Shown one piece after another: positions 1-37,199 of a stretch of DNA of 37,199 bases; position 1 is the stretch's first letter; every line of letters begins with the position of its first letter. A model generated the notes under the pieces. That model had not been told where the DNA came from. It saw only the letters and a program-made list of their open reading frames with translations, and searched no databases. Location: positions 1-37,199 of the IMG/VR virus record IMGVR_UViG_3300021197_001246; one strand, written 5' to 3'. The stretch is from a virus. The translations under genes were made by a program, and so were the position numbers.

Positions 1-509
1 GAAGCCTAAGCGGTTCTTCTAAGTGGTCAGGCATAGCAAGCGCTGATAACGGCTTACTGTATTGTTCTCCTCAAGACTCAACACAAGTGCTAGAGATTGA
101 CCCTATAAATAAAACAACAAACCTATTCGGCAGCATAAGCGGTGCTTCTAAGTGGATTGGAATAGCAAGCGCTGATAACGGCTTGCTGTACTGCGCACCG
201 CTAAATGCAACGCGCGTACTTGAAATAGACCCTATAAATAAGACTACGAGTTTATTCGGGAATCTAAGCGACTCATTCAAGTGGCAAGGCATAGCAAGCG
301 CTGATAACGGCTTACTGTACTGCGCTCCATTAGACTCAACTCAAGTACTAGAGATTGACCCTATAAATAAAACAACAAGCTTATTTGGGAGCTTGATTGG
401 TGGTACAAAATGGGTTGATATAGCAAGTGCTGATAACGGTTTTTTGTATTGCGCACCATTTAGCGAGGATCAAATCCTGCGCATAGGAAGTGCAGACGGA
501 ACTTTTAAC
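1..509 (+). repeat. 129-bp tandem repeats, units 3 (part) to 6
   Basis: Units start at 123, 252 and 381 and end at 509. Bases 1-122 complete the unit that begins at 37193. Every unit is exactly 129 bp (43 codons). The block around GCAAGCGCTGATAACGGC is nearly invariant at DNA level, while the codons after TGG and after the Cys-Ala-Pro codons vary. Unit 6 is the most diverged. Confidence 0.95.
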
Positions 510-851
510 GGATCAGCATCTACAAACTTTGATAGGCACTGGCAGCAATCAGACGGCAATCAGCAAATTAAAAAAACTGCTGGTACAATAAAGCTAAATG
601 ACACTAAGCTAGTTTTAGACTCAAGCAACACTTACACAATACAAAGTCTAGCTAATGCAAGTTACGGCGATGAAATTGTGGTTGTTAGAAGTGGCGACAA
701 TGAACCTACTTTAGTTTTGGATAGTGCAGATATAGCAGACGGCAAGCTAATACAGTACGGCTTTCAAACCGATACAGAGTTAACGCTTGATACAAGCGAT
801 ACATACACGCTGTTTTTCAACGGTGTAAATTTGCAAGTCAGAAGGGGGTAG
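1..851 (+). CDS. Receptor-binding tail fibre, C-terminal part (continues from the right end of the window)
   Basis: The frame is open from base 3 and stops at 849-851. It is the continuation of the gene starting at 35582: the final G of the window plus the first GA form a Gly codon, giving an 822-aa protein in all. This part holds most of repeat 3 and repeats 4-6 of six 43-residue repeats, each with a conserved core KWxxIASADNGLLYCAP followed by QVLEIDPINKTT. After the repeats come about 110 residues of beta-rich sequence (FDRHWQQSDG... to the C-terminus LQVRRG). Six blades of about 43 residues fit a six-bladed beta-propeller. Position after the tape measure gene, with an Ala/Ser-rich N-terminal segment, points to a tail fibre or host-recognition protein. 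The fold and the receptor are inferred; fibre identity is likely from context. Confidence 0.8.
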   Translation, partial: SLSGSSKWSGIASADNGLLYCSPQDSTQVLEIDPINKTTNLFGSISGASKWIGIASADNGLLYCAPLNATRVLEIDPINKTTSLFGNLSDSFKWQGIASADNGLLYCAPLDSTQVLEIDPINKTTSLFGSLIGGTKWVDIASADNGFLYCAPFSEDQILRIGSADGTFNGSASTNFDRHWQQSDGNQQIKKTAGTIKLNDTKLVLDSSNTYTIQSLANASYGDEIVVVRSGDNEPTLVLDSADIADGKLIQYGFQTDTELTLDTSDTYTLFFNGVNLQVRRG

Positions 852-852
852 T

Positions 853-1185
853 ATGAACGGTTCTAGTTTATTTGGCGGTGAGTCTTTCGGAACATTGTAT
901 GAGGATGGGGCTACATTTAAACAAGCATCAACAGGTTCAACTGGTGTATTTTTGAATGTAACGGATGAAAAAGGTATTTTTGAAATTTCAACAAGTGGCC
1001 CCAACGCAATTCTAAATATAACTATTGACGGTAACAGCTTTCAGGGTAGCGTCAATGACATTTCAACATTAACAGGGTCGCAAAATATCTCAACCGCTAG
1101 TTTTTTTGTTTATAAAAAATCACTTAGGGTTGAAACCATAAGCAATGTAAATTCTTACCAAGTAGTTATAGATAGGCTTTCATAA
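853..1185 (+). CDS. Small tail-associated protein, unknown function
   Basis: A 110-aa soluble protein starting one base after the fibre stop, behind a GGGGG-rich Shine-Dalgarno. It is rich in Ser, Thr, Asn and Gly, contains alternating beta-prone segments and has no membrane segment, which is typical of small virion or fibre-associated proteins. Its stop overlaps the next start (TAATG), so the two genes are translationally coupled. Its place directly behind the receptor-binding fibre suggests a fibre chaperone, tip or attachment accessory. That role is inference from position only; no family is recognised. Confidence 0.7.
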   Translation: MNGSSLFGGESFGTLYEDGATFKQASTGSTGVFLNVTDEKGIFEISTSGPNAILNITIDGNSFQGSVNDISTLTGSQNISTASFFVYKKSLRVETISNVNSYQVVIDRLS

Positions 1186-1829
1186 TGACACAAATTACAC
1201 AAGAAATGATTGATAACGCTAGCGATCTAGCAAAAGATGGTTTTGACGCAGCAATTCACGACTGGATTTTAAAGCCGTACAACACCAAAGAGTGGCAAAA
1301 TGGCGATCAAATATTTGACGGTGAAGGCAATCCGGTGCTTGATGGTGACGACAATCCAACATATGAGCGCGTAATTGTTGATGTTGTTAAGCATAAAATA
1401 ACCGGGTACTCAGCAAAGCAAGTGCAAAGCCCTAGCTATGTCACTTTTGATATAGAAAACGTGCTGGTAACAATAAACGGCCATGCAGCTGAGACAATAA
1501 ACGATGTTTACCCCAAAGGCGTAAAAGGCGACAGTCTAACTATAACTTGCGACATAGTCGACCAAGACAGCAACATTGTAAACATATCTAGTACGGGACT
1601 TAGATTGCCATTTGAGAAAGTAACTTCTGAATCAGTTGTTATTGATGAAGATAAGCTAGATGCAACAATATCAAACGGTCAAATGGTTGCGGTTGGTGTT
1701 TTCGAGCGCGGCGGTACGTGGGTAATTACAGAAGAAAGGCTAAATAAATCACTAGCTGAAATAGGTGAAAGCTGGCGCATTTCTTTACCTACAAGTATTA
1801 AGTTTCACGTAGCTAGCGATAAACAGTAA
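1185..1829 (+). CDS. Putative tail protein, unknown function
   Basis: A 214-aa protein coupled to its neighbours on both sides by TAATG overlaps (start at 1185, stop at 1827-1829). It is acidic, with an N-terminal helical segment and then beta-prone sequence (residues about 70-200) that could be an Ig-like or tail-adhesin domain, for example the stretch around SYVTFDIENVLVTINGHA. No signal peptide, membrane segment or catalytic motif is visible. The tight coupling with the fibre upstream and the hydrolase downstream places it in the tail tip or entry module. Function is not recognised. Confidence 0.7.
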   Translation: MTQITQEMIDNASDLAKDGFDAAIHDWILKPYNTKEWQNGDQIFDGEGNPVLDGDDNPTYERVIVDVVKHKITGYSAKQVQSPSYVTFDIENVLVTINGHAAETINDVYPKGVKGDSLTITCDIVDQDSNIVNISSTGLRLPFEKVTSESVVIDEDKLDATISNGQMVAVGVFERGGTWVITEERLNKSLAEIGESWRISLPTSIKFHVASDKQ

Positions 1830-2281
1830 TGAAGGTAATATTCTCTTCGTCAAACCTTCCAGCGGCGCTTGTAATTCGGTTTATGACCGGTTGCAAGTGG
1901 CACCACTGCGGGGTTATTTATGATGACGACATAGTTATAGAGGCTACAGCGTTTAAAGGCGTCAGGGGCGTAACTCTGGAGGACTTTAAAAGTAGGGGTG
2001 ACTTTGTTATCATAAACATACCGTTAGAGGACGAGCAAGCCGCTAGAGAGTTTTTATTTAGGCAGTTGGGAAAAGGTTATGACTGGGCGGGAGCCTTAGC
2101 TTATCCATTTAGACTAAACTGGCAAGATAAAGACAAATGGTATTGCTCTGAGCTAGCTGCTATTGCAGCGAAACGCGGTAAATCACCCATAGTGCGTAAT
2201 GATGTTAGAAGTGTTACGCCTCGGGATATTTGGATGCAACTATTCGATATCGTTGAAACAAACGATACTAACTTAATTTAG
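1829..2281 (+). CDS. Permuted NlpC/P60 (YiiX-like) papain-fold hydrolase, probable tail or entry peptidoglycan enzyme
   Basis: 150 aa. Early in the protein is WHHCGVIYDD (His25/His26) followed by an acidic residue in IEATAFKG (Glu38), and near the C-terminus KWYCSELA (Cys106). The order His, Glu, Cys is that of the circularly permuted NlpC/P60 (YiiX/DUF830-like) papain fold. Such enzymes cut amide bonds in peptidoglycan or related substrates, and in siphoviruses a family member is often the last tail-tip gene. Here it ends the tail module, coupled by TAATG to the gene upstream, so local cell-wall opening during DNA entry is the likely job. No signal peptide is seen. Fold assignment is fairly secure; the substrate is inferred. 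Confidence 0.75.
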   Translation: MKVIFSSSNLPAALVIRFMTGCKWHHCGVIYDDDIVIEATAFKGVRGVTLEDFKSRGDFVIINIPLEDEQAAREFLFRQLGKGYDWAGALAYPFRLNWQDKDKWYCSELAAIAAKRGKSPIVRNDVRSVTPRDIWMQLFDIVETNDTNLI

Positions 2282-2290
2282 GATGAAATT

Positions 2291-2362
2291 ATGAGCGGAA
2301 AAACTAAAGGCAAAGACGGCGCACAGCAAGAGCAGGAAAATAAAGATCAAGAGCAGGAATAG
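2291..2362 (+). CDS. 23-aa charged peptide
   Basis: A short frame of 23 residues made almost entirely of Lys, Glu, Gln, Asp and Gly (it begins MSGKTKGKDG). An AGGA sequence lies nine bases upstream and the next gene starts five bases downstream. It sits in an otherwise gene-tight run. No function can be assigned, and it could be non-coding. Confidence 0.4.
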   Translation: MSGKTKGKDGAQQEQENKDQEQE

Positions 2363-2366
2363 TTAA

Positions 2367-2825
2367 ATGATAGCGTTAGATGCCTTTATTTTAGCAGCGT
2401 ATACAATATTATTCGGTTACTTAAAAACTAGAGATAGTTTCGCTATTATTTTGGCGTTTAGCGCTAGCTGTCTTTATACTGCGAGCGGGTTATTTACAAA
2501 TCAAGAGCCTTGGATTAATCATCTCGTAGTTAGCTTTTGCTTTATACCTGCATTTTATTTTTTAACTAAACCTGTGTTTTTTGGCGTTCTTACTTACTCA
2601 ATATACCATTGGGTTGTCTCTGCTGACTACATACTCTACCCGTCAATGCCAACGCTTGTTAGCGGCACGTTTACAAGTATGATATTATTTATTAACGTTT
2701 ATATAATGCTTGCAATAATTTATGCTTCAAAATCTAGAATTTACAGCACAGATGTTAATCTGGGCAGCGGTTGGCTTGCTGATATACAGAGTCGCAAAAG
2801 ACAGGCTGGTGAGGTTCAAAAATGA
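2367..2825 (+). CDS. Multi-pass membrane protein, unknown
   Basis: 152 aa with about four hydrophobic segments: near the N-terminus (DAFILAAYTILFGYL), residues about 25-40, 50-80 around SFCFIPAFYFL, and 95-120 around SMILFINVYIMLAIIYA. The C-terminal 30 residues are polar and basic, likely cytosolic. The stop overlaps the next gene by ATGA. It lies just before a holin-like gene and behind the tail module, which suggests a lysis accessory or membrane-acting protein. No family is recognised. Confidence 0.65.
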   Translation: MIALDAFILAAYTILFGYLKTRDSFAIILAFSASCLYTASGLFTNQEPWINHLVVSFCFIPAFYFLTKPVFFGVLTYSIYHWVVSADYILYPSMPTLVSGTFTSMILFINVYIMLAIIYASKSRIYSTDVNLGSGWLADIQSRKRQAGEVQK

Positions 2826-3124
2826 TCATAATAAGCAGCGCAATAAAATCAATAAGTGACTACAGTGACGCCATTATAAGCAAAGTTATTTACCATGCTG
2901 GCTTGTGGGTCGGCATTGGTGGTGGGGCTGCAACGTACTCGGTTGGTAAAGCTGTAAATCAAGCTCAAATGTCCCCTATGACAGCCTTTGTCCTTGAGTG
3001 GGGCGGATTAATATCAATGATAGCAGCGGCGTCTTTGATAATTAAAAACATTGTTGATACTTGGTTATCTATTAAGAAGTCAAAAATGGAACAAGAAGCC
3101 CACCAGAAAGAGATGGGCGAATAA
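2822..3124 (+). CDS. Putative holin, two transmembrane segments
   Basis: 100 aa with a short N-terminal amphipathic stretch, two hydrophobic segments (about residues 27-45 and 58-77) and a charged C-terminus rich in Lys and Glu. Size, two-TM layout and charged tail match class II phage holins, which form the membrane lesion that lets endolysin out. It is coupled to the upstream membrane gene by ATGA, and its stop abuts the stop of the convergent gene at 3125. The endolysin lies nearby on the other strand. The holin call rests on topology and context, not on sequence identity. Confidence 0.6.
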   Translation: MIIISSAIKSISDYSDAIISKVIYHAGLWVGIGGGAATYSVGKAVNQAQMSPMTAFVLEWGGLISMIAAASLIIKNIVDTWLSIKKSKMEQEAHQKEMGE

Positions 3125-3577
3125 TCACTTTTTAAACACGCCTACCGTCTTGATCAGAAAATAAAAACCGAGCACTATTGAAAACGGATCTTTTAACACA
3201 TCCTTCATATAAATATAAATGTCATTCTTAAAAGCCTTTAAGCTTGATGTTTTAATTTCAGCCAAATTCTGAGACTCTGAAGCGGCAGCTAGACTCGATG
3301 TATCTACTGCAAAAAACAGATAGAAATACTCAATAAGCCCAACAAGCAAATACACACCACTAAAAAGCATTACACCAACAACTGTAAGGATTGCTATAAA
3401 TCGACGCGTAGAGCTTTGATGGCGTGTTTTATCCATTAGCTGTAACATTGCATCGGCTTTATCTTTAGCGCTCATCTCGTTAGCGCCTGACTTATCCCTG
3501 ATAAAGTCTATTGCTGCACTTGTCATCTTGTCGCTGGCAAGGAGTGAGGTTATGAAACCAGTTATAACATTAATCAT
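3125..3577 (-). CDS. Holin-like membrane protein (3TM GTA-holin type possible)
   Basis: 150 aa. The N-terminal half is charged and helical (RDKSGANEMSAKDKADAMLQ). A basic segment TRHQSSTRRFIAILTVVGVM leads into hydrophobic segments at about residues 60-90 and 125-145. This layout resembles the 3-TM holin family described from gene-transfer agents, where a polar head with an Arg-rich turn precedes the membrane part. The start overlaps the end of the endolysin gene, so lysis proteins are co-translated. Holin or lysis-timing factor is the best guess. The convergent gene at 2822 is a second candidate. Confidence 0.55.
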   Translation of the reverse strand: MINVITGFITSLLASDKMTSAAIDFIRDKSGANEMSAKDKADAMLQLMDKTRHQSSTRRFIAILTVVGVMLFSGVYLLVGLIEYFYLFFAVDTSSLAAASESQNLAEIKTSSLKAFKNDIYIYMKDVLKDPFSIVLGFYFLIKTVGVFKK

Positions 3578-3983
3578 TATATCTACCCGTCCGCATTTGC
3601 TCAGCTAGCTCGGTAGCCCTACCACCAACCTGTCTAGCCCATCTACTATTAAGCATTTCTTTAGATGCAAGCTCATAGTCTTTTAATGATAGTGCGTTAA
3701 TCATCTTTATGAACTTTAACATTCCGCGCAATCCTAGATTGAATGTCATATTAACTACTACACCAGACCTAGCCTTGTCCAGTTCAGCGAACCATTGATA
3801 ATTAATTAGCTGGGTGTAAGCTTTGTTTATATCGCCTTTTAGCAGCTCCTCTGCTTCTTCTTCCGATATACCTACATCATCTAAGTTGCGACCATAACCG
3901 ATAGTTAACTTGCCAGAAGTACATCTGTACGGCTTTGGTTCAAAACCTTCATGCCTTTTTATCTGTTCTCTTAAACTATACAT
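3570..3983 (-). CDS. Endolysin, GH24 (T4 lysozyme-type) muramidase
   Basis: 137 aa. The signature HEGFEPKPY followed by TIGYGRNLDDVGIS is that of phage lysozymes. The catalytic triad pattern is visible as Glu12, Cys21 and Thr27, with the same spacing as Glu11/Asp20/Thr26 of T4 lysozyme. The Cys in place of Asp is a known variant in phage endolysins. It hydrolyses the MurNAc-GlcNAc bond of peptidoglycan. There is no signal peptide or SAR segment, so it should depend on a holin. It is short for the family (about 145-165 aa) but carries the expected core helices (NMTFNLGLRGMLKF). Confidence 0.93.
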   Translation of the reverse strand: MYSLREQIKRHEGFEPKPYRCTSGKLTIGYGRNLDDVGISEEEAEELLKGDINKAYTQLINYQWFAELDKARSGVVVNMTFNLGLRGMLKFIKMINALSLKDYELASKEMLNSRWARQVGGRATELAEQMRTGRYND

Positions 3984-4010
3984 AAACCACCCCCAATATA
4001 AGATTAATCA

Positions 4011-4259
4011 TTAGTATCTATCCTCGCCACTTGCTTTTGACTGCCTTCTGTTTGAGCCGAAAAAGTCCTTGCTTGTCATGAATGGATAACCATACAATCC
4101 AGTAGAGGTTAAGCTATCATTGCAACTGACCTTGTTTCTGGCCCTGTTAAGCCTGGAGCTTACAGTACCAACTGATACCCCTGTTTCTTTTGCTATTTCA
4201 GGATATGACATTCCCAAGTTTGCCATATCAAAAACTTTCTTCTCATCACTACTTAACAT
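4011..4259 (-). CDS. Small HTH protein, sigma-70 region 4-like
   Basis: 82 aa. The first 45 residues form a tri-helical HTH of sigma region 4/LuxR type: EKKVFDMANLGMSYPEIAKE then TGVSVGTVSSRLNRARNK. The rest is polar and low in structure. Its start codon directly follows the stop of the HTH gene at 4260. Two different HTH proteins head the leftward lysis operon, so one or both may control late or lysis transcription. The DNA-binding call is good; the regulatory target is unknown. Confidence 0.7.
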   Translation of the reverse strand: MLSSDEKKVFDMANLGMSYPEIAKETGVSVGTVSSRLNRARNKVSCNDSLTSTGLYGYPFMTSKDFFGSNRRQSKASGEDRY

Positions 4260-4460
4260 CTATCTAACTCCAAGTTTTAGGTTTTTAGTGTATGGGTTTC
4301 TAGCCCTATCATTGCGCATTTTATTATCTCTTATGTATGTAGATATAGACTTAACGGTCCTGCCAAGAATTACAGAAACCTCATTAAGACTGTGCCCTCT
4401 ATCTACTGCAAATTGAACCGCCTCAACCTCGTATTGCTTCCACGCCCTGCATATCCTCAT
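4260..4460 (-). CDS. Small HTH protein, homeodomain/Myb-like
   Basis: 66 aa. WKQYEVEAVQFAVDRGHSL then NEVSVILGRTVKSISTYIRD is a W-x2-E...G-x2-EV...LGRT pattern seen in phage and bacterial homeodomain-like HTH regulators. The C-terminus is strongly basic. The ATG overlaps the TAA of the 38-aa gene before it, and the next gene begins immediately after its TAG, so the three are one translation-coupled unit. It is probably a DNA-binding regulator; the site it binds is not known. Confidence 0.7.
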   Translation of the reverse strand: MRICRAWKQYEVEAVQFAVDRGHSLNEVSVILGRTVKSISTYIRDNKMRNDRARNPYTKNLKLGVR

Positions 4461-4576
4461 TATGCAAACCCCATCAATATAGCACCGTAAGAAACCGCAA
4501 CGCCCAATGTGCTACCCGCAACACCACCGATACAAAGCTTTGCAGCAAATATTATAAATTGGTCTACTAAAAGCAT
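4460..4576 (-). CDS. 38-aa single-TM peptide, first gene of the lysis operon
   Basis: The frame starts at 4576 (MLLVDQFIIFAAKLCIGGVA...) and ends in a TAA that overlaps the ATG of the next gene. A GGAGA Shine-Dalgarno sits eight bases upstream. Almost the whole peptide is one hydrophobic Gly/Ala-rich helix. The size suggests a small membrane peptide such as an antiholin or a modifier of lysis timing, but this is inference from location. A promoter lies about 40 bases upstream. Confidence 0.65.
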   Translation of the reverse strand: MLLVDQFIIFAAKLCIGGVAGSTLGVAVSYGAILMGFA

Positions 4577-4605
4577 TTCAACATCTCCATTTATTCCGTC
4601 ATTGA

Positions 4606-4647
4606 AATGTAGCTGAATTAAAATTAATTATCAAATCATTTTACAAT
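4606..4647 (-). promoter_or_regulatory. Leftward promoter of the lysis operon with conserved upstream element
   Basis: On the minus strand: -35 TTGATA (4629-4634), 17-base spacer, -10 TACATT (4606-4611). It includes the sequence TTAAAATTAATT-N6-TCATTTTACAAT (plus strand, 4618-4647), which recurs with identical spacing at 18841-18870 in front of another leftward cassette. Confidence 0.5.
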
Positions 4648-4660
4648 TAATTTATAGGCA

Positions 4661-4689
4661 AGAAAAAGCCCAGTGGAGAGTCTGGGCTT
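4661..4689 (-). terminator. Rho-independent terminator of the early leftward operon
   Basis: Stem AAGCCCAG (4666-4673) with CTGGGCTT (4682-4689) and an 8-base loop. Read leftward, the stem is followed by a T-rich run (TTTTTCTT). It lies after the resolvase gene and separates early recombination genes from the lysis operon, which has its own promoter just to the left. Confidence 0.85.
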
Positions 4690-4753
4690 GAGGATAGTAG
4701 ATGTTGAGTGATTAGCGATTGGGCGAGCTAATAACTACAGTATATCCATTTTA

Positions 4754-5137
4754 TTAATCTAAGCAAGTTATCACAGCCTCAACCCTTGGGTTGCCCCTGT
4801 CAATGCCACCGTAACGCTCTGAGTTACCAGCAATGATATTAACGTTATCATCTTCAATCAGCCCAGATTCAACCAAGGCGTCTTGGAAGAACTTTTTAAC
4901 AGTACCCACAAAGTTGTCTAGGTCAGGCCCGTTATTAAGCTTTGCATAGTACGTGTATCTTATTTGTATTCTACCCTTTATAGGATCTAAGCAATCAACC
5001 TGATCCATTATCATATCCTTGAATTTCTTTTTGGCTTTATTGCTAACTTGGTAGTGGGCATTCCTATACCAATTAACATTTATAGGCTTACCTTTGACAA
5101 CCCCATAAAGGGGTAGCGTAAACATGTAATCACTCAT
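4754..5137 (-). CDS. rusA: RusA-type Holliday junction resolvase
   Basis: 127 aa, the usual RusA length. The diagnostic PDLDN motif (Asp72, Asp74) is followed by Lys-Lys-Phe-Phe-Gln-Asp-Ala-Leu and the acidic SGLIEDDNV segment, which together supply the metal-binding aspartates. The enzyme cuts four-way DNA junctions and would resolve recombination or replication intermediates before packaging. It is the last gene of the leftward recombination operon with SSB, Gp157 and ERF. An AAGGTG Shine-Dalgarno precedes the ATG. A small hairpin, GCGCC/GGCGC (5148-5161), lies just upstream of that site. Confidence 0.92.
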   Translation of the reverse strand: MSDYMFTLPLYGVVKGKPINVNWYRNAHYQVSNKAKKKFKDMIMDQVDCLDPIKGRIQIRYTYYAKLNNGPDLDNFVGTVKKFFQDALVESGLIEDDNVNIIAGNSERYGGIDRGNPRVEAVITCLD

Positions 5138-5166
5138 AAATCACCTTGCGCCCGTAGGCGCTTTTA

Positions 5167-5259
5167 TTAAAAGGGAATACCGCAAATTTCACAGTCAGGA
5201 TTATTGCCAGCGCATAAGTGGCATAAATCCTGATTACTGCTGTGGGGCATGACCACCAT
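5167..5259 (-). CDS. Possible 30-aa zinc-knuckle peptide, or +1-frame C-terminal extension of SSB
   Basis: In the frame +1 to the SSB gene, a reading frame runs past the SSB stop and ends ...CHLCAGNNPDCEICGIPF. It has two Cys-x2-Cys pairs and a terminal Ile-Pro-Phe. The last three residues, after an acidic patch, match the tip of bacterial SSB proteins (DDDIPF), whereas the SSB frame itself ends APQQ. In-frame ATGs at 5259 and 5250 would allow separate translation, but no strong Shine-Dalgarno is seen. It may be a small separate gene, a frameshift product, or chance. Confidence 0.4.
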   Translation of the reverse strand: MVVMPHSSNQDLCHLCAGNNPDCEICGIPF

Positions 5260-5743
5260 TCGGAACAAAGCCGCCTTGTGGTTGCTGGCCCTGTGGTGCA
5301 AATCCACCCTGCTGCTGCCCCTGAGTTTGCCCCTGTGGTGCAAATCCGCCCTGTTGCGGGGCTTGGTTGTACTGTGGCTGTGAATAACCGCCCTGCTGTT
5401 GTGGCTGCGCCTGTGATTTAGATTGCTCAACATAGCCAGCATTGTTAAGCCTTGCGTTCTCCATGTTTAGCTTTGTGTACTTGCCGCACTGACTTACATC
5501 AATTGTTAGTTTTTCACCTGAGACAACGATGAAGTTACCTTCAACAATTACACTATTGTAGTAATCAATTTGACCACCTTTAGCAAATAATGATGCTCTA
5601 TAATTCGTGTATTGCTTTTCACCAGTTTGTCGATTTTTTGTCATTTCTGAAAGCTCAACTATAAACAAAACACTTTGCCCATCTTGACCTATTCCCGACT
5701 GAACATATGGAGCTTTTCTTAATTCACCTGATACTATATGCAT
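5234..5743 (-). CDS. ssb: Single-stranded DNA-binding protein
   Basis: 169 aa. The N-terminal ~105 residues look like an OB fold (SVLFIVELSEMTKNRQTGEK, then YRASLFAKGGQIDYYNSVIVEG and FIVVSGEKLTIDV). Residues about 115-169 are a disordered tail of Gln, Gly and Pro with repeated GGFAPQGQ-like units. This is the standard SSB build. It protects single-stranded DNA during replication and annealing. It lies between Gp157 and RusA genes in the leftward operon. The C-terminus lacks the acidic DxIPF tip that usually recruits partner proteins; a matching tip occurs in the +1 frame just beyond the stop. Confidence 0.82.
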   Translation of the reverse strand: MHIVSGELRKAPYVQSGIGQDGQSVLFIVELSEMTKNRQTGEKQYTNYRASLFAKGGQIDYYNSVIVEGNFIVVSGEKLTIDVSQCGKYTKLNMENARLNNAGYVEQSKSQAQPQQQGGYSQPQYNQAPQQGGFAPQGQTQGQQQGGFAPQGQQPQGGFVPNGGHAPQQ

Positions 5744-5753
5744 TTTATTACCC

Positions 5754-6230
5754 TTATTTAATTCTTAATGAAGGCTCGCCCTGTGCAAGCTCAGCGCCCA
5801 TTACCATGCCTATTTTTAGGTCTGACAATAGCGTTTTTTTGTCTATCGAAGTTGTTACAACCTTGTATTTTTCTACCAGCATTGATTCATCTGTTATATT
5901 TGCCACCGGCAAGCCCTTGCCCTTACTTACAGAGAAAAGTTTAAAATCTATCTTTTCCCCAACTTCCATATTACACCTAACCCAGTTTGTAAGGCTTTTA
6001 GCGGAGTTAACCTTAACCTTAGCTATGTCTTGAAGCCTTTTGGCCTCATCTCCAGCGGCTTTTGCATCACTTTTTAACTGAGCTATAACAGCAAGCGTTG
6101 ATTCTATCTTATCCTTTCTGCAAGAGCTGACCATATCAAGATGATCGCTTATATCTTCAAGGCTCATAACACCAGTATCAACAAGTGCTATAAGCTTGCT
6201 TTGCTCTTCTGTTAATTCTCTAAGATTCAT
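5754..6230 (-). CDS. Siphovirus Gp157-like protein
   Basis: 158 aa from the ATG at 6230, which overlaps the ERF stop; an ATG three bases earlier is also possible. It has an N-terminal helical part, a long coiled coil (about residues 40-75, with LKSDAKAAGDEAKRLQDIAK) and a C-terminal beta part (KLFSVSKGKGLPVANI). This is the arrangement of the Gp157 family, which often sits beside ERF or RecT annealing genes and SSB. Its biochemical role is not settled; links to phage resistance or recombination have been proposed for relatives. Confidence 0.8.
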   Translation of the reverse strand: MNLRELTEEQSKLIALVDTGVMSLEDISDHLDMVSSCRKDKIESTLAVIAQLKSDAKAAGDEAKRLQDIAKVKVNSAKSLTNWVRCNMEVGEKIDFKLFSVSKGKGLPVANITDESMLVEKYKVVTTSIDKKTLLSDLKIGMVMGAELAQGEPSLRIK

Positions 6231-6795
6231 CATTACCACCCATTGAGCTATTAGCCTCGCCAGCAAGCCTTTGCACCTCATTTTGTGTAATCACATCAAG
6301 ACCACCCCAAGAATTTTGTACAAGAGTATTCCAGTTATCAAGAAGCCACTTCCCATTACCACTGGAAACCGCCGCCTTTATATCAGCAACCCCATCCCTA
6401 ACACCTTTTGCGTCCTCATCTTCCTGAGCCATACCAAGTATTGCGGCGTATGCATATCTTCGCATGTACGTAATTGATGCGCCCATGGCTTGTGCTGGGT
6501 TTTTACCCGCACCACCTTGTAACACAGCCTTTTCCATTAGAAAGGTATCACGCATCCACTGACCGCTAGAATGAGTCAACATTGTAGTTAGCGTAGTACC
6601 ACCCTCAGATTGACCCATAAACTGCGCCACAGCCAAACCGTTAGCTTTTAATAAGTCTTTAGCTTCCCATATACATGCGGCCAAGTCTGCGTACTTATAC
6701 CCATGACCCGCCTTTGATTTTCCAGCACTACTAAGCTCGCCTTGAAAATTTGCGTATGCAGTAAATAGATCACCTGTGTTTTCTGACATTTCCAT
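6220..6795 (-). CDS. erf: ERF-family single-strand annealing protein
   Basis: 191 aa from the ATG at 6795 (GAGG seven bases upstream). The ERF core is clear: KAGHGYKYADLAACIWEAKD, then VAQFMGQSEGGTTLTTMLTH, and QAMGASITYMRRYAYAAILG followed by the acidic AQEDEDAKG. ERF proteins anneal complementary strands and support circularisation or recombination of phage DNA. It is transcribed with Gp157, SSB and RusA, forming a complete phage recombination set. The C-terminus (about residues 130-191) is less conserved and probably a partner-binding tail. Confidence 0.92.
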   Translation of the reverse strand: MEMSENTGDLFTAYANFQGELSSAGKSKAGHGYKYADLAACIWEAKDLLKANGLAVAQFMGQSEGGTTLTTMLTHSSGQWMRDTFLMEKAVLQGGAGKNPAQAMGASITYMRRYAYAAILGMAQEDEDAKGVRDGVADIKAAVSSGNGKWLLDNWNTLVQNSWGGLDVITQNEVQRLAGEANSSMGGNDES

Positions 6796-6796
6796 A

Positions 6797-6898
6797 TTAA
6801 AACCTCGCACTTATAACTTGCTCAATCTCATAAGCTACCGCGCAATCTCCATTAGCAACAGCCTCATTTAATTTTATTATTAAGTCGCCCAAACTCAT
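6797..6898 (-). CDS. 33-aa small protein
   Basis: The frame begins MSLGDLIIKLNEAVANGDCA behind a GGGGTGAAGTG Shine-Dalgarno and ends directly before the ERF start. It is a compact, mildly acidic helical peptide. Its position between the RHH regulator and ERF, with good translation signals, makes it a probable real early gene. Function unknown. Confidence 0.6.
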   Translation of the reverse strand: MSLGDLIIKLNEAVANGDCAVAYEIEQVISARF

Positions 6899-6911
6899 AT
6901 CACTTCACCCC

Positions 6912-7064
6912 CTAACTGTTAACGATTCTTTTAGCCAGCCTAATAACGTGCGGCTCAATGACCTTTTTTTCTAGGTACTTCTGCCGACTCATACCCAACC
7001 TTTCAGCCTCAGCTTTGATTAGTTCATTTTGATCATCTGGTATCTTTGTTGTAAATGCTTTCAT
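6912..7064 (-). CDS. Small RHH (Arc/CopG-like) DNA-binding protein
   Basis: 50 aa from the ATG at 7064, which has AGAGG six bases upstream; an upstream in-frame start would run into the promoter. The sequence AFTTKIPDDQNELIKAEAER followed by LGMSRQKYLEKKVIEPHV is a beta strand plus two helices, as in ribbon-helix-helix repressors. It is the first gene of the leftward early operon. A perfect 10-bp inverted repeat covers the operon's -35 region, so autoregulation is a reasonable guess. Confidence 0.65.
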   Translation of the reverse strand: MKAFTTKIPDDQNELIKAEAERLGMSRQKYLEKKVIEPHVIRLAKRIVNS

Positions 7065-7091
7065 ATAAACCTCTTTTGTTTTGACGGGGTC

Positions 7092-7121
7092 ATTATAGCC
7101 ATGCATATAGATTTAAATCAA
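7092..7121 (-). promoter_or_regulatory. Leftward early promoter
   Basis: Minus strand: -35 TTGATT (7116-7121), 18-base spacer, -10 TATAAT (7092-7097, perfect). It drives the RHH-ERF-Gp157-SSB-RusA operon. The -35 lies within the inverted-repeat operator at 7107-7139. Confidence 0.7.
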
Positions 7122-7139
7122 CCCCTAAATTAAATCTAT
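7107..7139. promoter_or_regulatory. Inverted-repeat operator in the divergent early region
   Basis: ATAGATTTAA (7107-7116) and TTAAATCTAT (7130-7139) are perfect 10-bp inverted repeats separated by 13 bases. They overlap the leftward -35 element and lie a few bases from the rightward promoter, so one repressor could control both early directions. Confidence 0.6.
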
Positions 7140-7145
7140 TTTAAC

Positions 7146-7174
7146 TTGCATAATCTAAACTAAATCGCTACTAT
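7146..7174 (+). promoter_or_regulatory. Rightward early promoter
   Basis: TTGCAT (7146-7151), 17-base spacer, TACTAT (7169-7174). It precedes the gene at 7201, which has a good AGGAGA Shine-Dalgarno. Confidence 0.6.
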
Positions 7175-7200
7175 GTAGAAAAATTAATAGGAGATACAAA

Positions 7201-7449
7201 ATGAAACTTAAAGCATTATTAATATCAGCAATCGCATTAACCGCACTACCTGCAAACGCTAGCAACAAACCTAGCGAGGCAGACTTACAAGCAATGGCAC
7301 TAATTAAAGCTTATGGCTACACATGCGACACTTACAGCGGCAGTGTGTTTAATTCGTGGAGTCAAGAGTATTCAATACACTGCAACAATTACAGATACCA
7401 TTACATCATTAAAGATGTGGGTGGTAAGTATGTAGTTGAGGTTCAATAG
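7201..7449 (+). CDS. Small exported protein
   Basis: 82 aa with a clear Sec signal peptide: MKLK, a hydrophobic core ALLISAIALTALP, and an ANA-S cleavage site after about residue 20. The mature part of about 62 residues has two Cys (TCD and HCN) that could form a disulfide in the periplasm, and ends in a beta-prone YHYIIKDVGGKYVVEV. It is the first gene rightward of the early divergent promoter, so it should be made very early. An exported early protein would fit superinfection exclusion or envelope change, but that is inference. No family name is certain. Confidence 0.75.
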   Translation: MKLKALLISAIALTALPANASNKPSEADLQAMALIKAYGYTCDTYSGSVFNSWSQEYSIHCNNYRYHYIIKDVGGKYVVEVQ

Positions 7450-7458
7450 GGGGTTGGT

Positions 7459-7698
7459 ATGAAAATAGCAGAATTAAGAAAGTACGGTGTAAAAGTAAAC
7501 CGAAAGGGAATGTCAGAAGCAGCAATAGAAGCTGTGAATAATTTTGACGGTAGTTACAAGGGCGTGATGCAATTGTGTGGAGAGCTTTCATTGATAGCAA
7601 AGGCGGCAACTTGTGACGATTACTGGTTAGAGCAAGTGCAAAAGGGTGAAAGTAAAATGAAATTTAAAATTGAACAGGAAATGGATGAACGAGGTTAG
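7459..7698 (+). CDS. Small early protein, unknown
   Basis: 79 aa, mostly helical and charged, starting ten bases after the exported protein behind GGGGGTTGG. No membrane segment, zinc site or recognised DNA-binding motif is visible. The single-base gap to the following mini-gene (7700) indicates co-translation. Function unknown; small host-takeover protein is only a guess from its early position. Confidence 0.6.
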   Translation: MKIAELRKYGVKVNRKGMSEAAIEAVNNFDGSYKGVMQLCGELSLIAKAATCDDYWLEQVQKGESKMKFKIEQEMDERG

Positions 7699-7699
7699 T

Positions 7700-7771
7700 A
7701 TGAGTGGGTGGATAAGTGTAGAGGGAGTTGTTATTTTACGTAATAATTTTATATGCACTGGTGATTTATGA
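7700..7771 (+). CDS. 23-aa mini-gene
   Basis: The frame begins MSGWISVEGVVILRNNFICT. GAGG lies about seven bases before its ATG, and its stop overlaps the ATG of the HNH gene (ATGA). It may be a real micro-protein or only a translational coupler for the endonuclease. Confidence 0.4.
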   Translation: MSGWISVEGVVILRNNFICTGDL

Positions 7772-8307
7772 TAGTTAAGTGTAGAAATTGCAATCTGGAA
7801 TTTGACAAAAAACCAGCCGAAATAAAAGGAACCAAGCACAATTACTGCAAAAAGAAATGTAAGGGTGAATTTCTTTCAAAGCAAACCACGGAGAAATTTT
7901 ACCAAAAGTCAAAACCTAATGGTGAGTGCTGGGAGTGGACTGGATGTTTAAATAAATTCGGATACGGTACTGCAAGATACAAAGGCAAAGTTGAACTTGC
8001 TCACAGGGTCTCGTATATAATTTCTTGTGGCGAAATAGCTGACGGTATGTGCGTTTGTCATAAGTGTGACAACCCGAAATGCATAAATCCAGAGCACTTA
8101 TTTTTAGGAAGTCATCAAGAAAACATGGAGGATATGAGGGTCAAATTAAGAAAGTGGTCAAAGCTTACATTTGACGATGTAGAAGAGATAAGAGAAAGCT
8201 CAGAAAGCTCAATTGTGCTTGCAAAAAAGTATTCAGTATCAGATAGGGCCATAAGGTACGCAAGAGACACAACCCACTGGATGCCACTCCCAGAACCACC
8301 AAAATAA
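7768..8307 (+). CDS. HNH endonuclease (HNH_3 type) with N-terminal zinc ribbon
   Basis: 179 aa. Residues 5-31 hold CRNC...YCKKKC, a zinc ribbon. The nuclease part is LAHRVSY then VCHKCDNPKCINPEHLFLGS, the HNH_3 signature with paired Cys and the catalytic His/Asn/His positions. The C-terminal ~45 residues (FDDVEEIRESSESSIVLAKK then YSVSDRAIRYARD) form an HTH, probably for target recognition. This is the build of free-standing phage homing endonucleases. It is the last gene before a strong terminator. Its target site is not known. Confidence 0.85.
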   Translation: MIVKCRNCNLEFDKKPAEIKGTKHNYCKKKCKGEFLSKQTTEKFYQKSKPNGECWEWTGCLNKFGYGTARYKGKVELAHRVSYIISCGEIADGMCVCHKCDNPKCINPEHLFLGSHQENMEDMRVKLRKWSKLTFDDVEEIRESSESSIVLAKKYSVSDRAIRYARDTTHWMPLPEPPK

Positions 8308-8312
8308 CCACA

Positions 8313-8332
8313 CCCGCTACGGCGGGTTTTTT
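8313..8332 (+). terminator. Rho-independent terminator
   Basis: CCCGC-TACG-GCGGG followed by TTTTTT. It ends the 7201-8307 transcription unit. The 18-base string GCGGGTTTTTTATTGCCC is shared with the terminator at 16621. Confidence 0.92.
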
Positions 8333-8375
8333 ATTGCCCACCCAAAATTCAACTTCTCTATTTCACTAAATACGC

Positions 8376-8404
8376 TTGCACTTTATATAAAAGTGCATTA
8401 CATT
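8376..8404 (+). promoter_or_regulatory. Promoter with embedded 21-bp palindromic operator
   Basis: -35 TTGCAC (8376-8381), 17-base spacer, -10 TACATT (8399-8404). TGCACTTT-ATATA-AAAGTGCA (8377-8397) is a perfect palindrome with a 5-base centre that fills the gap between the two boxes. It looks like a repressor site controlling the antirepressor and replication genes. The repressor is not identified. Confidence 0.65.
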
Positions 8405-8431
8405 ACTTAAAACAATGAAGAAGAGGTATTT

Positions 8432-8665
8432 ATGATTAGGCAAACCCAAGAAGAAATGAAAAGCATTGCATTGCTACATGATGACAAGCAAATAGTCGCA
8501 ACTCACAACGGTAATAAGTGGGTTGCTGATTTGGTTATACCGAACTACGCAACCGTTAGAATGAAGTCAGACAGAAAGCAGTCTAGAGAGTTTGCAAACA
8601 TTGAATCACTAATGAAAGCTTGCGAGGGTATGGCTGATAAACTGGTAATTAACTTAAATAAATAA
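8432..8665 (+). CDS. Small early protein, unknown
   Basis: 77 aa. It starts behind GAAGAGG, the first gene after the operator-controlled promoter. The middle (NGNKWVADLVIPNYATVRM) looks beta-stranded and the C-terminus helical, a compact alpha/beta fold. No catalytic or DNA-binding motif stands out. A stem-loop (AGCCAG/CTGGCT, 8665-8683) without a T run separates it from the next gene and may adjust mRNA levels rather than terminate. Confidence 0.6.
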   Translation: MIRQTQEEMKSIALLHDDKQIVATHNGNKWVADLVIPNYATVRMKSDRKQSREFANIESLMKACEGMADKLVINLNK

Positions 8666-8695
8666 GCCAGCTGTTAACTGGCTAAGGTATAACAC

Positions 8696-9367
8696 ATGAA
8701 AGACTTAATGATAACACAGAACCAAACCTTAACAATGAGTAGTCGCGAGATTGCTGAGCTATTGTGCAAGAACCACTCAGACATTAAGCGATCTACGAAA
8801 AGATTGTATGAAGCTGGAATTTTAACCCAGCCATTGGCTGAGTCAGAATTCAACCATAGAGGCAATACTTACACTGAGTATTTGTTAGTAAAAAGAGATT
8901 GCTTAGTTTTGGTTGCTCAAAACAGTCCTGAGTTTACAGCAGCAATTGTTGATAGATGGCAAGAGCTAGAAAGCCAAGAGTTGCAAGCAATCCCTAATTT
9001 TACAGACCCGGCGCAAGCAGCTAGAGCGTGGGCAGAGCAATATGAAGCAAATGCAGAAAAGCAAAAACAGTTAGAGCTTGCAGCGCCAAAAGTAGAATTT
9101 CACGACAAGGTTGTAAATGATGAAAACACATTCAGCTTTAGGGATGCAGCGAAGAAGATCCAGCAGCGACCCAATAAACTCATTGATTGGCTAAGAGGTA
9201 AGGGTTATTTGTGCCTGAACAACATGGCAAAGCAGCAGTATATAGCGCAGGGTCTATTTGCCACGCATAGCGGCGTAAGTGATACCGGGCACCATTACAC
9301 GCAATGCAGGGTTACAGGTAAAGGGTTGTCATATTTCATTGAAAAGCTAGGGAGCGAAAAACTATGA
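8696..9367 (+). CDS. Rha-family regulator with KilAC-type C-terminus (antirepressor-like)
   Basis: 223 aa. Residues 1-85 are a Rha domain: MSSREIAELLCKNHSDIKRS, then YTEYLLVKRDCLVLVAQNS and an FTAAIVDRWQELE helix. Residues about 110-223 match the KilAC/ANT domain of phage antirepressors (FRDAAKKIQQRPNKLIDWL, GKGYL, YTQCRVTGKGLSYF). Such proteins bind repressors or DNA and switch early gene expression. It overlaps the replication gene by four bases. No CI-like repressor or integrase is present, so either lysogeny genes were lost or it counters a host or prophage repressor. Confidence 0.85.
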   Translation: MKDLMITQNQTLTMSSREIAELLCKNHSDIKRSTKRLYEAGILTQPLAESEFNHRGNTYTEYLLVKRDCLVLVAQNSPEFTAAIVDRWQELESQELQAIPNFTDPAQAARAWAEQYEANAEKQKQLELAAPKVEFHDKVVNDENTFSFRDAAKKIQQRPNKLIDWLRGKGYLCLNNMAKQQYIAQGLFATHSGVSDTGHHYTQCRVTGKGLSYFIEKLGSEKL

Positions 9368-10152
9368 GCGCAAGGTGGACTTTTTGGGCTTGGGAGCAGC
9401 CAATTAAAACAGCACCAAAAAAACTAGCGTTATTGCAGCTTGCCAATAATGCAAATGACGACGGTGTAAGCTGGTACTCAATAGGTAAAATGTCGGCGTC
9501 TTGCGGTGTATCTGAAAGGACATTCCAAAGGCATATTCAAGAGCTAGAATCTGATGGTCTTTTGCATGTTGAAAGAAGATCTAACAGACCGTCCGTGTAC
9601 ACATTGAAGGAAGAAGTCGAGGTAGTTTTACATGATTTGGGGTGTCAGAGTGACGGGGCAGGGTGTCAGAGTGTCACCCCTGGGGGTGTCAGAGTGTCGC
9701 CCGATCTTAACAGTAATCCTAACACTGATCTTAACAGTTTTAATAATGTGTGCATTTCGGCTTTTGAAATCTTCTGGAGTGCAGGAATGAGAAAGCAAAA
9801 TAAGAAAGGGGCGTTAAAGGCTTTTACTTCCCTGTGTAAGAAGTACAAGTCGGAAAATACGCCTGATGAAATTGCTAATTTAATGGCCCTTGATGTCAAA
9901 AGAAGAATTGAATTAGAGCAGTTTGGATTCGACAGGCTACACCCGGCAACATACATAAACAGTGAGAGATGGACTGATGAGCAACTTCAAGAATCAAATG
10001 CAATCAATAATAGCCAAGGGCGCAACCCAGACCCAATGGCAGGAACAGCCGCAGCACTCGCATCCAGAGAGGCAAGAATCAATCAACGGAATGGACAAGT
10101 TGACATGGCTATGGTTGAAGGGAGCAGAGTTATACCGCACGAAATGGACTAG
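9364..10152 (+). CDS. Replication initiator, lambda O-like, with internal origin
   Basis: 262 aa. The N-terminus is a winged HTH (KKLALLQLANNANDDGVSWY then IGKMSASCGVSERTFQRHIQ and ELESDGLLHVERR), as in phage O/RepA-type initiators. A linker (residues about 90-125) is encoded by iteron repeats. The C-terminal half is helical (AFEIFWSAGMRKQNKKGALK) and similar in style to DnaD/O-type partner-binding domains. It would bind the iterons and recruit the helicase through the P-like protein downstream. Its last 59 codons overlap the next gene in another frame. Confidence 0.82.
   Translation: MSARWTFWAWEQPIKTAPKKLALLQLANNANDDGVSWYSIGKMSASCGVSERTFQRHIQELESDGLLHVERRSNRPSVYTLKEEVEVVLHDLGCQSDGAGCQSVTPGGVRVSPDLNSNPNTDLNSFNNVCISAFEIFWSAGMRKQNKKGALKAFTSLCKKYKSENTPDEIANLMALDVKRRIELEQFGFDRLHPATYINSERWTDEQLQESNAINNSQGRNPDPMAGTAAALASREARINQRNGQVDMAMVEGSRVIPHEMD
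9640..9737 (+). other. Replication origin: iterons inside the initiator gene
   Basis: Three copies of GGGTGTCAGAGTG(T/A)C start at 9640, 9661 and 9684 (spacing 21 and 23, about two helical turns). They are followed by two copies of GATCTTAACAG (9703-9713 and 9727-9737) and AT-rich sequence. CACCCC/GGGGTG forms an inverted repeat between iterons 2 and 3. Iterons inside the O gene next to an AT-rich flank is the lambdoid origin layout. Confidence 0.8.
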
Positions 10153-10636
10153 AGACTGGGGTGAGGTTCCGACAGAAACGCTTGAGCAGCTTCTTGGGAA
10201 ACTTTCAGCTAATGATATAAAGCTTGGCTTTGCTGAGTGCATCAAGAAGGCTCAGGATGGCGTTGAGTGGCCCCCAGTGCCAATTACATTTATCAGCATG
10301 TGCAAAACAGCGGGTATTGATGTTGACGGTTCTTTCATGAGGCTAACCCAAAGAAAGGAGCCGCTGAATATTGCCGAGGTAAAAACTCGCGGTGAGGTTG
10401 GTTTTAATTGTCGGGGTATGGAGGACTCGAAAGCCAGAAAGCTGTGGGAGAAGCATTACAGGCAAAATTACCTGATGATGAAAGAGGGGAAGCTAGCGGC
10501 GGACACTACGCCAGCAATAACGGCTAACTGTTCGGCGCGTGAAACTGACACAATGCGCGATAACTTTGTGCCAACTGCTAAGCAATCGGTGCAGTTGATG
10601 GATAGGCTAAACAAGATTAGAGGGGCCAAGAAGTGA
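9977..10636 (+). CDS. Lambda P-like replication protein (helicase loader)
   Basis: 219 aa from the ATG at 9977 (GAGAG upstream); GTG at 9962 or ATG at 10090 are alternatives. The core KLTWLWLKGAELYRTKWTRD plus a later GVEWPPVPITFISMCKTAGI is the pattern of phage replication protein P, with WPP preceding a hydrophobic helix. P-type proteins deliver the host DnaB helicase to the O-origin complex. The order O then P supports the call. The first ~58 codons overlap the O-like gene, an unusually long overlap. Confidence 0.72.
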   Translation: MSNFKNQMQSIIAKGATQTQWQEQPQHSHPERQESINGMDKLTWLWLKGAELYRTKWTRDWGEVPTETLEQLLGKLSANDIKLGFAECIKKAQDGVEWPPVPITFISMCKTAGIDVDGSFMRLTQRKEPLNIAEVKTRGEVGFNCRGMEDSKARKLWEKHYRQNYLMMKEGKLAADTTPAITANCSARETDTMRDNFVPTAKQSVQLMDRLNKIRGAKK

Positions 10637-11004
10637 TAACACCTAAGTTTTATTTTTGCCGCGCTGGCGTAAGTGACCGCTATAAGATTGAGGCTTGTAT
10701 GAGACATATTCCAGAAAGCAAGCAACAGCAAGTTTCTGACGAATACGAAAGAAGATATTTAAAGAATGGTCATGTTAACGTGTCAGGGGCTCGTGAAGAG
10801 GCTAATAAGTGGCTAGGTGATGTAGCGCGCAAGTATAAAGGTGAAAGGTCTCCTGATGCGTTACAGCGCCATTTGGATAATATGAAAGAAATGGTCGGTA
10901 ATGGTGGCAATGAAAGAAAGGCACCTACTAGCTCGGGTGTTGTTGATAACGGAAAGATGCCAGAAGAGTACAAGGGTAAGATTTTGAGAGATGCGGGGCT
11001 ATAA
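10633..11004 (+). CDS. Unknown protein coupled to replication genes
   Basis: 123 aa with GTG start overlapping the P-like stop (GTGA) and AGGGG upstream. It is charged and helical; the middle (YERRYLKNGHVNVSGAREEA then NKWLGDVARKYKG) resembles small replication-accessory proteins of lambdoid type, and the last 30 residues are flexible. It may assist the O/P complex. No named family is recognised. Confidence 0.65.
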   Translation: MITPKFYFCRAGVSDRYKIEACMRHIPESKQQQVSDEYERRYLKNGHVNVSGAREEANKWLGDVARKYKGERSPDALQRHLDNMKEMVGNGGNERKAPTSSGVVDNGKMPEEYKGKILRDAGL

Positions 11005-11020
11005 AGTCCGATACTAAATA
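11005..11020 (+). repeat. 16-bp direct repeat, left of methyltransferase gene
   Basis: AGTCCGATACTAAATA, an exact match to 11913-11928. The pair bracket the methyltransferase gene. Confidence 0.9.
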
Positions 11021-11035
11021 ATTAAGGGTGAGAAG

Positions 11036-11914
11036 ATGGATAAAAGCAATTTAACAGTAGTAAGTTTATTTGATGGTATGTCGTGCGGCCGAATAACGCT
11101 GGATAAAATGGGGGTTAAGCCAAAGGCATACTATGCAAGTGAGCTTGATAAATTTGCAATTAAAGAGGTGCAAGAAAATTGGCCTGATACGGTGCAGTTA
11201 GGTGATGTTACCAGGTGGCGTGAATGGGATATTGATTGGGCTAGTATTGATTTATTGATTGGTGGATCACCATGCCAGGGGTTTAGCTTTGCTGGCAAGC
11301 AGCTTGCCTTTGATGACCCTAGAAGCGCCTTGTTTTTTGTTTATGTTGATATTTTAAACCACATTAAAATCGTAAACCCCAATGTTAAATTCATGCTTGA
11401 AAATGTGAGAATGAAAAAAGAGTATTTAGATGTAATTAGCGAAAAGCTTTCTGTACAGCCAGTCAACATAGAGTCGAGTAATCACACCGCAGTTGATAGG
11501 AATAGGTTTTACTGGTGTAACTGGCATGTTGTGCAGCCAGAAATAAATGATTTATGCTTTGGTGATATTAGGGAATGGGGTGTTGAAGATGGGAGTGCTT
11601 ACTACAGCAAAGCTGCATTTAACTGGTTAACAAGTCACTCAAAAAGAAAAGGGAAAGATTTTAAAGTTTACACTGTTAGTGGCAAATTTCAAATGCTCGA
11701 AGCTTCAATGTATAAAAAATATAGCTCACAAAGATTCTTTGGTGTTTTAGATTCTCACGGCGTTAGATACCCCACTGTTGTAGAAGCTTGCAGGCTTCAC
11801 GGTGTACCAGATAGCTATTTTAAAGTATCAAGCAACACTCAAGCATACAAGATGCTAGGTAATGGCTGGCAGTGCGACACTATTGAGCATATTTTTAATT
11901 GTTTGTTTGGGTAG
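11036..11914 (+). CDS. DNA (cytosine-5) methyltransferase
   Basis: 292 aa. Motif I is VVSLFDGMSCGRITLDKMG (AdoMet binding), motif IV GGSPCQGFSFAG with catalytic Cys80, motif VI LENVRM (Glu-Asn-Val 122-124), motif VIII DRNRFYW, and motif X YKMLGNGW at residues 271-278. All key residues are intact. The target domain between VIII and X is short, as in Dnmt3-like phage enzymes. It methylates cytosine C5, probably to protect phage DNA from host restriction. No partner nuclease is adjacent. It lies between exact 16-bp direct repeats and has its own Shine-Dalgarno, suggesting a mobile cassette. Confidence 0.95.
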   Translation: MDKSNLTVVSLFDGMSCGRITLDKMGVKPKAYYASELDKFAIKEVQENWPDTVQLGDVTRWREWDIDWASIDLLIGGSPCQGFSFAGKQLAFDDPRSALFFVYVDILNHIKIVNPNVKFMLENVRMKKEYLDVISEKLSVQPVNIESSNHTAVDRNRFYWCNWHVVQPEINDLCFGDIREWGVEDGSAYYSKAAFNWLTSHSKRKGKDFKVYTVSGKFQMLEASMYKKYSSQRFFGVLDSHGVRYPTVVEACRLHGVPDSYFKVSSNTQAYKMLGNGWQCDTIEHIFNCLFG

Positions 11915-11928
11915 TCCGATACTAAATA
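11913..11928 (+). repeat. 16-bp direct repeat, right of methyltransferase gene
   Basis: AGTCCGATACTAAATA, identical to 11005-11020; the second copy overlaps the last two bases of the gene's stop codon. Confidence 0.9.
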
Positions 11929-11955
11929 GCTTAAATTAATTATTGACTGGTACCG
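11926..11955 (+). repeat. 30-bp repeat, copy 1 (promoter-like)
   Basis: It matches 12775-12804 at 28 of 30 positions, including 23 identical bases running from TTAAATTAATT to TTGACTGGTAC. The copy contains a -35 box TTGACT (11943-11948) but no good -10 box at the right distance. Confidence 0.85.
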
Positions 11956-11981
11956 GTTGATGTTGAAGCCAAAAATTAAAA

Positions 11982-12038
11982 ATAAGTGTTTACTTATATA
12001 ATTAAATCGTTATAATTGGTTTAAGAAGTTAAGTAAAC
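11982..12038 (+). promoter_or_regulatory. Promoter flanked by inverted operator-like sites
   Basis: TTTACT (11989-11994), 16-base spacer, TATAAT (12011-12016). ATAAGT-GTTT-ACTTAT (11982-11997) is a palindrome over the -35. GTTTACTTA (11988-11996) recurs inverted as TAAGTAAAC (12030-12038) beyond the -10. Likely a regulated promoter for the 12063-12788 genes, perhaps controlled by the Cro-like product. Confidence 0.55.
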
Positions 12039-12062
12039 AGCTAAATAAATTAGAGTGTAAAG

Positions 12063-12212
12063 ATGAAAATTGATCGTAGAGTTGAATATATAAATAGCAT
12101 GGGTTTTAAGGTTTCTTTTAATGCGCCTGCACATTGGTCTAAAGAAGATCCTATTAAATACGTAAGCAAAAAAAACGGTACTAATCTAATTTTCAAATTG
12201 AGAGGTTGTTAA
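12063..12212 (+). CDS. 49-aa protein, unknown
   Basis: A frame of 49 codons beginning MKIDRRVEYINSMGFKVSFN, first gene after the promoter at 11989. It is basic and looks like a small alpha/beta domain; the end is KNGTNLIFKLRGC. The Shine-Dalgarno is weak. The next gene starts two bases after its stop. Function unknown. Confidence 0.55.
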   Translation: MKIDRRVEYINSMGFKVSFNAPAHWSKEDPIKYVSKKNGTNLIFKLRGC

Positions 12213-12214
12213 AA

Positions 12215-12613
12215 ATGAAGCCATTAAGAAACAAAACAGATAAGTACACATTTGGAGAGAATGGGGGTGAGTCAATGTATCACCCTGATGGTTACAAAGT
12301 TCCAGATGATGAGCCTATATTGATATTTAGAGCTAAAGATCTTGGTACTTTAGCTGCAATAACATCTTATTTAGACATGCTTATAGAGCAAGAGCCTAGC
12401 TCTACAATAAAAACCCACATAATCTCTATGCTAAATGTTACAGAGGCAATTGTCTCGTATCAAAAAACAAGGTCTGTAAAGTCGGTTACTTGCTCACAGA
12501 AAGCGCATAGAGCAACAATTAAAGGGCTTTACAGTGATTGTAATGAAGCTGTTGAAAATGCAATAAAGCATCTTTCTAGCGTTTATGGGTTTGATTTCGA
12601 ATATGAAGCTTAA
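12215..12613 (+). CDS. Conserved-looking phage protein, unknown
   Basis: 132 aa from the ATG at 12215 (GAGAGG ten bases upstream). The segment DDEPILIFRAKDLGTLAAIT is a pattern often met in small early phage proteins of unknown role. The C-terminal half is helical. It overlaps the Cro-like gene by 11 bases. It may be part of the regulatory unit, but nothing in the sequence gives a biochemical function. Confidence 0.6.
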   Translation: MKPLRNKTDKYTFGENGGESMYHPDGYKVPDDEPILIFRAKDLGTLAAITSYLDMLIEQEPSSTIKTHIISMLNVTEAIVSYQKTRSVKSVTCSQKAHRATIKGLYSDCNEAVENAIKHLSSVYGFDFEYEA

Positions 12614-12788
12614 AGAACTAATAAAAAAGCTAGGTGGTAATCGTGCTGCACTAGCTAAACAGTGGAGCACCACAGAACAGCAGATAAACAACTGGGTAAG
12701 CCAGGATAGGGAGGTTGTAGAGCTTGCAAATGGTGATTTCATTATCATAAACAAGCACAGCCGAATCCTATCATATAGTTTAAATTAA
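12603..12788 (+). CDS. Cro-like HTH regulator
   Basis: 61 aa from the ATG at 12603 inside the end of the previous gene. MKLKELIKKLGGNRAALAKQ followed by WSTTEQQINNWVSQ is an HTH of the Cro/YdaS type. The protein has Cro size and position: a small regulator upstream of repeated promoter sequences. Its stop codon lies inside repeat copy 2 (12775-12804). It is the best candidate for a repressor acting on the local palindromic sites. Confidence 0.7.
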   Translation: MKLKELIKKLGGNRAALAKQWSTTEQQINNWVSQDREVVELANGDFIIINKHSRILSYSLN

Positions 12789-12804
12789 TTATTGACTGGT
12801 ACTG
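12775..12804 (+). repeat. 30-bp repeat, copy 2
   Basis: Second copy of the 11926-11955 repeat (28 of 30 bases). It supplies the stop codon of the Cro-like gene and the -35 of the next promoter. Confidence 0.85.
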
Positions 12805-12820
12805 ATTTTGGGTGTAGATT
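12792..12820 (+). promoter_or_regulatory. Rightward promoter
   Basis: TTGACT (12792-12797), 17-base spacer, TAGATT (12815-12820), with AT-rich UP-like sequence ahead of the -35. Confidence 0.6.
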
Positions 12821-12848
12821 TGGTATCAGTTTAAAGATGGAGAAAAAA

Positions 12849-13004
12849 ATGAAATTAAAAATTGAAAAGAAAGCGGTTATATCAAGTTTTACAGCGCCAG
12901 AAAGTCATAAGCTTTGGATTGAAAGTGAAGCCAAAAGGCTAAAGTGTTCTCAGGCTGATGTGTTGAGAATGTTGCTTAATTTTCATGTTGAGGGTGGTGA
13001 GTGA
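12849..13004 (+). CDS. Small RHH-type DNA-binding protein
   Basis: 51 aa from the ATG at 12849 (GGAG six bases upstream; a start at 12837 is also possible). VISSFTAPESHKLWIESEAK then RLKCSQADVLRMLLNFHVEG has the strand-helix-helix order of Arc/CopG-like regulators. It is the second such protein in the genome. It follows directly on a promoter and ends where the next gene begins. Confidence 0.55.
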   Translation: MKLKIEKKAVISSFTAPESHKLWIESEAKRLKCSQADVLRMLLNFHVEGGE

Positions 13005-13237
13005 TGGTTGACCAAGATTTGATAGATAGGTGTGAGCACCTTTCTAACGAGGCTGATATTTCGTTAATACGTAATTATAATTGCTTGATTGAAAGGCAGG
13101 CTAATGCCTTAGACGAGCTTCTAGATAACTACAAAAAGCTTATTGAAAGTAACGCGGAATTGCATAAAGAGCTGGCTAAGGTGAGGGGTGAGAGTGAACA
13201 AATGCAGAAGCAGAAACAACCACACGCCGCAAGATAG
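13004..13237 (+). CDS. Small coiled-coil protein, unknown
   Basis: 77 aa from the ATG at 13004 (GAGGGTGGTGAG upstream). Residues about 20-65 are a continuous charged helix (ANALDELLDNYKKLIESNAE then LHKELAKVRGESEQMQ), likely a coiled coil. It overlaps the next small gene by 44 bases in another frame. Function unknown. Confidence 0.6.
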   Translation: MVDQDLIDRCEHLSNEADISLIRNYNCLIERQANALDELLDNYKKLIESNAELHKELAKVRGESEQMQKQKQPHAAR

Positions 13238-13334
13238 CGAGTTGGTTAATCCTAATAGGATAATAACGGCGCAGCAATTTGGGTATGATGCGAGTAGTAA
13301 GAATTGGAAAGTTAAAAAGGTTTGGAGGGTGTAA
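13194..13334 (+). CDS. 46-aa basic protein, unknown
   Basis: GTG start at 13194 with AGGGG seven to eight bases upstream. The product ends NPNRIITAQQFGYDASSKNW followed by KVKKVWRV. It overlaps the previous frame and ends just before the late promoter. Good translation signals support it; no function can be given. Confidence 0.5.
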   Translation: MNKCRSRNNHTPQDSELVNPNRIITAQQFGYDASSKNWKVKKVWRV

Positions 13335-13336
13335 TT

Positions 13337-13384
13337 TTGTATTTTAGCTGACCGACTATATAATAAGGGCACGAGGCAGTGCCC
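13337..13384 (+). promoter_or_regulatory. Late promoter of the packaging and head operon, with 5' hairpin
   Basis: TTGTAT (13337-13342), 16-base spacer, TATAAT (13359-13364). A perfect stem GGGCAC/GTGCCC (13367-13384) lies at the predicted transcript start and could stabilise the long late mRNA. Confidence 0.6.
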
Positions 13385-13403
13385 GAAATATAGGAGTGAG
13401 TCA

Positions 13404-13982
13404 GTGACCGCTAAACTAACAGCAAAGCAAGAATTATTCTGCAAAGAGTACCTAAAAGATTTAAACGCAACACAAGCCGCATTGAGGGCTGGATATAGTG
13501 AAAATACATCCAGACAGATAGGCACAGAAAACCTTGCAAAACCAGCCGTAGCGGCGAAAATAGCGCAATTAATGAGTGAAAGGGTCGAAAGTGTCGATAT
13601 AGACGCCTCATACGTACTCAGGCGGCTTAAAGAGATAGACCAGTTAGATATACTCGATATTATGAATGATGAGCTTGACGGCTTTAAGAGGCTGTCTGAG
13701 TGGCCTAAGTCTTGGCGCATTTCTATATCGGGTATTGATGTTCAGACTATCGTATCTGGTGGCGATGAGCCAGTAGAGAAGCTGGTAAGAAAAATCAAAT
13801 GGCCGGATAAAACCAAAAACCTTGAGCTCATTGGTAAGCATGTTGATGTTAAGGCTTGGGATAAAGAGCAGGAGGTTACAAGTGTTGTTCATAACATCAT
13901 GCCGGTACCAACAGCGGCAAGTGCGGAAGATTGGGAAAGCACAGCAAAGGATCAGCAGCAAGGTCTATTAAGCCATGACTGA
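13404..13982 (+). CDS. terS: Terminase small subunit
   Basis: 192 aa, GTG start with GGAG eight bases upstream. KLTAKQELFCKEYLKDLNAT then QAALRAGYSENTSRQIGTEN is the classic DNA-binding N-terminal HTH of the terminase_2 family, followed by an oligomerising helical part. It recognises the packaging site and regulates the large subunit. It overlaps terL by eight bases, the usual coupling. The site it binds is probably near its own gene. Confidence 0.93.
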   Translation: MTAKLTAKQELFCKEYLKDLNATQAALRAGYSENTSRQIGTENLAKPAVAAKIAQLMSERVESVDIDASYVLRRLKEIDQLDILDIMNDELDGFKRLSEWPKSWRISISGIDVQTIVSGGDEPVEKLVRKIKWPDKTKNLELIGKHVDVKAWDKEQEVTSVVHNIMPVPTAASAEDWESTAKDQQQGLLSHD

Positions 13983-15528
13983 TTACAATGTGGTGCTAAA
14001 GCCGCAAGATGGTAGTCAGTCACTTGCCCTATCCTGCCCATGTAATGAAATACTTTACGAAGGTACGCGCGGACCGGGCAAAACAGCTTGCCAGTTAATG
14101 AGGTTTAGGCGTCTTGTTGGGCTTGGTTACGGTGCATTCTGGAAAGGTGTTATATTTGATATAGAGTATAAAAACCTAGGCGATATCATATCCCAATCAA
14201 AGAAGCTATTTAATAAATTCAATGATGGTGCCAAGTTCCTGCAATCGGCTAGTGAGCTTAAATGGGTTTGGCCCACTGGTGAGGAATTACTATTTAGATA
14301 TGAGCAAAAGGCTGATGGTTACTGGAACTATCATGGGCAAGAATTCCCCTTTGTTGGTCACAACGAACTTACAAAGAGGGCGGATAGTGAGTTTTACGAG
14401 TCTATGTTTTCTTGTATGCGCTCATCATTTAGGCCAGAAGATTACCCGCTACCTGACGGCTCACTATTACCACCTATACCGCTTGAATGCTTCTCTACTA
14501 CCAACCCTTTCGGTGTTGGCCACACTTGGGTTAAGAAGAGATTTATTGACCCAGTACCGCGTGGAACTATCAACAAGCAAGAGATAAAGACGTTCAACCC
14601 GCAGACTGAGCTTGAGGAGACTGTTACTTTAACCAGGGTGGCAATTCATGGTTCATGGCGTGAGAATAAATACCTAGACCCGACTTACATTGCATTCCTA
14701 ATGAATATCAAAGACCCAAACAAGCGCAAGGCATGGGTAAATGGTGATTGGTCTGTGACGTCAGGCGGTAGGTTTGACCATCTATGGCGTGAGCATGTTC
14801 ATGTTATTGATCCGTTCGAGATACCCGCTAGATGGCACGTTGACCGCTCGCATGACTGGGGTGAATCAAAGCCATTTAGTAATCTTTGGTTTGCTGAGTC
14901 CGATGGTAAGCCTGTTGAGATTAACGGAAAGTACATGAAGTACCCGTATGGCACACTGTTTGTAATTGGTGAGTTTTACGGCTGCGAGCATGACCAGCAC
15001 AATACCGGCTTAAAGATGAGTGCCACCAATGTAGCTAAAGATGTTGCTTTGATAGACAGGGCGCTAAGGGGTGAGGATGTGAAGCCGTCCGGCGCTGGTG
15101 AGGTTAATTACATTCATGGTATATGCAAAAACGTCAGGCGCGTTCATGCGGGACCAGCCGATAACGCTATATTCAACAAGGATGACGAGCAGGTTTCAAT
15201 CGGTGACAAGATGAAAAGCCAGGGTGTTGATTGGACTAAATCAGATAAAGCGCCCGGCTCAAGAGTTGGTGGTGCGGCGGTGTTGTGTGAAATGTTAGAG
15301 GCGGCTATTGAGGGTAATGACAGTCAAAGCGGCATGCCAGAGAGACCCGCTATATACTTCTTTAACAATGTAAGGGGTATTATATCTAGGTTCCCTGTGC
15401 TTAGCCGTGACACTAAAAAGCCTGATGATGTTGACACCGGGCAAGAAGATCATGATTACGATGCGCTTAGGTATAGAGCTACGGCTAAGAAGTACAAGCC
15501 GCTAACCTCTAAGATAAGATTCGCTTAA
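13975..15528 (+). CDS. terL: Terminase large subunit
   Basis: 517 aa. The ATPase P-loop is GTRGPGKT (residues 30-37), near the N-terminus as usual. The acidic Walker B/catalytic region lies around FVGHNELTKRADSEFYESMF. The nuclease half starts near HVDRSHDWGESKPFSNLWFA, with further acidic residues in DDEQVSIGDKMKSQG and HDYDALRY near the C-terminus. The enzyme cuts concatemeric DNA and pumps it into the prohead through the portal. It is full length and intact. Confidence 0.96.
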   Translation: MTDYNVVLKPQDGSQSLALSCPCNEILYEGTRGPGKTACQLMRFRRLVGLGYGAFWKGVIFDIEYKNLGDIISQSKKLFNKFNDGAKFLQSASELKWVWPTGEELLFRYEQKADGYWNYHGQEFPFVGHNELTKRADSEFYESMFSCMRSSFRPEDYPLPDGSLLPPIPLECFSTTNPFGVGHTWVKKRFIDPVPRGTINKQEIKTFNPQTELEETVTLTRVAIHGSWRENKYLDPTYIAFLMNIKDPNKRKAWVNGDWSVTSGGRFDHLWREHVHVIDPFEIPARWHVDRSHDWGESKPFSNLWFAESDGKPVEINGKYMKYPYGTLFVIGEFYGCEHDQHNTGLKMSATNVAKDVALIDRALRGEDVKPSGAGEVNYIHGICKNVRRVHAGPADNAIFNKDDEQVSIGDKMKSQGVDWTKSDKAPGSRVGGAAVLCEMLEAAIEGNDSQSGMPERPAIYFFNNVRGIISRFPVLSRDTKKPDDVDTGQEDHDYDALRYRATAKKYKPLTSKIRFA

Positions 15529-15546
15529 ATTAATTTATAATTAATC

Positions 15547-15575
15547 TTGCAATCATTTTTAAGTAGAGTTATATT
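15547..15575 (+). promoter_or_regulatory. Strong internal promoter of the structured-RNA module
   Basis: TTGCAA (15547-15552), 17-base spacer, TATATT (15570-15575), preceded by UP-like AT-rich sequence. The predicted start is about 15582, exactly where the structured segment begins. Confidence 0.7.
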
Positions 15576-15579
15576 TAAT

Positions 15580-15672
15580 CCCGTCGTTAAGACATTCATG
15601 CGAGACCTCGGAAATCTCGCACCTATTAATTTAGGAATGTGTATTTTACCCCGTCGAGAGGCGGGGATTTTA
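15580..15672 (+). ncRNA. Structured RNA, small RNA or regulatory leader; IS200/IS605 end-like
   Basis: P1: ACATTC (15592-15597) pairs with GAATGT (15635-15640). Inside it P2: TGCGAGA (15599-15605) pairs with TCTCGCA (15615-15621). P3: CCCCGTC-GAGA-GGCGGGG (15649-15666) is a 7-bp stem with a GNRA loop followed by ATTTTAAT. A second CCCGT at 15580-15584 could replace the 5' arm of P3. P3 can act as a terminator or hide the GGGGA before the ATG at 15673. The CCCGTC hairpins also resemble the right ends of IS200/IS605 elements. Structure is seen by eye; function and origin are inferred. Confidence 0.55.
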
Positions 15673-15894
15673 ATGGATATAGTTATGGCTGGTATGATTA
15701 AGATTAAAAGAGAAGAGTTGCAGCAGGTTATTGAAAACTTAATTAGATTTAACGATGCAGAAGAAATTCTTATAGGTACTGATACCGTATCTGACGAGTT
15801 AAGAAGTAGGCCGCTCAATGCTGAAAAAGTAAAAGAGCCGTGCACCACAACGATAACTATAGTAATGAAAGGTGAGGGTGTTTTTTATCAATAG
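15673..15894 (+). CDS. 73-aa protein under the structured leader
   Basis: The ATG at 15673 follows the P3 hairpin, whose GGGGA would be the Shine-Dalgarno at five bases; ATGs at 15685 and 15694 are alternatives. The frame stays open farther upstream through the structured segment, but that part is unlikely to be coding. The product is helical at first (IKIKREELQQVIENLIRFND) and then beta-prone (TTTITIVMKGEGVFY). It is the only gene between its own promoter and a terminator, so it is an independent accessory unit. No family is recognised. Confidence 0.6.
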   Translation: MDIVMAGMIKIKREELQQVIENLIRFNDAEEILIGTDTVSDELRSRPLNAEKVKEPCTTTITIVMKGEGVFYQ

Positions 15895-15920
15895 ATTATT
15901 TAAAAAAGTTTTCATGAAGC

Positions 15921-15938
15921 CAAGGCCGAGGCCTTTTT
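15921..15938 (+). terminator. Rho-independent terminator of the accessory unit
   Basis: AAGGC-CGAG-GCCTT followed by TTTT, 27 bases after the 73-aa gene. Confidence 0.75.
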
Positions 15939-15962
15939 TAAGTGATTTAAATGGAGAGTGTT

Positions 15963-16385
15963 ATGGGTAAAGTTGATTGGAGTAAGGCGCCTGAGGGTGC
16001 TGAGTTTAGTGTTCGCGCTGGTTTTTATCGTATTTTGGATGGCTCTTTAGGTGTATGGAATCCTATGATTTGTATTTGGGTTGCATCAGATTTGGATATC
16101 ACTTGGGCTCGACGGCAGGGCTGTTACGAGCTAAGGCCTAGCAATTGCAAAGTAAGCGCGGACTGTGTAAAGTCACCTAATCACTATCAATTGATGGGTG
16201 GTATAGAGTTAATTGAGATAATAGCGCGCTCAATGACCAAGGAGCAATGGAAGGGTTTTTGTCTTGGTAATATGCTTAAGTATCGCATTCGTGCTGGCAA
16301 GAAGGATTGTTTGCAGCAAGATATAGATAAGGCTAATTTTTATGGCGAGCTTTACGAAATGCATAAGGGTAAGTGTTATGAGTGA
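15963..16385 (+). CDS. DUF3310-containing protein
   Basis: 140 aa from the ATG at 15963 (GGAGAG upstream; an ATG at 15951 is less well placed). The C-terminal ~70 residues carry the DUF3310 pattern: SPNHYQLMGGIELIEIIARS, then GFCLGNMLKYRIRAGKK with a following DIDKANFYGELYE helix. The N-terminal 60 residues are a separate small domain rich in Trp. DUF3310 proteins are common in phages and usually early genes; a role in nucleotide metabolism has been suggested but not shown. Its presence inside the late head region is odd. Confidence 0.85.
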   Translation: MGKVDWSKAPEGAEFSVRAGFYRILDGSLGVWNPMICIWVASDLDITWARRQGCYELRPSNCKVSADCVKSPNHYQLMGGIELIEIIARSMTKEQWKGFCLGNMLKYRIRAGKKDCLQQDIDKANFYGELYEMHKGKCYE

Positions 16386-16596
16386 AAAAATAAGATGCGC
16401 AATTGATACTTTAAAAGGTGAGATGGCTGATGTTGAGCTTGGTTCTTACGCTCACTCTTGGCATTGTAATTTAGCAATGTGTTTTTACGACGCGGCCGTT
16501 GATGAGCTTGGTCATGATAAGGCTTATGAGCTTGCTAATAATTCTGCTACTGCATTTATGAGGTTGTTATTTGGGGTTGAAACTAAAAATGAATGA
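16378..16596 (+). CDS. Small protein, unknown
   Basis: 72 aa from the ATG at 16378, overlapping the DUF3310 stop by eight bases. Mostly helical, with several Cys and His (SWHCNLAMCFYDAAVD) that do not form an obvious metal site. It ends just before a terminator. Function unknown. Confidence 0.6.
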   Translation: MSEKIRCAIDTLKGEMADVELGSYAHSWHCNLAMCFYDAAVDELGHDKAYELANNSATAFMRLLFGVETKNE

Positions 16597-16620
16597 AGAA
16601 TATCGACCGATATAAATAGA

Positions 16621-16640
16621 CCCGCAATAGCGGGTTTTTT
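16621..16640 (+). terminator. Rho-independent terminator
   Basis: CCCGC-AATA-GCGGG followed by TTTTTT. It shares an 18-base string with the terminator at 8313. It separates the DUF3310 unit from the MuF gene. Confidence 0.92.
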
Positions 16641-16691
16641 ATTGCCCCTGATAAAATGCTAAACTAAACAAAAGCCCAATAGAGTTTAGTT

Positions 16692-17840
16692 ATGGACCCG
16701 ATACAGCAAGATAACCAGCACGAAATATCAATTCAGAGATTAGCAACCAAGATATACAAAGATGATGTTAGGCCAGCGCTTGAGCGCGCGCGCTTAGATG
16801 TGCGTATGCTGTTACTTGATATGGAAGAGTTACCCAAGAGTGTAGCGGGGCTTAACAAGCTGTCAGTCGAGATTAAGCGCATAGTAAATGAGGCTTATAA
16901 TGTTGGCTGGTTGGCTGCTACAGAAGAAATGACAGAGCTTGCAGTGTATGAAGCTGCATTTTATGCTGGGCTAATGACTAAATCCTTTGGTGATGCAATA
17001 TCAAAGCCTCTTAGTGTGCCGCCGGATGAGAAGATTAAGCGCTATGTGAATAGGGCGCTAATGTCACTTGAGGGAACCAGCCCCAAAACTGCGGTATGGC
17101 CTGATTTTGTTAAGGATAACATTAACGGGGTGGGTAATACTTATGACCAGCAAGTCAGGGCTGCTTTTGTAAATGGTGAGACTGTTAACCAAGCCGCTAA
17201 GCGCTTAAAAACTGTTACCGATGGCGTGTTGAGTGATAGAGCTGAAAACTTGGTAAGGACTGGTGTGCAGCACTACGCAATACAATCTAGGTTAGCAATG
17301 GCTGCTGATAATAAGAGTGTTATAGCTCGCGAGGTTCCTGTTACTACGTTTGATAACAGGCGCTCATTAACATGCACCAGCATTCAGGATAAGTACGGGC
17401 AAAAGGGTTGGCCTGTTGGCGAGTCGCCTATAGGCTACCCGCCTTATCATTATTCGTGTCGTACGGGCATCATATTCCTACCTAAAGGCCAAGATAGTAT
17501 CGAAGGTATGCGAGCTGCTGTATCAGGCAGGAAGGGCGAGCAAGCAAAAGAGGATTACGAGGCCAGAGATTCACGCACAGATAAGAAAGTTAAGTATCGC
17601 GGTAAGCGTGACCAGAACATATTTAACACTTCGCAGATTAAGTCATCTACCACAATTGAGTCATGGATGCGCAGGCAACCGCGATGGTATGTTGATTCTG
17701 CGCTGGGTAAGTCTAGAGCTAGCTTATTCTTGAATGGTGATTTGAAGCTTAATAAGTTCACGGACGCAGCAGGACGCCCGTTAACTTTAGCTGAACTTAG
17801 AAAGGTTGATTCTGAGGCGTTTGAAAGGGCTGGTTTATAG
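16692..17840 (+). CDS. MuF-like minor head (head morphogenesis) protein
   Basis: 382 aa. The MuF core is clear: LVRTGVQHYAIQSRLAMAAD, then VTTFDNRRSLTCTSIQDKYG, and a PPYHYSCRT segment with the conserved Cys/His residues. The N-terminal 150 residues are helical. The C-terminal tail (RWYVDSALGKSRASLFLNGD) completes the family's layout. MuF proteins sit at the portal vertex and are packaged or ejected with DNA. Here the gene lies before the portal gene, with an accessory cassette of 2.3 kb in between; in most phages portal comes first. Confidence 0.88.
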   Translation: MDPIQQDNQHEISIQRLATKIYKDDVRPALERARLDVRMLLLDMEELPKSVAGLNKLSVEIKRIVNEAYNVGWLAATEEMTELAVYEAAFYAGLMTKSFGDAISKPLSVPPDEKIKRYVNRALMSLEGTSPKTAVWPDFVKDNINGVGNTYDQQVRAAFVNGETVNQAAKRLKTVTDGVLSDRAENLVRTGVQHYAIQSRLAMAADNKSVIAREVPVTTFDNRRSLTCTSIQDKYGQKGWPVGESPIGYPPYHYSCRTGIIFLPKGQDSIEGMRAAVSGRKGEQAKEDYEARDSRTDKKVKYRGKRDQNIFNTSQIKSSTTIESWMRRQPRWYVDSALGKSRASLFLNGDLKLNKFTDAAGRPLTLAELRKVDSEAFERAGL

Positions 17841-17850
17841 CTCTTTCTTT
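17823..17850 (+). terminator. Terminator overlapping two convergent stop codons
   Basis: GAAAGGGCT (17823-17831) pairs with AGCTCTTTC (17839-17847), nine pairs with one wobble, then TTT. It spans the end of the MuF gene and the end of the leftward gene at 17835. The T run is short, so strength is uncertain. Confidence 0.5.
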
Positions 17851-18254
17851 ACTGGGCCTATGTCGTGCCATTCTGGGAACATGTTGCAATATTGATCCTT
17901 TGCTATTGTAACAACCCTTCTCTGTCTAATTAGCTGCCAGCCTTGAATGCCGTGGTATTTATTTCTAATTATATCTCTATACTCTAATATACAATCCTTG
18001 CTGCTAAATTCAGCGGGTTCACCAATGGGGTGATCGAATGGCGCTAAAGACTCTAGCAACTCAATAGTCTTAATTGATTCATCGTCATACTTGAGGTAGC
18101 TTTCATCTTTATTCGTGTCAGTTATTAACTTGTCAGATATTTCTGTTAGGTATTCAAAACGAGTGTCTTTATGTTTTTTTCTGTCGAAAAACTCGTAAAT
18201 TAAAAGCGCAACAAAAATAACAAGGCCAATTAATATACCAATGTAATCAATCAT
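17835..18254 (-). CDS. Membrane-anchored protein, unknown
   Basis: 139 aa from the ATG at 18254, which overlaps the stop of the gene before it (ATGATTGA). One N-terminal transmembrane helix (DYIGILIGLVIFVALLIYEF), then a basic stop-transfer FFDRKKHKD and a soluble domain of about 110 residues. Last gene of a leftward three-gene cassette placed against the late operon. The layout suggests a membrane-tethered cytosolic domain; no family is recognised. Exclusion or immunity is only a guess. Confidence 0.65.
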   Translation of the reverse strand: MIDYIGILIGLVIFVALLIYEFFDRKKHKDTRFEYLTEISDKLITDTNKDESYLKYDDESIKTIELLESLAPFDHPIGEPAEFSSKDCILEYRDIIRNKYHGIQGWQLIRQRRVVTIAKDQYCNMFPEWHDIGPVKKEL

Positions 18255-18492
18255 AAAAACCAGCCTTATAAAGAATTGCACTAGATACTGCGCCCAAGAT
18301 GGCGCAAAGGTAAAAAAACTGCGCTTTGTGTTTTGCGCCCCCTTCTGCCCAGCGATAAAACCTATTGTACTCTATGTCGGTGAACGCCCACTCAAGGCCA
18401 AAAGTAAAGGTGAGTAACAAAAATAAAGCTACAATAAAAATCACGGTAATAGTTACGTAGTCGGAAAGCATTTTTACTATTAGTTTAATCAC
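18247..18492 (-). CDS. Two-TM membrane protein, unknown
   Basis: 81 aa from a GTG at 18492 that overlaps the previous stop (GTGTGA); a GTG at 18507 would add five residues. Two hydrophobic segments: VTITVIFIVALFLLLTFTFG and FFYLCAILGAVSSAILY, with a charged loop between. Middle gene of the leftward cassette, coupled to both neighbours. Function unknown. Confidence 0.65.
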   Translation of the reverse strand: MIKLIVKMLSDYVTITVIFIVALFLLLTFTFGLEWAFTDIEYNRFYRWAEGGAKHKAQFFYLCAILGAVSSAILYKAGFYD

Positions 18493-18800
18493 ACCCCTAT
18501 CTCCCACTCATCGGCAAGATTGCTTACAACCTCGGTAACTGCCTTGATGTACTCGGCGCGCAACACTGAAACGTCATTTGATAGCGCGGCAAGGGTGGGC
18601 TTAACCATATCTATTTCTTCGAGCATATGATGAACGCAAGCTTCTTCGTCTATGACTATTTTAACCCCGTCATGGCGTCGATACTCAATTTGATATCCAC
18701 CACCTGCAACCTTGTCAATTGCACCAGCTACCCACTCGTTACGGTCTATATTGTTAGCTTCGCAGTATGCTTTTGCTTTGTGTATGTTTATTGTTTTCAT
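18489..18800 (-). CDS. Soluble protein, first gene of leftward cassette, unknown
   Basis: 103 aa with GGAG upstream of the ATG. The N-terminal part (KAKAYCEANNIDRNEWVAGA) is helical, followed by a short beta segment (GGYQIEYRRHDGVKIVIDEE) and a long C-terminal helix. No known motif. It is read from a promoter that shares its DNA with the rightward promoter of the opposite cassette (18829-18891). Confidence 0.65.
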   Translation of the reverse strand: MKTINIHKAKAYCEANNIDRNEWVAGAIDKVAGGGYQIEYRRHDGVKIVIDEEACVHHMLEEIDMVKPTLAALSNDVSVLRAEYIKAVTEVVSNLADEWEIGV

Positions 18801-18828
18801 TTTATTTCTCCGTTTGTTTGATGGTGTA

Positions 18829-18891
18829 AATCTAACATACTTAAAATTAATTGCAATATCATTTTACAATCATTTTATGTTGGGTTATAGT
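18829..18891. promoter_or_regulatory. Bidirectional promoter region of the 17.8-20.1 kb cassette
   Basis: Rightward: TTTACA (18863-18868), 17-base spacer, TATAGT (18886-18891). Leftward: TTGCAA (18851-18856), 16-base spacer, TAGATT (18829-18834). The shared segment 18841-18870 (TTAAAATTAATT-N6-TCATTTTACAAT) also occurs at 4618-4647. Confidence 0.6.
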
Positions 18892-18918
18892 TCAGCCATC
18901 GAAATGAAGGAGAGTGTT

Positions 18919-19053
18919 ATGAGCTTCGAAGATAAAAACAAGCAATGGCTATCGGACAACATGCCGTTTGCTTTTGAAGTAGAAGAAAAGGAAGAGGTAG
19001 TTAATGTGCCGCCTCTAAAACGTAAATTACATGATGATTTTGATGGGGAGTAG
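18919..19053 (+). CDS. 44-aa acidic protein
   Basis: ATG at 18919 with AAGGAGAG five bases upstream. The product (MSFEDKNKQWLSDNMPFAFE...) is strongly acidic and probably disordered, ending FDGE. First gene of the rightward arm of the cassette. An acidic, DNA-mimic-like nature is possible but unproven; 44 aa is short for that. Confidence 0.55.
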   Translation: MSFEDKNKQWLSDNMPFAFEVEEKEEVVNVPPLKRKLHDDFDGE

Positions 19054-19054
19054 G

Positions 19055-19825
19055 ATGAAATATCCAGCAATACTAAGGTTAGCAAATGGAAGTATAGTTT
19101 TAGCTGTAAAAGATGGGTGCGGTGTGGCTTTGAGTAATTACGAGGATGATTACGAACGGACTATCGCTAACTGTTACTACACAGATTTCAATGGGTTCTG
19201 TAGGGCAAAAAACATAACCCGCGAATACCTAGATGACACTTACGGCGAAGTTGGGAGTCAGGAGCATGCTGAGTTTATTGTTAAGCTGGCTAGGGTTAAT
19301 GGTTTTAATTGCGATATTATTATAAGCACAGAGAAAGCTAGGTCATTTGCTTTTTACGATAGTGGCAATTTTTACCTTGACGAAAGGAGGTGTTACAGGC
19401 TTTCTCAAGGTAAATCTAAAAAGCACAGAAAAATAACACTACCACTACCACCTAAGGATGAAAATATGAAAAGCGAAGATGTGAAAAGTGAAGATTGGCC
19501 GAAGGTTGGGGATGAAGTTTTAATTTCAGGGCTTGAAGAAGATAGCAGATACTACGCTTTTGAGGGTCTTAAGGTTGAAGTGGTAGGTGTGGCAAATTAT
19601 GAGGGCTTGGAAATAATTACATTTTGGCAGCCACTGCGAGGTTTGGGGGCCATGGTTTCCGGTGGTTGGTTTAAAAAACCACAAACACAAGTAGAGGTGC
19701 TAGCTGAGCTTATAGATGAATCGCTGTGCGCCACAGTTGATATGGATGAAATATTAAAAATAGCCAAGGTGATAATTGAAGGTGGCGTGAAGGGTGTAAC
19801 ATACAAGCCAAAACAAGGAGATTAA
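19055..19825 (+). CDS. Unknown two-domain protein
   Basis: 256 aa from the ATG at 19055, which lies behind GGGGAG and one base after the previous stop. Residues 1-125 form a soluble alpha/beta region; residues about 125-150 are a charged linker with KKHRKITLPLPPKDENMKSE; residues 155-215 (VGDEVLISGLEEDSRYYAFE then GLKVEVVGV) look like an SH3-like beta barrel. No catalytic motif is seen. It is expressed from the bidirectional promoter, so it belongs to the accessory cassette. Confidence 0.6.
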   Translation: MKYPAILRLANGSIVLAVKDGCGVALSNYEDDYERTIANCYYTDFNGFCRAKNITREYLDDTYGEVGSQEHAEFIVKLARVNGFNCDIIISTEKARSFAFYDSGNFYLDERRCYRLSQGKSKKHRKITLPLPPKDENMKSEDVKSEDWPKVGDEVLISGLEEDSRYYAFEGLKVEVVGVANYEGLEIITFWQPLRGLGAMVSGGWFKKPQTQVEVLAELIDESLCATVDMDEILKIAKVIIEGGVKGVTYKPKQGD

Positions 19826-19826
19826 A

Positions 19827-20141
19827 ATGGTTAAAAAAGATATTGTTTACATAACGGATATTTGCAAAGCGCCTTTTATTGATAGGCTCTTTTATGTAAT
19901 GCTAAATGATTTAAAGGTTGATTTAAGTGACCGTAGTTATATGACTTTAAATCCGCTAAAGTGGAGCTTGATGACTGCATTTACCTCTGTGTACATTGCC
20001 ATTGTTTACTTGGTTTTAGTTCCCATTGTAATGACTCCTTTAGCGGCACTTGATGCGTATAGAATGCCAGCAAAGTACAAATCAAAAGATTTTATAGGGT
20101 ACTATCGCGAGGGGGTTTATTTGATTAGAGATATAGATTAA
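19827..20141 (+). CDS. Membrane protein, unknown
   Basis: 104 aa, starting two bases after the previous gene, with AAGGAG upstream. A hydrophobic hairpin at residues about 48-75 (WSLMTAFTSVYIAIVYLVLV) is flanked by polar ends. Third gene of the rightward arm, before a terminator. Function unknown. Confidence 0.55.
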   Translation: MVKKDIVYITDICKAPFIDRLFYVMLNDLKVDLSDRSYMTLNPLKWSLMTAFTSVYIAIVYLVLVPIVMTPLAALDAYRMPAKYKSKDFIGYYREGVYLIRDID

Positions 20142-20160
20142 AAGACAAACAAGCAACACA

Positions 20161-20183
20161 GGCCGCTTAATTGCGGTCTTTTT
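20161..20183 (+). terminator. Rho-independent terminator
   Basis: GGCCGC-TTAATT-GCGGTC followed by TTTTT. It closes the rightward accessory arm and precedes the portal gene. Confidence 0.88.
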
Positions 20184-20199
20184 GTATCTGATTTATACT
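20171..20199 (+). promoter_or_regulatory. Weak promoter candidate for the portal operon
   Basis: TTGCGG (20171-20176), 17-base spacer, TATACT (20194-20199), with a 15-bp palindrome TTTATACTGTATAAA around the -10. The -35 is poor and lies in the terminator stem, so this is tentative. Confidence 0.35.
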
Positions 20200-20226
20200 G
20201 TATAAAAATCAGAGGCACAGTAAAAA

Positions 20227-21714
20227 ATGGCTGAGACAATAGATACAATTAACTTTCATCCCGACTACGAATTAATGCGTCAGGAGTTACAGAAGATAAA
20301 GGACGCGGTTGAAGGTAGCTTCAAGATAAAGTCGGGCGGCGCTCTATACCTAGATAAGCCAAGCACAGAAACCACTCCCGAGCAGTACTCTCAGTACAAA
20401 AAGCAAGCTGAGTACGACGAGATACCGAACGAAACGCTACGCTCAAACAATGGTAAATTGCAGACTCAAAACACTGAGATTGAATTGCCAGAGTCGATTG
20501 GGTATTTAGTTGAAAACTCAAATGGAGACGGGTTATCACTTGCTGGTCTTGCCAATTCTTCACTTTCAAACGTACAGCAATTTAAATGGCACCTACTTGT
20601 AGCAGATTTTAAAGGCTTAACTGACGCCGATTTAGAGAATGTTAGTGAGGCGCAGTATAGAGCTGGATATCAACCGAAAGCGACAATTAACGAGTATGAC
20701 AGGTGCAATGTGGTCGATTGGCATTTTGACCGCATCAATGGCGCAATGCAATTGTCGTATGTATTACTGCGAGAAGTCGGTGACGCTAGTGACAATAACT
20801 CAAGCTTTGTGAGAAATAACTTGCAAACTATATCTTACATCAAGCTATGCTTGGATGAAGAGGGTAATTATTATCAGCAAAAGGCAGTGGAGAAAACAGG
20901 TTCTTTAGGTGGTAAAAGAGCTGGATATGAAGAGGGAGAGCGCCATTACATTACTGTAAATAATGAGCCTCTTAAATACCTTCCTGTTGAAATTGTATCT
21001 GATGAGGAATTTATTAGCGGAGATATGCCTACCGCTATGGGTATCCTATCTCCCGTATGCGACTTATCAATATATCGTTATCAAGTTAGTGCTGAGTATA
21101 AAACCTACCTGAGAAAGTTAATTCCGACAATGCACGTCATGGGCGTTAGCGAGTCTGCTTGGGAGCAATTTGAGTCGGTTAACGGCAGGAGTTGCGTACT
21201 ACAAGGTGAGGTAAACCTGTGGCCTGCAAGTGGTGCTGAAAAGCCTGAAATTATGATAAGTGGAGCTGATGGGACGTTACAGCAATATCTTGACTACTTT
21301 GCAAAGAATGAGCGCGAAATTAGAGCGCAGGGCGGTGTATTTCCAAGTGATGACGTTAAGCAACGCACTGCAACTGAGGTTATTAGCGAGAGTGCTGATA
21401 ACATGGCTAGATTTGGCCCTATGGTTGATTCTTGTGAAAGCGGGATAAAGCGCTGCCTATATTACTGCGGCATGTTCGAGGGTGTATACGATAATAGTGA
21501 AGATGGATTTAAAAATGCCATGGAAGATATTGTATTTAAAATTCCTCGAGACTTCTCAGTTAGAAAATTGACGCCAGAAGAGCGCAAAGCCATTCGTGAC
21601 GATTTGGCTCAGGGGTTAATATCAGATGAAGAAGCATTGAGGGCTTTGGATGCTGGCGGCGCATTGAAGGCACCAATAGAGCAGATTGTTGATGAGAAAC
21701 AGCAAATACAGTAA
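20227..21714 (+). CDS. Portal protein (DUF4055 family)
   Basis: 495 aa. The N-terminus FHPDYELMRQELQKIKDAVE followed by GGALYLDKPS is characteristic of DUF4055 portal proteins. The central region (TAMGILSPVCDLSIYRYQVS then AEYKTYLRKLIPTMHVMG) and the C-terminal TATEVISESADNMARFGPMV helix match portal stem and crown helices. It forms the 12-subunit ring through which DNA passes, and is full length. It is separated from terL by 4.7 kb that holds the MuF gene and accessory cassettes. Confidence 0.9.
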   Translation: MAETIDTINFHPDYELMRQELQKIKDAVEGSFKIKSGGALYLDKPSTETTPEQYSQYKKQAEYDEIPNETLRSNNGKLQTQNTEIELPESIGYLVENSNGDGLSLAGLANSSLSNVQQFKWHLLVADFKGLTDADLENVSEAQYRAGYQPKATINEYDRCNVVDWHFDRINGAMQLSYVLLREVGDASDNNSSFVRNNLQTISYIKLCLDEEGNYYQQKAVEKTGSLGGKRAGYEEGERHYITVNNEPLKYLPVEIVSDEEFISGDMPTAMGILSPVCDLSIYRYQVSAEYKTYLRKLIPTMHVMGVSESAWEQFESVNGRSCVLQGEVNLWPASGAEKPEIMISGADGTLQQYLDYFAKNEREIRAQGGVFPSDDVKQRTATEVISESADNMARFGPMVDSCESGIKRCLYYCGMFEGVYDNSEDGFKNAMEDIVFKIPRDFSVRKLTPEERKAIRDDLAQGLISDEEALRALDAGGALKAPIEQIVDEKQQIQ

Positions 21715-21748
21715 AATGATTTTAAATACATAACGCAGGGTCAAAGAC

Positions 21749-22465
21749 ATGCTATTTTTTGAAAGTTTAAATGATATCCCAGAAGAACAACGGGATGATT
21801 ACGCTCAAACTGAATATGATGGTAAGCAAGGCTACCAACATAAAAAAGTGGTAGCGCTAGCTAGGGCGCATGACGAGACAAAAAACGACAAGAGGAAGCT
21901 GCAAGAGAAGATAGGCGAGCTTATATCAAAAGTTGAAGGTTTCGAGTCTCAGAAGATGCAGGAGATTGAAGAGGCGAAACAAGCCGCTTTTGAAGAGGCT
22001 CGAAGCAAGGGTGATATTGAAGCTATTGAGCAAAGATATAAAGAGCAGTTAACTGACGCAGTTGAGAGAGCTAAAGCAGAGACACTTGGCGAGGCTGAAA
22101 AGCAATTCTCAGTTAGCAGAGCTGAAGATAAGGCCAAGCTTGAAGTGGCTGAAATGGTATCTGCATTTAACCCTGTCGACGATAATGCTAGAGAGCTGTT
22201 AACTTTAGCCCTATCTAGTAAGCAGCAAGTTACCGAAGATGGTAAAATTATTTACACTAACGATGATGGCAGTGCCTCTTCTTTAGATGCAAAAGGCTTT
22301 TTAAACTCTGTTATAGAAAGCGATAAGTACAGCCTGTTAAAGCAAGCAAACCCGACCACGAAAGGCGCTGGTGTCTTGGGTGGTCAAACTGGTGGCAGTG
22401 CCCCAACAACTAAAGGTAATACACGAGCAAGTCTTGAGCAAAGGCTAGCTAATCAAGGTTTATAA
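21749..22465 (+). CDS. Capsid scaffold protein
   Basis: 238 aa. The middle (residues about 40-125) is a long acidic/basic coiled coil (KRKLQEKIGELISKVEGFES and KMQEIEEAKQAAFEEARSKG), typical of scaffolds, followed by a flexible Gly/Thr-rich region and a short basic C-terminal helix (ASLEQRLANQGL) that may bind the coat. It lies directly between portal and major capsid genes. No protease motif is seen. Confidence 0.85.
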   Translation: MLFFESLNDIPEEQRDDYAQTEYDGKQGYQHKKVVALARAHDETKNDKRKLQEKIGELISKVEGFESQKMQEIEEAKQAAFEEARSKGDIEAIEQRYKEQLTDAVERAKAETLGEAEKQFSVSRAEDKAKLEVAEMVSAFNPVDDNARELLTLALSSKQQVTEDGKIIYTNDDGSASSLDAKGFLNSVIESDKYSLLKQANPTTKGAGVLGGQTGGSAPTTKGNTRASLEQRLANQGL

Positions 22466-22481
22466 AAACGAGGTAATACAA

Positions 22482-23462
22482 ATGGCACTGTCTAATATGA
22501 ATGTGTACGATACTGAAATCTACACAACAACAATCGAATTGCTAGGTCAAAAACTTGACGCTTTCAATGCTGCCTCTGGTGGCACTATCACGCTAGATAC
22601 AAATGCATGGCGCGGTAATTACACAAAAGAGTCATTCTTTCAGCAGTTAGCAGGTGCCCAACGTCGAGTTGACCGCAACATTGCTAATGCTGCCACCGCG
22701 TCTACGGCGCTAGCTATGGGCGAGACTGGCGGAGTTAAAGTTGCTGGTGGTTTTGGCCCTATCATTTTTGAGCCATCTCAAATGACTTGGTTGCAACAAA
22801 GTCCAGCAGAAGCAATTATGGTTATCTCTGAGGGTTTCGCTGATGCATTGCTGGCGGATCAGTTGAATACTGTTGTTGGTTGTGCGGTTGCTGCGGTAGA
22901 GAATCAGGCTGAATTGGTTGAAGATGTATCTGCGTTGACTGGCGGCGCTGGGGCGCTAACACAGAAAGTATTAAATAATTCACATTTCAAATTCGGTGAT
23001 ATGTCAAGAATGCTTCAAGCTGATATTATGCATTCAACTGGTAATCGCAACCTTATTAATAACGCTTTAGATAATGGCGAGCGCCTGTTTGAATCAAGCA
23101 ATGTAACAATTGTTTCTATTCTTGGTAAGTTAATGGTTGTATCGGACATTCCGGCGCTTCTTGTGGCTGGTACTCCAAACAAAGTTAAGGTTTTATCTGT
23201 AACTGTGGGTGGCGTTGTTTGTGATAACGCATCTGATATCGTTACAAATATGGACACAACTAACGGTAATGCTCGCATAGAGACTACATGGCAAGCTGAC
23301 TATACATTCGGCGTTAAGCTTAAAGGTTACAAGTGGGATGAGGCTAACGGCGGTTCATCTCCTGATGATACAGCGCTATTTACTGGCTCTAACTGGGATT
23401 TAGCTATGGCTGATGTTAAGCATACGCTAGGTACGCTTGCAATTGCTGACGCTGACCAATAA
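22482..23462 (+). CDS. Major capsid protein
   Basis: 326 aa, in the usual place after the scaffold, with CGAGG upstream. The sequence (DTEIYTTTIELLGQKLDAFN then FGPIIFEPSQMTWLQQSPAE and MSRMLQADIMHSTGNRNLIN) resembles the gp13-like branch of HK97-fold coat proteins seen in DUF4055-portal phages. It builds the icosahedral shell. No N-terminal delta domain is visible, which fits a separate scaffold. Identity is by context plus recognition of the family pattern. Confidence 0.88.
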   Translation: MALSNMNVYDTEIYTTTIELLGQKLDAFNAASGGTITLDTNAWRGNYTKESFFQQLAGAQRRVDRNIANAATASTALAMGETGGVKVAGGFGPIIFEPSQMTWLQQSPAEAIMVISEGFADALLADQLNTVVGCAVAAVENQAELVEDVSALTGGAGALTQKVLNNSHFKFGDMSRMLQADIMHSTGNRNLINNALDNGERLFESSNVTIVSILGKLMVVSDIPALLVAGTPNKVKVLSVTVGGVVCDNASDIVTNMDTTNGNARIETTWQADYTFGVKLKGYKWDEANGGSSPDDTALFTGSNWDLAMADVKHTLGTLAIADADQ

Positions 23463-23470
23463 GGTGATTT

Positions 23471-23638
23471 ATGGCTAAGATGTATGTTAGCCATCCAGTG
23501 TCTAAAGAGCTTAAAGCGGATATTAGAAAGCAAGGTTACACTGTTGTTGATATTCGTTTTAAGCCTGATGCATTGCAAGATGGCGATAAAGTACACGGCG
23601 AAAAGCCAAAAAGAAAGCAACGAAAAGATCCTGAATAG
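23471..23638 (+). CDS. 55-aa protein next to the coat gene
   Basis: ATG at 23471 with AAGGTG upstream. MAKMYVSHPVSKELKADIRK then QGYTVVDIRFKPDALQDG is a compact beta-alpha-beta, and the C-terminus is very basic (KPKRKQRKDPE). Such short genes beside coat genes are frequent. It may assist capsid assembly; the role is unknown. Its stop lies inside the following terminator stem. Confidence 0.65.
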   Translation: MAKMYVSHPVSKELKADIRKQGYTVVDIRFKPDALQDGDKVHGEKPKRKQRKDPE

Positions 23639-23648
23639 GGTCTTTTTT
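23623..23648 (+). terminator. Rho-independent terminator after coat gene unit
   Basis: AAAAGATCC-TGAATA-GGGTCTTTT(TT), nine pairs with one wobble. It overlaps the 55-aa gene's end and limits read-through from the coat gene. Confidence 0.8.
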
Positions 23649-23661
23649 ATTGGAGTTTAAA

Positions 23662-23766
23662 ATGAATCAGATACTAGCTAAGATAATAATCGCTGCGGGC
23701 GGTACAGTAAGCAATGAAGGTAACAGAAATCAACTTCTCAGAGATTGGCTAACTACAATCGAATAG
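23662..23766 (+). CDS. 34-aa protein, unknown
   Basis: Begins MNQILAKIIIAAGGTVSNEG and ends RNQLLRDWLTTIE, with TGGAGT upstream. The RNQLLRDWL end looks familiar from small phage genes near virion proteins, and its start resembles that of the next gene's product. Likely a real small protein; function unknown. Confidence 0.55.
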   Translation: MNQILAKIIIAAGGTVSNEGNRNQLLRDWLTTIE

Positions 23767-23778
23767 AATATAATTAAT

Positions 23779-23864
23779 GCGCGGTTACTTGGCAGGGCCG
23801 CGCGGGACGTCCCAACCTACTGCCAACTGCCAAAGCTCAGGGGATGAGCTGCCAACACCTGCCA
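23779..23864 (+). promoter_or_regulatory. GC-rich structured leader with pseudoknot potential
   Basis: GCGCGG (23779-23784) pairs with CCGCGC (23798-23803). The loop contains TTGGCAG (23789-23795), whose complement CTGCCAA occurs three times downstream (23820, 23827, 23849) plus one near copy (23859). GGGACGTCCC (23804-23813) is a palindrome, and AGCTCA/TGAGCT (23834-23850) forms a hairpin. The segment is much richer in G and C than its surroundings and lies between the 34-aa gene and the start at 23888. The same bases are also an open frame from 23777, but that has no Shine-Dalgarno. Confidence 0.5.
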
Positions 23865-23887
23865 TTTTTGACATTGGAGCAATTGAA

Positions 23888-24433
23888 ATGTCTATAAGAA
23901 ACGACTTGCTAGAAAAAATACTAGCAGCAACCCAGGGCGGAATAAATGATAGTAACTTTGGGTTTATTGATTACAACGACAGCTTAACTCAAGCAACCCC
24001 GCTTACTTTGCCCGCTAATACTTGGGTTGACGTACCTAATGATGGGTTGGGGGCTTTTACAAATAAAACTTATTCGCCAAACGGTGTACCGGATGTGTTA
24101 GACGTTTCTAGTGGATCGCTTGATTTTACATATTTGAATTTAGGTAGTGAAATTGAAGTGCGAAACGACTTTACGATTACGCCTCAAACCAACAATTGTC
24201 TACTTGAAGCTAGATATTTGCTAGGTGGCGGCGCTGGTCAATACCCTTTACAGTTTTGGTCTGAAAGATTGGATAATGGATCTGGTATAAGTTATCAGCG
24301 AGTAACAAGCTTCCCAATATACGTTGGTGACACAAACACAAAAAACAACCCAGCAAAAATGCAGGTTAGGCTTTCAGCAAGTGGCACAATGCAAAACGCG
24401 GGTGTTTACGTATCAATAAGGGCTAAAATATGA
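23888..24433 (+). CDS. Putative virion decoration protein
   Basis: 181 aa from the ATG at 23888 (GGAGCAATTGAA upstream). Short N-terminal helix (MSIRNDLLEKILAATQGG), then a beta-rich domain (LTLPANTWVDVPNDGLGAFT, LDFTYLNLGSEIEVRNDFTI, FPIYVGDTNTKNNPAKMQVR) that looks like a jelly-roll head decoration or fibre protein. Coupled to the lectin-like gene by ATGA overlap. Position between coat and connectors indicates a capsid surface protein. No exact family is recognised. An in-frame extension to 23777 is possible. Confidence 0.65.
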   Translation: MSIRNDLLEKILAATQGGINDSNFGFIDYNDSLTQATPLTLPANTWVDVPNDGLGAFTNKTYSPNGVPDVLDVSSGSLDFTYLNLGSEIEVRNDFTITPQTNNCLLEARYLLGGGAGQYPLQFWSERLDNGSGISYQRVTSFPIYVGDTNTKNNPAKMQVRLSASGTMQNAGVYVSIRAKI

Positions 24434-25719
24434 GTATAAAAATATATAAAGATAGTGCTGCTAATGCAATATTTATAGAAGACGCCAACGGCGTGCAGTT
24501 TTTAAATAGCTTGCAAGCTGTTGGGGGTGATAACGCTTGCAGTATTCACGACTTAGCCAAAGGGTTTGATATTGTATCAAATGCTCCATTTTCTGGCTAT
24601 GTTGATGGTAACGGTTTGCCATATGGTAATGATGTTGCCAGCACTGTTAACGCTCTTAACGCTGTTTTTTCTGCTAGCGGCACAAACACAGGTGAGTTGC
24701 CTAGTATTACGTCTGGGCTATCTGTTAACTTAACAGAAGGTGAAACACTTAATTATGAATTAACCGCGGATTATGGCGTAGGGTATGAGTGGAATAATCT
24801 CCCAGTGGGGGTTGTAACCGTAGAGGGCAACATTAGAAAATTAGTAGGTGGCACAAGCTTGCCTGCTGGCACTTACACGGTCGGAATGAAATCCATAAAC
24901 TACAATGGAGAGGACGCAAAGAACTTAATTATAAACGTTTCAACCCCGCCATTTGCAAATACAAAGAGTGTAAATTTTAATAACAATGATTTTTTGGGCG
25001 CTAACGCTGGCATATTGGACGGCGTTCTAGGTAGACCATCCAACGGAAGTGGCACCGGTGACGCGTGGACTATATCATTTTGGTTTAAGCCCGGCACCGC
25101 AACTAACGCATCTCAAACAATTGTTTATTTTGGAAGTCAAGATGTTGCGAATCAGGGTCATATACAGTTAAAGTACAATGGTTCGCTTAAAAGGCTTGAT
25201 ATGCGTTACGGAACCAATAACAACATGTTGAACTTTGCAACGCAATCAAACGCACTATCAGTTGGTCAATGGCACCATGTGACAGTCTCTTATGACGGCG
25301 GCACTACTGGCAGCTCTAGCGGTTCCATAAGCAGCTACTACAGTAGATTTAAGTTTTTTTTAGATGGATCTAACGTAACAAGCTCTTTGATTTTATCTAA
25401 CAGCAATTATGGTTATACGGGTTCAATAATTGGTCAAAATTTTAGAGTTGGTAGATACAACAACGGTCAAAGTTTAAGAAATAACTGTAGAGTTGATGAG
25501 CTAGCTGTTTTTGATAGTGATGTTAGCTCTATAGCTAGCACAATATACAATAACGGCCAACCTCTAGATTTGATGGGATTAACAACAAAGCCCAAGCACT
25601 GGTGGAGAATGGGGGACGGTGATAACTTTCCATACTTAATGGATTACGGAGTAGAAAACAATTGTATTTTTGTTATGAGCAACATGGTATCTTCTGACAT
25701 AGTAAGCGACACCCCATAG
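24430..25719 (+). CDS. Virion protein with Ig-like and LamG/concanavalin-like lectin domains
   Basis: 429 aa. Residues ~95-170 (LSVNLTEGETLNYELTADYG...GTYTVGMKSINYNGEDAKNL) resemble a bacterial Ig/cadherin-like domain. Residues ~178-400 hold the LamG_3/ConA-like jelly-roll pattern: TISFWFKPGT, VGQWHHVTVSYDGG, FKFFLDGSNV, NCRVDELAVFD, and the final KHWWRMGD. Such domains bind sugars. Placed in the head region, it is likely a capsid surface lectin that sticks to host or environmental glycans. Fold call is good; ligand and display site are inferred. Confidence 0.82.
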   Translation: MSIKIYKDSAANAIFIEDANGVQFLNSLQAVGGDNACSIHDLAKGFDIVSNAPFSGYVDGNGLPYGNDVASTVNALNAVFSASGTNTGELPSITSGLSVNLTEGETLNYELTADYGVGYEWNNLPVGVVTVEGNIRKLVGGTSLPAGTYTVGMKSINYNGEDAKNLIINVSTPPFANTKSVNFNNNDFLGANAGILDGVLGRPSNGSGTGDAWTISFWFKPGTATNASQTIVYFGSQDVANQGHIQLKYNGSLKRLDMRYGTNNNMLNFATQSNALSVGQWHHVTVSYDGGTTGSSSGSISSYYSRFKFFLDGSNVTSSLILSNSNYGYTGSIIGQNFRVGRYNNGQSLRNNCRVDELAVFDSDVSSIASTIYNNGQPLDLMGLTTKPKHWWRMGDGDNFPYLMDYGVENNCIFVMSNMVSSDIVSDTP

Positions 25720-25726
25720 GCTAGCC

Positions 25727-25807
25727 ATGAAATATAACACACGCGGGATTAGAGTTAAAACCTCTAAGAAAAAGAAAAAAGCAAGCAAGAAAAAGAAGAA
25801 GAAATAA
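25727..25807 (+). CDS. 26-aa lysine-rich peptide
   Basis: ATG at 25727; the product begins MKYNTRGIRVKTS and then is almost all Lys with an Ala-Ser break. The Shine-Dalgarno is weak, and the frame ends just before a terminator hairpin. If made, it would bind DNA or RNA strongly and could be packaged or neutralise DNA charge. Confidence 0.4.
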   Translation: MKYNTRGIRVKTSKKKKKASKKKKKK

Positions 25808-25810
25808 CCA

Positions 25811-25832
25811 GGGGGCTTTATAGCCCCTTTTC
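25811..25832 (+). terminator. Rho-independent terminator between convergent units
   Basis: GGGGCT-TTAT-AGCCCC followed by TTTTCTTT. The stop of the leftward gene at 25818 lies in the loop. Confidence 0.85.
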
Positions 25833-26291
25833 TTTCTCACCCATACCGCACTTGGCGTAAAAGAATAGCGCATTGTCCGCGCCTGATATTTGAAATTTAG
25901 CTGTGTAGCTTTTACCTAAGTAGTTTTCAAACTTAACAAATAACTTTCGTCCGCCGTACATGCTAGAAATAAAGTCGAATTCATCTTTGACAATCAAAGC
26001 TGCACCTCCTTTAGTGCCAGCCGTGTAAGTCTTTTTTATTTCGCCTTTATCAACTCTATACAAAATAACCTGACCTTTCTCGCCTATGTACTCTTCTGAT
26101 GTGAGTATTACGCTTGGTTCATTATCAATACACCTTACAGCCAGTAAGTCCCGACCGTAGCCAGCATGTGCAACTTCATCTAGCGTGTCGGTAAATGTGT
26201 TAACCTGATTTTGTACGTGCCAATCACCAACTTTATCTATCTGAGCAAAGCAAGAAGATGAAAGTAGGGCCAGTAACGCTAACTTTTTCAT
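25818..26291 (-). CDS. Exported protein, VasI/T6SS-associated-like beta fold possible
   Basis: 157 aa. Signal peptide MKKLALLALLSSSCFA with cleavage before QID. The mature part GDWHVQNQVNTFTDTLDEVA, then LLAVRCIDNEPSVIL, YRVDKGEIKK, and a C-terminal KFQISGADNALFFYAKCG has the spacing (W..., RCxDN, RxD, FxxSG, C) of the periplasmic VasI-type family linked to type VI secretion and prophages. It is the last gene of the leftward cassette. Likely periplasmic; it may change the envelope. The family call is moderate. Confidence 0.65.
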   Translation of the reverse strand: MKKLALLALLSSSCFAQIDKVGDWHVQNQVNTFTDTLDEVAHAGYGRDLLAVRCIDNEPSVILTSEEYIGEKGQVILYRVDKGEIKKTYTAGTKGGAALIVKDEFDFISSMYGGRKLFVKFENYLGKSYTAKFQISGADNALFFYAKCGMGEKEKGL

Positions 26292-26301
26292 TGTGTAAAT
26301 C

Positions 26302-26517
26302 CTATAAACTGTTAAATATTCTTGGGTTTGATTTTATGCCGCGCGCCTTTCTATCCACGACCACTTTTTTTGCTTTGCCAAAAGTGCCATCCGCGAGTTT
26401 TACATAATTATTGCGAAAGGCAATAACCCACATGGGCTGGCTTTTATCTGATGCATTGCCACCACATGATGATTCACCATTTGTGTTAGCTGAAAAGTCT
26501 CTATCCAAGTAATCCAT
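26302..26517 (-). CDS. 71-aa basic protein, unknown
   Basis: Start chosen at 26517 (MDYLDRDFSANTNG) because GGGGA lies seven bases upstream; the ATG at 26523 overlaps the Shine-Dalgarno. Soluble, basic C-terminal half (FGKAKKVVVDRKARGIKSNP). Coupled to the 17-aa frame upstream and ten bases before the exported protein. Function unknown. Confidence 0.55.
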   Translation of the reverse strand: MDYLDRDFSANTNGESSCGGNASDKSQPMWVIAFRNNYVKLADGTFGKAKKVVVDRKARGIKSNPRIFNSL

Positions 26518-26519
26518 AA

Positions 26520-26573
26520 TCATTCCCCAGTATCTAAAGTAAAATCAATAACCCATTCTAAAATTGCATTCAT
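26520..26573 (-). CDS. 17-aa micro-ORF linking two genes
   Basis: It starts within the stop of the 55-aa gene (ATGA overlap), encodes MNAILEWVIDFTLDTGE and ends on the next start codon. No Shine-Dalgarno of its own is seen. It may act as a translational bridge rather than a functional peptide. Confidence 0.35.
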   Translation of the reverse strand: MNAILEWVIDFTLDTGE

Positions 26574-26737
26574 TTAGTTTTAGCCAAAACCCAAGCCGCG
26601 TAAAATAAGCCGAATAATGAATATGCCACAGACCAGTAAAATACATCTTGGTGAGTTTCATATGCGGTTGTTAACAATGACAATCCAGTTATAAGTAAAA
26701 GCAATAAAGCTACGCGCAGACCATTTAATTCAAACAT
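26570..26737 (-). CDS. 55-aa two-TM membrane protein
   Basis: ATG at 26737 with GGGAGA nine bases upstream. Two hydrophobic helices: VALLLLLITGLSLLTTAYE and WSVAYSLFGLFYAAWVL, with a short polar loop (THQDVFY). First gene of a leftward cassette set inside the structural region. A small membrane protein paired with an exported protein fits an envelope-acting accessory unit; function unknown. Confidence 0.6.
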   Translation of the reverse strand: MFELNGLRVALLLLLITGLSLLTTAYETHQDVFYWSVAYSLFGLFYAAWVLAKTK

Positions 26738-26780
26738 TTTTCATTCTCCCAATTCGATTTAAAAACAATAGCACTAACAT

Positions 26781-26809
26781 TTTACAGTAGCAAGAAAATA
26801 TTTTATAAT
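26781..26809 (+). promoter_or_regulatory. Rightward promoter for connector and tail genes
   Basis: TTTACA (26781-26786), 17-base spacer, TATAAT (26804-26809, perfect). It lies in the divergent gap before 26837 and would restart late transcription after the accessory insert. The 100-base gap also holds ATTAATTTTAA on the minus strand, as at the other cassette promoters, but a leftward -10/-35 pair is not clear. Confidence 0.7.
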
Positions 26810-26836
26810 CACTTAAAATTAATAAGTGGTGAAATA

Positions 26837-27175
26837 ATGAAATTAAAAGAAAAGCCAAACACAAAGCAGGTTGATGTTGTTGTGTCCTTCATGGAAAACA
26901 ACTGGAGCGGCAGAAAATCAACCAATTCAGATATGATTGAATTTAGGGCTGAAAGAAAGATGTACCCTAAATTTATTGAGTTTGATAATGACAGGCTGTA
27001 CGGATTAATGCTACTTAGCCCATTGATTAAAGATGAGGAAGCCGCAAAGATTGCAGCATATGGCTTGCCAAGACCAAAAGGTAGTACGGCTGGATTCCAT
27101 AATAGGGTGGCGAATATTAAGCGAAGACTTGCTATACTTGACGAATACCTGAAAAAATTAAAGGAGGCTGCATAG
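26837..27175 (+). CDS. Small protein at head-tail junction, unknown
   Basis: 112 aa, first gene after the promoter at 26781. Helical and basic, with LPRPKGSTAGFHNRVANIKR then RLAILDEYLKKLKEAA at the C-terminus. Its stop overlaps the GTG of the adaptor gene (TAGTG). Position suggests a head-completion or connector helper; no family is recognised. Confidence 0.6.
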   Translation: MKLKEKPNTKQVDVVVSFMENNWSGRKSTNSDMIEFRAERKMYPKFIEFDNDRLYGLMLLSPLIKDEEAAKIAAYGLPRPKGSTAGFHNRVANIKRRLAILDEYLKKLKEAA

Positions 27176-27639
27176 TGGCTATTACTGTAGGCGAAAATGG
27201 TTACTTGACTGTAGCTGAATATAAAGCGTGGGCTGATGGTCTTGGTTATGATTACTCAAGTAAGACTGATGGGCAAATCGAGCAATCAATTACTGTAAGC
27301 GGCGTTTATTTTATTGATACGGAGTATAAATTTAAAGGCCAGAAGCTTGCGGAAGATCAAGCCATGTCACTCCCCACTGATAAGGTTGCAATCAGCGACA
27401 TATTCAAAGGTGCAGCGCAGGCTGCTTATCAACAGCTTGAAGGTAAGTTATTTATAGACGTATCAGCAAGAAGCGAAGGTCAAGTTAAGAAGCAAAGAGA
27501 CAAGCTTGATGTTCTTGAGACAGAAACTGAATACGTGGAAAACAGCCAAGCAACATACACAAACAACACTACGCTGATAACCAAGCTGTTATCGCCGTAC
27601 ACCGTTTATTCTGGCGGCGCTTGCTGGGGGCGTGGGTAA
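27175..27639 (+). CDS. Head-tail adaptor (DnaT-like/gp6-type connector)
   Basis: 154 aa with GTG start and a strong GGAGG eight bases upstream. TVGENGYLTVAEYKAWADGL, then SITVSGVYFIDTEYKFKGQK and AAQAAYQQLEGKLF match the small helical connector often annotated as DnaT-like in phages. These rings extend the portal. The C-terminus (LDVLETETEYV) fits as well. Followed immediately by the head-closure candidate. Confidence 0.8.
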   Translation: MAITVGENGYLTVAEYKAWADGLGYDYSSKTDGQIEQSITVSGVYFIDTEYKFKGQKLAEDQAMSLPTDKVAISDIFKGAAQAAYQQLEGKLFIDVSARSEGQVKKQRDKLDVLETETEYVENSQATYTNNTTLITKLLSPYTVYSGGACWGRG

Positions 27640-28034
27640 TGGCTTTTGATTACAGTAAGTCTAGAGATACCGCAGCAAAGATTATAAATAACTTTGGTGC
27701 TGATGGTAGCTTTACTATATCAGACGGAAGTGCGGGCGGTTATGACAATTTAGGTAATGCTATACCGGTTCAGCCGCCAGCGGCGGTTAATGGCACAATA
27801 ACGCCGCTGCTACCATTTTCATCAATGACCCTAGCATCGCAGCAAGAGGATGACGGCACGCAAATACTCAAAAGTGATAGGTTTTGCTTCTTCTATAGCA
27901 ATCCAGACCAAGCTATACCGATAGGCGCTTATACTACTGTAAGCGGCGAGACTTGGCGCGTTATATCCATAACCAAAACAATTGACCAGGTTGACGGTAT
28001 TAATGTTTTCAGAATTTACCATTTGAGAAAATAG
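27639..28034 (+). CDS. Head-closure (stopper) protein candidate
   Basis: 131 aa from the ATG at 27639, which overlaps the adaptor stop (TAATG) and has GGGGG upstream. Mainly beta: DRFCFFYSNPDQAIPIGAYT then TVSGETWRVISITKTIDQVD has the barrel signature of phage stopper proteins (tail-side ring). Identified mostly by place in the adaptor-stopper-completion-terminator series; sequence is consistent. Confidence 0.65.
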   Translation: MAFDYSKSRDTAAKIINNFGADGSFTISDGSAGGYDNLGNAIPVQPPAAVNGTITPLLPFSSMTLASQQEDDGTQILKSDRFCFFYSNPDQAIPIGAYTTVSGETWRVISITKTIDQVDGINVFRIYHLRK

Positions 28035-28035
28035 C

Positions 28036-28434
28036 ATGAGCCTAGCCAACGATTTAAAAAAGATAGCCGCTAGACGCAAGGAGGATTTAGACGAGATAGC
28101 GCAAGCAGTCACAATTAGGGTTGGCAATCAGATTGTATTGCAATCACCAGTTGATCAAGGTTTCTTCAAAAATAACTGGAATAGCTCAATTGGTGATATT
28201 AGTTACAGCATTGACGCCCCAGAAAATTCAAACGGCGCTAAATCCCTAAACGGTATTGCTGAAACATTCTCAATATTTGGCACTGGTATGGTGGGCTACT
28301 TTACAAACTCAATGCCGTACGCAATGAGGCTTGAATATGATGGCTGGTCACAGCAAGCACCCAATGGCGTTGTACGTGTTAACGTTAGAAAGGCACCGAG
28401 ATATCTAAGAGAAGAGGTTAATCTGAGAAAATGA
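28036..28434 (+). CDS. Tail completion protein (HK97 gp10-like)
   Basis: 132 aa. The first helix (LANDLKKIAARRKEDLDEIA) followed by VLQSPVDQGFFKNNWNSSIG is the typical gp10/minor tail protein pattern (PVDxGxxRxxW). A later MPYAMRLEYDGWSQQAPNGV and a C-terminal RYLREEV complete it. It joins tail and head. Overlaps the next gene by four bases. Confidence 0.85.
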   Translation: MSLANDLKKIAARRKEDLDEIAQAVTIRVGNQIVLQSPVDQGFFKNNWNSSIGDISYSIDAPENSNGAKSLNGIAETFSIFGTGMVGYFTNSMPYAMRLEYDGWSQQAPNGVVRVNVRKAPRYLREEVNLRK

Positions 28435-28835
28435 GTGTATCAATAAATGACATAAACGCGGCGCTTGTTAAAAAGCTCAATGCCGTAACATCTTTGAATA
28501 TTGCATTTTACGGTTCGCAATTCACGCCTAGCCCCAATGAAGATTACATAAAGGAAACGCCAGCTATAACAGATAATGAGGTGGCACTATCTGGCGACAC
28601 TGAAACTTACAGGGGTATTTATACACTTGTTGTTTGCACACCAAAGGCTAAAGGTAAATTCTACAACGGCGCTAAAGTTGATGAAGTCAAAAACACATTC
28701 GGCAGAGGTCTTGACGGCAATATAGAGTCAAACGGACAGAAGGTTTCAATATACAAAGCAACTGTAGGTAGCATGTTTCAAGATGATACACACATCAAGA
28801 CACCTATCACAATAGACTATACGGTTATTGGATAG
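28431..28835 (+). CDS. Tail terminator protein
   Basis: 134 aa. Starts with ATGA overlap. Alpha-beta fold with a long first helix (ISINDINAALVKKLNAVTSL-like) and NEVALSGDTETYRGIYTLVV then VDEVKNTFGRGL, as in lambda gpU/DUF4128-type terminators that cap the finished tube. It precedes the tail tube gene as expected. Confidence 0.78.
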   Translation: MSVSINDINAALVKKLNAVTSLNIAFYGSQFTPSPNEDYIKETPAITDNEVALSGDTETYRGIYTLVVCTPKAKGKFYNGAKVDEVKNTFGRGLDGNIESNGQKVSIYKATVGSMFQDDTHIKTPITIDYTVIG

Positions 28836-28883
28836 TAAACTGTAACAGGATAATCCAACAATCATATATATGAGGTAATTAAA

Positions 28884-29342
28884 ATGGCAAAACAAACGAG
28901 TACAGGGGTTAGCGTCTCAGCTTCTTCTGGTCAGCCAGCGTCTTTTGACCAGTCAGGTTATGAAGCTTTGACTTTTACACCAGTTGGTGAGGTAATTAGC
29001 CTTGGTGAATTTGGCGGTCAATCTGATGAAGTAACAAGTCAACCGCTGGCCACTGGGATAACTGAATATTTCAAAGGCTTTGTTAACTTTGGTCAACCTT
29101 CTTTAGGCTTAGATAAAGATGCAACTGACGCGGGTCAATCATTGCTTGCTGCGCACAATGATGGTGCAAACCAATTTGACGCGCTATCAGTAAAGATTGA
29201 GTTGCAAGACGGCACTATATTTTATATTGATACTAAAGTATTTAGCTACACTACAAACGTAGGCGCAGCAAATCAGATGGTTGGTTCCACGGCCAATTTG
29301 CGTATTAACAAAACGCCTCTAGAAGTAGCACCAACACCTTAA
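28884..29342 (+). CDS. Major tail tube protein
   Basis: 152 aa with GAGG upstream. Beta-rich tube pattern: YEALTFTPVGEVISLGEFGG, then ITEYFKGFVNFGQPSLGLDK and VKIELQDGTIFYIDTKVFSY, ending NLRINKTPLEV. This follows siphovirus tube proteins of the gpV/lambda-like type. It lies directly before the tail assembly chaperones. Its end is followed by a structured gap (29350-29395). Confidence 0.85.
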   Translation: MAKQTSTGVSVSASSGQPASFDQSGYEALTFTPVGEVISLGEFGGQSDEVTSQPLATGITEYFKGFVNFGQPSLGLDKDATDAGQSLLAAHNDGANQFDALSVKIELQDGTIFYIDTKVFSYTTNVGAANQMVGSTANLRINKTPLEVAPTP

Positions 29343-29349
29343 GTAGTTT

Positions 29350-29395
29350 GCGGGTAAAGGTCGGCAGACTGGCGAACCCATCCATCGCCACCCGC
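29350..29395 (+). promoter_or_regulatory. Structured intergenic segment after tail tube gene
   Basis: GCGGG (29350-29354) pairs with CCCGC (29391-29395), and inside TGGCGA (29370-29375) pairs with TCGCCA (29385-29390). It is followed by CTTTAATTTTC, a weak T tract. AAAGG after the first arm and CCTTT at the end could add a pseudoknot. Probably a partial terminator lowering expression of the chaperones relative to the tube. Confidence 0.5.
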
Positions 29396-29432
29396 CTTTA
29401 ATTTTCGGATGATAATTGCAAGGTATGAGATT

Positions 29433-29849
29433 ATGACTTTTGATTTAAATATTTTTGACACAACTACGCCCGCAGAAAATGGTGCAGACTTACACCTAAA
29501 GCACCCTCTAACTGGTGAAGCTGTATATGCAGATGATAAAAACAAAAAACCAGTGGCAATAAAACTAAAGGGCACCGACTCAGATGAATACAAAAAAATA
29601 ATTCAGCGCATTGTTAGAAACAATAAAGCAAAAAACAAGGATTCTGGAGAGCCTGACTTTGATGAACTAAAGCAAGCCGCTGCGGAAACTTACGCAAAGA
29701 TGACGATATCATGGGAAAATATATCAGTTAACGGCAAGCCTTTAGACTTTAGTTATGATAACGCTGTGAAGTTATACCTTGGCTATGCTGAAATAACAAA
29801 GCAGGTTGGTGACTTTATGGCTGACCGTACAAATTTTATCAAGAGCTAA
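29433..29849 (+). CDS. Tail assembly chaperone gpG-like
   Basis: 138 aa from the ATG at 29433 (AAGG upstream; an in-frame ATG at 29409 has no clear site). Beta-rich first half with YADDKNKKPVAIKLKGTDSD and a helical second half (YDNAVKLYLGYAEITKQVGD), as in gpG-type chaperones that coat the tape measure. The end contains the slippery A AAT TTT that yields gpGT. The product is made in excess over the fusion in known systems. Confidence 0.88.
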   Translation: MTFDLNIFDTTTPAENGADLHLKHPLTGEAVYADDKNKKPVAIKLKGTDSDEYKKIIQRIVRNNKAKNKDSGEPDFDELKQAAAETYAKMTISWENISVNGKPLDFSYDNAVKLYLGYAEITKQVGDFMADRTNFIKS

Positions 29850-29864
29850 GTGATAAGCTTAGCT
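29831..29864 (+). promoter_or_regulatory. Programmed -1 ribosomal frameshift site
   Basis: Heptamer A-AAT-TTT (29831-29837) in the gpG frame, six-base spacer, then a 7-bp stem AGCTAAG (29844-29850)/CTTAGCT (29858-29864) with a 7-base loop that includes the gpG stop. This is the full canonical arrangement and leads into the -1 frame which is open to 30280. Confidence 0.92.
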
Positions 29865-30280
29865 TATATGCCCAGCACATGGGGTGGCTAAACAGTCGCC
29901 CCAAGTCACACGATAAAGATAGCGAGCCTCTATCAAGGTATGAAAGGCTGAATGATGGAGACCCGCTAAAAGAGCTACCTGAGTGCGACCCTTTTTTGGC
30001 TGACTGCTGGAATGATATTGGTAGGAGCGGAAAAGAAAGAGCGCCAATTGATTACACTGACGTATTAAACTACTCAACAGCATTGAAGCTGGATTTATCA
30101 CCATTCGAGTGTAGGTGCATAGTAAATATGAGTAGACAGTATGTGACAGAGGTTTATCTATCCGAGAAGGATATAAATAGACCCGCACCATACGAATCAG
30201 AAGAATTTGACGGCCAGCTTGTAGGCGCGAATTTATCAAAAGCATTTAAAACGATGCTATCAAAAGCCCCCGCCAGTTAG
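29838..30280 (+). CDS. Tail assembly chaperone T domain (made as gpGT by -1 frameshift)
   Basis: From the slip site the -1 frame reads YQELSDKLSLYAQHMGWLNS onward without a stop to 30280, adding 147 residues to the first 135 of gpG (282 aa in all). The T part is polar and helical (VLNYSTALKLDLSPFECRCI). An ATG at 29879 exists, but no Shine-Dalgarno precedes it. Known gpGT proteins link the tape measure to tube subunits. A terminator stem overlaps its stop. Confidence 0.9.
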
Positions 30281-30290
30281 GGGCTTTTTT
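30262..30290 (+). terminator. Rho-independent terminator overlapping the gpGT stop
   Basis: AAAAGCCCC (30262-30270) and GGGGCTTTT (30280-30288), then TT. Stem of nine pairs. Confidence 0.88.
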
Positions 30291-30303
30291 GTGTCTGAAT
30301 CGC

Positions 30304-30309
30304 TATAAT
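30304..30309 (+). promoter_or_regulatory. Possible promoter -10 before the tape measure gene
   Basis: A perfect TATAAT lies 30 bases before the tape measure start, directly after the terminator. No good -35 is present at 16-18 bases, so it would need an activator or be fortuitous. Confidence 0.3.
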
Positions 30310-30338
30310 CTTATTAACAGTAATAAACGAGACTAATC

Positions 30339-33300
30339 ATGACAGACTTAGCAACGATAGGTTTTAAGGCTGATACCACTCAGCTAGTAACCGCAGAAAA
30401 AAGGCTGGACTCACTAGCAAGGCAAGGTGACAAGACAGAGAAAAGCATTGACGGCATGAATAAGGCCCTTGGTGCGGCTGGTGCAGTTATAGCAACATTA
30501 GGTTTGGCTAATGCCACCCAGCAAGTTATTCAGTACGCTGATAGCTGGACCATGGTAACAAACCAACTAAGGCAAGTAACTAGCGGAACAGAGGATCTGT
30601 TTTTAACTCAGCAAAAGGTTGTTGATTTAGCAAAAGAGACTAGGACAAACCTAGAAGCCACAACCGACCTGTACACTGGGCTATCAAGAAGTACACAATC
30701 ACTTGGTAAAACACAAGAGGACGTACTTGCTGTAACTGGTACTCTTAACAAGCTATTCCTTGTTGGTGGTAAGAGTGCAGAAGAGGCCGCTGGAGCAATT
30801 AGGCAGCTAAACCAAGGCCTAGAAGCTGGAGCGCTGCGCGGTGACGAATTTAATTCAGTTGCGGAGGGTGCACCAAGAATATTAGACGCCCTATCTAACA
30901 GCCTAAATATAGCAAGAGGCGATTTAAAAACATTCGCCGCTACTGGCGGTATAACTGCTGAAATACTATTTAAGGCGCTGGAAGACTACGAGACCACCGC
31001 AGACCGCATGGCGTCCAAAGTTCAGGCAACATACGCCCAAAGTTTAGAGGTTGCAAAAACTAATGTAACTCAATTTGTCGGCGAGTCTGAAATACTCAAA
31101 GACTCAACAATGGCGCTAGGTAATGCGTTTGTATTTGCATCAGAAAACATAGAGCCAATAATAGCGGGCTTAGGTGCTGCTGGTGCCGTGCTGGTAGCTT
31201 CAACAATACCCTCAATGGTAACTTATGCTGCATCATTAGCGACTGCTACGGCTGGCACTAGCGCTCTAACCTTGGCTACTCGAGTACTGCTTGGCCCGAT
31301 AGGGTTAACTGTGGCGGCGCTTGGTGCTGCTGCAACCGCATTTAGCCTATACAAAGATGAAATTGACGAAGCTAGTAAAGCGGCGTCTGAGCATGAGAAA
31401 AAAATATCAGGGCTAGAAAAGGTTTACGCAAAACTTGCTGAGCTAGAAAAGGACAAGAAAGGTGAGAAGCTGACAGAGCTTTACATTGAAACTCAGCAAA
31501 AGGCTATTGAGGTAGATCGAAAAAGGTTAGATATATCAGAAAAGCTATCGTTGGCAATAGATAAAGAAAGGGAAAGTAATAAAAGAAACGGTGACGCAAG
31601 AAGTAGAGCCACAAACACTTACACGGCAGAGGTTAAGAGGTTAGAAGGCGAACTATCAAAGCTAGATAGCGAGGGTAAAGAATATAAGGACGTACTTGAC
31701 TCTATAAACAATGTCTTGCAGAACGGTGTAGATTCATTGCAGGGGTGGAAGGAAGCAAGCGATGGTGTTGTAAAAGTAACCAAGGAGATGTCGGCTGCTC
31801 AAAAGCAAATGGCCGACGGCTTTAATTCTCAGATACTTTCTATCAAAAATCAGAAAGAGGAGTTATCGCTAACAACTGACGAATTTGAAGAGTACCAAGC
31901 AGTTCAAGAAGCCATAGCATACGGCGCTGGCCCTGAAATGATCAAGGTGATAAAGGAGCAGGTAAAGCAGTTACAGGCACAGAGAAAAGAGTTCAAGAAA
32001 TTCTCTGAGTTTGAGGAAGTAAGCAAGATACCTGATGAATTTAAGGATGCTTGGGAGGCGGCTAATGAATGGGCCAGAGTAACAGATAGGGCGATAGACT
32101 CGGTTGACGCCGCTTTTGTTGATGTGATCATGAATATTGATCAAGGCTTTGATGGTCTGTTTGATAATCTTGAAAATGCATTTAAACGCATGGTTGCTGA
32201 AATGATATACCAAGCAGCTAAGGCTGATATAGCTGGGGCGCTTGCTGGTGGCGGCAGTGGATTTAGCAACCTTTCCGCGCTTGGCGGTGGCAATCAAATC
32301 GGCTCCGCGTTATCTGGCTTGGGTGGAATATTTGGCGATGCTGGCGGGGTTAGCAATGGTGTATTTGGTTTAGCTGCTGGTCTTGGCGGGTTGTTCGGCT
32401 CTACTGCTGGCGGGATGGGTGGCACAGGCGGATCAATAGGTGCAGCCATCGGCATGGGTGCCGCTGGTCCAATTGGTGCGGCGGTAGGTGCTGTTCTTGG
32501 TGGTGCTGTAGGATCTTTATTTGGCGGCAAGTATGAAGTGTCAGACCAAAAAGTCACAATTGAAATAATGGGCGATGACTTTGAAGGGGAGGTAACAACA
32601 ACCGAGAAAAAGAAAAAGCTATGGAAGAACAGATATAGAACTACTGTCGATACAATTGAAGATGGTGTTCTTGATGATTTATTTGGCTCGCTACAGGATT
32701 CAATAATTAGTGCCGCTGACATTCTTGATGTTAATGAAGTTACAAAAACAACTTACGAATATGAAAGGGTTTTTGATGGTTTTAATGATAGGTTCGGCAG
32801 TCAATTTGAAGCAATATCTAAAACAACAACTATGTCAGTTGAAGAGTGGCTTGATAATTTTAGTTCCTCTTTAAATTTTGACAGTAAAGGATTATCACAA
32901 GAAGAGATACAAGCAAAAATAGCTGACTGGGCTGACAGAACATCAAACGCCATGATTAGCGGTGTATTTGGAAGTGTACTTAGCGACCTACAAAAAGAGG
33001 GCGAGTCATCAAGCGAAGCCCTGCAACGCGTTATATCAAGCATAGAATTATTTGAATCAACATCAAGTTCACTGGGTTTAACATTTGATGAAACAAAGGC
33101 AAGTGTAGCCGAGGTTGCCAGTTCAATAGTTGATATGTCAGGCGGATTGCAAAACTTTGCGGCGCTATCTAACAGCTACTACCAAAACTTTTTCAGCGAA
33201 GAGGAGAGAAGATTAAACTCAACTCAACAACTAACAGATGCATTTAGCGAGCTAGGTTTAGCACTCCCTGACTCTAGAGATGCGTTTAGGGATATCATTG

Positions 33301-34679
33301 ACGGTATAGACCTTACAACAGAAGCAGGACAGCAATTGTACGCCTCGCTACTGGCTTTAAATCCAGCGCTAGCCCAACTAATAGACTCAACTGCTAGAGC
33401 GGCAGAGGAAGCAGAGAGGGCGGCAGAAAGAGAGGCGCAAGAAGCCGCAAGGCAAGCAGAGTTGAAAGCGAGAGAGGCCGAGGCGCTAGCTAACAAGGAG
33501 CTTGATTTAAGAATACAGTTATTACAATTGCAAGGCAGTGAAGAAGAGGCGCTATCGCTAATTAGACAGCGACAACTTGAAAACCTAGACCCATCATTGC
33601 GCGCTCTTATGCAAGAGATATACGCAGAGCAAGACCTAACAAAGGCTAGGGATGAAGCGGCGGCAGCGGCACAGCAAGCGAAAGATGCAGAGATAACTAG
33701 GCTAAATGAGCTGTTCGACACTCTAACTAACAATGTAGCATTTGCAAAAAGCGAAGTTGAAAAATCAAGGGATGCTGAGATTGAAAGGATCTCACTGCTT
33801 GAAAAAAAGAATAATGAAAAGTACAAACTGGAAATTGACGGCATAAACGAAGCTGCAAAATCAAGGAAGTCCGCTTTAAGTGCTGAGCAAAAGATGATTA
33901 ATGATCAACTTAGCATTGTTAGCGCTGTATCTAGAAGTCTTGGCGCGGCAAGCTCTGGGTTTACTTCTGAGCAAGCATTGCAAGCAGCTAGGCGCGGTGA
34001 TTTCTCACTAGCTCAGGACATAAATAAAAATGAAGGCTCATTCGGTAGCGCTACAGATGAGAGTATCGCTAGAGCTATGGAAGCGTTTAATCTCGCTGAA
34101 ATTGGCAAGCTAGCGGATGCACAAAAAGATAACCTACAGTCTGAGCTTAACTTTGCTGAAATGCAGATTAGCGCTATTGAGCTGGCATCACAGAAAGAAA
34201 TTGAAGCAGCAAAGGAGCAACTTGAGCTTGATAAGAAAGAGTACGCAGAGCAAAAAGAGCAGATTAACAAGCAGATTAACGAGCTACTAGGCATAGATGC
34301 CAGTGTAATGAGCCTAGAAGCAGCTACAGCGTTATACAACAAAGAGCAGCAAGCATTACTTGAACTTGATTATGAAAACCAGATGACAGCTCTACAGCAA
34401 TCGGAAATGCAAACAGAAATACAGCGTGAACAGGTTTCACAGCTTGAAGCGGTTAATGATAGCCTTATAACAATCATAGATGATTCAAATAGGCGTGGAG
34501 AGATAATAATATCGCCGCCTTGGATTGAAGAATCAGCACAAAACAATAACGAATTGGTGGCAGAGTTGCGCAAGATGCGTGAGGACTTAAATAATGCTAA
34601 TATGCAAATAGCACAGAACACAGCTAAAACAGCTAAAAGCACGAGAAACATAGAATATCAAAACGAGGGTCAATTGTGA
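30339..34679 (+). CDS. Tail tape measure protein
   Basis: 1446 aa, the longest gene. The N-terminal ~250 residues carry the tape-measure N-terminal domain (VVDLAKETRTNLEATTDLYT, RQLNQGLEAGALRGDEFNSV with following AEGAPRILDAL). Hydrophobic stretches near residues 275-335, a Gly/Ala-rich region near 625-730 and long coiled coils (about 1025-1110 and 1270-1350) follow. It sets tail length and helps DNA entry; at about 0.15 nm per residue the tail would be near 200 nm, hence a siphovirus. The last residues overlap the next gene's GTG. Confidence 0.96.
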   Translation: MTDLATIGFKADTTQLVTAEKRLDSLARQGDKTEKSIDGMNKALGAAGAVIATLGLANATQQVIQYADSWTMVTNQLRQVTSGTEDLFLTQQKVVDLAKETRTNLEATTDLYTGLSRSTQSLGKTQEDVLAVTGTLNKLFLVGGKSAEEAAGAIRQLNQGLEAGALRGDEFNSVAEGAPRILDALSNSLNIARGDLKTFAATGGITAEILFKALEDYETTADRMASKVQATYAQSLEVAKTNVTQFVGESEILKDSTMALGNAFVFASENIEPIIAGLGAAGAVLVASTIPSMVTYAASLATATAGTSALTLATRVLLGPIGLTVAALGAAATAFSLYKDEIDEASKAASEHEKKISGLEKVYAKLAELEKDKKGEKLTELYIETQQKAIEVDRKRLDISEKLSLAIDKERESNKRNGDARSRATNTYTAEVKRLEGELSKLDSEGKEYKDVLDSINNVLQNGVDSLQGWKEASDGVVKVTKEMSAAQKQMADGFNSQILSIKNQKEELSLTTDEFEEYQAVQEAIAYGAGPEMIKVIKEQVKQLQAQRKEFKKFSEFEEVSKIPDEFKDAWEAANEWARVTDRAIDSVDAAFVDVIMNIDQGFDGLFDNLENAFKRMVAEMIYQAAKADIAGALAGGGSGFSNLSALGGGNQIGSALSGLGGIFGDAGGVSNGVFGLAAGLGGLFGSTAGGMGGTGGSIGAAIGMGAAGPIGAAVGAVLGGAVGSLFGGKYEVSDQKVTIEIMGDDFEGEVTTTEKKKKLWKNRYRTTVDTIEDGVLDDLFGSLQDSIISAADILDVNEVTKTTYEYERVFDGFNDRFGSQFEAISKTTTMSVEEWLDNFSSSLNFDSKGLSQEEIQAKIADWADRTSNAMISGVFGSVLSDLQKEGESSSEALQRVISSIELFESTSSSLGLTFDETKASVAEVASSIVDMSGGLQNFAALSNSYYQNFFSEEERRLNSTQQLTDAFSELGLALPDSRDAFRDIIDGIDLTTEAGQQLYASLLALNPALAQLIDSTARAAEEAERAAEREAQEAARQAELKAREAEALANKELDLRIQLLQLQGSEEEALSLIRQRQLENLDPSLRALMQEIYAEQDLTKARDEAAAAAQQAKDAEITRLNELFDTLTNNVAFAKSEVEKSRDAEIERISLLEKKNNEKYKLEIDGINEAAKSRKSALSAEQKMINDQLSIVSAVSRSLGAASSGFTSEQALQAARRGDFSLAQDINKNEGSFGSATDESIARAMEAFNLAEIGKLADAQKDNLQSELNFAEMQISAIELASQKEIEAAKEQLELDKKEYAEQKEQINKQINELLGIDASVMSLEAATALYNKEQQALLELDYENQMTALQQSEMQTEIQREQVSQLEAVNDSLITIIDDSNRRGEIIISPPWIEESAQNNNELVAELRKMREDLNNANMQIAQNTAKTAKSTRNIEYQNEGQL

Positions 34680-35581
34680 TACTTGTAAAACCAATTCAAG
34701 TTAATGATGGGGTGTTGCTATCTAGCAGCATCCCCGAGCCTGACTCGTCGGTAGGTGAGGTTGAGTGGGTTGCTGGGACTTACAATCTTGGCGATAGAGT
34801 TATAAAAAGCTCAACACACCGGCAGTATCAAGTTGTAGCTAGCCCAGATACGGCAGACGACCCAGAGTTGGGCGTTAACGCTGTTCCTGCAACTTGGGTA
34901 GATGTTGGCCCGACAAACAGATTTAAAATGTTTGATACTGCCAATAATACGCAATCAGAAGCAACCGACATTACTGTTGAGCTACAGCCGAACCAGTTTT
35001 ACAACTCAGTTGGCGCCTTTAGCATATCAGCCGATACTGTAACAATAACTGTTACAGATGGAGGTAATGTTATCTACAGCAAGTCACTTGATATGAGGTC
35101 AAGACCATTAGTTAACGGATGGTATAACTATTTCTTTTCGTCAATATCATTCATAACTAGGTTTATATTGCTTGACCTGCCGCCAACTACATCAGGAATA
35201 TTAAAGCTTGAATTTGGCGGTGCTGCAAAAGTTGGGACTGTAACATTCGGACGTCAAAGCGTATTAGGTGTGGCTCAGTATGGCACAAGTGCCGAGTTAT
35301 TGGACTTTAGTAACCCAAGCGAAGATCAATATGGAAATATAACGTACTCAAACGGATTTACCGCCAAGCTGGTTAATTTTGATATTAAGACAGAGAAAAC
35401 TCAAATGGGCCTTGTTTTCAGTGAACTTCAAAGTATAGGGAAAAATCCGGCTATGTGGATTGGCGACCCCAATGACATTAATGATGCAACCGCTGCATAT
35501 GGTATAAATAGAGACTATCAACAAACATTTGACAGCCCAAGTATTTGCACTGTCAATTTAACTGTAAGAGGATTAGTGTAA
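34676..35581 (+). CDS. Tail tip protein with N-terminal carbohydrate-binding-like module
   Basis: 301 aa with GTG start overlapping the tape measure stop and GAGGG upstream. Residues about 28-62 (VEWVAGTYNLGDRVIKSSTH then RQYQVVAS) follow the W-x-x-GTY-x-x-GD-x-V pattern of CBM5/12-like chitin-binding modules often found on phage tail proteins. The rest is beta-rich. Position right after the tape measure and before the fibre indicates a distal tail or baseplate hub part. Sugar binding is inferred. Confidence 0.75.
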   Translation: MILVKPIQVNDGVLLSSSIPEPDSSVGEVEWVAGTYNLGDRVIKSSTHRQYQVVASPDTADDPELGVNAVPATWVDVGPTNRFKMFDTANNTQSEATDITVELQPNQFYNSVGAFSISADTVTITVTDGGNVIYSKSLDMRSRPLVNGWYNYFFSSISFITRFILLDLPPTTSGILKLEFGGAAKVGTVTFGRQSVLGVAQYGTSAELLDFSNPSEDQYGNITYSNGFTAKLVNFDIKTEKTQMGLVFSELQSIGKNPAMWIGDPNDINDATAAYGINRDYQQTFDSPSICTVNLTVRGLV

Positions 35582-37199
35582 ATGGCTATCGAGCAACCTA
35601 CAACGCCGCCAACTATAACAGATTTACCGCCAGCACCGAATAGCGGCACAGATACACCTAGCGAGTTTGACGCTAAAGCAAATGTATTTGTTGCTGGTCA
35701 AGTTGGCTTGCCGCCTGAGCAAAACACAGCAAACTCATGGGTAAAAGAAACGTCAGACATTACATACAACAACGCGCTAGAGTCACAAGCAAGCGCTACG
35801 GCTTCTTCGACTTCTGCCACTCAGTCTGAGCAATCAGCAAGAGATTCAGAGGCAAGCGCCAACTATGTTGGACTTTGGTCTAGCTTAACTGGCTCGCTAA
35901 GCACTGGCGTTAGTGTCGGTCACGAAGGTGGCATATGGCGTTTAAATGTGAATCTATCAGATGTCACGACAAGTGAACCAAGCTTAACCAACACTGATTG
36001 GCAGCTTGGAATGATTAGAGCTACAGACTTGCAGGTAGAGCAAGGTACTCAGTACACAATGCCTGATTCATTGCAGCTTAATAACTTTGTAAAGCGCGAA
36101 TGGTCAAGCCTAACAACGCCTAAAACTTATAATGATTCATGCTGGTTTAATGGTAAAGAATACTTCATCAGAAACCCAGTTGATGACCCTAGTTTTTCAC
36201 CACCTGATAGGGCTGGGCGCAGTTACTATAATTATGGTGCATCGGATAGCATTAATATTGCAATTGATTTAGTTTCAGGCCAAAAAATCAAAGCGGGTTA
36301 TATCTCACCTTCAAGCTTTATAAGTAAGGATATAATCACTGGCATTTTATCACTTAGCTCAGATGGTACTTACAATATAGTTAGCGGCTTTGATGTATAC
36401 ATTGATGGAAGCTTAATATCTGGATCAACTAAATATAGCGCTGACGGATTGGTGCATGAAGTATTAATAACCATGAATGCATCATTTTCTATTACAAGTG
36501 TGTCTTTGCTTAGCTCGCTTGAAATACTAAGCACTACAGATGAAAGGCTGAGCTACTACCCGTTAGCTCGCGATGTGAACGATTATAACTCAGGTGTTTT
36601 GACTGTAGACCCTGAATTTACTTGGGCTGAAAACTTTACTTTAGGCGCTGGATGGTCAATTTCTAACAATGCACTTATCGGTGTTGCTGGGTCACAATCA
36701 AGCGTTACAACTCAATTGCAAGGTAGAACATTAAGCAAAGTTACAATACTTGCTAATCTGAATATTAACGCCGGATCAATAACTGTAGGCGATGAAACAT
36801 TTACGAATACAGGGTTTGCACATCAAGTAATAACGCAAACAAGTGACACGCTAACCATTACAAAGTCCTCTGACTTTGACGGCAGTATTGATTATTTAGG
36901 CTGCAAGAATAGCGAGGTTAAACAAGTAACTGATTTGTTAGGTAGTTTAAGCGGCTCGTCTAGGTGGTCAGGCATAGCAAGCGCTGATAATGGCTTACTG
37001 TATTGCGCTCCATTTAATTCAACACAAGTGCTAGAGATTAACCCAGTAAACAATACAACAAGTTTATTTGGGAGTTTAAGTGGTACAAGCAAGTGGCAAG
37101 GCATAGCAAGCGCTGATAACGGCTTACTGTACTGCGCTCCATACAGCTCGAATCAAGTGCTAGAGATTGACCCTATAAATAAAACAACAAACCTATTTG
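35582..37199 (+). CDS. Receptor-binding tail fibre, N-terminal part (continues at base 1)
   Basis: Starts at the ATG directly following the previous stop (AGAGGA about ten bases upstream) and has no stop before the window end. Residues 1-60 are Pro-rich and likely attach to the tail. Residues about 60-95 form an Ala/Ser-rich coiled segment (ESQASATASSTSATQSEQSA). Beta-rich domains follow (HEGGIWRLNVNLSDV then TDWQLGMI, as in many tail fibres). Repeats begin at residue 452 (36935). The gene ends at base 851 after wrapping, giving 822 aa. Fibre call is from N-terminal style and location. Confidence 0.85.
   Translation, partial: MAIEQPTTPPTITDLPPAPNSGTDTPSEFDAKANVFVAGQVGLPPEQNTANSWVKETSDITYNNALESQASATASSTSATQSEQSARDSEASANYVGLWSSLTGSLSTGVSVGHEGGIWRLNVNLSDVTTSEPSLTNTDWQLGMIRATDLQVEQGTQYTMPDSLQLNNFVKREWSSLTTPKTYNDSCWFNGKEYFIRNPVDDPSFSPPDRAGRSYYNYGASDSINIAIDLVSGQKIKAGYISPSSFISKDIITGILSLSSDGTYNIVSGFDVYIDGSLISGSTKYSADGLVHEVLITMNASFSITSVSLLSSLEILSTTDERLSYYPLARDVNDYNSGVLTVDPEFTWAENFTLGAGWSISNNALIGVAGSQSSVTTQLQGRTLSKVTILANLNINAGSITVGDETFTNTGFAHQVITQTSDTLTITKSSDFDGSIDYLGCKNSEVKQVTDLLGSLSGSSRWSGIASADNGLLYCAPFNSTQVLEINPVNNTTSLFGSLSGTSKWQGIASADNGLLYCAPYSSNQVLEIDPINKTTNLF
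36935..37199 (+). repeat. 129-bp tandem repeats, units 1, 2 and start of 3
   Basis: Units start at 36935, 37064 and 37193. The third has only seven bases before the window ends and is completed by bases 1-122. Same consensus as at 1-509. Unit 1 is the most diverged at its end (EINPVNNTT versus EIDPINKTT). Confidence 0.95.

What the first reader, a model, noticed from the sequence alone, without database searches (positions are those of the whole stretch)
15547..15672. Promoter plus compact structured RNA inside the late operon: small RNA, switch or terminator-attenuator
A good promoter starts transcription at the first base of a segment with three helices: P1/P2 nested (ACATTC/GAATGT around TGCGAGA/TCTCGCA), then CCCCGTC-GAGA-GGCGGGG. 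A second CCCGT at the 5' end could compete for the GCGGGG arm. The last hairpin is followed by ATTTTAAT and covers the likely Shine-Dalgarno of the 73-aa gene. This is the layout of a regulatory leader or a stand-alone small RNA, in a unit with its own terminator (15921).
Basis: partly seen in the sequence, partly recalled or inferred. Interest (0 to 1): 0.72.

Follow-up and report, generated by a model that had tools for sequence, protein, structure and literature searches.

The report
Phage leader hairpin hiding ribosome site
Between two phage head-packaging genes sits a small accessory gene with its own predicted promoter, and its messenger RNA begins with tight hairpins, the last of which buries the site where ribosomes would start; this is a believable but one-of-a-kind version of a control trick already known in other phages.

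Summary
The helices are real as sequence and unusual for this phage. Two stems of at least 7 bp within 100 nt occur nowhere else in the 37-kb window on either strand, and in 7 of 20,000 shuffles. The promoter at 15547 is good (rank 13 of about 74,000 positions) and related to a second promoter at 18863. Codon signal begins at the 73-aa ORF, not in the leader. The last hairpin (15649-15666, -13 kcal/mol) buries the Shine-Dalgarno. Opening that start costs 16.4 kcal/mol, the most among credible starts here. The hairpin scores below a terminator (d -10.4), and the proposed 5' CCCGT switch is disfavoured by 5.8 kcal/mol. Best reading: an accessory cassette in the variable TerL-MuF gap, whose leader suppresses translation of a small orphan gene, as in T4 gene e. 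No homologue of the RNA or the 73-aa protein was found, so covariation cannot be tested and no regulatory switch is shown. The stand-alone sRNA and attenuator readings are weaker but not excluded. Ordinary in kind, orphan in sequence.

The parts
15523..15576 (+). sigma70-like promoter (-35 TTGCAA 15547-15552, 17 nt, -10 TATATT 15570-15575) with AT-rich upstream tract CTTAAATTAATT; expected start about 15582
   Evidence: Rank 13 of about 74,000 positions in a PWM scan; local alignment score 26 to the region of a second promoter at 18863, shuffles 16.4 +/- 1.5, 0 of 200 reach it
15592..15641 (+). upper part of leader: optional P1 (ACATT/AATGT 15592-15596/15636-15640), P2 (TGCGAGA/TCTCGCA 15599-15605/15615-15621), P3 (CCTA/TAGG 15622-15625/15632-15635)
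   Evidence: P2 0.73-1.0, P3 0.64-0.99, P1 0.09-0.48 pairing probability
15649..15666 (+). P4 hairpin CCCCGTC-GAGA-GGCGGGG, GNRA-type loop, -13.0 kcal/mol, contains the Shine-Dalgarno of the next ORF
   Evidence: Inner six pairs 0.99-1.0; SD hybridisation -8.0 kcal/mol, spacing 7; opening cost 16.4 kcal/mol; terminator score -10.4
15673..15894 (+). 73-aa orphan ORF (alternative in-frame starts 15685 and 15694)
   Evidence: Codon score 0.388, known genes of the phage 0.34 +/- 0.09, off-frame -0.16 +/- 0.11; leader -0.06 to -0.19; no relative in phages, viral contigs or genomes
15923..15934 (+). weak terminator-like hairpin AGGCCGAGGCCT + TTTTT
   Evidence: d -7.4
15963..16385 (+). DUF3310 / 'nucleotide kinase' small protein, next gene of the cassette
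   Evidence: PF11753 E 1e-20; phrog_2585 E 8e-39; start 15963 has the better SD
16378..16596 (+). 72-aa ORF of the cassette
   Evidence: Codon score 0.374; 45% identity over 49 aa to an ORF in L016
16621..16634 (+). strong intrinsic terminator closing the cassette; the surrounding 42 nt are 81% identical to the terminator region at 8298-8339
   Evidence: d +27.2; repeat D11

Best explanation
The element is the promoter and 5' untranslated leader of a small accessory ('moron'-like) cassette inserted between the large terminase gene and the MuF-type head gene. RNA polymerase starts near 15582. The roughly 91-nt leader folds into P2, P3 (with optional P1) and a very stable GNRA-capped hairpin, P4, which holds the Shine-Dalgarno of the 73-aa gene and so keeps its translation low both on the cassette's own transcript and on read-through from terminase. 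Shown by computation: promoter match and its paralogue, helices, predicted RBS occlusion, codon signal starting at the ORF. Inferred: that the promoter fires and that the hairpin lowers translation in the cell. Unknown: whether anything (protein, sRNA, heat, RNase) opens it.
For: Promoter rank and paralogue; unique two-stem arrangement, 7/20,000 shuffles; P4 paired at about 1.0 in short and read-through transcripts; RBS opening cost 16.4 kcal/mol, highest among credible starts of 69 scored, about 6 typical (the one higher row, 1883, is a secondary start inside the 1829-2281 ORF); codon signal switches on at 15673; P4 below terminator threshold; cassette sits in a gap that holds different small ORFs in L002, L012, L015, L017, L018. 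Precedent: T4 e, soc, 49, I-TevI (PMC3014915).
Against: No homologue, so no covariation or conservation. Overall fold energy is only moderately unusual. If translation starts at ATG 15685 or 15694, P4 is not over the ribosome site (those starts have much weaker SDs). Unlike T4 gene e, both transcripts keep the whole hairpin, so no built-in way to open it is visible.
Confidence: 0.5

Rival explanations
1. Ordinary moron promoter and UTR in which the hairpins are incidental: the gene is expressed from its promoter and the stems have no selected role.
For: Overall z about -2.6 only; about 26 such single stems (14 on +, 12 on -) occur in 37 kb, only the close pair is unique; no conservation available.
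Against: Two-stem arrangement in 7/20,000 shuffles; P4 lies exactly on the best SD and has a GNRA loop.
Confidence: 0.25
2. P4 is a weak intrinsic terminator, so the promoter makes a stand-alone ~90-nt small RNA, or an attenuated leader with partial read-through into the 73-aa gene.
For: GC-rich stem plus ATTTT; consensus scan lists it as terminator-like; a relative (L044) has a similar hairpin with ATTTTT just after terminase that passes the threshold.
Against: d -10.4, well below the phage's good terminators (+27, +36); only 2 of 43 relatives have a terminator there; Rfam sRNA hits are far below gathering score.
Confidence: 0.17
3. The leader is a ligand- or protein-responsive cis-regulator (riboswitch-like, or autoregulated by a phage protein), the three-way junction being the sensor and P4 the expression platform.
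For: Layout: junction P1-P3, linker, RBS-sequestering hairpin; P1 is marginal, as a sensor helix could be.
Against: No Rfam match, no homologue, no evidence for a ligand.
Confidence: 0.05
4. Two-state switch in which the 5' CCCGT competes with CCCCGTC for the GGCGGGG arm.
For: CCCGTCG occurs at both places.
Against: Alternative fold costs 5.8 kcal/mol (-26.6 against -32.4) and the start of transcription falls inside the 5' arm.
Confidence: 0.03

Closest known systems
RBS-sequestering hairpins of T4 genes e, soc, 49 and I-TevI (PMC3014915)
   Same: A stable helix takes up the Shine-Dalgarno of a phage gene and is expected to block 30S binding.
   Different: In T4 gene e the late promoters lie so that their transcripts lack the 5' arm and are translated; here the promoter is upstream of the whole hairpin. 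No sequence relation was tested.
mobE leader hairpin of phage Aeh1 (Gibb and Edgell 2009, known here only from its title in the reference list of PMC3014915)
   Same: A hairpin sequesters the ribosome site of an accessory gene embedded among conserved phage genes.
   Different: mobE is a homing endonuclease; the 73-aa protein has no known relatives.
Moron cassettes of temperate phages (for example PMC6469090, abstract seen)
   Same: Extra gene between conserved genes, with its own promoter-like and terminator-like sites, at a variable position.
   Different: Expression independent of the phage programme is not shown; a structured leader is not a usual part of the definition.

Membership tests
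Moron / accessory cassette | Extra DNA between genes that are adjacent or differently spaced in relatives | tested here: met
   Terminase relatives run straight into portal or carry different ORFs in the TerL-MuF gap
Moron / accessory cassette | Own promoter and terminator (as sequence) | tested here: met
   Promoter 15547, terminator 16621; activity not tested
Moron / accessory cassette | Transcribed independently of the rest of the phage, e.g. in the lysogen | not testable with these tools
   Needs RNA-seq
RBS-sequestering leader | SD and/or start codon in a stable helix | tested here: met
   16.4 kcal/mol opening cost, P4 pairing about 1.0; prediction only
RBS-sequestering leader | Helix lowers translation; a second state or transcript relieves it | not testable with these tools
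   No relieving state seen in sequence; 5' arm alternative disfavoured
Intrinsic terminator / sRNA 3' end | GC-rich hairpin followed at once by a U tract | tested here: not met
   d -10.4, tail ATTTTAAT
Any Rfam family | Score at or above gathering threshold | tested here: not met
   No match at gathering in the window; best-E sub-threshold hit anti-hemB 17.5 bits against 49.5
Conserved structured RNA | Compensatory changes among homologues | not testable with these tools
   No homologue in viral contigs or held loci

The most novel reading that the evidence does not exclude
A new class of phage cis-regulatory RNA: a three-way junction sensor joined to an RBS-sequestering GNRA hairpin that switches a small orphan protein on in response to a phage or host signal.
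Probability: 0.05. Interest if true: 0.6.

Novelty: new member of a known kind. Interest (0 to 1): 0.25.

Why it matters
If it works as proposed, it is one more case of a phage muffling an accessory gene at the level of translation inside an otherwise heavily transcribed head-gene region, using an RNA lock with no obvious key. It points to a specific small orphan gene worth testing for an effect on the host, since genes kept this tightly shut are often harmful when made at the wrong time (inference).

Tried and rejected
5' CCCGT competitor: rejected on energy and start-site position. Upstream coding extension (the frame is open from 15547, giving 98-115 aa): rejected by codon score and weak SDs. 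Rfam, tRNA: nothing. Repeat copies of the hairpin in the window: none besides itself. Pattern scans of viral contigs for the stems: 3, 0 and 57 hits; those read look like chance. Single-sequence covariance model over 90 loci: only itself is significant; the next hits, in the Chromobacterium-type phage L044/L144 at E 0.23, are a terminator-like hairpin. Leader similarity to 16470-16491: not convincing, 19 of 400 shuffles do as well. AlphaFold of the 73-aa protein alone: pLDDT 54, too poor for a fold search. Neighbour-protein scans gave no close phage; the genome scan with terminase gave only 34-65% relatives, without the element.

Full report
Setting. The window is a whole IMG/VR virus record of 37,199 bases with terminase small subunit (13404), terminase large subunit (13975-15528), MuF-like head gene (16692), portal (20227), major head protein (22482) and tape measure (30339) on the + strand. 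The finding lies in the 1.2-kb gap between terminase and MuF.

Observation. The helices are present. The overall fold has z -2.6 against shuffles and ranks in about the best 2-6% of 96-nt windows (one offset gave -4.75 with only 20 shuffles). The pair of stems within 100 nt is unique in the window and seen in 7 of 20,000 shuffles of the leader; that criterion was chosen afterwards, so the figure flatters it.

Promoter. TTGCAA-17-TATATT ranks 13th of about 74,000 scored positions, although the simple consensus scan finds no more promoter-like sites in this region than shuffles do. What lifts it is that its 60-bp surroundings align with a second promoter region at 18840-18900 (score 26; shuffles 16.4 +/- 1.5, none of 200), ahead of another set of small ORFs.

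Gene. Codon preference trained on the phage's larger genes is noncoding-like in all frames of 15547-15672 and strongly coding in 15673-15891, so the 73-aa ORF is probably a real gene and the leader is untranslated, although one frame is open through it. The best Shine-Dalgarno belongs to ATG 15673 (-8.0 kcal/mol, spacing 7). The protein has no relative in phage records, IMG/VR or 84,980 genomes by the methods used and no Pfam or PHROGs match. The collection scans find only close relatives of a single protein.

Function of P4. P4 holds that Shine-Dalgarno. Opening -18 to +3 around the start costs 16.4 kcal/mol, against about 6 for a typical gene of this phage; only a misassigned inner start at 1883 scores higher. 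The proposed 5' competitor loses by 5.8 kcal/mol, and the expected start of transcription lies within it.

Context. Relatives with 65-82% identical terminase do not have the element; several carry other small ORFs in the TerL-MuF gap, and the region around the strong terminator that closes this cassette is an 81% copy of the one at 8298. This is the anatomy of an accessory cassette. T4 genes e, soc, 49 and I-TevI are documented cases of RBS-sequestering leaders in phage (PMC3014915).

Verdict. A plausible translational lock on a small accessory gene, ordinary in kind, with no homologues to test it. Neither the promoter's activity nor any regulation is shown.

Noticed in passing
15523-15582 and 18840-18900: Two related promoter regions (TTRCAATCATTTT...GTTATA with an upstream AAATTAATT tract), each ahead of a group of small accessory ORFs among the head genes.
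   Followed up: partly
11926-11958 and 12775-12807: 33-nt direct repeat (91%) ATAGYTTAAATTAATTATTGACTGGTACYGRTT at two promoter-like sites; shares the TTAAATTAATT tract with 15525 (9 near-matches in the window, 3.7 expected).
   Followed up: partly
8298-8339 and 16606-16647: Two strong terminators with 81% identical 42-nt surroundings (CCCGC..GCGGGTTTTTTATTGCCC).
   Followed up: partly
1-516 and 36938-37199: 129-nt tandem repeats at both ends of the record, probably one repetitive gene cut by the arbitrary ends of the record.
   Followed up: no
8696-9367: Rha/KilAC-type antirepressor gene, suggesting a temperate phage.
   Followed up: no
15627-15649 and 16470-16491: TAATTTAGGAATGTGTATTTTAC in the leader resembles a stretch inside the 72-aa gene (21 of 23 columns, one gap, one mismatch); 19 of 400 shuffles do as well.
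   Followed up: yes
L002, L012, L015, L017, L018 between terminase and MuF: The TerL-MuF gap holds different small ORFs, on either strand, in different phages: an accessory-gene hotspot.
   Followed up: partly
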